This document shows positions 1-64,000 of a stretch of DNA of 64,000 bases, piece after piece. Position 1 is the first letter of the stretch. The number at the start of each line of letters is the position of its first letter. Origin of the DNA: Mesoplasma chauliocola. GTDB lineage: Bacteria > Bacillota_I > Bacilli_A > Mycoplasmatales > Mycoplasmataceae. Position numbers and translations under genes: made by a program. Under the pieces are notes generated by a model. It made no database searches and was not told the DNA's origin. It saw nothing but the letters and a program-made list of their open reading frames with translations. The stretch is from the NCBI RefSeq assembly GCF_002290085.1, contig NZ_CP023173.1, positions 1-64,000 of the forward strand, read 5' to 3'.

Positions 1-1332
1 ATGGAAACAAAAAAATTGTGAGAACAAATAATAAGTAAATTAAAAAATGAAAATTTAATTGATGCTGATATTATTGAAGAATATATAACAACTTCTGAAC
101 TTATTAATGTTTCAAGTAAAGAGTATGTAATTCTTGTTAGATCTAATCTTGGTGTAACAATTTTAAATGAGCTAAAAGATGTATTTATTTATGAATTCAA
201 AACAGTTTTAGGCGAATTTGTTTCAGTTGAGTTTTCAACAAAAACAATATTCAATAAAAATAAGCCTATGAATATTAAAGTGCAAGCTGTTTCAGAAAAA
301 GAGCTACCTACTAATGCATTAACTTTTAGCAATTTTATTGTTGGGGCAAGCAATAAGCAAGCAAATTTAGCTGCCAAAAGTGTTGTTTCAAATCCTGGTT
401 CAACTTTTAACCCTTTATTCATTTATGGTGAATCAGGGTTAGGAAAAACCCACTTGCTACAAGCTATTAAAAATGAGGCTTGATTAAATAATAAAAAAGT
501 TCTTTATCTAACTAGTGAAGATTTTACTAAAACTGTTGTAAATGCCCTTAATAAAGGAGATTTTAACGAAATTGAAACCTTAAAAAATGAAATGAATCTT
601 AACGACTTTTTTATATTAGATGATGTTCAGTTTTTAAGCAAAAAGGACAAAACAAATGAGTTTTTCTTTAATATTATTAACAATTTTACAGAAAATGGAA
701 AACAATTAGTTTTTTCAAGTGATAAAACACCCGAATTATTAAATGGTTTTGATAAAAGAATGATCACTCGTTTTAATTCTGGGCTAACAACACCAATTAC
801 TGCGCTTGATGTACCAACAGCTAAACTTATCATTGAATGAGAAATTAAAAAACAAGGATTAAAGCAAAAAATTAAAGAAGAAGCTGTTATTTATTTAGCA
901 CAAAACTTTAGTGATGATGTTAGAAAAATAAAAGGTTTAGTTAATAGACTTTCATTTTTTGGTATTCAAAATGATGAATCTTATGTAATTGAGCTTGATG
1001 ATGTAATTGATTTATTTAAGGATACTCCCTCAGCAAATTTAGGATTGTTAAATGTTAAAAAAATTAAAGAAATTGTTGCTAAAAAATATGACGTGACAAT
1101 AAAAGCAATTGATGGAAAAGCAAGAACTACAGATATTAAAAATGCTAGACATCTTTCTATGTATTTTGCAAAAATTATTTTAAACCATACTTCAACGCAA
1201 ATTGGTGCAGAATTTGGTGGTAGAGATCACAGTACTGTTTTAAGTGCAATTTCCAGAATTGAAAAACTAATTTATAAGGAAAAAGAATTTAAAAAAATTG
1301 TTGAATCTTTAAAAAATGAAATAACAGGATAA
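1..1332 (+). CDS. dnaA: Chromosomal replication initiator DnaA
   Basis: DnaA binds DnaA boxes at oriC, oligomerises with ATP and opens the origin. The 443-aa product is of usual length. The AAA+ domain has a Walker A motif GESGLGKTH (residues 143-151) and a Walker B motif FILDDVQ (about 204-210). The C-terminal DNA-binding domain carries the DnaA signature FGGRDHSTV (405-413). The reading frame crosses TGA codons at Trp positions, so genetic code 4 applies. The ATG at base 1 begins a plausible domain I, but upstream sequence is outside the window, so the start and promoter cannot be checked. A hairpin-T terminator and the oriC-like spacer follow. Identity is certain from the motifs and from the dnaN neighbour. 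Confidence 0.98.
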
Positions 1333-1335
1333 CGC

Positions 1336-1360
1336 GTGTTTTTTAAACACCGTTTTTTTT
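1336..1360 (+). terminator. dnaA terminator
   Basis: The inverted repeat GTGTTT / AAACAC has a 3-nt loop and is followed by CC-G and eight T residues, just after the dnaA stop. It looks like a short rho-independent terminator. Confidence 0.65.
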
Positions 1361-1545
1361 GTGGAAAAGAATTGTTTCTTGTTGATTATTTTTATCATTT
1401 TTTCCTTTTACTATATGGGTTTTTAGAAGTTATTCACAAATCAACACTATTATTAAATTTATCTATAGAATCAATAAATATAATATAAAAATAGACAGGT
1501 TCTTTCTTTGTTTTTATTAATTAAATATGAGATAATATATTTTGT
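1361..1545. other. Putative oriC spacer between dnaA and dnaN
   Basis: This non-coding, strongly AT-rich spacer sits at the usual place of a mollicute origin. Two near-consensus DnaA boxes are visible: TTATTCACA (1430-1438, one mismatch to TTATCCACA) and TGTGGAAAA (1360-1368, reverse-strand TTTTCCACA, one mismatch). Between 1441 and 1495 lies an A/T-only stretch that could serve as an unwinding element. More boxes may lie upstream of dnaA, outside the window. Two imperfect boxes are thin evidence, so the assignment rests mainly on position. Confidence 0.5.
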
Positions 1546-1560
1546 AAAAAGAGGTGTAAT

Positions 1561-2682
1561 ATGAAATTAAGTATAAACAAAGATTTTTTATTAGATGAAT
1601 TATCAAGAGCTAGTAAAATTATTGAAGTTAAATCTTTTAATCCTGCATTATTAGGTATTTATATTGAAGCAAGTTTTGATAAATTAACTATTATTTCAGC
1701 TAATACTTTAACTTCTTTTAAATCAGAACTAAATAACGAAAATTCTGATCTTATTATTGAACAACCTGGAAGAATATTAGTTAAACCAAAATTCATTTTA
1801 GAATTATTAAGAAAATTGGACAGTGATTTTGTCACATTATCAACTTTTGGTGAAAATGAATTAGAAATAATAACTGAAAAATCAAGTCTTAAAGTTTCAA
1901 TTTTAAATGTTGAAGATTTCCCATTATTAGGTTTTATTGAAAAAGGTGTAGAACTTTCAATTAATCCTTATGAATTTAAAAGCACTTTAAATCAAACAAT
2001 TAATTCAATTAACATGTATAACCAAAAAGTTGTTTTAGCAGGTATGAATCTAAAAATTAAAGATAATAAAATTTCATTTATAACAACAGATTTATTTAGA
2101 GTAAGTTTAAAAGAGATTGTTTTAAATGATAATACAAATGAAGAAGTTGATATTATAATTCCATACAAAACATTAACAGAATTATCAAAATTAATTGATA
2201 ATGTTAAGGATTTTAAAATAATAATTCATGATGGAAATGCAACGTTTAAATTAGATAATGATTTATTACAATCAGTATTAATTGAAGGAAGATATCCTAA
2301 TGTTTACTCAGCATTCCCAATGACTCATGAAATAAAACTTGAGTTAAATGCTAAATCAATCTTAAAAGTATTAAATAGATTCGAATTAACTACAGAGTCA
2401 AATATAACTTCAGTTGTTAATTTAGAAATTAAACAATCTGAAATCATTTTAAAAACAAATGTTGCTGAAGCTGCAAAATATGAAGAGAAATTCACAGATT
2501 ATAAATATGAAGGAAATGTAAATTTAAATATTAATTTTAATACTAAATATTTAATTGAAGCAATTAGAACTTTTGACGATCAATTAATTAACTTAACATT
2601 TAATTCACAAAACAAACCAGTTTTAATAACAGGTGTACAAAAACGTGATTTAAAACAAGTTGTATTGCCAACTTATGCATAA
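1561..2682 (+). CDS. dnaN: DNA polymerase III beta sliding clamp
   Basis: DnaN forms the ring-shaped dimer that tethers the replicative polymerase to DNA. The 373-aa product has the length and three-repeat layout of bacterial clamps. Family-typical segments include the N-terminal ISANTLTSF-like strand region and the C-terminal end LITGVQKRDLKQVVLPTY, which matches the usual PV(L/R)..L(V)LPM(R/Y) clamp ending. The start ATG is preceded by an AGAGG ribosome-binding site and by a GATAAT-type -10 at 1531-1536, so dnaN probably has its own promoter besides read-through from dnaA. A long terminator hairpin follows. Confidence 0.97.
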   Translation: MKLSINKDFLLDELSRASKIIEVKSFNPALLGIYIEASFDKLTIISANTLTSFKSELNNENSDLIIEQPGRILVKPKFILELLRKLDSDFVTLSTFGENELEIITEKSSLKVSILNVEDFPLLGFIEKGVELSINPYEFKSTLNQTINSINMYNQKVVLAGMNLKIKDNKISFITTDLFRVSLKEIVLNDNTNEEVDIIIPYKTLTELSKLIDNVKDFKIIIHDGNATFKLDNDLLQSVLIEGRYPNVYSAFPMTHEIKLELNAKSILKVLNRFELTTESNITSVVNLEIKQSEIILKTNVAEAAKYEEKFTDYKYEGNVNLNINFNTKYLIEAIRTFDDQLINLTFNSQNKPVLITGVQKRDLKQVVLPTYA

Positions 2683-2688
2683 AAGTTT

Positions 2689-2725
2689 AAGAAGTTATTA
2701 TTTAGAAATAATAACTTCTTATTTT
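2689..2725 (+). terminator. dnaN terminator
   Basis: A perfect 14-bp stem (2689-2702 with 2707-2720) and a 4-nt loop are followed by ATTTTAT. It separates dnaN from the hydrolase gene, although that gene's start is only 20 bases downstream, so partial read-through is likely. Confidence 0.8.
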
Positions 2726-2738
2726 ATAAAGGAGTTAT

Positions 2739-3659
2739 ATGAAAAAAGAAATTTTGCAAACTTTTGATAAAAAACAAATACAAATTTATATATGAGATCA
2801 AGTCAATGAAACAAAGGGGATTATTCAATTAGTTCATGGAAGTTGTGAACATGCTTTAAGATACAATGATTTTGCAAATAGAATGAATAAAAAAGGTTGA
2901 ATTGTTGTTGGTAATGATCATAGAGGACATGGTCAAACAGCAAAATTAAATAATCAAACGTTAGGTTTTTTTTCTTCAAAAAATGGTTGAAATAAAATTG
3001 TTAATGACTTAGACGTAGTTAACGAATTTATTAAAACTAATTACAAGAATTTACCAATAGTTATGTTGGGTCATTCAATGGGGAGTTTTATGGCTAGAAC
3101 CTACATGATAGATTATTTGAATAAAATAGATGGGTATATAATTAGTGGAACAGCATGATATCCTAAGTTTTTATTACAAATTTCTTTATTGATAGCTAAG
3201 TTTAGACAAAGTTTGAGAAAGAATAATAAAGAAGATAGATTTATTTGAAAGTTGAGTTATAAAAAATTAAATAAAAGATTTGAGAATAAAAACTCAACGG
3301 GTGTTGAATGACTATCAAATGATGATGAAAATAATGATAACTTTATAAAAGATCCATTAACAGGTCAAATTTTTACATCAGCTGCATTTAAAGATATGTT
3401 TTCAGGACTTATATATAATCAAAAGAAATCAAATTTAAAAAGAATAAACAAAGAAAAACCAATATTTTTGATTTCAGGTTTAGACGATTCAGTTGGTAGT
3501 TATGGAAAAAGTGTTAAGAAAACAAATAAAATGTTTGAGCAACAAAAACTTAATGTAAAAATGAAACTTTATGAAAAACAAAGACATGAAATTTTGTTTG
3601 ATATTAATAAAGAAAAAGTTGAAGAAGATATATTGAAGTTTTTATCATCAATAAAATAA
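2739..3659 (+). CDS. Alpha/beta hydrolase, lysophospholipase / monoacylglycerol lipase-like
   Basis: This 306-aa protein is a serine hydrolase of the alpha/beta fold, most like the PldB/monoacylglycerol-lipase group. Visible family features are the oxyanion-side HGSCEH (family form HGxxEH), the GNDHRGHG strand-turn, and the nucleophile elbow GHSMG. The late D (SGLDDSVG) and H (KQRHE) are in the right places for the catalytic triad. It has no signal peptide, so it is probably cytoplasmic and acts on lysolipids or short esters. Its ATG follows a GGAG ribosome-binding site. Its substrate cannot be told from sequence. It shares a bidirectional terminator with the convergent gene downstream. Confidence 0.85.
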
Positions 3660-3690
3660 AAGTGAAGTTATAAATAAACTTCACTTTTAT
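3658..3690. terminator. Bidirectional terminator
   Basis: Twelve-bp arms (3658-3669 and 3677-3688), A-rich on one side and T-rich on the other, serve the convergent hydrolase and MreB-like genes. The stop codons of both genes lie in the arms. Confidence 0.8.
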
Positions 3691-4661
3691 TTTTTAAAAT
3701 TTAAAAATTTAATTGAACCTTCAATATCTGAATAACCACGTTTTTTTGATATTGTTACTGGGAAATTAAAGAAATCTTCAAAAAAATCTTTAACGCCACT
3801 TATTCCTGATAATTCACCAGTCACGTATATTCCATTTTTAACAACACCACTTCTAACAAGTGCTGAAGAATTTTCTAGTACTGAAATAATTAATGATTTG
3901 TAGTTTGTGAATGATTTAATAAATATTTTTTTAAATTCTTCACTAACACAAACAACACTTCTTCTTTCATTGGTGATTATATCTTTACCAACAATACTTA
4001 ATTCTAATTCATCTCTCAATTTAATAATAGTTCCCAATGATCATTTAATTTTTTCAATCATATCACTATCAACTGAAATTGAATATTCTTCTTTAATAAA
4101 TTGATTTAATGCTTCATCTAAATATTTTTCTGCATAGATTGTTTCTTTTTCTTTAATTATTTCACCTTCAACAATTAAAGCTACTTTTGCATATGCTTGA
4201 TGAATATCTAAAATTAAAACACCATACTCATCATTAATGTCTGCATTTGCACCAAGAGCTGAAAGAACAATTCTAGGAGCAAAAGTTAAAGAATTAATTT
4301 TTGCTAAATCATTAAATATTGTTTTAAAGAATTCTTGAATAAAATCATTGTCAGAGTTAGGACAGGCAATAACAATATCAGCCTCATTAAATTCATCTTT
4401 GAACTTTTCAATAAGAACATTAACGTAACTTTTAAAAATTTCTAAATCTTGAATAACATATTTATCAAGAATATTTACAACTTTTAAAGGGTCATCAAGT
4501 CTTCCTATAGTATTTTTAACATCACGACCATATAAAACAATTTCAGTTGTTAAAACATTTCAACAAACTAAACTAAAGTCGTCATATATTTTTCCTTTTT
4601 CTGATGAAATTATTCTTGTAAATTCTTCACCAAAAACAATACCAATTTTTTTGTTGCTCAT
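3687..4661 (-). CDS. Divergent MreB-like actin-fold protein
   Basis: The 324-aa product resembles MreB in its C-terminal half. The segment with IKWSLGTIIKLRDELELSIVGKDI aligns with the MreB region before the 'GRD' turn, and YVTGELSGISGVKDF aligns with the adenosine motif (LTGGGALLRGLD). The ATP-phosphate loops are degenerate: GIVFGEEFT stands where MreB has GIDLGTAN, and LDIHQAYAKV stands where it has DIGGGT. It may therefore bind nucleotide poorly or not at all. The ATG at 4661 follows an AGAGAGGAAACC ribosome-binding site. It is divergent from rnmV. MreB is best known in Spiroplasma among mollicutes, and here a relative persists in the origin region. An FtsA-like identity is a weaker alternative. 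Confidence 0.6.
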
Positions 4662-4695
4662 AGGTTTCCTCTCTTTTCTAACATTAATTATAGTA

Positions 4696-4701
4696 TATAA
4701 T
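4696..4701 (+). promoter_or_regulatory. Promoter -10 for rnmV-ksgA
   Basis: A perfect TATAAT lies 34 bases before the preferred rnmV start. No good -35 hexamer is visible. It supports starting rnmV at 4730 rather than 4709, because transcription would begin at about 4708. Confidence 0.55.
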
Positions 4702-4729
4702 AAACTTAATGTTAGATATAGGTGAATTA

Positions 4730-5257
4730 ATGTTAAATGAGATAATTATTGTTGAAGGTAAATCAGATTCACAAAAATTGAAGCAAATTTATGGTGAAAA
4801 ATTAATTACAGTTGAAACAAACGGACTTGGATTAGATGAAAAAAAAATAGAATTAATTAAGAAATTAAGTGAAAATAATAAAATTATAATTTTTACAGAT
4901 CCAGATGGACCAGGTAAAAGAATAAGAGAAACCTTGATTAATCATATAAATAAAGATGTGTATAACGCTTTTATACTGAAAACAGATGTTGATCCTAAAT
5001 CTAAAAAAATTGGAATAGCTGAAGCAAGCAATGAAGCGATAAAAAAAGCTTTAGAAAATTTAGTAACATATAATAAAAATAATGAATCAATTTCTTGAAA
5101 TGAGTATGTTTCAAATAACTTTTATTTAAAAGAGAATAGAATTAAGATAGCAAAGCAATTTAACTTAAATGAAGAGTTAAGTTCAAAAACATTATTTAAA
5201 TGATTGAATTGAATGAATTTAAATGTAGAAAAAGTTAAAGAAATAGTAGGAGCTTAA
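4730..5257 (+). CDS. rnmV: Ribonuclease M5 (5S rRNA maturation)
   Basis: RNase M5 trims the precursor of 5S rRNA in low-GC Gram-positives and mollicutes. The TOPRIM domain is clear: EIIIVEGKSD near the N terminus supplies the conserved Glu, and IIFTDPDGPGK supplies the DxD metal site. At 175 aa it has normal length. An upstream in-frame ATG at 4709 exists, but it would fall at the transcription start of the TATAAT promoter. The ATG at 4730 has an AGGTG ribosome-binding site at 4720-4724 and gives the standard N terminus. The stop directly abuts the ksgA start, the usual rnmV-ksgA pair in which both products act on rRNA. Confidence 0.93.
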
Positions 5258-6058
5258 ATGAAAGTTGAAGCAAAGAAAAAATTTGGACAAAATTTTATAA
5301 GTGATCAAAATTTAATAACAAAAATAATTTCTATTTTAGGTGAAGATAAAGATCAACTAATTATTGAAATTGGTCCAGGAACAGGTGCATTAACAAAACA
5401 ACTTGTTGAAAAATACAATAAGGTAGTAGCAATTGAAATTGATACTGATATGGAACCAATTTTAAAATCAGCTATTCCGAATAAAAATTTTGAATTATTT
5501 TTATCAGATGTTTTATTAGTTGACTTTACTAAACTAATAAAAGAACACAAACAACATGAGAATCAAAAGGTTTCAATTATTTCTAATATGCCTTATTACA
5601 TAACAAGTGAAATTTTATTTAGAACTTTAAATGTAAGTGAAAATCTAAATAAAGCTGTATTCATGATGCAAAAAGAAGTAGCAGTTAGAGTTTGTTCTTA
5701 TAAAGGTGAAAATAATTATAATAATTTATCTGTAGCTTGTGAGTTTTTTGCAGATAAAAAATATGAGTTTACAGTTCCAAAACATATGTTTTACCCAGTT
5801 CCAAAAGTTGATTCAGCAATTATTTCTTTAACTTTTACTAATAAACACACTAAAGAAATTGAAAATAAAGAAGATTTTTTAGCTTTCTTAAGAAAAATTT
5901 TTAATAATAGAAGAAAAACAATTTTGAATAATCTGTCAAATGTAACTAATGATAAAATGAAAGCAAATTTAATTTTAGATAAAGTTAAAATAGATAAGAC
6001 ATTGAGACCCGAAGTTGTTGGATTAGAAGATTTTATTAAAATATTTAAAAAACTTTAA
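5258..6058 (+). CDS. ksgA: 16S rRNA dimethyladenosine transferase KsgA/RsmA
   Basis: KsgA dimethylates two adjacent adenines in the 3' terminal loop of 16S rRNA (A1518/A1519 in E. coli) using S-adenosylmethionine. The 266-aa product shows the SAM-binding loop IGPGTGALT (from about residue 38) and the catalytic motif IV NMPYY (110-114; the usual form is NLPYY). The start KKKFGQNF is typical. The ATG overlaps the end region of rnmV with no spacer, so the two are translationally coupled. A strong terminator follows. Confidence 0.97.
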   Translation: MKVEAKKKFGQNFISDQNLITKIISILGEDKDQLIIEIGPGTGALTKQLVEKYNKVVAIEIDTDMEPILKSAIPNKNFELFLSDVLLVDFTKLIKEHKQHENQKVSIISNMPYYITSEILFRTLNVSENLNKAVFMMQKEVAVRVCSYKGENNYNNLSVACEFFADKKYEFTVPKHMFYPVPKVDSAIISLTFTNKHTKEIENKEDFLAFLRKIFNNRRKTILNNLSNVTNDKMKANLILDKVKIDKTLRPEVVGLEDFIKIFKKL

Positions 6059-6060
6059 AA

Positions 6061-6086
6061 AATGTCTGCAAATCAGACATTTTTTC
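6061..6086 (+). terminator. ksgA terminator
   Basis: The stem AATGTCTG / CAGACATT has a 5-nt loop and runs into a T tract. Confidence 0.85.
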
Positions 6087-6164
6087 ATTTTTATTTATAT
6101 AAATGCCTAAATAAAGCAATTTAAGGGTATTTTTTAAGGTTTTTTTCAAAAATATATAGTTTTT

Positions 6165-6221
6165 ATGGTCAAAAGGCTCATTGTCTATTTATGACCAAAT
6201 TTACTTAAATTAATATATAAT
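6165..6221 (+). promoter_or_regulatory. gyrB upstream region with -10 and an inverted repeat
   Basis: A perfect TATAAT (6216-6221) lies in an alternating TA tract about 45 bases before gyrB. Just upstream is the inverted repeat TGGTCA (about 6167) / TGACCA (about 6192) with a spacer of roughly 19 bases, which could be a protein site. The -35 is not convincing. Confidence 0.45.
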
Positions 6222-6265
6222 ATATATATTAAGTGAACTTAGAAAGAAATGGGTGAATAAATTAT

Positions 6266-8173
<1,908 letters not shown>

Positions 8174-8199
8174 ACAAAGAATAGAAAAGGTGAATTAAA

Positions 8200-10677
8200 A
8201 TGAGTGAAAAAAACTTAGAACATAACCACGGTATTATCAAAGGTATTGATATTGCTGCTGAGGTTAGAAAAGACTTTTTAGAATATTCAATGTCTGTTAT
8301 TGTTAGTCGTGCGCTTCCAGACTTGAAAGACGGTTTAAAACCTGTTCACCGTCGTATTATTTATGCGATGAATGATTTAGGTATTACAGCAGATAAACCA
8401 CACAAAAAATCAGCACGTATTGTTGGAGAGGTTATTGGTAAGTACCACCCACATGGTGATACAGCTGTTTATGACTCAATGGTAAGAATGGCTCAAGACT
8501 TTTCATACCGTTATCCACTAGTTGATGGACATGGGAACTTTGGTTCAATTGATGGTGATGGAGCCGCCGCTATGCGTTATACTGAAGCAAGACTTGCAAA
8601 AGTATCAAACTTCATTATTAAAGATATTGATATGAATACTGTTCCTTTTGTTGATAACTATGATGCTAGCGAAAGAGAGCCAGCTTATTTAACAGGTTAT
8701 TTCCCTAACTTATTAGCTAATGGTGCTATGGGGATTGCTGTTGGGATGGCAACAAGTATTCCACCTCATAACTTAAGAGAAGTAATAAGTGCAATTACAG
8801 CATTTATTGATAATAGAGAAATCACAATTGATGAAATTTTAGATAATCATATTATGGGGCCAGATTTCCCAACTGGTGCATTAATGACAAATGGTATCAG
8901 AATGCGTGAAGGATATAAGACAGGAAGAGGCGCTGTAACAATTCGTGCTAAAGTAGCTCTTGAAGAAAATGATCGTCATGCAAGATTCATTATTACTGAA
9001 ATTCCATACCAAACTAATAAAGCAAAATTAATTGAAAGAATTGCTGAGTTAGTTAAAACTAAACAATTAGAAGGTATTTCAGATATTCGTGATGAATCTA
9101 ACTACGAAGGAATTAGAATTGTTATTGAATTAAGACGTGATTCAAATCCAGATGTTGTTTTATCCAAGTTATATAAATTTACTAATTTACAAACAACATA
9201 TTCATTAAACTTATTATCATTGCATAATAACATTCCTGTTTTATTAGATTTAAAAACAATTATTAAACATTATGTTGATTTCCAAATTAATGTAATTATT
9301 AAACGTTCAATCTTTGAGAAAGATAAAATTGAAAAACGTTACCACATCTTAGAAGCATTGGATACAGCTTTAGACAATATTGACGCAATTGTTAATATTT
9401 TAAGAAGTTCTCCTGAGTCAAACGAAGCTAAATTAAAATTAACTGAAAAATTTGGTTTTGATGAAGAACAAAATAAGGCAATCTTAGATATGAGATTACA
9501 ACGTTTAGTTGGATTAGAGCGTGGAAAAATTCAACAAGAAATGGCTCAAATAAAAGAAAGAATTGATTACTTAACATTATTAATTTCTGATGAAACTGAA
9601 CAAAACAATGTTTTAAAAAACCAATTAGCTGAAATTGCAGATAAATTCGGAGACAACAGAAGAACAGAAACAATTGATGAAGGATTGATGGATATTGAAG
9701 ATGAAGAATTAATCCCAGATGTCAAAACAATGATTCTTTTAAGTGAAGAAGGATACATTCGTCGTGTTGATCCTGAAGAATTTAGAGTACAAAAACGTGG
9801 TGGTAGAGGAGTTAGTGTAAACTCAGCAAATGATGACCCAATTATTATTTCAACAATGGGGAAAATGCGCGATTGAGTTTTATTCTTTACTAATTCTGGA
9901 AAAGTGTTTAGAACAAAAGCATATAACATTAGACAATACTCACGTACAGCTCGTGGATTACCAATTGTTAACTTCTTAAATGGTTTAACAGCTGATGATA
10001 AAATTACAGCTATTCTTCCATTAAGAAATGTAAAAGAAAAAATGAATTACTTAACTTTTATTACTGAAAAAGGAATGATTAAAAAAACTGATATTTCATT
10101 ATTTGATAATATTAATAAAAATGGTAAGATTGCTATTAACTTAAAAGAAGATGATCAATTAGTTACAGTATTCCCAACAACAGGAGAAGATACAATCTTT
10201 GTTGCTAATAAATCAGGTAAAGTTATTAGAATTCAAGAAAATATCGTTCGACCACTATCTAGAACAGCATCAGGAGTTAAAGCTATTAAGCTTGATGAAA
10301 ATGATGTTGTAGTTGGTGCAGTAAGTTCATTTGGAATTCAAAATATTACAACAATTTCTTCAAAAGGAAGTTTTAAGAAAACAAATATTGATGAATATAG
10401 AATTTCAGGGCGTAATGGTAAAGGAATTAAAGTTATGAATCTAAATGAAAAAACAGGTGACTTTAAATCAATTATTGCAGCTAGAGAAACTGACTTAGTA
10501 TGTATTATTTCAACAGATGGAAACTTAATCAAAACTAAAGCATCAGACATTCCTGTTTTAGGAAGAGCAGCCGCGGGAGTTAGAGGAATTCGTCTAAGCG
10601 AGGGAAACAAAATTCAAGCAGTAATGTTAGAATATCGCAAACACGGAGAAGAAGAAATAGAATTTGAAGAAGATTAA
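8200..10677 (+). CDS. gyrA: DNA gyrase subunit A
   Basis: GyrA cuts and rejoins DNA in the gyrase tetramer. The 825-aa product has the winged-helix region with the active-site tyrosine Y127 in [10 protein letters not shown]. It also has a long coiled-coil tower and a C-terminal beta-pinwheel that starts with the GyrA box QKRGGRG (531-537). That box marks gyrase A rather than ParC. Quinolone-region residues around [11 protein letters not shown] look normal. A GGTGAATTAAA ribosome-binding region precedes the ATG. It is co-transcribed with gyrB and ends at a hairpin terminator. Confidence 0.98.
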
Positions 10678-10685
10678 GGATATTT

Positions 10686-10712
10686 AAAAGTGATTTTTTC
10701 ACTTTTTTTATT
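10686..10712 (+). terminator. gyrBA operon terminator
   Basis: The stem AAAAGTGA / TCACTTTT has a 5-nt T loop and is followed by TTTTTATTTT. Confidence 0.85.
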
Positions 10713-10821
10713 TTGTATGCAAAATATATAATAACTTTCTATATAAGAAATAACTTTCTTTATTTTTTAAGCTTAAATAAAAGCAAATAATTAATTTAAA
10801 TAAATTAGAATAATATAAAAA

Positions 10822-11904
10822 GAGAAATAGAGATATGAATTTATCCAGAACAGTCTCCATTTGAAAAAGATAAGGAATATTTAGATTTGGCAAAAATTTT
10901 GAGATATAAGGTTGTTTTTACTTCGTTATTATATTTTGTTAATCACTCTGACCAAGAATGTAAACAAAATAAAGTATTAAAGGCAATCAAATATGCTTAT
11001 GATATAGGTTTTATACAATTTCAGAAGTTGAAGAAAAGTATTTAGAAAAGTTAAATAAATCAATTTTTTCTCACTTTTTTTGATATAGGAGTTTCTTGTA
11101 TAAGAATGTATACTCCACTTAAAGCAATGGCGTTTGCATTTGCAATAGACAATCCAAAAGAATTTGATTTGCAAATAAGCATGTCAAATAATGATTCTTT
11201 AATTGACAATATTTCAATATAAACCCGTTGTAGAAAAGTCATCAGGTTGTCATATTTTTTTCCATTTAAACACACAGGATTACCCTTTGTTTTTTTTGAA
11301 GAAGCTAATAAAAAATTTTTAAAACATAATATTTATATAAGTGCTTTTGTTGATTCTTCTATAGGGAATATGACTCCAGCAATAAATCAAAAAGAGTTAC
11401 CTACACTTGAAATTCAAAGAAAAATACCAATAGACGCACAAGCAAAATACTATTTTATTCAGATCAAATAAAGTGCGGTATTTTAGGTAATTCATATGCT
11501 TCAAAAGAAGAATTAAAAAAATTAGCATCTGTTTCAAGATACACAAAAGAAATTAATATTACTCTAGATGAAGGTCTGACAAAAGAAGAAATTGAAATAA
11601 TTAATTCTAATATGCATTATAGAATAAATGATATAAATGAGTATTTTGTTAGAAGTTGCGCTCCAAGCATTTTTAACAAAAAATCAGTTTTAAATAAAAG
11701 AGCTGAATATAATTTTTTAAAAAAGGAGATGTAATAATAGTTAACAACATGGACGAAAGAAATAAAGCCAAGATACATATTGTTCTAAAAGATCAATTTG
11801 AAAATTATAATGGTAGATATAATAAAGTTGGATCAATTGATTTAAATGAAATAAAGTTGTTAGGTTTTTTAACCCAAAATACATATTTTAAATTAAAATT
11901 ATAA
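10822..11904 (+). pseudogene. Decayed DUF871 / MupG-like gene
   Basis: Three frames together spell a DUF871 (MupG, 6-phospho-N-acetylmuramidase family) protein, but no continuous frame remains. Recognisable pieces are IYPEQSPFEKDKEYLDLA near 10840, the middle piece from about 11080 (GVSCIRMYTP and LQISMSNN), and FFPFKHTGLPFVFFEEANK near 11255. These are followed by IPIDAQAKYYF (to about 11455), GNSYASKEELKKLAS and a C-terminal KVGSIDLNEIKLLGFL. The start codon is lost, and stops or frameshifts occur near 11043, 11080, 11220 and 11470. MupG family members cleave phosphorylated MurNAc-containing sugars. An RpiR-type regulator follows at once, as in MurR-type loci, so a sugar-scavenging module has been lost here. 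Confidence 0.8.
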
Positions 11905-11946
11905 AGATAGATAAACACCTAGTTGTTTACTAGCGGAGGAATTTTA

Positions 11947-12723
11947 ATGAAAAGTGCCATTGAAAAATTGACTTCGGTTGCGAATGAATATAAAGATTCA
12001 ACTTATAAGTTTATTGCCGAAATAATAATAAAAAAATTAATAAATAAAGAACTTAATATAACCCAAAAAGAATTATCTGAATTATGTTTTGTTAGTCAGT
12101 CTACAATAACAAAGTTTAGTAAGTTTCTTGGCTTTTCAGGTTTTAGAGAATTTTGATTTTTACTTAAAAAGGAGTTAGAAGATTATGACTCAGTAAATAA
12201 GGTAATATTTGAAACTGAAAGAACTTTTTTTAATCCAATTTTCCAATGGTTAGATGTAAATCAACCATTTTTAACCCTTTTAGTGAAGAATATTTTATCA
12301 AGTGAAGAATATTTAATATATTACTCTTACCAACTTCAATCATCCGCTGAATTTATGAGCAATTCTCTTAATTCAATAGGTATTAAAACAAGCCTAATAA
12401 ATCATGCATATTTTAATGGTATTAATTTTATGGAAAATTCAAATAAGACAGTCTTGGCAATGATAAGTGGTCCTGATAACGAAAGTATAATAGCAGACTT
12501 GCATAATTTAAAAAATAACTTTAAAAAAGAAAACTTTTCAAACGTATTTATTCTTGTTAGCGAAAAACAACAAGAGAAAATCCCTGTTGAATTTCAAAAT
12601 ATTGCAAATATAGATATTATTAAAAACTGGCCTTCATTTGTTCAAAGAAATATAGCAGTGTCAATTTTCGTAGGGCAACTTTACTCTAATATTGTAAAAA
12701 CTACTTTCAATAAAAGAAAGTAG
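11947..12723 (+). CDS. RpiR/MurR-family transcriptional regulator (copy A)
   Basis: RpiR-family proteins bind DNA through an N-terminal helix-turn-helix and sense phosphosugars through a C-terminal SIS domain. In the 258-aa product the HTH reads ITQKELSELCFVSQSTITKFSKFLGFSGF (within residues 38-66), the family hallmark. The SIS part is divergent, with a SGPDNES loop in place of the phosphosugar S-G-x-T/S. The ATG at 11947 has a strong GCGGAGGA site 6 bases upstream; an in-frame TTG at 11923 is not needed. It sits between two pseudogenes and upstream of a PTS-GH1 operon, which it may control. It belongs to a set of four paralogues in the window. Confidence 0.9.
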
Positions 12724-12730
12724 TTTTTAC
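12694..12730 (+). terminator. Terminator overlapping the end of rpiR A
   Basis: A perfect 15-bp stem (12694-12708 with 12716-12730) has a 7-nt loop. The gene's stop codon lies inside the right arm. An A-run rather than a T-run follows directly, so the hairpin may work in both directions. Confidence 0.7.
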
Positions 12731-12835
12731 AAAAAAAATTTAACCTTTTTTTCTAATAAAACGCAAAGTATTAATATACAAGTTATTTTGTAACAAAAGC
12801 AAGTTTTAAAATTGCATCTGATTCATTATAATACT

Positions 12836-13687
12836 TGAAAAAAGGCTGTATTATTAATAGCTTAAATGAGTTTTTTAAGTCTTATAGATTTTGCATTTCT
12901 TGGCCGAGAATTATAAAAAATAAAATTAAGCCAGTCGTTGCAATATTTCACTTTGACACTCCAGACTTTATTCAAGAGGTTAGAGTTGCATGGACAAATG
13001 AATTTACAAATTTATTTAAAATATATTCTAAAATTTTGTTTAAAAATTTTGGATCAAAAGTTAAGTATTGATTAACAATTAATAAATTAAATATGTTTGA
13101 TTTGGCAGGCAAGTTATTGGAGTAGTTCAAGCAAATCAAAAAGTTAGTGCATGACAATTAATGCAATCGCCTAAATATTGAACAGGCAAAGGCGATAAAG
13201 TTATGGAAAAAAATGTACCCTGATTTAAAAATAGGTCATGCATCTAATATTTCCACAGTATATTTTAATACAGATAAGCGAGAAGAATATTAAGCATAGA
13301 TATGCCTAAGAAATTGATCCATCTTGCTTTCATAAATACATTAAGGGAAGTTTACGACAGATATCAATTACCAATTATGTTTACGAAAATCGGATTGGTG
13401 CAAAAGATGTATTTGAAAATGATCAAAAAGTGCATACTCTTACAGAATTGAATATTATCAAAACATATTAAATAAATGCCCTTAGAAATTGAAGATGAAG
13501 TTAAAATAATTGGTTATATGGCACGAAGTTTGATTGACTTAGTTTCAACACATGAGGGTATAACAAAAAGATATGGATTTGTTTATGTAAATAGAAAATA
13601 ATTTGAATTGAAAGATTGAAGAAGAATTAGAAAAGACGTTTTTTCTGATATAAAGACTTAATAAAAACCAAAGGAGATAACATTTAA
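12836..13687 (+). pseudogene. Decayed GH1 6-phospho-beta-glucosidase
   Basis: Fragments in several frames match the intact GH1 gene at 21016-22416. They include KSYRFCISWPRIIKN, IKPVVAIFHFD, FGSKVKYWLTINKLN, a piece equal to IGHASNISTVYFNTDK, and a C-terminal end IKTKGDNI at the same position as IKTNGENI in the intact copy. About 80 N-terminal residues and the GEINPEG... segment are deleted. The acid/base glutamate of the NEL motif has become lysine (NKL), and many frameshifts follow. It is a dead duplicate left beside an RpiR regulator. Confidence 0.85.
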
Positions 13688-13771
13688 TAAAAACAGTAAA
13701 TGTAAAAAAGCACTTTCCAAAAAAGAAAATACTTTTTTTATTTTGATTTTTTCCTTTTTAACTAATGTTTA

Positions 13772-13793
13772 TTGGAAAATATTTTTGAAAGGA
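13772..13793 (+). promoter_or_regulatory. Conserved pre-PTS element, copy 1
   Basis: TTGGAAAATATT, then TTTGAAAGGA, ends 8 bases before the start of PTS permease A. The same element stands before four other EII genes in the window. Its left part is a GGAA-N4-TTCC-like inverted repeat and its right end doubles as the ribosome-binding site. It may be a repressor (RpiR-type) operator; this role is inferred. Confidence 0.55.
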
Positions 13794-13801
13794 AAAACCA
13801 T

Positions 13802-16432
13802 ATGAAAATAAAAATTTATGCACCCGTGGACTGTGAAGCACTTAATATTGAAAAGTGCTCAGACCCAACTTTTTCACAAAAAATGTTAGGTGAGGGTATA
13901 TTACTTATACCAAAAAGTGATAAGTTTGTATTGCCTTTTGAAAGTGCAAAATCGGTTTTAGTTTTTGACACAAAACATGCTTATGGATTTGAAATCAATG
14001 GAATCAATGTTCTTATACATTGTGGACTTGAAACAGTTAATCTGGGTGGCAAATATTTTGAGTCAAAAGTTATTGTTGGGAAAGAATATAAATTAGCTCA
14101 AGAAATTTTTAGTGTAGATACTAAAAGTATTAAAAAAGAAAAATTATCATTAGAAACACCAATAGTTTTTGATAATTCTGAAATGAAATATGAAATAAAT
14201 ATTTTAAATTTTCAAGAAGGTATATATAACAAAGGCGATTATATATGTGAAATAGAAATCACTGAAAATGAAAAAAAAATAAATTTAGAAGAATTATTTG
14301 GTCAAGAAGGTAAATACTCTAAACTGGCTTCTAATATAATAAACTTAGTTGGTTCAAAAGAAAACTTTTCTGATTTTTACAATTGCATGACTCGCTTAAG
14401 ATTTAAAATCAAAGATAAAAATAAGGTAAATGAAGATAAAATTATAAAAAATGAAAATGTTCGAGGAATCAATTGAAATGGTCAAGAACTTCAAATAATT
14501 ATAGGGCAAGATGTCTACAAGGTTAAAGATGAATTAACTAAGATTTTGAATTTTCAAAATAGTGTAAACCAAGAGGACTTAGTTAAAATAAACCCATTTA
14601 ACAGATTGCTAAAAAACTTTTCATCTGTTTTTATAAAAGTCGTGCCTATAACTGCGGGTATAGGTTTAATTATGGCACTAATTTCAATTTTAAGAATGCT
14701 TAATATTATGCCAGAAATAGTATTAGTTAAACCTGAAGAGGGAAGCAGTCAAATGTGAATTTTTGATCCTATGCTTAATGTGGGGTGAGTTATATTATTT
14801 ATAACTGGTAGAACTTCTGCATTATTTTTAGGAATAACATTATCTGTAAGCGCATCTGTTCACTTTAAGTGAAATCCTTTACAAGGAGCGGTATTAGGTT
14901 TAATACTATGCTCTCCACTGCTTTACGGTAATGGTGGCCCAGCGATGCAAGGGCAAAGAGAGTGGGTGCTTTGAGAAATTTGGCAATCAAACGATGTAAT
15001 GCTACAAAGAATTGGTAGAATATCAGTTAATATGATGAACTTAAAGGTTGGTGTTATTATATTCTCTGTTTGAATTGCATCAGAGTTTGATAAATGAATA
15101 AAAAAATGAATGCCAGTAAGTTTAGACTTATTATTTAGACCACTACTAATATTTTTAGTAATCCCATTTGCTGGATTCTTTATTTTTGGACCTATTTGAA
15201 ATATTTTTGAAGGTATTTTTGGTTATATGATTGGAATTTTACTTAAAATGCCTTTAGGTATAGGCTTAGGTATTTTTGCTAGTGTTTTCCAAGCTTCTGT
15301 TATTTTTGGACTGCATACAATAATGTCAACATTCTTTTTGTTAGATGCATTAGCAAATAATATGGTCGGAAGAGTTGTAGTAATTGGAAGCATAAGTACA
15401 TTTGCCCAAATTGCAGCATTAGTTGGTTTATTAATTGTCACAAAAGATAAAAAACTTAAAAAACAGGGTAGCTCATTAATTGCAGCAGGACTTTTAGGAA
15501 TTACTGAACCTATTTTATATGGAGTTAACTTCCCGAAAAGAAAACCACTTTATGCAGGATGTATAGGGGCATTCTTTGGTGGATGTTTAGCAAACATATT
15601 TGATGTTACACAAAGACCTGGTGGTGGACTTGGAGTGTTTGATGTTATCGGGTTTTTCTCAGATCCTTTAATACCTGTTGAGGGATTACATGCTAATAAT
15701 GTAAATGGAACACTATATTTACTATGCTGTGGTGTAACAATAGCTATATCAATATTTGTTTCAATGGCTCTTTATAAAGAAAAAACTAATGAAAAAGCAC
15801 TATTTATAAAATTTTTCAACAAAATTATATTCATTAAAAAACAAGAAAATGTTTTAAATGACGAAGAAGTTATACTTGTTAAAAACTTAAAAAAAGAAAT
15901 TTTATCAAATATTTCTAAGGAACAAATTAAGCAATTAAAATTACAAGAAAAAAACATTGTAAATCATCAGAAACAAGAAGCTAATTTAGAATTCTACCTT
16001 AAAAAAAATGAAATAAAAAGAGATAAATTAATGCTTCAAGGTAAAAAAGCTATGAAGAATGAAAATATTGAAAAAGCCAATAAAACAGCACTTTTAATTA
16101 AAAATTTAGATAGCTTAATTAAGCTTGAAGAATATACTTCAAAAGTATCTCTTGCAGAGGAAAAAATTAATTTTAGTTTGATTAATGAAATTTGTAATGA
16201 AATATACTTAAAAAATCTAAACTCATTTAATAAAGTTTTTCAAATTTTTGAACTTAAAAATGATATTGAAATAGACAATTATATTAAAAATATTTCACGT
16301 AATATTTTAATTCATTGAGGATATGAAAAACCAATTGAAATTAAGGAAGAAAAAAATGCTTATTTAATTGCAGCTAATTTAAAAAAAATAAAAAATCAAG
16401 AAAAGAGAAATTTGAAATGACTAAAAAAATAA
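13802..16432 (+). CDS. PTS beta-glucoside-type permease EIIABC (A)
   Basis: This membrane permease imports a sugar, probably a beta-glucoside, and phosphorylates it. The 876-aa product runs IIA-IIB-IIC. The glucose-type IIA domain (about 1-150) has TKHAYGF and the phosphorylated His in HCGLETV (H73). The IIB domain has the active Cys in NCMTRLRF (C195). IIC (about 250-660) has many membrane segments and the GITEPILYG motif. A further 215-residue charged, coiled-coil-prone tail (660-876) is not part of the standard family. The ATG at 13802 follows AAAGGAA; the alternative TTG at 13772 lies in the conserved regulatory element. Its last 16 bases overlap the next GH1 gene, so import and hydrolysis are coupled. 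Confidence 0.93.
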
Positions 16433-17886
16433 AAAAATTCCCTAAAAATTTTCTATGAGGTGGAGCAACATCAGCATCTCAAATAGAAGGCGCATGGGAT
16501 CAAGGCGGAAAATCAATAACTTTAACTGACTTAGAACCTTTTTTAGAAAGAAAAAATAAGACAGACACTTCATTTGTATGACATAAAACAAAAGATAATT
16601 ACTATAAATCTCTTGAAAATAAGGAAGGTCTTCATTTCCCCAAAAGACATGGTATAGATTTTTTTAATCACTACAAGGAAGATATAGCCTTATTTAAGGA
16701 GATGGGACTTAAGATATATAGGATGTCTATTTCTTGAGCTAGAATATTCCCTAATGGTGATGAAGAAAAACCAAACATTGAAGGGCTTAATTTTTATAAA
16801 AATGTTCTTGAAGAGTGTAAGAAAAATGGTCTCGAAGTAATGGTGACAATAATTCACTTTGATTACCCTTTGCCAATTATGGAAAAATACCCAGCAGGTT
16901 TTGCAGATACAAAAGTGCAAGAAATGTTTATAAAATATGTTAAAGTTTTATTTGATAACTTTGCAAAATATGTAAAATATTGATTGCCAGTTAACGAAAT
17001 TAATATTGCATCTTTTTTTCCAATAATTGGTCTTGGGTACTTTCCTGAAAAGGCCGCAAATCCAAAATCATTTATCGATAAGCAAAAAGTTGAAGCTTTG
17101 CATGGATTATTCTTAACTCATGCTAGGGTAGTTCAACTTTCTAAAAAGTACGAAAATATCAAAGTTGGTTGCATGGTTGCTGATATGCTAATATACCCTT
17201 ATGATTGCAATCCTATAAATATAATTGAAACAATGAAAATGGAAAGAATGACAAAGTATTTTTTCTATGATGTAATAGCTGGTGGAGAATACCCAGGATA
17301 CTATTTAAGAGCACTAAAGGATGCAAGCATAGATTTAAATATATCAGAGGATGACAAAAAACTTTTAAAATATAATTCCGTTGATTTTATATCTTTTAGT
17401 TACTATCAATCAAGTACACTTTCTGTTACAGATCAAAATGAAAAAGTTGGTGGAAATATAGCTGGTTGAGGAAAAAACCCATTCTTAAAAGCAACTGAAT
17501 GAGGGTGACAAATTGATCCAATTGGTATTAGATATATTCTTACTAATTTATGAGAGAGATACAAAAAACCTTTATTTATTTCAGAAAATGGAATAGGTGT
17601 TATTGAATCTTTAGATGAAAATCAAACTGTAAATGATGATTATAGAATAGACTATATGCAAAAACATTTTGAACAAATTTGAGAAGCAATTGAAGATGGT
17701 GTTGATGTATTTGGGTACACTGTTTGAACACCAATTGATATAGTATCTGCAGGTACATGTGAAATGGCAAAAAGATATGGAATGATCTTTGTAGACTATG
17801 ATGATTATCATAATGGAACAGGTAAGCGATACAAGAAAAAGTCTTTTTTTTGGTATAAAGATTTTATTAAAAACAATGCTTTGTAA
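16417..17886 (+). CDS. 6-phospho-beta-glucosidase, GH1 (A)
   Basis: It hydrolyses the 6-phospho-beta-glucoside delivered by the PTS, giving glucose-6-phosphate and an aglycone or sugar. The 489-aa product has the GH1 start [20 protein letters not shown], acid/base Glu E194 (PVNEIN), nucleophile E390 (ISENGIG), and the late ATEWGWQIDPIG and DDYRIDY segments. It begins inside the 3' end of the EII gene (16-base overlap) and has only a weak AAGAGAAA site, so it probably depends on translational coupling. Many Trp codons are TGA. No terminator hairpin is obvious directly after it. The exact sugar cannot be told. Confidence 0.95.
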
Positions 17887-18329
17887 AATTATATTCATCA
17901 TTTGTTATAAAAAAGAGTTCAGCTCTATAAATTATTAAAACTTCTAACCTAATGCCTCGTAAAATCCCTGAGCTGAATTGTAGTTCAGAATTTTATGACG
18001 CATTTTTTATTTCAATTATTTTATCATCTGTTAAGTTTATAAAATTTGTTTTCTCAGATAAAAACATTATAAAAATTTATTAAAGTAGTGTCTTTTTACA
18101 AGAAGCCTATGTATAAAGCGGCACGTTTAATTATGTGTAAATTGATGTAAAAGATTATTTTTTGTCCTTTCATTTTTTGTAACTATTTCCTTTTAATTTC
18201 CTTGTAAATAACTCATCTATTTCCATTTAATTATTTGGATATAAAAAATAGCATTTGGCTTAACTACTTTATAAATACTAAAATAGTTTACTAAAGAGCA
18301 TAAAATTAAAGCAAAATACATTTTTATTT
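17887..18329. other. Gene-poor spacer with insertion-sequence debris
   Basis: This is a stretch of over 400 bases between GH1 A and PTS B with no credible gene. It contains the transposase relic at 17944-18060 and an inverted repeat flanking it on the left. The rest is an AT-rich part (18080-18329) in which I see no coding pattern. A TATAAA/TAAAAT-like -10 near 18243 or 18300 could serve PTS B. Confidence 0.5.
17944..18060 (-). pseudogene. C-terminal relic of a transposase, probably IS30 family
   Basis: Read on the minus strand, two adjacent frames give NFINLTDDKIIEIKNA and then MRHKILNYNSAQGFYEALG before a stop. This resembles the C terminus of IS30-type transposases (the N-x-RPRKxLxYxTPxEVF region). 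No upstream catalytic part remains. A possible end repeat is TTCAGCTC (about 17924) against GAGCTGAA (about 17981). The assignment is from pattern memory only. Confidence 0.45.
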
Positions 18330-18350
18330 GGGAAAATATTCCAGAAAGGA
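18330..18350 (+). promoter_or_regulatory. Conserved pre-PTS element, copy 2
   Basis: GGGAAAATATTCC, then AGAAAGGA, ends 9 bases before the PTS B start. Here GGAA-AATA-TTCC is a perfect inverted repeat, the most symmetrical of the copies, and it fits a dimeric repressor site. Function is inferred. Confidence 0.6.
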
Positions 18351-18359
18351 AACAACAGT

Positions 18360-20873
18360 ATGGAATTAAAATTTTATGCACCTATTGATTGTGAAATTGT
18401 TAATATTGATAAATGTTCAGATCCTACATTTTCGCAAAAGTTATTGGGTGATGGTTTTTTAATAAAACCCAAAAAAGGTGATTTTTCGCTACCATTTGAT
18501 GAAGCTAAAGTTGTTATGATTTTTGACACAAAACATGCTTATGGTTTTGATATTGATGGATTAGGTATTCTTATCCATTGTGGTCTTGAAACTGTTTCAT
18601 TAAAAGGAAAACCCTTTATAACAACATTACAAGAAAATCAAAAAGTTATTTTAGGAGAAAAGCTTTTTGATGTTAATCTTAAATATTTAAAAGAAAAAAA
18701 TATTTCTTCAGAAACACCAATAGTTTTTGATAAAAAGGTTGAAATCAAAAATTTTAAAGAAGGAAATTATAAAAAGGGTGAGTTAGTATGCTCAATAGAA
18801 TTCACTGAAGAAAAAAAAGAAGTTGTAATTGAGACAATTGAAGACTTTTTTAATGCAAAAAATAAATACGAAAAAGTTGCTTTTGAAATAAATAAACTTG
18901 TTGGTTCAAAGGAAAATTACAAAGAAGTATATAATTGTATGACTAGATTAAGATTTACAATTATTGATAAATCAAAAGTTGATGAAAATGAACTTTTAAA
19001 AATAAGTTTAGTTAAACAATTAGTTTGAAATGGTAATGAACTTCAAGTTGTCATAGGACAGGAAGTTTTTAAAGTAAAAGATGAAATAGCAAATCAAAAC
19101 CAATTTATTCAATCAATATCAAATTCAAATGAAAAAAAATCAGTATTTGGTTCATTTTTTCAAATGATAGGAGGTACAATGATTAGAACTATTCCAATTA
19201 TGACTGGTTCAGGAATGATTCAGGCTTTAATTGCAATTCTTGTTCTTTGCAAAGTTATGCCAAATATTGTAACTTCACAAAATCCAGCACAAGGGTCAAT
19301 ATCGTTATTCGATCCAAATTTAAATGTTGGATGAGTTGTTTTATTTATTGCAGGAAGATCAGCAGGATTTTTTATGGGTATTGCAATATCATATACTGCT
19401 GCTGATTACTTTAAACTTAACCCAGTTTTAGGAGTTGGATTAGGTATTATTATGTGTTCACCTATTATTTTCTTAGATGGTGGACAAAATGGTATTGGAT
19501 TTGAAAAAGTTTGATGGGATTTAGGAAATTTAAGTACACCAAATACACCGTTTAATAGCATTTCTAAAGTTTTTAGAATAGTACCGTTAGGAACAAAAAC
19601 ATTAACTTTAATACCAATAATATACATTGCTAAAAAAGTTGATGAATGAGTTAGAAAGTGAATGCCTATAACATTAGATTTATTATTTAGACCACTTATA
19701 GTATTTTTAATATCAGCTTTATTTGGTTTCTTTATAGTAACACCGAGCTGAAATTTAATTGAAGCTCTGTTAGGTGGAATATTCTTCTATCTTGCGCAAG
19801 CACCTTTAGGCATTGGTGTAGGTTTAGCTGTTGCCTTATGACAAGTTTGTGTTATTTTTGGTTTACATGCACCTCTATCGATTTTAGGTCAAATCGAATA
19901 TATCGCAAATAGAGGTTGAGGATATTTATACATAGCTTCAACTCTTTCAACATGATCACAAGTTGGAGCACTAATTGGTGTTGCAATTGTTGCTAAAAAT
20001 AGTTTATTAAAAAAACAAGCATGAGGAATGGTTCCTATGGGTGTTTTAGGAATAACTGAACCAATTCTTTATGGAATAATGCTTCCAAAGAGAAGACCTT
20101 TATATGCAGGTATTATGTCTGCGTTTATTTCAGGGGCTTTACTAAATTGACTAAAAGTTTCAGGAAGATTAAGTACAGGAATGGGAATATTTTCCGCATT
20201 AGGTTATTTTTCAGAACCACCCTTTGGTGGAATAGCACCTCTAGATCCATTAACAAACGGTTTACTTTATATAATGGGGTGTATTGTTGCAACAGCACTT
20301 GGTGTAGCGTTTACGATAATAATTTATAAGGAAAGAGTAGACGAAAATACTTTAATTAATAAAGTGACAAAAAAATTGATTAATAAAATTATTAAAAATA
20401 AAGATTTAGATAAAGCTTTAGTTAAAGAAGTTGAAAATCATCTAAAAAGTATTGAAAAAATTTATTCAGCTGATGAAATTAAGTTTTTAAAACAACAAGA
20501 AAAAATAATTCAAGAATACTTGAGAATGCAAACAGCAATTAATAATAAAATTGTAAAAAATGATGAAAAAATTGAAAAACTTTTTGCAAAAGGCAAAAAA
20601 GCGATAAAAAATAATAATCAAACAAAAGCTTTAGAAATTAAATCACAAATAGACACACTATCTATGTTAGATTTAAGTGAAGATGAAAAAATAAAAGATT
20701 TGCAAAGACAAAAAATTGATTTTGATGGAATTAATAAATTGAAAAAAGAAAAAATAAATTACATTGAAGAATTGTTGGCATTTGTTGAGGAAAAACAAAT
20801 CTTAGATTTAAATCAGTTTAAAGAAGAATATTTTGATGGAACGAATAGTTTATTAAAAAACTATGGAATTTAA
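18360..20873 (+). CDS. PTS beta-glucoside-type permease EIIABC (B)
   Basis: The 837-aa product has the same IIA-IIB-IIC order as permease A. IIA has HCGLETV (H73), IIB has NCMTRLRF with Cys C193, and IIC has about ten membrane segments, a long loop and GITEPILYG. A roughly 180-residue helical tail (656-837) contains GKKAIKNNNQTKALEIKSQI, a motif shared in looser form with the tails of the other permeases. It probably imports a beta-glucoside. Downstream are a terminator, a second hairpin, and then the genes GH1 B, ROK kinase and GH1 C. Those genes lie in the same direction and probably use the product. Confidence 0.93.
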
Positions 20874-20876
20874 AAC

Positions 20877-20899
20877 AAAAGAGCACTGCTCTTTTTTTG
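20877..20899 (+). terminator. PTS B terminator
   Basis: The stem AAAAGAGC / GCTCTTTT is tight and has a T run. Confidence 0.75.
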
Positions 20900-20932
20900 G
20901 TAAAATACTTTTTTTCCGTAAAAGTATTTTAC
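20900..20932 (+). other. Perfect stem-loop without a T tract
   Basis: A 13-bp perfect stem (20900-20912 with 20920-20932) with loop TTTCCGT sits directly behind the PTS B terminator and 83 bases before GH1 B. No T run follows on either strand. It might be an operator for the following GH1-ROK-GH1 genes, or an mRNA processing or stability hairpin. Confidence 0.5.
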
Positions 20933-21015
20933 AACTTGTTAAATGAAATAGAAAATTTCTTAATAAATTAAGATAATTAATTTATCAAGATTAAACTTGA
21001 TAAAAAGGAGTAAAT

Positions 21016-22416
21016 ATGAACAAATTTCCAAAGAATTTTTTATGAGGAGCATCAACAAGTGCATATCAAGTAGAAGGTTGCATAACTGAAGGTGGAAAAG
21101 TTCCTTCAACAATGGATTTATATGGTGATAAACCTAATTATCCAAAAGGCATAACTGGTTTTAAAGAAGCTAGTGAGCACTATAAAAATTGAAAAATAGA
21201 CGTTGAAATGATGGCAAAAATGGGTTTAAAATCTTATAGATTTTCAATTTCTTGACCAAGAATAATTAAAAATTCAAAAGGTGAAATAAATCCAGAAGGA
21301 ATTAAATTTTATAACAACTTGATAGATGAGTTGTTAAAAAATAAAATTGAACCAGTTGTAACTATGTTTCACTTTGATATTCCACTGTTTGTAATGGAAG
21401 ATGGTGGAGTTCATGGTGAAAACTTTGTAAAACATTTTGAACTGTATGCTGAAGTTTTACTTAAAAATTTTGGTTCAAAAATAAACTATTGATTAACAAT
21501 AAATGAACTAAATGTTTTAGTAATGATGGCAGCAGGATTTGAAGTTTTAGAAAAACAAGATTTTACAAATCAATTAAAAGTTTTACATAATTTAAACCTA
21601 GCGCAAGCAAAAGCAATAATAAAATGTAAAGAAATATGCCCAAAAGCAAAAATAGGACCAGCTCCAAATATTTCTACAGTTTATGCAAACACATGCAAGC
21701 CTGAAGATTATACAGCTAAATTAAATATTGATATGATTAGAAATTGAGTTTACCTTGATGCAGTTTGCAAGGGAACTTACAGTAAAGTATTTTTAAATTT
21801 TGTAAAAAGTATGGGAATTAAATTTGAAGTTTCAAAAGAAGAACTAGAAACATTATCAAAAGGAAAACCTGATTTCATAGCTTTTAATTACTATTCAACA
21901 ATGACAGCTCAAATGCCAACAGATGAAGCACTTAAAGAAAATACTGAAAAATTTGATCAACAAAAAGGATTAGTTTTACCTGGTTTTGGTATGGCAACAA
22001 AAAACCCTAATTTACAAAAAACTCAATTTGGATGAGAAATTGACCCAGTTGGTTTTAGAAATACTTTAAGAGAAGTTTATGACAGATACTCTTTACCAAT
22101 GATGATCACAGAAAATGGTATTGGTGCGAAAGACATTTTGACTGAAGACGGAAAAATTCATGATGATTATAGAATTGAGTACTACCAAAAACACATTGAA
22201 CAAATGGGACTTGCTATTCAAGATGGAGTTGAAATGATTGGATATATGCCATGAAGTGCAATTGATTTAGTTTCAACACATGAAGGTATATCAAAAAGAT
22301 ATGGTTTTATATATGTTAACAGAGATGAATTTGATTTAAAGGACATGAAGAGAATTGAAAAAGATAGCTATTATTGATACAAAGAATTGATAAAAACAAA
22401 TGGAGAAAATATTTAA
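21016..22416 (+). CDS. 6-phospho-beta-glucosidase, GH1 (B)
   Basis: This 466-aa GH1 enzyme hydrolyses a phosphorylated beta-glucoside in the cytoplasm. It starts [20 protein letters not shown]. The acid/base is E164 in TINELN and the nucleophile is E366 in ITENGIGA. The C-terminal half has the phosphate-binding-side segment STHEGISKRYGF. It differs clearly from GH1 A and C (shorter, different subgroup) and matches the pseudogene at 12836-13687, so the two are duplicates. It has a good AAGGAG site before the ATG. It is followed after 33 bases by the ROK kinase gene, probably in one operon. Confidence 0.95.
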
Positions 22417-22449
22417 TTGTCTAAATATTTTTAAGAAAGGTAAATTAAA

Positions 22450-23367
22450 ATGTTAAATTATACTTTTGATATAGGTGGAACAGGAATTAAGTGTATTGTC
22501 TTTGAAAATGATAAAGAAATTAAAGAATACCATGTTGACACAAAAAGTAACCCTGATCAAATGGGGAAAACAAAACTAATAGAAGTTTTAGAAAAAATCT
22601 CAGAAATTTTAAATAACGAAAAACAAGAATTTAATTTAGCTATAGCTGTACCAGGACCTGTAGATCCATATAAAAGAAAAATTTTGGCAGAATCATCAAT
22701 GTGTGAAGTTAATATTAATTTAGAAGAATATTTTTCAAGATTTAAAAATATGAAAAAATTTATTTTACATAATGATGCAAAAGCAGCAGCATATGGAGAA
22801 TTTTTAGAAAGAAAAAAAACTTTAAAAATTGAAAATATGGCTCATTTAACAATAGGAACAGCTATAGGTTGTGGGCTTATAATTAATGAAAGAATTTTTG
22901 ATGGTAAAAACTTTAGAGCGGGCGAAGTTGGAAAAATGAGATCAAATATTTATGGAAATGATGGATTTACTGTAACTTTAGATACAGGCTTAGGAACATT
23001 GTTATTTAAACATCAATATTTTACAAAATGTGAAACAAAATTAACAGGATTTGAATTATTTGAAAAATACAATAATAAAGATCCCTTATGTGTTCAACTT
23101 GTTGATGAATGAATTAGCCAACTTTCTAAGTTTATAATAAATTTAGATTTTTGCTTAGATCTTGATTTAATAACTTTAGGTGGAGCAATTAGTTCAAATA
23201 ATCAATTTGTTTCAATGTTGAATGAAGCAATAAGCAAAAATAAATCATTTGAATGAGAAGGAAGAAAATTTGATACAAACGAAGAAATTGAAAATAAATT
23301 TGAAATATCTTTATTAAAAAATAAGGCTGCTTGTTATGGTGGTTTAGGTCTATTAAAAATAAATTAA
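22450..23367 (+). CDS. ROK-family sugar kinase without the zinc motif
   Basis: ROK proteins phosphorylate glucose or other sugars, or act as regulators; this one has no DNA-binding domain. The 305-aa product starts with the ATP loop DIGGTGIK (7-14). It has the catalytic Asp in HNDAKAAAYGE (D109), then IGTAIGCGLI and ITLGGAI near the end. The usual GExGH and CxCGxxGC zinc ligands are missing: the place reads GEVGKMRSN. It may be a glucokinase for the glucose released by GH1, or a beta-glucoside kinase. It lies between two GH1 genes, 33 bases after one and 11 bases before the other, in one operon. Confidence 0.88.
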
Positions 23368-23378
23368 AAGGAGTAAGT

Positions 23379-24824
23379 ATGACAAAAAAATTAGAATTTC
23401 CTCAGAATTTCCTTTGAGGTGGAGCAACCGCAGCTAATCAAGTTGAGGGTGCGTATGATGTTGATGGAAAAACATTATCATTAATGGAGATGATACCATT
23501 TAAAGAAATTGAGGATAGAAAAAATACATCAGGCTCAAAAGTAACTAAACAAACACTACTGGATTCTATTGAGAATAAAGCTGGTTTACATTTTCCAAAA
23601 AGACACGGAATAGATTTTTATCATAGATATAAAGAAGATATTGCTTTGTTTAAAGAAGCAGGCATGAAAATTTTCAGAATGTCTATTGCATGAACAAGAA
23701 TTTTTCCTAATGGTAATGATAAGGAACCTAACAAGGCAGGCTTAGAATTTTATAGAAATGTTTTCAAAGAATGTAAAAAACAAGGTTTAGAAGTTATGGT
23801 AACAATCAATCACTTTGATTTACCTTTTTGAATATTACAAAAACAAATAAGTTGACAAAGTGAAGAACTTAAAGATAATTATTTAAGATTTGCTTATCTT
23901 GTTATTGATGAATTTCATGAATATGTTAAATATTGGTTACCATTTAATGAAATTAATTTAGGAGCGCTTATAGCAACTTCATTAATGAGCGAAAATAAAA
24001 ATTCAATGCTAGATAATGTTCTAGCGTCATATAATGATTTACATGTTCAATTTGTTTTACAAGCTAAAGTTATTAAATATGCCAAAAAATACAAGGACAT
24101 AAAAGTTGGGTGCATGGTTGCTGATGCAACTTCTTATTCAATAGATTGTAATCCTGAAAATGTTATGGAAAATTTAAAAATGGATCAAATGAAAAAATTC
24201 TTTTACTATGATGTAATGGCAAAAGGAGAATACCCCGGTTATGCTTTAAGAATGTTTAAAGAATATGGTGTAAAAATTGATAAAACTCCAGAAGACGACA
24301 AAATTTTAAAGGAAAATCCAATTCAATTTATAACATTTAGCTATTATATGTCAGGAACAACTACAAAAACTGGTGGAGAGCTAACAGAAGCAAATGGTCT
24401 AAAGGCAGGAAAAAATCCATTTTTAGAAGCAACAGAATGAGGATGACAAATTGATCCGATTGGACTTAGATATACGCTAAATCAATTATGAGATAGATAT
24501 CATTTACCATTATTTATTTCTGAAAATGGTATTGGTGTTTTAGAAAAACTTAATGAAAATAACACTGTAGAAGATGATTACAGAATTGATTATTTAGGTA
24601 GACATTTTGAGCAAATGAGCGAAGCAATAAAGGATGGTGTTGATGTATTTGGTTACACAATGTGAACACCAATTGACGTGGTTTCAGCATCAACAAATGA
24701 AATGTCAAAAAGATATGGTTTAATTTTTGTAGATTATGATGATTATCATAATGGAACAGGAAATAGATTTAAGAAAAAATCATATAATTGGTTTAAAAAC
24801 TTTTTAGAAACAAAAGAAATTTAA
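23379..24824 (+). CDS. 6-phospho-beta-glucosidase, GH1 (C)
   Basis: This 481-aa GH1 enzyme is closest to copies A and E (GLHFPKRHGIDF and VDYDDYHNGTG occur in A). The acid/base is E191 in PFNEIN and the nucleophile is E382 in ISENGIG. A 70-residue insertion after the N-terminal GGATAANQVEGAY start is shared with copy E, suggesting a subfamily with a modified entrance loop. The start follows AAAAGGAG. It is the last gene of the GH1-ROK-GH1 group and ends at a strong terminator. Confidence 0.95.
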
Positions 24825-24826
24825 TT

Positions 24827-24861
24827 AAAAAACTTTTTATCAATATGATAAAGAGTTTTTT
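24827..24861 (+). terminator. GH1 C terminator
   Basis: The arms 24827-24842 and 24846-24861 pair over 16 positions including G-U pairs, with A-rich and T-rich ends. Confidence 0.8.
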
Positions 24862-24901
24862 AATAAATTAACTAATAAATAAGTAAAAGTATTTATATTG
24901 T

Positions 24902-24907
24902 TATAAT
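24902..24907 (+). promoter_or_regulatory. Promoter -10 of rpiR B
   Basis: A perfect TATAAT lies 26 bases before the start codon, giving a short leader. Confidence 0.55.
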
Positions 24908-24932
24908 TTTCTTATAGACTGCAGAGGTTTTA

Positions 24933-25691
24933 ATGGCTTGAATTTTAGAAAGAATTGAATATGCTTCAAAAGAGTACAAAAACTCAACTTATAAATTGAT
25001 TGCGACAACGATTAAAAACTTAGTAGTTAGCAAAAAGATTGAAATATCTCAAAAAGAATTAGCAAACTTATGTTTTGTTAGCGAATCAACAATAACACAG
25101 TTTTCAAAATACTTAGGATTTTCAGGATTTAGAGAATTTTGATTCTTGTTAAAAAAAGAGTGTGAGAATTTTGAAAACTTAAATAAACAAACAATTAAAG
25201 ATCAAAATGATTTTTATAAACCTATTTTTTCTTGGTTGGAAAATAACAAAGAGTTTATTAATAAAATAACTAAATCTATTTGTAAAAGTGATGAGGTTTT
25301 TATTTATTCTTCCAATCAAATGATTAATTCTGCAAATTTTATGCAAGATAGTTTCAATTCTTTGCAAAAAAGAACTCAGCTTTTGAATCAGACTCACTTT
25401 CAAAAACCATTTTTTTCGGAAGATAAAAAATATGTGATTATAATTTTTTTATCTGGTAGAGATAATGAAAATATCGAATTAATAGCAAACTCAATAAAAG
25501 AGTCGCCTTTTAGTAAAAGTATTAATATTTTCTTGTTTACTACTGAAAATCAATTAAAAAAAATAAATTTTAATCCGGAAGGAGTAATTTTGTTAGATAT
25601 TATAAAAGATTGACCATCTTTTGTGCATAGAAATATAGCTGCTAATATTTTGATAGGTAGCATCTATTCATCAATTTTGTCTTATATTTAA
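24933..25691 (+). CDS. RpiR-family transcriptional regulator (copy B)
   Basis: The 252-aa protein is closest to copy A; both share LGFSGFREFWFLLKKE right after the helix-turn-helix. The HTH is ISQKELANLCFVSESTITQFSKYLGF. The SIS-type ligand domain is divergent (LSGRDNENIE). The ATG at 24933 follows GCAGAGG. It stands alone between terminators and directly precedes PTS C, whose upstream element it may bind. No sugar is identifiable. Confidence 0.9.
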
Positions 25692-25730
25692 AAAGTGCTT
25701 TTAATTTTAAAAAGCACTTTTTTGTTTTTT
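25690..25730 (+). terminator. rpiR B terminator
   Basis: The stem AAAAAGTGCTTTT / AAAAGCACTTTTT is followed by TGTTTTTT. Confidence 0.85.
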
Positions 25731-25784
25731 TAAAAGCAGCATAATAATATGGTTAAAAAATAAACTAATAATGTATATAAATGA

Positions 25785-25801
25785 ATAAAATATTAGAAAG
25801 G
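25785..25801 (+). promoter_or_regulatory. Conserved pre-PTS element, copy 3 (degenerate)
   Basis: ATAAAATATTAGAAAGG stands just before PTS C. It keeps AAAATATT and AGAAAGG but has lost the GG start and two central bases. It is the weakest member of the set. Confidence 0.35.
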
Positions 25802-25806
25802 CTAGA

Positions 25807-28404
25807 ATGAAAGAAATAAAAATATTTGCTCCATCAGATGGTTTTGTTAAATATTTAGCTGAGCTAAACGATGGCGTTTTTTCAGAAGGAATGCTAGGAG
25901 ACGGTTTTGTGTTTGAGCCAAGCTCTAAAACTTTGTACTCTCCATTAGAAAAAGGAGAAGTTGCTGAAATTTTTCACACTAAGCACGCATTCTTTTTTAA
26001 AAGTGAAGAAGCTCCAACAATTTTAATGCATATAGGATTAGAAACTGTTAAATTAAATGGTAAACCTTTTAAGGTAAAAGTTAATAAAAATGAAAAAATA
26101 AATTTAAACTCTGAAATAGTAGAAGTTGATTTAAAATTATTAAATGATTTAAACTTAGTTAAATCAACACCTATTGTTCTTGATTCAATGGATTCAAGCA
26201 ACTGAAAGTTTGTATTTAAAAAAACAGGTAAAGTTAAAAAAGGAGAGCTCATAGGTGTTTTTTCAGAAAATAGCAAAGTAGAAAAAAGTAATTTAGAAGC
26301 TTACTTTGGAGCTGAAAATAAATACAGTATAGCCGCAGTTCAACTTAATTCTTTTGTTGGCGGAAAATCAAACTATAGTGAAGTATACAATTGCATGACT
26401 CGACTAAGATTTAAAATAAATGATAAATCAAAAGTTGATGAAAATAAAATATCAGAAAATCAAGTAGTTAAAGGAATAATATGAAATGGTGAAGAGCTAC
26501 AAATTGTAATAGGACAAGATGTTTATAAATTAAAAGATGAAATTTCAAAACTTGATGTTGAAATTAATAAAAACGATAAAAAGCAGCCATTTCTTAAAAG
26601 ATCTTTAGCAATGTTTTCCGGAATAATGGTTCCACTTATCCCGATATTTATAGGAACAGGTTTAATTCAAGCTTTAATTGGTATTTTAACATTAACAAAT
26701 ATAATGCCAACATTTACAATAACATCTGAAGGCATGGAGGCAATTAAAAATGCAACCGGCTGAGATATTTTTTGACTTATGTTATTTGTAACGGGGAAAT
26801 CAGCCCCTCTATTTAATGGAATAGCTGTTGCTGTTTCAGCGTCAAAATATTTTGGATTAAGACTTTATGTAGGAGTTGGAATAGGTCTTATTTTAAGTTC
26901 ACCAATATTATTTTTAGGAGGTGGAGCATTTGGTGCTGGTGGTGAATGAGTACTTTTTACGCTAGGGAAAATTAATGTTTCTGATCCTCAACTTCAATAT
27001 ATTTTAGATAGATGATTAACAATAATGATAACAGCAGGGAATTTAAAAATATTTGTAATAATTCCAGCTGTATACTTTGGTAAAGTACTAGATGAATGAA
27101 TAAAAACTTGAATAAGCCCACTTTTTGAGCTAACTTGTAGATCATTTTTAGTTTATTTAATAGTTGGTATGTTCAGTCTATGTATACTAATGCCTGTTTG
27201 AAATTTTTCAGAAGGTATAATAGGCATAATTATGTACTTTATTTCAAAAATACCATTTGGAATAGGTTTGGGTGTTTACACTGGTCTATGACAAATATTT
27301 GTAATTTTTGGCATTCATGGAACAGTTGGAACTATAGCTGTGCTGCAAGCGTTAGTTAGTTTAACTTCTGGTCAGGGAGGTTATGCTGTATTTGTACCAG
27401 GGCAATCAATTTCAGTTTATTCTCAAATTGGCGCAATTATTGGTTTAATAATTGTTACAAAAAATAAAGAATTAAAAAAACAAGCAATGGGTATGGTCCC
27501 TGTAGGTTTTCTAGGTATTACAGAGCCCATTATATATGGTATAACACTACCAAGGAAAAGATTATTTATAGCTGCTATAATTTCTGCATTTATAGCAGGA
27601 ACGTTTGCTGGTTTAGTTGGTGTAACTGCAAGGATAGGAACAGGTGTTGGTATTTTTGAAGGAATTGGTTATTTTCAATATACAGCATTTGATGTGGATG
27701 GAACAATTGCTAAGGCAACAGGCCAGTTATCATGAATAGCAAATGGATTATGATATGTAGCCTCTTGTGCTATTGCTTTGGTAACGGCCATATTGATTAG
27801 TATTTTAATGTACAAGGAAAGAATTAGTGAAAAAAAATCTATTAATATAATTAACAAAAAACTTTTTAATTATATTAAAAAAAGAAATAATTTAAATTAT
27901 CAAGAAAAAGAAAACATACTAAATGATTTAAAAGGTAATTTTATTAATTTGTCTAGTCAAGATGAAATTGAAATAAAAAAGATTGAAAAAATTTTGATTT
28001 CTATTTTAAAAGCGAAAGTTAAAATATCAAATATTGAAGAAAAGCAGATAAAAGAAAAAAATAAATTAAGCAAAAGAGGAAGAAAAGCTTTTAAAAATAA
28101 TAATATTGATCAAGCAGAAAAAATTAAAAGTCAAATTGAAAATTCAAAATACATTTTTGAATTAGAGCAAGCAACTGAAAAACTAAATCAAATTGAAAAA
28201 ACCTTAAATCTTGATTGATTAAATCAATTTATTACTTCGTCAAACAAAGAAATAATTAATAAAATAAAGAAATTAAACATTTTTAATAAAAATGAATTAG
28301 AGTTACTTAAAAATAATTATGAAGAAGCCCTTAGTTCAGTACTTATAGCTTATAACTTCAAAAAACCGTTTACTGTAAGCGAAAAATTCAATTTTAAGAA
28401 ATAA
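25807..28404 (+). CDS. PTS sugar permease EIIABC (C), divergent member
   Basis: The 865-aa permease has IIA with HTKHAFFF and HIGLETV (H75), IIB with NCMTRLRF (C196), then IIC with GITEPIIYGI. The C-terminal helical tail of about 195 residues (669-865) includes GRKAFKNNNIDQAEKIKSQI. Its IIA domain is the least like the others (starts IKIFAPSDGFVKYL, and has HIG where the others have HCG), so it may carry a different sugar. No GH1 gene follows; its stop is shared with a bidirectional terminator facing mnmE. The probable regulator is the RpiR just upstream. Confidence 0.92.
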
Positions 28405-28433
28405 ATAAAAAAGCGACTAACGCTTTTTTATTT
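28403..28433. terminator. Bidirectional terminator between PTS C and mnmE
   Basis: A perfect 13-bp stem (AAATAAAAAAGCG with its complement) has the loop ACTAA. The stop codons of both convergent genes lie within its arms. Confidence 0.88.
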
Positions 28434-29786
28434 TCCTAAACAATATTTCTTAAATATATTATCAATTATTTCCTCTTCATATTGCTCTCCTATAAGTTGA
28501 TTTAAAAATTCTCAAGCTTGATGCAAATCAACATTAATAATATCAATAGGTACTCCAAAAATTATTGCATTTAAAGCTTGCTCAAGCTTATTTTTGATTT
28601 GCTCAACTAACGAAATTTGCTCTAAATTTATCAATATCAAAGAATCATTATTCATTATTTCTTCGTTAAAGTAAAGCCTCTCAATCATATTTAACAACAT
28701 TTCAATGTCATTATTTATAGCACTCGTGAAAACAATATTTTCATATTCATTGATTAATTGAATTTTCTCTTCATTGCTAATTAATTCACTTTTATTAAAT
28801 ATCAAAATAAATTTTTTATTTTTTATTTTTAAAAATATTTCTTTGTTTTCACTATCATTTAAATTTTCCTTGTTTACAACGAACAATATTAGTTCAGCAT
28901 CTTCAATCATTTTAAAAGATTTTTCTATTCCTAAATTTTCAACAACATCATTCGTTTTTCTAATTCCTGCTGTATCAATTAAATTTAGACTTATATTTTC
29001 CAAATTTATTTCTCCAGTAACAATGTCTCTTGTTGTACCATGTATGTCAGTAACTATTGCCTTATCCTCATTTAGCAAAGCATTTAAAAGAGAAGATTTT
29101 CCAACATTAGTTTTACCAACTATCGCTGTTTTTATTCCATTAGCATTCTTGATAGCCATTTTAGACCTTTTTAATAATGCAGTTACTTCGTTGTTAATTA
29201 ATCTTAGTGCAGTTGTTAAGTCTTCAACACTGCTTCCTTCGACATCATCATAATCAGGGTAATCAATTGATACTTGTATTCTTGAGATGATATCTAATAA
29301 GTTTGTTTTTAAATTTATAATGCTTTGATTGTGAACACCGGTCATATTGTTAACTCCGATTTTTAAAGCTAACTCATTTTTGGCGAAAATCAAATCATTT
29401 ATTCCTTCAGCTTGAATTAAATCAATCTTATTATTTAAAAATGCCCTTTGACTAAATTCTCCTTTATTTGCCATTCTTGCACCATTCTTAATAATTAAAT
29501 TAATTATTTTTTGTGTGTTCAAAATTCCCCCATGACAAGCGATTTCAACAACATGTTCACCAGTAAAACTTGCAGGCGCGACAAAACTAGTTAATACAAC
29601 TTCATCAATTAACTCATTTTTATCATAAAGTTTTCTAACTCAAACATTTTTAGTTTCAGTAATTCTCTTTTTTAAAAGTTTATTAATTATATTAAAACTG
29701 TCATCACCACTAATTCTAATTAAAGAAATAGCTTGAGTTGAAATATTAGTAGTTGGAGCAACTATAGTTTGATTTATATTATTCAT
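28428..29786 (-). CDS. mnmE: tRNA modification GTPase MnmE
   Basis: MnmE, with MnmG, adds the carboxymethylaminomethyl group at wobble U34 of certain tRNAs. The 452-aa product has the N-terminal folate-binding domain ([12 protein letters not shown]). A GTPase domain is inserted in the helical domain: G1 [10 protein letters not shown]2 GTTRD, G3 DTAG and G4 NKSE. The C-terminal C-x-G-K ending (YCLGK) supplies the essential cysteine. The ATG at 29786 follows GGGAGG. It is a housekeeping gene placed on the opposite strand inside the PTS island, with a duplicated promoter segment upstream. Confidence 0.96.
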
Positions 29787-29811
29787 ACTGCCTCCCTATT
29801 AGTAATAGTTT

Positions 29812-29849
29812 CTTTATTTATTATAAATTACTTTATTTATTATAAATTA
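29812..29849. repeat. Tandem 19-bp repeat in the mnmE / PTS D divergent region
   Basis: Two perfect copies of CTTTATTTATTATAAATTA lie end to end (29812-29830, 29831-29849). On the minus strand each copy holds a TATAAT, so mnmE may have two -10 boxes 19 bases apart. Confidence 0.85.
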
Positions 29850-29890
29850 CTTTTAATTTAAATTTAGCATAACAATTAGATCAAAAAATG

Positions 29891-29912
29891 TTGGAAAATA
29901 TTCTAGGAAGGA
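29891..29912 (+). promoter_or_regulatory. Conserved pre-PTS element, copy 4
   Basis: TTGGAAAATATT, then CTAGGAAGGA, ends 9 bases before the PTS D start, with the same spacing as copies 1, 2 and 5. Confidence 0.58.
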
Positions 29913-29921
29913 ATTAAAAAT

Positions 29922-32429
29922 ATGGAATTTAAATTTTATGCACCCGTTGATTGTGATATTGTTGCTATTGATAAATGTTCAGATCCAGCATTTTCGCAAA
30001 AATTACTAGGTGATGGTCTTTTAATAAAACCGAAAAAAGGTAATTTCTCATTACCATTCGACGAAGCTGAATTAACAATGATTTTTGATACAAAACATGC
30101 GTATGGTTTAAAGATTAATGATATTGATGTATTAATTCATTGCGGTCTTGAAACTGTAAATCTCTTTGGAAAACCCTTTAAAATAGATTTACAAGTGAAT
30201 TCAAGACTTTACCTTTTTGATGAACTTTTTGAAGTTGATTTAAAATATTTAAAGGAAAGAAAAATCTCTTCAGAAACCCCAATAGTATTTGATAAGAAAA
30301 TAGAAATTAAAAATTTTAAAGAAGGTGCGTATAAAAAAGGCGACCTCGTATGTTTAATACAATATGAAGAAACAAAAAGTAAACAAAATGTTAGAGATTT
30401 TTTTAGTGGATCATCTAATAAATATCAAAAAATAGCCTCAGAAATTAATAAATATGTAGGTTCAAAGGAAAATTATAGCGATGTCTATAATTGTATGACT
30501 CGCTTAAGATTTTCGATAATTGATAAAAATAAAATTGATGAAAATAATTTAAAAAAATTGAGTATAGTTAAACAGATTGTTTGAAATGGAGATGAACTTC
30601 AAGTTGTAATTGGTCCAGATGTTTATAAAGTGAAAAATGAAGTTATCTTACAAAATGAATTTTCAAATTCAATAATGCTAACAAAAGAAAAAAAATCAGC
30701 AATGAAATCATTTATGTCAATGATTATGGCAATCATGGTAAAAATGATACCGGTTATGACTGGAACTGGTATAATTCAAGCTTTAATGGCAATTCTTGTA
30801 ATAACTGGGGTTATGCCTTCAATAGTAACATCGCAGAACCCTGCAGAGGGTCAAATTTCGCTATTTGATCCACAGCTATCACCAATATGAGTTATGCTGT
30901 TTGTAATAGCTAGATCAGCAACTTATTTTACAGCAATTGTTCTAGCATATACTGCATCAGATTATTTTGGATTAAACCCTGTTTATGGTGTGACGGTAGG
31001 TATTATATTAGGTGCTCCAATAATTTTCTTTGATGGCGGGCAAAATGGAATAGGTCAAGAATTTATTTGATTACCGCTAAGTAAATTGGAGACTTCAAAT
31101 GTTTCCTTTAATCGATTATCAGATATTTTTAGGTTGAATCCATTAGGTACAAAGGTGTTTGTTGTTTTACCGTGTATTTACTTTGCCTATAGAATAGATT
31201 CATGGGTAGTTAAATGAATACCTATAAGTTTGGAACTAATGTTTAGACCTTTTATAGTATTTTTAGTATCAGCAATAGTTGGATTTGTAATCTTTACACC
31301 ATTATGAAATGCTTTTGAGGCTTTATTTGGGGCATTAATGTATTACGTTGGAAACGCACCTTTTGGTTTGGGTGTTGGAATATATGTTGGTATATGACAA
31401 CTTTGTGTTATTTTTGGATTGCATGGTGCCCTTGGTGTGGCAATTAGGATCGAATTCTTAACTAATAATGGTTGATCATACTTAGGTATAGCTGGATCAA
31501 TATCTGTATGATCACAAGTAGGTGCCTTAATTGGGGTTGCTTTAATAACAAGAAATCAAATATTAAAGAAACAAGCATATGGAATGATACCAATGGGTCT
31601 ATTAGGTTTAACTGAACCAATTCTTTATGGAATAAATTTACCTAAAAAAAGACCACTTATTTGTGGTTGTGTAGCTGCCTTTTTTGCAGGAGCTTTCTTG
31701 AATTGGGTAAGCGTCTCTCAAAGATCACAAACAGGACTTGGTATTTTCGAATTAATTGGTTTCTTTACAGATCCTGTAATGGGTGGAACAGCTAAAATAT
31801 CAGGACTAACTAATGGACTGCTTTATACTGTTGGTTGTTTAATTTCATTTGGTGGTGGTATTACATTAACAATGCTATTTTACAAAGAAAGAGAACATGA
31901 AAAAACTTTAGTGTTTAAAACAGCTTTAAAAATTAAAAAATTAATATTCAAAGACAATGAAATTGATAAAGAATTAAAAAATGAATTAAATAAGGAAATT
32001 TTAAGTTTTAAAAAAGTCTATTCTAAACAAGATTTGGAAATACTAAAAACACAAGAAAAAGTAATTCAAAAATATTTAGCAAAACTTTCTGAAATTGAAA
32101 CTAAAACAAAAACAAAAGAAGAAAAAATTTCAAAACTTTATTTAAGAGGACAAAAATTAATTAAAAAAAATAATGATGTTCTCGCTGAAAAAATTCAAAG
32201 CAAAATCGAAGAATTACAAAAAATAAATTTTGATAATTTAGAGAATGAAAAAGATGCTTTATATAATAAAATAGATTTTAATGCTATCTCAAAAATTCAA
32301 AATGAAATAATGAATAAGCTTATCCCTAAAATAAAAATTTTAGAAGAAGAAAGAAATTTAAATTTAGAAGAATTTAAAGATGAGTTTAAAAATAATACAA
32401 ATGCTCTTTTAAGTGCTTATAATTTATAA
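29922..32429 (+). CDS. PTS beta-glucoside-type permease EIIABC (D)
   Basis: This 835-aa permease is the closest relative of copy B (MEFKFYAPVDCDIV and SRSATYF-type IIC segments). IIA has H73 in HCGLETV, IIB has C191 in NCMTRLRF, and IIC has GLTEPILYGI. The helical tail spans 656-835 and contains KKNNDVLAEKIQSKIEEL. Unlike A, B and F it has no GH1 gene downstream, so its product must be split by a hydrolase encoded elsewhere, perhaps GH1 B or C. A convergent terminator follows. Confidence 0.93.
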
Positions 32430-32446
32430 ATATTAATTTCAAAAAT

Positions 32447-32474
32447 AAAATCTACATTTAAAAATGTAGATTTT
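32447..32474. terminator. Terminator after PTS D
   Basis: AAAATCTACATTT pairs with AAATGTAGATTTT and runs into a T tract. It probably also stops the convergent transporter gene. Confidence 0.8.
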
Positions 32475-32503
32475 TTATATTAACCTAAGAGATTTAAACT
32501 AAT

Positions 32504-34057
32504 TTAAGCTATATTTCCACCAATTAGTCCACCAAAAGTAATTAATATAATAGACATCACAAATAATATTGCTAATATAGGTCACATTAACTTCATAAAC
32601 TTACTATAATCAATTCTAGCAATAGCAATTGCCGACATTATTATTCCAGAAGTAGGGGTAAATAAATTAACAAATCCATTTGCCATTGAAAAAGCAGTTA
32701 TTGAACCACTTGTTAAAACTTCACTGTCTTTTGCAAGAACTCCACCAAGTAATGGGAATACAGCTCTAGCAAAACCTGAAGTTGATGGAATAAATATAGA
32801 CAATGGAATAAATAGAATAAATAGTATTATTAGAATTCCTATTGAAGAATCAATTCCTCCAATAGAATTAGAAAGGCCTAAAACAACAAGTTGCTGAATT
32901 AAAGATACTTGAAGAGCTCAACCAATACCTCCAGCAACAGCAATAACTAAACAAACACCAAATAAATCTTTTGCTCCAACCATAAATTGATCAATAAATC
33001 CATCTTCACCTAGACAATTGACAAAACCTAAAACGATAGCAGAAATAAGGAATATTGCTGAAATTTCAATAAATCCGCCATTGCCAAATCCAGGAGTTTG
33101 ACTAGTTAAGTAAGGAATGTGAGTATTCACTCATTCACCAAATTTATAAAATGGTCCTTCTCCTTCTTCAAAACCAAATATGCTATCTCACCCAACCATG
33201 TAAAATATCATAAGAATAAAAGTTAATCCAAATATAGCAAGTGTTAGTTTCTTTTTTCAATTCATTTCAATTTTTTCGGTTTGCTCACTTAAAAAGAATT
33301 TTTTGTCGTCTTCCATTGTTTTAAAAACAATTGATTTTTGAGGATTTAATTTTACTTTTCATGAATATCACATAACAAATACTACAGCTGTTGATGTCAT
33401 TAAAAATCAACAAACAATTCTTCAAATCAATCCATCGCCAACAGAAGTTAAATTTTCTGGAGATAATCCACTATTTGCAGATTCAACAGCAACACCTATT
33501 GCAAAGGGATTGACAGTTGAATTCATTACCCCAACCCCTGCTCCTAATAGAACAATCATAAACCCTGTTAATTTGTCATAGCCAGCAACCATCATTAAAG
33601 GAATACATATTAAGTAAAATCCAAGTGATTCTTCAGCAAGGCCTTCAACACTACCAACAAGTGAAAAGAAAAACATTAAAGGAATTATTGCTCAAATTTC
33701 TTTTCCTTTAAGTCAACTAGTAATTTTTTGTGAAAAACCCTCTAAAGCCTTTGAACATATTACAATATTTAAAAATCCGCCAAGAACTACTAAAAAAATA
33801 ATAATTTCAGCACCACTTGCAAAACCATAAATAGGAGCTAAAAAAAGATCAAAAACTCCTAATGCAACAATTGGTTTTTCTTCATTATTAATTTCAACAG
33901 TAGCGCCACTTCATTTTAAAATTCAACTAAGAAAAATGATACCTGCAATAATTAATAACAGTATTGTAAAAGCAGAAAACATTTTAAATTGTTTTTTGTT
34001 TTCTGAAGGCTTTCCATTTTTAGCCCTTTTAAAAGGGTTTTTTACTTTAAAATCCAT
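32504..34057 (-). CDS. YfcC-family membrane transporter
   Basis: The 517-aa integral membrane protein has about 11-12 hydrophobic segments, as in the YfcC/DcuC-like family. That family is often annotated as C4-dicarboxylate or basic amino acid carriers. Family-like parts are the tandem GVGVMNSTVNPFAIGVA and PSTSGFARAVFPLLGGV, which are repeated re-entrant motifs, plus NLFTPTSG. It probably exchanges or imports an amino or organic acid. The ATG at 34057 follows GAAAGAGG. A TATAAT on the minus strand (34090-34095) gives it its own promoter, because a terminator separates it from the permease gene upstream. Confidence 0.8.
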
Positions 34058-34097
34058 TAAATAACCTCTTTCTAATTTGAGATAAAAAGATTATATA

Positions 34098-34125
34098 AAA
34101 AAAAGAACACTAAAAGGTGCTCTTA
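34098..34125 (-). terminator. Terminator of the APC permease gene
   Basis: On the minus strand AAGAGCAC / GTGTTCTT (one G-U pair) is followed by a long T run. It overlaps the gene's stop codon. Confidence 0.75.
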
Positions 34126-35718
34126 ATTTTTAAAAATTTTATTTTTTAATTTTATTATGTCTTTTTTAATACTTAAATTTTCTTCAACAATAATATCAGG
34201 ATTTATTTCTCCTTCTCATCCGTCAGTATAAGGATCTTTTTTAAACAGGTTCTCTTGAATTAAAAAAACTATAACATTAATAGCTAAGGAAACTGCAAGT
34301 ATTATCAAGAACCACATACCAGAAAGTTGTAATTCTCAATTTCCGTCTGCTATGTTTTTAGGTTCTCAAATAAATGAGAATATTCCAAAGAAAATAAATA
34401 TAGTCATAAAGAAAGAAGAAATTATTCCACAAACTAAAAATAATTTTGATTGCTCAACTTTTACTCTTTTTGTAAATCTATTAACAATTCCACCAATCAT
34501 AACAACTAAAACCATTATAAACACTAAACAACTAGTACCAGATGAAAATCAATTTATGTAATCTGCGGGTTTATTTAGTAAATCCTCAATAGTTATGACA
34601 TTTTCAGTGTTAATTTTAGAAGATAAACCATCTCAACCTTCTCTAGTTGTACAAATTCCAATAACAATTAAAAAAGAATAAGCAACTATAAAAATTAAAA
34701 ATTGAATAACTCCTGCTTTCTTATAACTCAGTTCTCTATTTTTTGTATAAATAGTTTTATTGTTAGCATCAGAAGCCAAATCAACAATAGCAATATCAAC
34801 AAATATATTTGAACCAAGCAAACAAATTGCCATCAATATAAGATTTGAAATAATTCTGGCAGCAGCACTATCATTACCACCAATCATTTTTTCAAATAAC
34901 TTAACAATTGAACCATCTGGTGAACCTAAGAATAGTGAGAGTGCCATTAATACGTAGAATACAGCGACAAATATCATTCCTGCAAATAAAGCTTTTGGAA
35001 CAACATCCTTGTGAGTAGCTGTTTTTTGTGAATTAGCTATGTAAACATAACCATCAAAAGCAAATAGGATTCCTCCAAATCCACCAAAGAATAAAATTGG
35101 AGATCATTGCTTATTTCCAGTTCCTCACATTGCGCTTGTTCCGCCGGTTTTATCAATTAAAATAAAACCAGCAACAAAAGCAATAACTAAAGGTAAAAAT
35201 TTAATTAGTATTCCGATAACTTGAATTCTTCTATTTACAAATCTCTTGTATATAGAAAGAATTGTACAAGTAATAAAAATACTTATACCAACAATTAAAT
35301 AAATAATTAATTGTTGATAAGGTGCTATTGGAACTCCAATAGCAAGTAGTAAGTAGTTTACTGCTCCAGCAACAAATACGCTTTGTGTACTTGGAATATA
35401 AACTCAACCATACATAATTGAGAAAAAAGAAGCAGTTTTTCTATTTATGAAAATCTTTGCTCAATTCCCCAGTGTCCCGTTTCCAAAGTGTTTTGTAGAC
35501 GAAGATATTTCAATGAATACAACCATTGACATTATACAAATAACCCCAACAAAAGATCAAAGAATTAAAGCAATAATTGGATTATTTGTTTGACTTAATA
35601 ATTCACTATTTTTCATGTAAATACCTGAACCAATAACAGTTCCAATCACCATGACAAATAGTGTTAAAAATTCAAACGTTTTAGTTTTCGTTTTTTTAGT
35701 TTTCATTTCTTTTTTCAT
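34123..35718 (-). CDS. APC-family amino acid permease
   Basis: The 531-aa integral membrane protein starts with the APC signature in helix 1 (VMVIGTVIGSGIYMK) and has about 12 hydrophobic segments, including GGFGGILFAFDGYVYIAN. It probably imports or exchanges amino acids, which mollicutes cannot make. Two starts are possible. The ATG at 35718 has AGAAGGA almost touching it, and the ATG at 35706 has that site 13 bases away; neither spacing is ideal. The charged tail (KKDIIKLKNKIFKN) is cytoplasmic. Substrate unknown. Confidence 0.82.
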
Positions 35719-35782
35719 TCCTTCTAAAAATGTAAGTTATTTTTAATTTTAAACTATTTTTTATTAATATTTCAAAGTATAT

Positions 35783-35806
35783 AAAAAACACTCCTATGAG
35801 TGCTTG
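35783..35806 (-). terminator. serS terminator
   Basis: On the minus strand CACTC-ATAG-GAGTG is followed by TTTTTTAT, directly after the serS stop. Confidence 0.78.
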
Positions 35807-37075
<1,269 letters not shown>

Positions 37076-37226
37076 ATTCCCTCCAAGTCACATTTAGTGA
37101 TTACTATATAAAATTATAATACAAATTAGTTTGTAAAAAATCTATTTATTATTGCATACTAAAGTATTAATATATTTATTTATCTTAAAATAATGTAAAA
37201 TTTAAAATTGAATAGGAGAAATTGAC

Positions 37227-38093
37227 ATGGATTTACAAATTAGAGCAATAAGTCATAAACATAATGCAAAAATAGCAATTGTTGACATAAGCGAAAGCAT
37301 GAGAGAAATTTGTGATTTGCAAGGAACAAATCCTTTTATTAGCGTGGCACTTTCTAAATTTGTTATTGGTAATACATTAATTTCTTTAGATAATAAAGAA
37401 ATGGCAAAAATTAATACAAATTATATTACAAGCAATGGAGCTGCTAAGAAAATGATTGCAGAATTTCAAAATAATAAAATTAGAGCTTATGCTCAAGTAA
37501 AAGACTTTGAAATTGAAAACTATATTCCAAAAATAAGCAATAACCCAATTTATGCAACAGTTGGAACACAAGGGCAACTATTAAATAGTAGAGATATGGG
37601 TCTAAAAGAACCTTATATTTCAACAATTAACACAGATTCTCCAAACATGGATCATATTTGAATGGATTTTTTAAGAGATAGTAATCAAATTGGTTCATTG
37701 CTAACAAGTGATGTAATGCTTGATGATGATTTAAAAATCAAAAAAGTGGTGGGGATTCTAATTCAACTACTTCCAGAACATACACAAGAAGATGTTGAAT
37801 TATTGGAAAATAAGTTAGGCAACACTAGCTACTTATGTGAAATATTAATGAAATCAACTAATTATTATCAAGTTATTAAAGAAATACTGGACGATGCAGA
37901 AATATTAGAAAGTAAAGAACTTATTTTTGAATGCACTTGTACAGATGAAAAAATAATTAATTCAATAAAACTATTGGGTAATAGTGAAATTGAAAAAATA
38001 ATTAAAAATAATGAAGATGTTCATGTTGTTTGTGACTTTTGCAATAAAAATTACACAGTTGAGAATTCAAAGATAAAAGAATTAATTAAATAA
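37227..38093 (+). CDS. hslO: Hsp33 redox-regulated chaperone
   Basis: Hsp33 binds unfolding proteins under oxidative stress. The 288-aa product ends with the zinc/redox centre: C-x-C (FECTCTDE) and, about 30 residues later, C-x-x-C (CDFCNK). The mid-protein GQLLNSRD and QLLPEHTQED are family-typical. The ATG at 37227 follows AGGAGAAATT. Reading through the TGA at 37659-37661 as Trp is needed for the full length. A clear terminator follows. Confidence 0.94.
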
Positions 38094-38098
38094 AATAT

Positions 38099-38130
38099 GT
38101 ATTTGTCTTTTAAAAATAGACAAATATTTT
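38099..38130 (+). terminator. hslO terminator
   Basis: TATTTGTCT pairs with AGACAAATA across a 9-nt loop and is followed by TTTTTTATTTTT. Confidence 0.82.
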
Positions 38131-38216
38131 TTATTTTTATAGTTAAATAATGTAAAATTATTAAGATATTGTTTTAACTATTTTAAAAAATAAAAAAAGG
38201 AAAGAATGGGGTTAAA

Positions 38217-39800
38217 ATGGCTGACACTAAAAAAACTATCAATAATAACACTTGGTCTAAAGCTACCAAGACTAATGTAGTAAATTCAAAAGAACATGAT
38301 GTTATTAAAAAAACTAAATCTCAACCAGTAGAAGTTGAGCAAGCTAAAAAAGAAATTAAACCTGCTAAAGTTGAAAAACAGGCTGAACCAAAAGCAAATA
38401 GAGTTATTGAAAAGGAAATTGTAAATAAGCAGGTAGAACCAAAACAAATAACTAAAAGTGAAGAAAAATTAATTGCAAAAATAAATGAAAAGCAGTTAAT
38501 AAAACAAAAACTAAAAGAAGAAAAATTAGCTAAAAAACAAAATAAGGAAGCAGCTAAGAAAATTTATAAAGAACAATTAGAGCAAGAGCGCCAAAATAAA
38601 ATTGCTAAAATTGAAGAAGAAAAAAGATTAGCAAAAGACGAAAAAAACGCTAAAGAAAAAGCACAGGCTGAAGAAGCAAAGAAAGCTGAGTTAGCTGAGA
38701 AAAAAAGATTAGAGACTGAAACAAAAGAAAAAGCTTTAGCTGATAAATTAGCTTTAGCAGAAGCAAAGAAAGCTGCAGAAATAATAGAAAATCAAAAAAT
38801 AGCAGAAGCAAAAAAACAGGAGTTAGAAAATATGGAAAATAATAAGACAACTAAAAAAACTCCATCTGTAAAACAACAAGAAGTTGCAGAAGTTAAAGTA
38901 TTTAAAGTTGATTCTCAAGCAGAACGTCAATTTATAGAAGTTGAACCTAAATTAAACTTCGATAAAGGAGTAAAAGGTTTAAAACAAAAAAATAAATATC
39001 AAAAACAATTAACAAATAAGTACTCAAAACAAATTTTGAGTGAAGGTGCTATTGTTACTACAACTAATTGCAAACCAAGTGTTGACGAACACATTATTGA
39101 ACTTAAGGATGTTAGAAAGTCTTACATTACAGGAGATTTAGAAACACCAATCCTTAAAGGAATTGATATTAAATTAGATAAAGGAGACTTTATTGTAATA
39201 TTAGGCCCATCAGGTTCAGGAAAAACAACATTCCTAAATGTTATTTCAGGATTAGATAAAGCAACTGAAGGAGATGTATTTATTTTAGGTTCAAACTTAA
39301 CATTATTAAAAGATTCTCACTTAACTAAATTTAGAAGAAAAAATGTAGGATTTATTTTCCAACAATATAACCTTTTAACAAACTTGACTTCAAAAGAAAA
39401 TGCTGAAGTTGGTCAAAACCTTGCAAACAAAGACAAACAAGGAATGTCAATTGAAGATATTTTTGAAACAATTGGTATGAAAGAACAAATGAACAAGTAC
39501 CCTCACCAAATGTCTGGGGGACAACAACAAAGGGTTTCTATTGCTAGAGCGTTAGCTAAAAATCCTGAAATTCTATTTGCTGATGAACCAACAGGAGCAT
39601 TAGATGAAGAAATGGGACGTAAAGTATTAGAAATTTTAGTTAAAGTTAACCGTGAACAAAAAACAACAATTGTTGTTGTTACACATAACCCTAATATTGC
39701 TAAAATTGCAAATACAGTTATTCATATTAAAAATGGACTTATTGATAATCTAGAAAAAAATAAAAAACCAGCAGATCCAAAAACAATTGAATGATCATAG
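38217..39800 (+). CDS. ABC ATPase of the LolD/MacB group with a charged N-terminal tail
   Basis: The 527-aa protein has two parts. Residues 1 to about 270 are Lys/Glu/Ala-rich and low-complexity, with long helical stretches such as KKAELAEKKRLETETKEK, like TolA-type linkers. The ABC domain follows (about 295-515): Walker A GPSGSGKTT (about 330-338), signature MSGGQQQR (about 432-439), Walker B LFADEPTGALD. These are LolD/MacB features of ATPases that pair with FtsX-type permeases, but no such permease gene is adjacent. It may drive a mechanotransmission-type or lipoprotein-processing complex. The frame includes the terminal W-S past a TGA. Start ATG 38217 has only a weak GGGG site; AAAGGAAAG lies further upstream. 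Confidence 0.88.
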
Positions 39801-39801
39801 T

Positions 39802-39832
39802 AATAAACCTATTAAGGTTTATTTTTTTATTT
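39802..39832 (+). terminator. Terminator after the LolD/MacB-type ATPase
   Basis: AATAAACCT / AGGTTTATT stem with a following T run. Confidence 0.82.
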
Positions 39833-39850
39833 TTTTACTAAAAGAAGTTT

Positions 39851-39856
39851 ATAATT
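39851..39856 (+). promoter_or_regulatory. Promoter -10 of ABC system A
   Basis: A perfect TATAAT lies 34 bases before the lipoprotein start. No riboswitch-like structure fits in the short leader, unlike system B. Confidence 0.5.
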
Positions 39857-39889
39857 AAAAATATATAAAAAGAAAGATGTTGAAATAAA

Positions 39890-42016
39890 ATGAAAAAACT
39901 ATTATTAACACTATCATCTGTACTTGTAGTTGGTGTAAGCACAAGTACCCTAATTTCATGTGGTATAAAACCAGAAAATGAAGTTGTTTTTATGTTATTT
40001 GGTACAACAAGTAGTAATGGTGACCAAGAAAAAAGAAAGAATTTTCAAGATATTGCTGAAAGCTATAATCAAGCTTATAAAAATGAACCAGATTTTGTTC
40101 CAGTAAAAGTTGTAATGAGAAGCTCTAATTACTTAGATTTAGCTATTCAATCAGGAGACAATTTACCAGATTTATATGTTTCATACGTTGATGCTGCTTC
40201 TACTTATGTTGATTCATCAATTGGTAATCAAGTTAGAGATATGAAAGAATCAATGGGCGAAGGTTTTAAAAAATTTGAAGAAGATTTAATAACTCCTGCT
40301 TTTATGGAAGAAGGTCAATATAAAAACACTCAAATAGTTTTACCTTTTGGAAAATCTTTTGATATTTCTGTAATTAATGTTAATTTATTTATTCAATTTA
40401 TGGCTTTGTTTCCAGAATTAGTCACTTTATCAGTCAATTTATCAGATAATTTTAATGAATATAACAAGCAAAGAAGTGACCTTTTAGATGGATCTGAAGA
40501 ATGAGTAAAAACTAAAATATTCAGAGAGGGTTTGAGTTTATCTAAAACACAATCAGACAATGATTCAATTAGCATTGATCAAAATGTTTATGATTCTTTG
40601 GTGGAAGAAATGAAAAAAGTTAAGGATGTAAATTTAATTAAAGAATTTTTTAACTCAACTGAAAATGTTTTGAACGTTGCAAGTGCATTTAGAGAAATTG
40701 TAGATAATGATGGTTTGGATGTAACGGTAACATTAAATGAAGCAGATAAATCAAAATCAGTTAAACCAAATGAAACATATAATTTTGCTTTTGGAATGGA
40801 TTCAATTGATAATAAATATTACATGGATTATGCAGCAACTAAAGGTGCTAAAGAAGGTGTAATTAATGTAGAAGATTCAATTTCACCAAGTCCAGACAAA
40901 GATTTTTGATATAGCACTACTTATAATAATAAAATAGCAAACATAGAACTTAATCCTTATTCACAAGGTTTCTTAAATACAACTAAATATTTACAAGGTA
41001 TGAAAGACATAGCTTTAAAAAATGATAAAGCATCAAGTACTGAGTGAAGAGACCAGTGAAATGGAGTGTTTTCAGCAGCAAGAAGAACAAGTACAACGCA
41101 AAACTGGGTAACAGAAGATTTTGTTAAATCAACAATGTTCATGGCAAGTGCATCATCAGCAAACGATATTTACTTTACTGATCAATTTAAAGACAAAGAT
41201 GTACAAATAATTAATAATGGAACTGAAATAAACGGAAAAGCAACATACAGACCAGTAAGCAAAGCTGATGTTATTACAACATCAACAACAAATGGTGAAA
41301 ATTCAAATGGTAAATCAGTTTTTCTTTCTCAAGGAAGAGGAATTGCAGGATTTAAATCTAATGGAAATAATGCGGCTGCAAAAGAAAAATCAGTAACAAA
41401 TTTTTTAAACTACATGATGCAACCAATTCAAACTGCTCAATATGGTTTAAAAACAAGTTATATGCCAGCAACAAAATCAGGAATGTCAATTTATGAAAGT
41501 TATTTAGATGGAAGTTATAATAATACTTCTGATGAAATAAAAAAAGTCGATAAATTGAGTAATGTTATCATGGAAATAGAAAAAGATTATTTTAATAATC
41601 CTATTGATAAGCAAGAAGCAAAAGCATTGATTCCAGAATATTTCCAACAAATTAAAGATTCAACAGGAAACCCAGAAGTTAAGGCTGGTGTAAGTTCTGT
41701 TAATACAGCATTTATTAAAGATTATTTAGATCCTTTAATTAAAGGAGAAAGAGATGACATTGAACTAGTTTCTTCAAAAGCAATACCAACAACTGATATT
41801 ATTCGTTCAAGTTTAAAACCTGCTCTTACAGGAACAGGGGGTCTACTTGATTTAAGAGCATCAGGTGGTGCAAGAGAAATTGGATTGGATAAATTATTAG
41901 AAGATGGTAATCAATATTACAATCTTTCAAGATATATAAGAACTTATCAAAATCAAGAGTTTTATAGACAAATTAATGTAAAAATCACAGAAAACCCTAA
42001 TACAACTAAAAAGTAA
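39890..42016 (+). CDS. Solute-binding lipoprotein of ABC system A
   Basis: The 708-aa protein has a lipoprotein signal peptide ending TLISC, with Cys24 as the lipidation site. It should therefore sit on the outer face of the membrane. It resembles extracellular solute-binding proteins of the carbohydrate-uptake (CUT1) type but is much longer than the usual 420 or so residues, as are mycoplasma relatives. It is a paralogue of the lipoprotein at 47628: both share VLPFGKS.D.SVINV, FGMDSIDNKYYMDYAA-like and SYMPATKSGMSIYESYLDG-like segments. Two permease genes follow in the same operon. The ligand is unknown; the family annotation says sugar, but see the system B operon. Confidence 0.85.
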
Positions 42017-42044
42017 AAAAGCTTTTAGTGATGGAGAATAATTA

Positions 42045-43013
42045 ATGAAAAAATGAGATAAAGGATTCATAATAAACAGAACAAATTTATCTAAAAAAAA
42101 CGCAAATAATTTAGAAAAAGGCAGATTTGATATTTTCAATCAATTGATTTGAATATTACCAGCATTCTTCTTTATTTGTGTTTTTTCATATTTTTCAATT
42201 TATATAGTTTTTAAATTTGGTTTAAGTGAAAATGGAGGTCAAGGAGTTTTTAAGCTTAGTTTTACATCTATAAAAAACCTATTTACAGATCCGCTGAAAG
42301 AATTCCCAATAGCTTTAAGAAATACATTATTATATGTTACTCTATCGGTTCCAATATCATTACTTCTTTCACTATGAGTAGGTAAGTCTTTGAGTAATGT
42401 TTTAAATAAAAAAGCTTTTGCTTTTTTTCAGTCAGCATTATTCTTGCCATATGTAACTTCTTCATTAGCTGTTGCTATGGCTTTCTCAATGATTTTTTCA
42501 AATAGTGGTAATTCACTACTAGCACAGTTGCTAAGCAAATTTGGATTAGAAAATATTGATTGAACAAAACCTAAAAATGCTATAACTATGACAACAATAT
42601 TTGGAATTTGAAGAATGTTACCATTTCAAATTATTTTATTTACCGCAGCATTTTTAAAAGTTGACAAAAGACTTTATCAAGCAGCAGCAGTAGATGGTAT
42701 ACCTAGATGACAACAATATTGAAAAATTTCTATACCACAAATTATGCCAGTAATTGTTTATATGATAACAACAAGTATAATTGGATCATTAAAATTTATA
42801 CCTTTTGGCTTATTTGCTGATTATGATGAAGCAGTAAAGGCAAGTGCACAAACTGCAGTTTATTATATATTTGCACAAATTAATACTGGAGTTGGCTCTT
42901 TGGCTTCTTATAGTAAAGCAGGAGCAGCAGCTATTATATTGATGCTTATAATTCTTGTAATAACAATTTTTAATGCAATATTAAGTAAATATCTTAGAAA
43001 GAAATTTAGATAG
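42045..43013 (+). CDS. ABC permease, UgpA/MsmF type (system A)
   Basis: The 322-aa membrane protein has about six hydrophobic segments. The ATPase-contact EAA loop is visible in RLYQAAAVDGIPRWQQYWKISIPQI. It forms a heterodimer with the next gene's product. It starts 28 bases after the lipoprotein stop, behind GGAGAA. The N-terminal 30 residues are basic and cytoplasmic. It is closely similar to the system B permease at 52181, including SALFLPYVTSSLAVAMAF. Confidence 0.92.
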
Positions 43014-43027
43014 GTTAGGTGATAGAT

Positions 43028-44206
43028 ATGAAGAAAAGTTATATAACTTCGCAAATAGCTTTCACTAAATCTGAAGTTAAATTTGAAAAACGAAAAAATA
43101 AATATAATCTTGCAATATTGAAAAGAGACTTATTTATTGAAAATAAGCAAAAGCAAATAATATATAGTAAAAATATATTTAAAAAAATATATTTGCAAAC
43201 TATTTTGTTTTTTGTTTTAGCATTTATTAAAAAATATATTAATGTAAGACACAGAAATTATTTAAATCAAATAAGCAAAAGAAATTCAAAAACTTTAAAA
43301 TTGGCAGGAGATTTCTGATATAAAAGAATATTTTTAAATATATCAACTTATTCAGCAATAATTTTAATGCTAATCTTTTTAATTTTTCCATTTTATTGAA
43401 TGCTTATGACTTCTTTTAAACCTTATTCAGAAGTAAGACCTGGTGTTTTGGAATCTTTATGGCCAAAAGAATGAACACTTCAAGCATATAAAGATATGTT
43501 TAAATATATAAATGCTGAGGGCAATCCTGATTCAATTTCAATACCAAGATTTTTCTTTAACTCATTTTTAGTAGCTTCATTAACAACTATTTTGCAACTT
43601 GTTGTTTCAGTTCTTGCTGGTTTTGCAATTTATAATTGAAGAACAAAACTTAATCCTTTACTTTTAATTATTATTTTCTCAATTATGATGGTTCCAGCTG
43701 AGTCTCTTTTATTAGGTAGATATTGAATAACTGTGCAAATGCAATGAAGAGATTCTATAACGGCCTTAATTGTCCCTTTTATAGGTAATGTATTTACGGT
43801 TTATTTAATGAGTAATGCATTTTATGATTTAAGTAAAGATTTAAAAAGAGCTTCTAAAATAGATGGTTTAAACTCATTTCAATATTTTTTAAAAATTGCA
43901 GTACCAGCAGTTAGTGGTGCCATTTTGACAGCTGGAATAATCGCTTTTATTGATTCTTGAAATGCAGTATTGTGACCAATAACTGTTATGGACAAAGATA
44001 CTGGACAATGAAGAACAATACCAATGCTACTTTATTCAATAATGTATTCTGATGGAATTATTCCAGGTGAACAATTAAATCCAAATAATATTAAAATGGC
44101 TGCATGCATCATTTCAATTATTCCAATGATAGTTATATTCTTGCTATTTCAAAAATGAATTATAAAAGGCTTATCAAGACCTGGAACAAATACAAACAAA
44201 GGATAA
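43028..44206 (+). CDS. ABC permease, UgpE/MsmG type (system A)
   Basis: The 392-aa partner permease has an unusually long basic N-terminal extension of about 100 residues before the first CUT1-type segment (IFPFYWMLMTSFK). The EAA loop is DLSKDLKRASKIDGLNSFQYFLKIAVPA. The start at 43028 follows TTAGGTG. An in-frame GTG at 43019 is possible but unnecessary. No ATPase gene follows; a terminator closes the operon. The ATPase is probably shared with system B. Confidence 0.92.
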
Positions 44207-44217
44207 ATATACTTTTG

Positions 44218-44230
44218 AGAACTCTAAGGG
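44218..44230 (+). terminator. Terminator of ABC operon A
   Basis: AGAACTC / GGGTTCT hairpin (with a G-U pair) and TTTTTT, just after the permease stop. It shows that the operon ends without an ATPase gene. Confidence 0.78.
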
Positions 44231-44280
44231 TTCTTTTTTGTTAAGTATTTGTTAAAATAAAAAAAGAAAAGAGTGATTTT

Positions 44281-44598
44281 ATGCCAATCTTAAAATTTAA
44301 TGGAGCAACTGAACAACAAGTAAAAGAGTATTCAAAAAAGATAAATGAGTTAGTTGATTTAGTTGTTGCAAAACCTGAAGCAATACTATTGATGAACAAT
44401 AATAATGAAATTTATGTAGCACCAAATACAAATAAAAGAATATACATAGAGGTTGAGTGATTGAAAAGACCAGAAGAAGCTAGAATAGCTTTAGTTAAAC
44501 ATTTAACTGACTTTTTTGGTGGAGAAGGCGTTAACGTTTCTGTTAATTTTAATGAAATAAATAATAACTTATATGTCAATAATGTTAAAAGAGGTTAA
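44281..44598 (+). CDS. DUF1904-family protein (tautomerase-like fold)
   Basis: This small 105-aa protein resembles DUF1904: the start PILKFNGATEQQVKEYSKKI, the middle YIEVEWLKRPEEARIALVKHL and the end VNFNEINNNLYVNN follow the family pattern. The N-terminal Pro after Met is as in MIF/tautomerase-like folds. Function unknown. It contains one TGA Trp. It is directly followed (2 bases) by dus and then lysS, so all three are in one operon and its role may be linked to translation. Confidence 0.75.
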
Positions 44599-44600
44599 GA

Positions 44601-45578
44601 ATGAAAATAGGAAATATAGAAATAAAAGGTAAATTAGTACAAGGTCCGATGGCTGGTGTTTCTAACCCTCCATTTAGATTAATATCAAAAGAGCAAGGCG
44701 CTAATTTAGTATGTGCTGAGATGGTATCTGTTGAAGGTATGACTCATAATAATAAGAAAACTTTTAGTATGTTAACTGTTGAAAAAGCAGAACACCCAAT
44801 GAGTATGCAAATTTTTGGTAATGATGTTGAATCATTTATTGTTGCAACAAAGTGAATTGAAGAAAATGTTGATTGTGACATTATTGATTTAAATATTGGT
44901 TGCCCTGCTCCAAAAGTCGCAGTTAGATCTGCAAGTGGATCAAGTTTATTAAAAACACCAGAATTAATTTATGATATTGTTAAGGCTGTTGTTGAAAATA
45001 CAACAAAACCTGTAACAGCAAAAATTAGATTAGGTTGAGACAAGGAAAGTGTTAATGCTGTTGAAGTTTCAAAACTAATTGAAAAAGCAGGAGCTAGTGG
45101 TATAACAGTTCATGGAAGAACAAGAAGTGAATTTTATTCAGGTCACGCTGATTGAGAAAAAATTAAAGAAGTTAAAGAAGCAGTTAATATTCCGGTTATT
45201 GGTAATGGTGATGTTATTGACGGACCAAGCGCCAAAGCAATGTTAGATTTAACTGGTTGTGATGGTGTTATGATTTCAAGGGGTTGTCAAGGAAATCCAT
45301 GAATTTTTAAACAAATTGCATATTACTTAGAAACTGGTGAAGAATTAGCTAAGCCAACTTTTATGGAATGAAAAGAAACAGTATTAAAGCATGCTAAAAT
45401 GTTAATAGATTATAAAGAAGATGAAACTGGTGCTATTAGAGAGTTTAGAAAACATCTAACTTGATATTTAGCAGTTTTACCAAAAACAGAAATTTTAAAT
45501 CAATTAAAAGAAGAAGCAAATAAAATAAATACATTTAAAGATTTAGAATTAATTATAGAAAAGTATAAAGAGGTATAA
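44601..45578 (+). CDS. dus: tRNA-dihydrouridine synthase
   Basis: Dus reduces specific uridines of tRNA to dihydrouridine using FMN and NADPH. The 325-aa product shows the TIM-barrel start LVQGPMAGVSNPPFR and the catalytic Cys in LNIGCPAPKV. It also has KIRLGW, VHGRTR, and the FMN-phosphate site GNGDV with ISRGCQGNPW. It is of the DusB type. It is translationally coupled with the DUF1904 gene before it and with lysS after it (1-base spacer); the dusB-lysS pair is common in Firmicutes. Confidence 0.95.
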
Positions 45579-45579
45579 A

Positions 45580-47079
<1,500 letters not shown>

Positions 47080-47082
47080 TTT

Positions 47083-47303
47083 ATGTCAAAAAATAAAGAA
47101 GAAAATAATAAGAAGTATGATTTTTAGTTTTGCTTAACATAAGTTTAGTTATTAATATTATGTTAAAAAAGCTGAAAAAATGCAGTTTGTAGAAAAAGAA
47201 ATAGTATTCATTATTTTAGGAATATTTTTAGTTTATATTTTTGGATATAATTGTAGGCAATAAAAAACTTTATGATTATGTAAAAATAACAAATAAGAAA
47301 TAA
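47083..47303 (+). pseudogene. Decayed small membrane protein gene
   Basis: Pieces in different frames read MSKNKEENNKKYDF, then VKKAEKMQFVEKEIVFIILGIFLVYIFGY with one membrane helix, then KKLYDYVKITNKK and a stop. At least two frameshifts are needed to join them. I do not recognise a family. It could also be neutral spacer with chance open stretches. Confidence 0.4.
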
Positions 47304-47306
47304 ACA

Positions 47307-47351
47307 AGAGGCATAGCAAAGGTGAGAATAAAATCACGTTTGTATGCCTCT
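47307..47351 (+). other. Long two-tier hairpin after the lysS operon
   Basis: AGAGGCATA pairs with TATGCCTCT (9 bp). Inside, after a one-base bulge, CAAAGGTGA pairs with TCACGTTTG with one mismatch, leaving an 8-nt loop. The total is 45 bases, richer in GC than its surroundings. Only CTTTTAGAG follows, so it is an atypical terminator at best. It could be a terminator, an RNA processing site or a small structured RNA. Confidence 0.6.
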
Positions 47352-47449
47352 CTTTTAGAGTTGTTTATCTTATTTTTTGTATATATAATTATAATTTAAA
47401 AAAAATGAAAATGTTTGTAAAGTTGATAATTGTTTTAAAAATATTAAAT

Positions 47450-47455
47450 TATAAT
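47450..47455 (+). promoter_or_regulatory. Likely promoter -10 of ABC operon B
   Basis: TATAAT lies 28 bases before the aptamer. Transcription from here would start close to the aptamer's 5' strand. Possible -35 hexamers (TTGATA 47423-47428, TTGTTT 47430-47435) have poor spacing. Confidence 0.45.
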
Positions 47456-47482
47456 TATTTTAACTTAATAATATTATATTGA

Positions 47483-47545
47483 ACTTATACATGGTAACAT
47501 AATGGGTTATTGTCCCGCCTCCAAACCTATTTGGAGACTGTAAGA
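47483..47545 (+). promoter_or_regulatory. 2'-deoxyguanosine (purine-class) riboswitch aptamer
   Basis: The three-way junction of the purine class is complete. P1 pairs CTTATAC (47484-47490) with the CTGTAAG strand. P2 pairs GTAAC with GTTAT around the loop ATAATGG. P3 is a perfect 7-bp CTCCAAA / TTTGGAG with loop CCTA, and the joining strand is TGTCCCGC. From memory it matches the Mesoplasma florum 2'-dG-I aptamer almost base for base, including ACTTATACA, the L2 loop ATAATGG and CCTATTTGGAGACT. The junction C that pairs with the guanine base is kept (GAC-T). It lies 83 bases before the lipoprotein start. The expression platform is unclear: only a weak AAAATAATTTT-T tract follows. Confidence 0.88.
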
Positions 47546-47627
47546 TCAAAATAATTTTTTTTGTAGTAGTTTATATGTTGTTATTAAGTGGTTTTATAAA
47601 TATATTTAAAAAGGGGAAAATTAATTT

Positions 47628-49934
47628 ATGAAAAAATTACTATCAGTATTGACTGCTTCTGTTTTAGCAACAACAGCTGCATCAAGTGTTGTTTCATGTG
47701 GTACAAAACCTGAAAAAAAGGTTGTTTTTGTTTTACCACAAGAAACAATTGGTCAAAACTCAAAAGATAAACAAACAGCTTATCAAGATTTAGTTGATGA
47801 ATTTAATCAGGAACACGCTCAAGAAATTGCAAACGGTGAACTAGTGGAAATCGAAGCAAGATGAGAAAAAAGTGGAAACATTGCAAAAAATATTGCAGCA
47901 AATGGTAACTTACCTGATTTATATATCTTTTATCCAGACGCTGTTTCAACTTTTTCACACTCTGGAGCAAGTGAAAAAGTTAGAGATATGGAAGAATCAA
48001 TGGGAGATAATTTTGCAGAATTTAAAAATTCATTGTTAAATGAATCATTCATTGATGAAGGTGTTTATAATGGAAAACAAATTGTATTACCTTTTGGAAA
48101 ATCTGTTGATCTTTCAGTTATTAATGTAAGGGTTTTAGCTGAACTTGCAAAAGGATTTGGTTTTGATGAAGAAGGAACTATAAAAACATCGTTTGAGACT
48201 TATAATGAAACTTCAAATAGTAGAAAAAATTTATGGGGAACAACTAAAGATGCATCAAAAATGAGTACTTATTCTTCATTTGGAGCACATGCTTTTGATA
48301 TTGTAAAAAAAAGTAATGATAAAAAAGTTCAAGATGCTTTAAAAACTTTTGAAGAAATAGTTCAAACATTGACAAAATCAACAGATATTTCAAAAGATAT
48401 CAGAGATATTTTTAGAGAACAAGAAAATATATTCGCAATAGCTACTTTAACAACAGAGCTTTATAGAGAAAAAGATGGAATTAAATATTCTGACATTACA
48501 GAAACTATAAGTGAAAGTAATGGTCAAAAAGCAGCGGCTGATAAAGCTATTGAAGCAAAACAAAATTCAAGCCAGCATTTTGGATTCTCAATTGACTCAA
48601 TGGAAAATAAATATTTTATGGATTGAGCCGCGGCTAATCAAGAAGGTAAATCAAATATTAACATCGAGTCAAATGCAAATGAATTTATGTACAATGCCCA
48701 ATTAAATAAAAATTCTAATGGTAAAGTACAATCAACAAGTGTTGAACTGAATAAAAATAGTACTTCATTCCAAAAAACAACTTCTTTATACGACGGATTT
48801 AAAGAAATTGCAAAAACAAAAAATGAACTATCAGGAAATAACACAGATATTGAAAAAAGTTGAAAAGGTACATTCATGACTAAGTACAATGGAACATCAG
48901 GTTCTATTTATACAAGCACAGCATTTCAAAATGGAACAACTCTTGTTGGTTCAGGTTCATCAGCAGGAGCATATAACTATACATCAGGAATAAGTTATAA
49001 ATATAATGGTGATAAAAACACAGGTTATTTAAATATGGTTAAAAATTCTGATATCTTAACAACATCAACTATTGGTAATGAAAAAGATGCATTTATGTCA
49101 CAAGGTCCAGGAATCGCTGGATTTAAATCTACTGGTGACAATGCAGCACAAAAAGAAGAAACTGTTTCAAAATTCTTGAGTTACATTATGCAACCAAAAC
49201 AAGCAGCAGATTTTGCCTTAAAAACAAATTACATGCCACCAACAACAGATGCAATGAAAATATATCAAAAATATGTTGATGGGACTTACAATAATCAAGA
49301 AGCATTCCAATATAGTACTCAAATGAAACAAAAGGCAGTAGAATATATTGAAAAAAATCCAAACAGAGCAGGTATTCCAAGTAAAGAGGAAATAGAAGAA
49401 GCACATTATCTTGACGGTGGTCATTTAAGAGTAACACTAGATAGTGAAGGAAATGCTTCAAATATTTCATTTAAAAAAGGTGGAGAACCAATAACAGAAA
49501 AAATACAAGCTTTAAATGATGTTTATGATCATGTTATTCATAATGAAAAAAGCGAAGAATTAGATCAATGAAGATTTGAAAAGTTATTTACACCTATAGC
49601 AGATTACTCAAGTTCATTAAGAGCGAATAGTAGAGCTTCAGTTAGTGCAATTAATTCAGGATATATAAATGATTTCTTATTTGATAATGAAGGTAATAAA
49701 AATACTCAAACATTGTTAGTAACTTCTACTCCTTCACCAATAGGAACAGATGTACGTGATGGTATTAAAAGTGCAATAGTTGAGGCAAAAAATAATACAG
49801 TTATGTATAATTGAGACATTAAGTTTAATCAATTATTGGATGAAGAAAATAATGTTTACAATTTAAGCAAATATTTAAATGCAAAAAGTGGAGATGATGT
49901 TCTTAAAAGAGTAACAGTTTCGTATAGAAAATAA
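47628..49934 (+). CDS. Large solute-binding lipoprotein of ABC operon B
   Basis: The 768-aa lipoprotein has a signal peptide ending SVVSC, with Cys24 lipidated. It is related to CUT1-type solute-binding proteins by remote features and is paralogous to the system A lipoprotein. It is about 1.8 times the usual length, as in mycoplasma lipoproteins encoded next to nuclease/ABC genes. Shared segments include LPFGKSVDLSVINV, FMSQGPGIAGFKSTGDNAA and NYMPPTTDAMKIYQKYVDGTY. It starts behind AAAAAGGGGAAAA. It is the first gene after the 2'-dG-type riboswitch, so its ligand may be a nucleoside, nucleotide or oligonucleotide rather than a sugar; this is inference. Confidence 0.85.
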
Positions 49935-49971
49935 AATAAGTAAAATATAAAATAGAGATAGTGAGAATTAT

Positions 49972-52191
49972 ATGAGTATAAAATTAAAAAATATAAATAT
50001 AGACTATGGAAATTTTTTAGCAGTTGATAATTTAAGCATGGAGATCAAAAAAGGGGAATTAGTTTCCCTTTTAGGTCCTTCTGGTTGTGGTAAAACAACA
50101 GCTTTAAATGCCATAGCAGGTCTAATAAATACAACTTCTGGTCAAATGTTATTTGATGGTGTTGATGTTACACAAAAACCAAGTCAAAAAAGAAATATAG
50201 GTTTAGTATTTCAAAGTTATGCATTATATACACATATGAGTGTATTTAAAAATATAGCATATCCTTTATATCACTCAAAAAGATTTAAAAAAGAATTAAA
50301 ACAAGATAATTATTTAAATAAATTACGATTAAAAACTTTAGCTGAATCTGAAAACTTTGAATTTGTTATAAATCAACAAAATAAATTTGATGCCTATATT
50401 TTAAAATTTCAAGAAGAACTTAACTCTTTAATTGAAAATAAATTCGTTGACTATTTAAGATCAAATAAAGCAATTTTAAACAATTATTTAAATGTTCTTT
50501 TCGCTGAATCTAATTTAAACGATGCAAGAATTATAAATGCAAAAAACCAATTGAAAAGTTATTTATATGATAAAGCTAAAATCAAATTTAATAAAGAAAC
50601 AAATAAACTTAATATTTATATTGTTGAAAATAATAAAAAAATCTTAAAAAGTGAACATGATATAAGATATAGTTTCTTATTAGAATTTTTTGATTATAAA
50701 ATTAAAAATTCAATTAAGGAATTTGAGGCTCATTCAAAAGAAATAGCTAAAACAATGAAGAAAACAAAGAAAAGTATTTCTAAATTGGAAGATGGAACAT
50801 TAGGTGTCCAAATTTTTTCTAAAAATGGATCTTCTTCATATGATTCATTCAAAGAAGAGTCAAACTCAAACTCACTTGATTTCTTTAGTACTATATTTAG
50901 AGATGCTTACGATCTTGTTGATAATTTTATAATTGAAGTTAATAAACTATTTGAATCAGAAATTTTTGCTAACTCAAAATACTCAAAAATAATTTTACAA
51001 ATTTCTAATATTATTAAAAAAGAATTAAAAATAGTTGATAAAGCAGCAAAGGATAAAAATTTGGATATAAATCCTGAAAAATTACTTTTATCTATAAAAT
51101 CAGAAATAATTGAAAAAGTTAATAACAAAAAACAAGAATTAACTACTGCATTAGTTGAATATAATGATTTTATAATTAAAGCAAATTATTTTGGTACAAA
51201 TTTAGAAAACATAATTGCTGGTTTTTCTGAATTAAAATCTTCTGATCAGGCAATTGAAAATTCTGACAAAATTGAAAGCCAATTTAAAACAGCCGTCCTA
51301 AAAGAAATAGACAACTTACTTAATGATTCTGTTAACGTAATAACTAAAGAAATACAGGTTAAGGCAAAAAAAATTGATACAACTGAACTTTACTTAAAAA
51401 TTAAAAAATCTATTTATTCAAAAAATAGAAAAATTAAAGAATTAGTTTATGAAACAGCTAAACAAGTTGAAATAGAAAATCAATTAAATAAAAAACCTAG
51501 TGAATTATCTGGTGGTCAACAACAACGTGTCGCTATTGCAAGAGCAATTGTTAAAAAACCAAGTATTTTATTAATGGATGAACCGTTATCTAATCTTGAT
51601 GCAAAACTTCGTTTAACAACAAGAGAGTGAATTAAGAGATTCCAACAATCTGTAGGAATTACAACAATTTTTGTTACTCATGATCAAGAAGAAGCAATGA
51701 GTATATCTGATTCAATATTTGTTATGAATAAAGGTGTTTTACAACAAAGCGGTAGTCCTCTTGAAATTTATAACAAGCCTGCAAACGAATTTGTTGCAAA
51801 TTTTATCGGAACACCTAACATAAACTTTGTACCGGTTAAAAGAAGTAAAAATCAGTTCTTACTACCTTCAAATGAAGTCTTAAAGTTTAAAGAATTACCA
51901 ATGGATCAAAGTGAATTTAAATTAGGTATTAGACCTGAAAAAATAACACTTAAAAAAACGGCTGGTTCTATTTTGCTAGCTAAAGGTTCAATTATTCTAG
52001 TTGAGCAATTAGGTAAACAAAATCATGTGAAAATTAAAGTTTCAAAAACCTTAGAATTAACACTAGTTATTGATCCATCAGAATGAGCTAATATTAAAAA
52101 TACCGATGAAATAAACTTATACGTAAATCCAAAAGAAATTTACCTGTTTGGTGAAGACAAAAATATTATTGAGGCAGAATATGTTAAATAA
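49972..52191 (+). CDS. ABC importer ATPase (MsmK/UgpC type) with a large insertion
   Basis: The 739-aa ATPase is twice the family's usual 370 or so residues. The N-terminal part has Walker [10 protein letters not shown] (35-43) and the Q-loop [13 protein letters not shown] (Q81). The signature LSGGQQQR appears only at 512-519, whereas about 55 residues normally separate the two. The extra roughly 375 residues (about 105-490) are Lys/Asn/Glu-rich and helical, so they probably form a coiled-coil arm. Walker [12 protein letters not shown], the H-loop [10 protein letters not shown] and the C-terminal TOBE-type regulatory domain (about 610-739) are normal. The reading frame crosses TGA codons near 51630. 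The last 11 bases overlap the permease gene. Confidence 0.93.
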
Positions 52192-53191
52192 GAAAAATGC
52201 AAATTCAAATAATAACATTGAAAGTACACCAAAAAATAAGGGATTTACTTTAAAGTTTAAAAAGTCTCCAAAATCAAAAAATATGGAAAAAGGACGCTAC
52301 GATTTAATTAATCAATTAATTTGAATAACTCCTGGTATAGCTTTTGTTTGTTTATTCTCTTACTATTCAATATTTATTGTTTTACGTTATGGAATGAGTG
52401 AGGGTGGTTCAATAGGTGCTTTTCAACTAAGTCTTTCAAACATAAAACTTATATTATTTGAAGATGTTACAAACGAATTTACAATTGCACTTAGAAATAC
52501 ATTCATTTACGTTATAGCAGCTGTTCCATTATCATTATTTATTGCTCTATTTACAGCGAAAGCTTTGGCAAATATAGTACACAAAAAAGCATTTGGATTT
52601 TTTCAATCAGCATTCTTTCTTCCATATGTTACTTCTTCATTAGCGGTAGCAATGGTGTTTGCAACATTATTCTTGAATGGTAATGATCCAATAATTAATT
52701 CAATTATTAGACTATTTAATAAAAACGCAAATCCAGATTGAAGAGAACCAAAAAATACAATGATACTATTAATAATATATGGTACTTGAAGAATGTTGCC
52801 TTTTAAAATAATTATGTTTACAGCAGCATTTTTAAGAATTGATAGAAGACTTTATCAAGCTGCATCATTGGATGGAACTCCAAAATGACAACAATTTTGA
52901 AAAATATCACTACCACAAATCTTACCTGTAATTATTTATATGATTACAACAGGAATAATAGGCGCGTTCAAATTTATGCCTTTTGGTTTATTTAATAACT
53001 ATAATGAAGCGACAGCTTCACAAGCTCAGACAGCAGTTTACTTTATTTTTGATAAAGTTAATCCTTCAGGTGGTGGGATACCTCAATATGGTAAAGCAGG
53101 AGCTGCTTCTATAGTTTTAATGATTTTAATTTTAGTAATGACCTTATTTAATAGACAATTAACAAAGTATTTAAATAAAAAATTTAAATAG
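52181..53191 (+). CDS. ABC permease, UgpA/MsmF type (operon B)
   Basis: The 336-aa permease has six or so membrane segments. It has the EAA loop RRLYQAASLDGTPKWQQFWKISLPQI, and AFFLPYVTSSLAVAMVF matches the system A permease. Its ATG lies inside the ATPase gene's end (11-base overlap), so it is translationally coupled. The first 45 residues are polar and basic. Together with the next permease it makes the transmembrane pore. Confidence 0.93.
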
Positions 53192-53204
53192 AAGAAAGGA
53201 AAAA

Positions 53205-54422
53205 ATGGAAAATAAAATAAAAAATAGTTTAACCAATGATTCTTCTTCTAATAAATTTTATATAGATAGTAAGGCATCAAAAATAAGTAATCAAAAAGAA
53301 AAGTATGAGCAACATTTAAATAAATTTGAAACAAAAATTTTAGAAAAAGAAGAAAAAATAGTTTTGTCAGAAACTTTTTGAATAACATTTATTTTAAAAG
53401 TAAATTTATTCTTTTTCAAAAAATATCAACCCAAAATGATTTACATTTTTAATTGAAGATATATTAGAAGAACAGGAAAAATTAAAAGAAAAACATTAAA
53501 AATGGCAGGTGATGTTTGATATAAAAACATTGTTAGTGGATCAGTAAACTGATTTGTCCTTATTTTAATGTTTATAGTAATGATTTTCCCATTTTACTGA
53601 ATGCTTGTTACTTCCTTTAAATCAAATGCAGAAATAGATCCTTCAGCACAACAATCATTTTTTAAAATGCTTTGACCTGAAAGTTGAAATTTATCTGTGT
53701 ACAGAGAAATGCTTGATTTTATTAGCTTAACATCAAGCAATCAAGATGTAACATTTACAAGACTTTTTGTTAACTCTTTCTTTATTGCAACAATTTCTAC
53801 ATTAGTACAACTAGGTGTTTCTATAGTTGGTGGATTTGCAATATATAACTGAAGAACAAAATTTAATTCAGTATTTATGATAATTATGTTCTCAATCATG
53901 ATGGTGCCTGGAGAAGCAATGCTTTTAGGTAGATATACTATTATGATTCAAATGGGGTGAGGAAATACATTAGCTGCTCTTATAGTCCCTTTTATAGGTA
54001 ATGTGTTTACAATGTATTTAATGAGTAATGCATTTTATTCATTAAATAAAGATTTAAAAAGAGCAGCAAAAATGGATGGATTGAATAGTATGCAGTACTT
54101 TTTAAAAATTGCATTACCAGCAATTAGTGCTACTATAATTACTTCATTTATTATTTCATTTATTGAGTCATGAAACTCTGTTTTATGACCAGTAACAATA
54201 ATGAGAGATGACACACCTTGAAAAACAATCCCGATGATGCTTTATAGAATGATGCAAGTTTCAGGAATTGAGCCAGAAATTGCTATTGGTTATAACCCAA
54301 TTAACATGAAAATGGCAGCATCCTTTCTTGCAATCTTACCAATGATAATAATGTTTATTGTATTTAACAAGTGGATTATTAACGGGCTTTCAAAAAGAGG
54401 GTCATCAGGGTCAAAGGGTTAG
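53205..54422 (+). CDS. ABC permease, UgpE/MsmG type (operon B)
   Basis: The 405-aa partner permease has a charged N-terminal extension of about 110 residues before IFPFYWMLVTSFK, as in its system A paralogue. The EAA loop is SLNKDLKRAAKMDGLNSMQYFLKIALPA. The conserved extension in both paralogues may touch the long ATPase insertion. It starts 13 bases after the previous stop, behind AAGAAAGGAAAA. The lipoprotein hydrolase gene follows after 4 bases. Confidence 0.93.
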
Positions 54423-54426
54423 AAAA

Positions 54427-55518
54427 ATGAAAAAAATTTGAAATCAAATAGCATTTATTATAATAATTGTTTTATTATTTATCATGATTCCTTTTTCAGT
54501 TGTTTCATGCTCAAATAAAATAATTGAATTGACAGGAAATGTTAATTATTATGTTGCAGCGGTAGGAAATGGAAACTTTTCAGTTGTTGAAAAAGACGGA
54601 CATGGCGTAATTTTAGATGCTGGTGCTGGTTTATCTGATTCTAAAAATTTATATGACTTAGGAAATGAAAGAGCTTCGTCTTATTGAACTAGAAATAGTA
54701 ACTCAGCCATTACAGAATGAGCAGTAAAGTTCATGAAAGAGACAGCTAAAATTGAATATTTAGATGCAGCTTTTATATCTCATAAGCACTCAGACCATTA
54801 TGATTTGCTTTTTGATATATTAGATGCATACTCACAAGATGAAACTGTTGTTGTTGCTCCAATTGATTCAGCTGGTCTAGAGGAAACAATAAAAAGCGTT
54901 TCACCAAATTGAAATGGAACAGTAGATAAAAAATTTAGAAAACAATATACATTCCTTGGCGGAACTTTTGAAAATTTAACTGCTTATTCATCAAAGAAAA
55001 CTTTAAAAAGTATTAAAAATAATATGACAAAAGACCCAAATGATACTTCAATGGCAATTAGGTTTACAGCAAATGGACACTCAGTTTTATCTTTAGGGGA
55101 TTTACAAAACCAAGGACCTACGAAAGATGAAAAATTTTTGAATAAAGTTAAAGAAAAAGAATATGACGTTTTGTTGGCAGGCCACCATGGTTCTATTAAT
55201 TCAGCTACATTAGCTATAGCTGAAAATTCAGGCGTTATTAAACATACTTTCTTTTCAGGAACAAGTTACAGTAACGGCTCTTCTGATTGAGATAAATATT
55301 CAGGTGGGCATCTAATGAATCCACATTCTATAACTCAATCAATGCAGAGAGTTTGAAAAAACACAAATTCAGCAAATTATTATTTAACAGGAATTTGAGA
55401 AAAAGACAGCGATGGACAAAATTTTAAAGGCAACTTGGCAAGTTCTTACAAATGATCATCTGAAAAAAATGAAGTTTTAAAAATATCAGACACAATATTA
55501 AATTCGAATGCTAGATAA
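54427..55518 (+). CDS. Surface lipoprotein with a ComEC/Rec2-type metallo-beta-lactamase domain
   Basis: The 363-aa product has a lipoprotein signal ending SVVSC (Cys28), so it should be anchored outside. The metallo-beta-lactamase motifs are HxHxDH (SHKHSDHYD), LSLGDL (second metal Asp) and AGHHGS. The combination DTSMAIRF...VLSLGDL...GHHGS is that of the ComEC/Rec2 hydrolase domain, a proposed nuclease that degrades the non-transported DNA strand. The ComEC membrane channel is absent. The gene closes the riboswitch-controlled ABC operon, and in other mollicutes a nuclease occupies a comparable place. I infer a surface nuclease or phosphodiesterase; a different MBL activity cannot be excluded. 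Confidence 0.85.
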
Positions 55519-55545
55519 AAAATCACTTAATGTGATTTTTTATTT
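55517..55545 (+). terminator. Terminator of ABC operon B
   Basis: AAAAAATCAC / GTGATTTTTT with loop TTAAT, followed by ATTTTAT. It defines the end of the five-gene operon. Confidence 0.85.
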
Positions 55546-55585
55546 TATATAGATAGTATAATTGATAACATAAGGTAATAATAAC

Positions 55586-56341
55586 ATGAACTCAGTATAT
55601 AAAAATATAGAAAATTTAAGCAGAGACAACCGTGAAACAGCTTTTAAAATAGTTGCAAAACAAATACTAATTGATTTTTCAAATAACAAGTTTCGCTCCC
55701 AAGAAGAATTAGCAAAAAAATGCTATGTTTCTAATGCAACAATAACGCAGTTTTCTAAAGCTGCTCTTTGCACAGGTTATAGAGAGTTAAGATTAAGACT
55801 AAAAATTGAATATGATAACAATTTTTCAGATAATCAAAAAACATCAATAAAGAAAGTTTCAGTTAAAGAATATTATAGCTCTTTTGAAAATTGATTATCA
55901 GATAATTGAGATTTTATAGAAGATTTAATAAAAGCGATGACTGAAAAAAAAGAGGTATTTTTATTCCCCAGTTTTCAAACGCACTATTCAGCAATTTTTT
56001 TAAGCGATGTATTAGAAAAACATGATTTAAATGTAAGTATTTTTAATTTAGAAAAAGATTTTAGGAAATTAAACAATATAGATTGAACTAAAAAAGTAAT
56101 TTTGTTAATTTTAACTGGAAGAGATAATGAGAGTCTTAAACTAATATATGATTATATGAAAAAAGCGAACTCAAAAGTTTTTGTCATATGCTCTCAGAAT
56201 TGAGATTTTAGAAAAGATGGAAATGCAAATATTATGTATTTAGATAATCAAATAAGTTCTAGAAATTACGTTGATAGAAACTTTTGATTAATCAATTTTT
56301 ATAAATTTTTGGAAGAAATACTAATAACAAGATGTAACTAA
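55586..56341 (+). CDS. RpiR-family transcriptional regulator (copy C)
   Basis: The 251-aa protein has the helix-turn-helix FRSQEELAKKCYVSNATITQFSKAALCTGYRELR and a SIS-like domain with LTGRDNES. It is more distant from copies A and B. The start follows a weak AAGGTAATAA region. It is closely followed by a PTS EIIBC and GH1 pair that it probably controls, and a palindromic hairpin separates them. Confidence 0.88.
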
Positions 56342-56374
56342 ACTAGTTTTTGAAAAATAAACTAGTTTATTTTT
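56340..56374 (+). terminator. rpiR C terminator
   Basis: AAACTAGTTT occurs twice (56340-56349, 56359-56368). Each copy is itself palindromic, so they form a stem, with TATTTTTAT after it. Confidence 0.75.
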
Positions 56375-56432
56375 ATATTCATTTTGTTATATTACAGGTC
56401 AATAAATAGGTTAAATATAATTAGGAGGTAAA

Positions 56433-57935
56433 ATGAAGTTCACTAAAGAAAATATGTTATTTCTTGTAGATAAAATAGGCGGAAAAGAAAATCTTGTTAG
56501 TGTTAGTCATTGTATTTCAAGATTAAGGTTGAAGTTAAGTGATTTTGAAAAAATTAATTTTGAAGAAATAAGAAAACAAACTTGATGTAAAGGTGTTTTA
56601 GTTGTTGGAACAGAATTGCAAATTGTAATCGGAACAGAAGTTGAAAAATTTTATAAACTTTTTGTAAAAACAATTCAATTTAAAACTGCAAATGATGATG
56701 AACTTAAAGCTGAAGTTCATAATAAATCTTTTATAAGTTTTGTTTCATCAATTTTTAGCCCGCTAATGATTCTTTTAGTTGTCTATGTTATGTGAGAGAT
56801 GATTCGCACACCAATTCATTATTCTGCTATTCAAAGTAATATTTCAAATTTAAAAGAAATTGATAGTATCTTAGGATTTATATCAAAAGGATTAAGTTGG
56901 TTTATAGTTATAGCTGTTTGTTGAAGTGTTTTTAATGTAATGAATGGCACACCAATTCTAGGTATTGCAATTGGAGCAATTTTAATTAACCCAATTCTTA
57001 TTCCATTATCAGACTTAGACATTAAACAAGGGCAAACAATATTTGATTCTTTAAATCAATATGGCTGAAAAATATTTGGTAGTGCAACATTTCCTTGAAA
57101 AATTTCTTTTGAAGGATTAATTGTTCCGATGATATTTGTAGGTATTATTGGAGTTTATATTGAAAGAGCAATGAATAAAATAAATTTTGGTTCAATGAGA
57201 ATGCTTTTTCAACCAATGATAGTTGTTTCATCAACAATTCTTATAACAATGTTTACAATAGCACCGGCTGGTTTAATATTAGTTCATTATATGTATATGG
57301 CTTTTAATTTCTTAATGACAAACTATGTAACTAAATATATATTTTCTCCAATATTAGGAATGATGTATAGCCCACTTATAACACTTGGTCTTCATAGGCT
57401 AATAACACCATTTTTAATTCAAGACATAACTAGATATAATGGAAGTTTCATTTTAGGTTTAATGATAATTTCTAATATATGTGTTGCTATTGGTTGCTTA
57501 ACTTTTGGTTTTTTGAACAAAAATTGTAAAGATATTAAAAAAGTAGCTTATGCAAATGGAGCGTCAGCATTTATTGTAGGCGTAACTGAGCCAGCTGTTT
57601 ATTCAATCTCATTAAAGTATAAATACCCATTAATTGCTTCATCAATTGGTGCATACTTTGGTTGTTTGTTGTATGCTTCAGCCGGAGTCTGAACATCAGC
57701 TTCGCCTTTTGGAATAATGGGACTTGTAGGTTTTCTTTCTTTTACCCCTGATGGAATTAATATTGATCAATGACAAGGAGGCTCAATTCTATGAGGACCT
57801 TTAAGTGTTTTAACCGGAATTATAGTATCTTGTTTAATTACAATAATATTAAGTAAGTTTAAATATTTTAAAAAAATAACAAATCAAATTCTTTTTCAAG
57901 AATATGGTTATGTTCCAAAAATTAATAAATATTAA
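56433..57935 (+). CDS. PTS permease EIIBC without IIA (E)
   Basis: The 500-aa permease begins with IIB (active Cys27 in SHCISRLRL), followed by IIC with about ten membrane segments and IVGVTEPAVYSI. It lacks the N-terminal IIA domain and the long C-terminal tail found in the other five permeases, resembling TreB/SacP-type proteins. It must take phosphate from a IIA of another permease. TTAGGAGG is a strong ribosome-binding site. It has no copy of the conserved pre-PTS element. GH1 D follows after 16 bases, so it imports the same substrate class. Confidence 0.9.
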
Positions 57936-57951
57936 TATGAAAAGGAAAAAT

Positions 57952-59396
<1,445 letters not shown>

Positions 59397-59397
<1 letters not shown>

Positions 59398-59420
59398 AAA
59401 AATGGGGTATCCCATTTTTT
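59397..59420 (+). terminator. GH1 D terminator
   Basis: AAAAAATGGG / CCCATTTTTT with loop GTAT. Confidence 0.88.
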
Positions 59421-59449
59421 ACTTTACTTTTGTATTAATAACGTAAAGT
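59421..59449. promoter_or_regulatory. Inverted repeat upstream of rpiR D
   Basis: ACTTTAC (59421-59427) and GTAAAGT (59443-59449) form a 7-bp inverted repeat with a 15-base spacer, about 145 bases before rpiR D. It has no T run and is a possible operator. Confidence 0.35.
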
Positions 59450-59566
59450 TCTTGGATATTAAAATATAAATTGAAAAGAGAGGCATTTAGCATTTTATAA
59501 ATTACGCTTCTGTACTCGATCTTGAATTAATAAAAAGAAATTCTTTAATATAAATAAGAATGGAAC

Positions 59567-59572
59567 TATAAT
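59567..59572 (+). promoter_or_regulatory. Promoter -10 of rpiR D
   Basis: A perfect TATAAT lies 21 bases before the start codon. Confidence 0.5.
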
Positions 59573-59592
59573 AATAAAAAGGAGTTGAAAGT

Positions 59593-60333
59593 ATGGAATC
59601 TGTTTATGATAAATTAGAAGATTTTATAAATAATAATCAAAAAAATAGTTCATTTAAATTAATAGCTGTAAATTTAATCGAACTTTTTGACAAAGGTGAT
59701 TTTATAAGTCAAAAAGAATTAGCTAAATTGTCTTATGTTGCAAATTCAACAATAACAAAATTTTCCCAAGTTCTAGGTTATTCAGGATATAAAGAATTAC
59801 TTTTTACTTTAAAGCATGAATGAAATAAATATGGAAATGAAAAAACAGAAAATGGTATTAGCTCAAAAGAAATGCTATATTCAATGATAAACTGAGTAGA
59901 AGAAAACAATCATTTTGTAAAACAAATGTCAAAAGCTATTAAAAACTCAAAATGTGTTAAAATTTATAATTCATATCAAATAGGCAATTCAATTCGTTAT
60001 TTTTATGAAACATTGATAGCATTAAATAAAAATCCGATTTTAATGAATAATGATTATCATTATTCGCAAGATCAGTGAGAAAATTCAGAAGTAGTAAATA
60101 TTTTTATAGTTTGTGGAAAAGATAATAGAACTTTAGTTAGAGAATTATATTTAAATTTTAATAAGAGTGAAAACAATTTCCTAATAGTTTCAAAAATACA
60201 ACAATCAAAAATTGATTTGAATTTTTCAGATTCATTAGTAATAGATTACAATTTTGATAACAGTAAGTCTATATATAGAAATATGGCATTAAATATTTTA
60301 TTTTTATCGATATTTCAAGAAATTAATAATTAA
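59593..60333 (+). CDS. RpiR-family transcriptional regulator (copy D)
   Basis: The 246-aa protein has the helix-turn-helix ISQKELAKLSYVANSTITKFSQVLGYSGYKELLF and a very divergent SIS-like half (CGKDNRTLVREL). Its ATG follows a good AAAGGAG site. It precedes PTS F and GH1 E, a regulator-permease-hydrolase module. The SIS domain lacks an obvious phosphosugar Ser pair, as in the other three copies. Confidence 0.87.
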
Positions 60334-60343
60334 TATAAATTAA

Positions 60344-60397
60344 ATTTCCAAAAATGGAAATTTTAATACTAAAAGCCCATAAGGGTTTATTTTTTTC
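60344..60397 (+). terminator. Two terminator-like hairpins after rpiR D
   Basis: AAATTTCC / GGAAATTT (about 60344-60363) is followed by AAAGCCC-ATAA-GGGTTT and a seven-T run (60371-60397). The second is a standard terminator. Confidence 0.78.
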
Positions 60398-60404
60398 TTT
60401 TAAA

Positions 60405-60426
60405 TTAGAAAATATTCTAGAAAGGA
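60405..60426 (+). promoter_or_regulatory. Conserved pre-PTS element, copy 5
   Basis: TTAGAAAATATTC, then TAGAAAGGA, ends 9 bases before PTS F. TTCTAGAA inside it is a perfect palindrome. The spacing equals that of copies 2 and 4. Confidence 0.58.
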
Positions 60427-60435
60427 ATTAAAAAT

Positions 60436-62994
60436 ATGGAAATAAAAATTTATGCTCCAGTTGATTGTGAAATTCTAAGTATTGATAAATGTTCAGATTC
60501 TACTTTTTCGCAAAAACTTTTAGGTGATGGTTTTTTAGTCAAACCTAAAATGGGCAATTTCTCATTACCCTTTGATGAAGCAAATGTTGTGATGGTTTTT
60601 GATACAAAACATGCATATGGTTTTGACATAGAAGGTCTTGGCATTCTAATCCACTGTGGACTTGAAACAGTCAATTTAAATGGTGAACCTTTTAAAACTT
60701 TATTAGAGCCAAATCAGAAAATTATTAAAGGGAAAAAGATATTTGATGTAGATCTTAAATTGTTAAAGGATAAAAAGATTTCATCAGAAACTCCAATTGT
60801 ATTTGACAAAAAAATAACTATAAACAACTTTAAAGAAGGAAATTATAAAAAAGGTGATTTAGTTTGTACAGTTACTTTTGTTAAAGAAAAAGCTGAATTA
60901 AAAAATGAAATTCCTAAACTTAATAGTTTTGAATCAAAATATTTAGTTGCAGCAAAACAGTTTATTCAAAATGTTGGAGGTTTTGAAAATTTTAGCGATG
61001 TTTATAATTGCATGACTAGATTGAGATTTAAAATTAATGATAAATCAAAAGTGTCAATTAAGGAAATTTCACAAAATGAACTTGTTAAAGGAACAGTTTG
61101 AAACGGTTCAGAATTACAAGTAATTATAGGTGGAGAATGTTATAAGGTTAAAGACGAAATTATTAATCTAAAAAATAATCCCAATTATGAAGTAACTTCA
61201 GAAAAAAAGGAAGTTTTTATAAAACCTAAAATGTCAAAAAGATTCTTAGCTGCTGTAACAGGAATTATGACTCCACAAATTCCAACTCTTATGGCTGTTG
61301 CACTGTTAGCTGCAACTCAGGCACTTTTAGTTTCATTAAATATAATACCTGATGCATCTCAAATGCCAAATGCAGCGGATGCAGGTCTATTTCCAGCAAC
61401 TATATATATATTAAGCAAAGTAGGATTTAGCTTAATGGGTGTGCTGTTTTGTATATCAACAGCTAAATACTTTAAGGGCAATGTTATCATGGCAGCCTTG
61501 ATTGGTTTGACAATTACATCTAGAATGCTTTTCTCAGGTGAAGTGATTGATATTGAAACTGCTAAATTTGGTGATTGAACACAATCAGATGTTGCAGGAC
61601 CAGGTTGACTTTTATTTAAAATAGGTAGTTTTCCAATATTGGTAAAAGGATATGAAGGAAGTGTTCTTCCATTTATAGCGGCAGCTATTTTAATGGTTTA
61701 TTTAGATAACTGAATTAAGTCTTGAATTAACCCTACTGTAGATATCATATTTAGACCTTTCTTAGTTTATACAGCAGTTTCTGTAGCAACACTATTTATA
61801 TTTGGTCCTGCACTAGGAATGGTTGAATTTGGATTAAGTCAAATTTGTATTCTATTTGAAAAAATACCACTTGGATTAGGGATTGCTCTTTTTGCAATGC
61901 TTTGACAAGTTATGGTCTTAAGTGGAGTACATGTGGCCGTAATTATGAGCATAATGATTGGAACATTATTTCAATCACCTGTTGTTCCCACTTCATTAGA
62001 TATAGCGACTGCTATTGGTTCTTTTGGGCAAGTTGGCGCAGCAATTGGTTTAATATTTGTAACAAGAAACTCGCAATTAAAAAATTATACAACTGGTTGT
62101 CTTGCTGCTGGGTTTTTAGGTATAAGTGAACCTATAATTTATGGAGCAACTTTACCAAAGATTAGACCATTCATTGGTGGATGTATTGGCGCAGGTATAG
62201 GTGGTTGATTATTAGGTTTATTAAATATAAAAGCATCAGTTGTTTCTGGTCTTGGAGTATTTTCAATAACAGCCGTTTCTGGTTTTGCTGATCAAGCGTT
62301 GTTTATTTTATGTTGAGTTGTTACAATAGCAACCGGGGCCTTATTTACAATTCTTTTATATTCAGAAAAATGAGATGAATATAAATATTCTAAAAAACAA
62401 TTTAGAAAAATTAATAAAATATTATTACCAATATTTAAAAATAAAAATGAAGATTTAAATTTAATAAAAGAGAAATTAAATAAAATTGAAAATGTTTATT
62501 TAGAAGAAGTTCAAAAAAACAAATCATTGTTTAACAAATATTACAAATACTTTATTTTAAAAACTAAGTATGAATCTAAAACAAATTTATTAATTCAAAA
62601 AGAAGAAAAAATAAAAAGAAAGCTTTATAACAATGCTGAAAGAATGTTAAGTAAAGAAAAAGTTGATAAAGTAAAATTAAATAAAGCGATAATTAAATCT
62701 AATGATTTTAATCTAGATAAAGAAAAAAATGAAATTAACAAAAAATTAATTGAGTTAAAAAATTTAAATAGTGAAATGATTTCTGAGTATAATGAAATGA
62801 TAAAAAATTTAACTATTAGTTCTGAAAAAGCATTAAATGATCTTGCTAAATTATCAAGATTTGAAGAGATTACAAAATTCAAAACTAATATGCATAATGC
62901 CATTAATTCAGTTGAAATTAATTTTGGAGTTATAGACGAGCAAGAACAACTATTTAACAAACAAGATAGATTAAAAGCAAAAACTTTTAATTAA
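60436..62994 (+). CDS. PTS beta-glucoside-type permease EIIABC (F)
   Basis: The 852-aa permease has IIA with H73 (HCGLETV), IIB with C192 (NCMTRLRF), and a IIC more divergent than in A, B and D, though GISEPIIYGA is kept. The charged helical tail spans about 644-852; its repeat motif is weaker (AERMLSKEKVDKVKLNKAI). The first 150 residues are nearly the same as in copies B and D, suggesting recent duplication or gene conversion of the IIA region. GH1 E follows after 13 bases. Confidence 0.93.
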
Positions 62995-63007
62995 AATGGA
63001 GAAAGAA

Positions 63008-64000
63008 ATGAAATTTATTAAAGATGATTTTTTATGAGGTGGAGCAACAAGTGCTGGACAAATTGAAGGTGCCTGAAATAAAAATATGAAGTCACCGACT
63101 TTACTTGATGTATCACCTTTTAATTCTGAAATAGACAGAAAAGAAATGCAAATTTCTTCTAAAACGAAAAATGAATATTTAAAAAACCTTGAAGTTATTG
63201 AAGATTATAAGTTTCCAAAAAGATTGGGTATCAATTTTTATGATAAGTATAAAGAAGATATTGCTTTATTTAAAGAAGCAGGAATGAACATTTATAGAAT
63301 GTCAATTGCTTGATCAAGAATTTTTCCAAATGGAAATGAACAACAACCAAATGTTGAGGGACTTCAGTTTTACAAAAATGTTTTTGAAGAGTGTAAAAAA
63401 AATGGATTAAAAATAATGGTCACAATGCAACATTTTGATGTTCCAATTCCAATAATGACAAAATACGGGGGATGAGTTAATAAAAAAGTAATTGATTTAT
63501 ATTTAAAGTATGCAGAAGTGCTTTTTAAAGAATTTTATGAGGATGTTGATTTTTGATTACCCTTTAATGAAATAGATATTGCCATATGAGCTCCTGAATT
63601 AGGAATTGGAATTTTTAAATCTGATTATTCAGAAGATCAAAAAAGTTTGGTTTCTGCAAGTTATCAAGGTTTACATAATCAATTTGTTGCTCAAGCCAAA
63701 ACAATTGAATTAGCTAAAAAAATATCAGATAAAATAAAAATTGGATGTATGCTAGCAAATTCAACAACTTATGCAATAGATTGTAAACCAGAAAATGTAA
63801 TGGAAAACCTAAAAATGCAACAATTTTCAAGGTGATTCTATTATGATGTTATGGCTAGAGGGGAATACCCAAAATACATTAAAAGACACTTTTCAGAAAA
63901 TAACATTTTATTAGATATTACTTCTGAAGAATTAGAAATTATAAAAAATAATACTATTGAATACATAACTTTTAGTTACTATATGACTGGGACAGTTTCA
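63008..64000 (+). CDS. 6-phospho-beta-glucosidase, GH1 (E), cut by the window end
   Basis: The first 331 residues are present. It starts KDDFLWGGATSAGQIEGAW and has acid/base E188 in PFNEID. The KFPKRLGINFYDKYKEDIALFKEAGM and SSKTKNEYL... insert region resembles copy C, so it belongs to the same subfamily. The nucleophile region lies beyond the window. The ATG follows TGGAGAAAGA. It is co-transcribed with PTS F. Confidence 0.94.

Follow-up and report, generated by a model that had tools for sequence, protein, structure and literature searches.

What is sensed by the small structured RNA that precedes an ABC transporter operon in Mesoplasma chauliocola, and what does that operon import? The locus lies in the window analyzed here, which is the first 64 kb of a genome of 854,780 bp. 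Few riboswitches sense nucleosides, and the genes that they accompany can point to transporter substrates which sequence similarity does not disclose. The reading favored below, to which we assign a probability of about two in three, is that a riboswitch of the 2'-deoxyguanosine-I (2'-dG-I) type is contained in the leader of an operon for the salvage of nucleic acid from outside the cell, and that 2'-dG lowers its expression.

Identity and structure of the aptamer

The window was scanned against the Rfam covariance models with cmscan. Nucleotides 47483-47545 of the forward strand matched RF01510 (2dG-I) over model positions 1-63 of 63 with a score of 75.3 bits (E = 1.6e-14 for the window), compared to a gathering score of 51 bits. 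No other match within these 64 kb reached gathering level. At 47483, no match to RF00167, the generic purine model, attained the threshold of that model, and weak matches in the window to rli22 and miRNAs were discarded as chance. The first-pass annotation had proposed a purine-class three-way junction, specifically a 2'-dG-I aptamer, at identical coordinates, and the covariance models bore this out. It had also pointed to a near-complete resemblance to the Mesoplasma florum aptamer. The window copy is identical in 55 of 64 aligned columns (~86%), including ATAATGG (L2) and CCTATTTGGAGACT, to the aptamer that precedes the ribonucleotide reductase (RNR) genes in genome G003 (793,224 bp), which we take to be M. 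florum L1. The G003 RNR aptamer represents the experimentally studied type of 2'-dG-I. The window aptamer belongs to a set, as its genome harbors five RF01510 copies; two ordinary purine riboswitches also are present. Six other genomes of the genus possess four to ten RF01510 copies each. The aptamer joins an already-known riboswitch class, and the reassignment of the transporter is the interesting part.

When 81 distinct aptamers of the genus and the wider family were aligned, the three-way junction was strongly supported: 95.2% of cells were paired and 327 were compensatory on both sides, compared to a mean of 89 in shuffled alignments, none of which (0/500) reached 327. The short L3 and the G-C kissing pairs between L2 and L3 correspond at the sequence level to those of the G003 RNR copy. 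The J2/3 strand, GUCCCG, is one nucleotide shorter than the GACCCCG of the tested RNR aptamer; a short J2/3 is common to other C58 copies that do not precede RNR genes, and the Rfam model does not demand the RNR form. Position 3 of J1/2 (47492) is U, a base largely associated with the U58 subtype within this group, and an A-A mismatch lies at the end of P1.

Table 1. Forward-strand features of the riboswitch leader and the operon behind it
Feature	Position	Strand	Basis
Putative -10 box TATAAT, with an expected transcript start at about 47462	47450..47455	+	Read by eye
5' leader strand (P0), can pair with 47579-47589	47463..47473	+	ViennaRNA minimum free energy (MFE) fold
2'-dG-I riboswitch aptamer	47483..47545	+	RF01510, 75.3 bits; alignment and covariation
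P1	47484-47489/47539-47544	+	Alignment
P2	47493-47498/47506-47511	+	Alignment
P3	47519-47525/47530-47536	+	Alignment
L2 AUAAUGG and L3 CCUA	within 47483..47545	+	Alignment
C, equivalent of ligand contact C31 (J1/2)	47490	+	Alignment column 8; contacts from PMC8872408
C58-G59 equivalents (J2/3); C58 is the nucleoside/nucleobase discriminator	47516..47517	+	Alignment columns 35-36; PMC7287874, PMC8872408
C, equivalent of C80 (Watson-Crick partner of guanine moiety)	47538	+	Alignment column 58
U8 tract directly after extended P1 (UUGA/UCAA plus AU-rich pairs); candidate non-canonical terminator	47555..47562	+	Sequence; fold of truncated transcript
Downstream strand: 47568-47572 can pair with 47481-47485 in competition with P1; 47579-47589 can pair with 47463-47473 to give P0	47568..47589	+	MFE
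Ribosome-binding site GGGG ahead of ATG 47628	47613..47616	+	Sequence
Solute-binding lipoprotein, 768 aa	47628..49934	+	PF13416 SBP_bac_8; weak P68-family similarity
MalK/UgpC-type ABC ATPase, 739 aa	49972..52191	+	Profile similarity
ABC permease 1 (UgpA/MalF type); start codon uncertain	52148..53191	+	Profile similarity
ABC permease 2 (UgpE/MalG type)	53205..54422	+	Profile similarity
Lipoprotein with ComEC-type metallo-beta-lactamase (MBL) domain	54427..55518	+	PF00753; TIGR00361, E 2.2e-9

Prediction of the ligand

The choice between nucleobase and nucleoside is set primarily by the pyrimidine at xpt position 51, where U specifies bases and C specifies 2'-dG (PMC7287874). The first shell of 2'-dG-I comprises C31, C58, and C80 (PMC8872408), and the equivalents of all three contacts were found in the window aptamer (Table 1). 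Only four combinations occupy core columns 31/58/59 among the 81 aptamers, namely C/C/G, U/C/A, C/U/G, and U/U/A, with positions 31 and 59 (alignment columns 8 and 36) covarying perfectly as C-G or U-A in 81/81. The window core is C/C/G. Residue 58 is C in all nine copies before class I RNR genes and U in all 22 before guanine genes (guaAB, hpt/NCS2 permease, purA); as these copies are related and not phylogenetically independent, the Fisher value of 5e-8 for this split is descriptive only. A distant second type of RNR in G059 (PF02867, E 1.8e-115) also is preceded by a C58 aptamer, and other C58 copies stand 5' of an endonuclease I lipoprotein gene and of a PhnDCE-type transporter. U58 copies that precede guaAB score above the RF01510 cut-off as well, and these should bind guanine. 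Therefore, an RF01510 match alone does not prove recognition of 2'-dG. As C58 is present in the window aptamer together with C31/G59 and C80, 2'-dG is its most likely ligand, with the shorter J2/3 and U47492 counseling caution in this prediction.

The window aptamer shares the three-way junction, L2 and L3, and the C31/C58/G59/C80 equivalents with the M. florum RNR type of 2'-dG-I (RF01510), but differs from it in J2/3, in U47492, in preceding an ABC/MBL operon, and in lacking a terminator. The 2'-dG-II riboswitches of Bacteroidetes also have C at 51/58, and their published locations 5' of ComEC and endonuclease I genes (PMC8872408) involve the types of enzyme encoded behind C58 copies here. 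However, 2'-dG-II has U22 in the first shell where the window has C31, its L3 and J3/1 are different, and it derives from another phylum; the U/C/A core of several relatives of the window genome is similar to 2'-dG-II at these positions. Guanine riboswitches (RF00167) have the same fold and the pairing pyrimidine C74, but carry U51 and U22-A52 instead of the C (51) and C-G (22-52) of the window copy.

In G045, a relative that belongs to another genus, U58 aptamers precede genes for adenosine deaminase and nucleoside hydrolase (L084:4645-8103). C58-type aptamers are located ahead of a PhnDCE-like ABC transporter in L050 (7137-11788), L044, L057, and L075, which suggests that this transporter carries a deoxynucleotide-related substrate instead of phosphonate. 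A region of G001 (36-42 kb; L039:1257-6539) contains five successive aptamers with one lipoprotein gene each, one of which specifies an endonuclease I lipoprotein (PF04231, E 4.5e-34).

The operon, its relatives, and the imported substrate

The ABC transporter/surface hydrolase operon that had been proposed downstream was found: a solute-binding protein (SBP), an ABC ATPase, two permeases, and an MBL-fold lipoprotein are encoded by co-oriented genes, the first of which begins 83 nt downstream of the aptamer. The ATPase, permeases, and SBP scored best against UgpC/MalK, UgpA/MalF, UgpE/MalG, and sugar SBPs, but far below the NCBIfam family cut-offs, and the similarity of the SBP is of the generic sugar-SBP type only. 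The ATPase bears an insertion of ~340 residues between its Walker A and signature parts (matches at 19-125 and ~475-730). The best family for the MBL protein was ComEC/Rec2 (TIGR00361 ComEC_Rec2), with a score below the full-length equivalog cut-off because the protein has the MBL domain only. ComEC-type motifs are evident as HKHSDH (HxHxDH), GDL (Asp), and HHGS; 12 relatives preserve HxHxDH and the second His-His pair without exception, and a lipoprotein signal likewise is evident in most of them. Weak matches were obtained to PDB entries 9vc9, 9vcb, and 9vcf, and a single-sequence AlphaFold2 model of the protein was set aside (pLDDT 36.5). The gene order has the anatomy of a nuclease-ABC operon, in which the MBL protein is a nuclease by similarity only. 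A paralogous SBP-permease-permease cluster that has neither ATPase gene, MBL gene, nor aptamer is located just upstream (39890-44206) and may borrow the ATPase encoded at 49972-52191.

The association of aptamer and operon is not confined to the window genome. Genomes G001, G003, G006, and G009, as well as other genera of the family, also have a purine-family aptamer ahead of this operon. Among 28 scorable homologous ABC clusters in the family (one cluster at a contig end in G052 was left out), an aptamer was present in 12/12 clusters with an MBL gene compared to 2/16 without (Fisher 6e-6). These two exceptions are in G007, where the first gene has a marginal PD-(D/E)XK match, and in G059, where NrnA is encoded. 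A gene for an NrnA-type oligoribonuclease is part of the operon in several relatives, and NrnA also occurs in homologous clusters without an aptamer. Outside the family, another 50 genomes of the order encode homologous permeases, and an SNase gene is situated 2.0-2.9 kb upstream on the same strand in 26/50 of these more distant clusters.

Nuclease-ABC operons have been described in mycoplasmas (PMC5533444, PMC12115388). The MHO_720-760 operon of M. hominis similarly encodes two lipoproteins, one of which is a nuclease, one ATPase, and two permeases (PMC5533444). The nuclease in the mycoplasma operons is of the SNase type, unlike the ComEC-type MBL protein and accompanying riboswitch here. With the MBL, NrnA, and SNase neighbors, the linkage with the aptamer, and the precedent of known nuclease-ABC operons, the operon probably takes up nucleic-acid fragments, which could be oligonucleotides, nucleotides, or nucleosides. 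The operon is probably better explained by nucleic-acid salvage than by sugar import on this comparative evidence. The earlier proposal that the substrate should be redefined gains support from the ComEC-type MBL, NrnA, and SNase genes, which constitute independent evidence from the operon and its homologues, but the substrate indicated is nucleic-acid fragments generally and not specifically deoxynucleosides. To our knowledge, no purine riboswitch accompanies the SNase-type operons of mycoplasmas.

Residue 58 is not uniform among the aptamers ahead of the ABC/MBL operon: five of 11 aligned copies, including those of the window, G001, and G006, carry C, and the other six, including those of G003 and G009, carry U. 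Depending on the species, orthologous operons therefore may sense 2'-dG or guanine, and the predicted ligand is not the same throughout. A broader proposal, for which we judge the odds to be even, is that Mesoplasma and relatives share a conserved nucleic-acid importer, consisting of a ComEC-type surface MBL protein and a MalFGK-type ABC transporter misannotated for sugars, in which the riboswitch ligand has flipped repeatedly between 2'-dG and guanine through a single pyrimidine at residue 58, with orthologues reading different breakdown products. If true, a family of 'sugar ABC' transporters across the Mollicutes would be nucleic-acid importers, which bears on DNA feeding by genome-reduced bacteria. 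The natural variation between C58 and U58 ahead of orthologous genes also offers a ready-made test of the evolution of riboswitch specificity.

Control of expression and alternative explanations

Terminator-like hairpins are located downstream of 63/94 aptamer copies, but a terminator scan of the window found none behind the window aptamer, and none follows the four Mesoplasma ABC/MBL copies (0/4). Since this element is absent, we infer rather than observe that the window aptamer regulates the operon. Promoter consensus scanning gave weak matches only. The predicted MFE structure of the full leader (-31.5 kcal/mol; ViennaRNA) has P1 opened in favor of leader helices, compared to -25.1 kcal/mol when the aptamer was enforced. 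The other three Mesoplasma ABC/MBL leaders fold alike, and all four can form pairing that excludes P1. Many Mesoplasma leaders could pair their 5' end with sequence that lies between the aptamer, or terminator, and the start codon; P0-like complementarity in single copies of this AT-rich sequence is mostly not significant. Translational control by concealment of the ribosome-binding site was not supported because the structure predicted at this site does not depend on whether the aptamer is formed. In the RNR switch, binding of 2'-dG leads to termination of transcription (PMC12268651). Based on this precedent and on feedback logic, OFF control is most likely.

Three alternatives were weighed. 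That the aptamer senses guanine, or guanine and 2'-dG alike, is suggested by resemblance of the window copy to the U58 subtype outside residue 58: J2/3 is shortened, the U at 47492 recurs in 12/15 copies with the C/U/G core compared to 5/21 with C/C/G, and the orthologous operon of G003 carries U58. Nevertheless, C58 is the accepted nucleoside determinant and none of the 22 copies ahead of a guanine-base gene has it, which makes a guanine sensor unlikely. An ordinary sugar or glycerol-phosphate importer, with the riboswitch merely tying carbon uptake to purine status, would fit the best scores of the ATPase, permeases, and SBP against Ugp/Mal systems and sugar SBPs. However, those Ugp/Mal scores fall far under the family cut-offs, and the MBL, NrnA, and SNase neighbors and the aptamer/MBL linkage would be unexpected, rendering this explanation improbable. 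Finally, the terminator found behind most copies is missing here, so the aptamer might be a relic or a recently acquired copy without working control. The A-A mismatch at the end of P1 and the existence of damaged copies in G005 accord with this idea, but the retention of all core residues and stems, the P1-excluding pairing available to all four ABC/MBL leaders, and the conservation of the aptamer-operon linkage across genera make it very unlikely indeed.

In the favored reading of a 2'-dG riboswitch that governs nucleic-acid scavenging, the MBL lipoprotein, a predicted nuclease, probably cleaves DNA or RNA on the cell surface. Fragments or nucleotides would be captured by the SBP lipoprotein and imported by the MalFGK-type transporter, and internal enzymes would degrade the material to (deoxy)nucleosides. 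Accumulated 2'-dG would bind in the junction, where C47538 is predicted to pair with the guanine moiety and C47516 and C47490 to line the site, and would stabilize P1 such that expression most likely is lowered as end-product feedback. Either a stop at the extended P1 and U8 tract or a leader switch between P1 and P0 could connect P1 with expression. Points that weigh against this reading are the shortened J2/3, the U58 of the orthologous G003 operon and the C/U split ahead of this operon, the missing terminator, the NrnA genes in aptamer-free clusters, the generic similarity of the SBP to sugar SBPs, and the possibility that the MBL protein acts on another substrate. Aptamer-like copies also are located directly 3' of the MBL gene and 5' of an unrelated dus/lysS-like block (L067:12234-12296 and L039:14598-14659), and possibly are relics.
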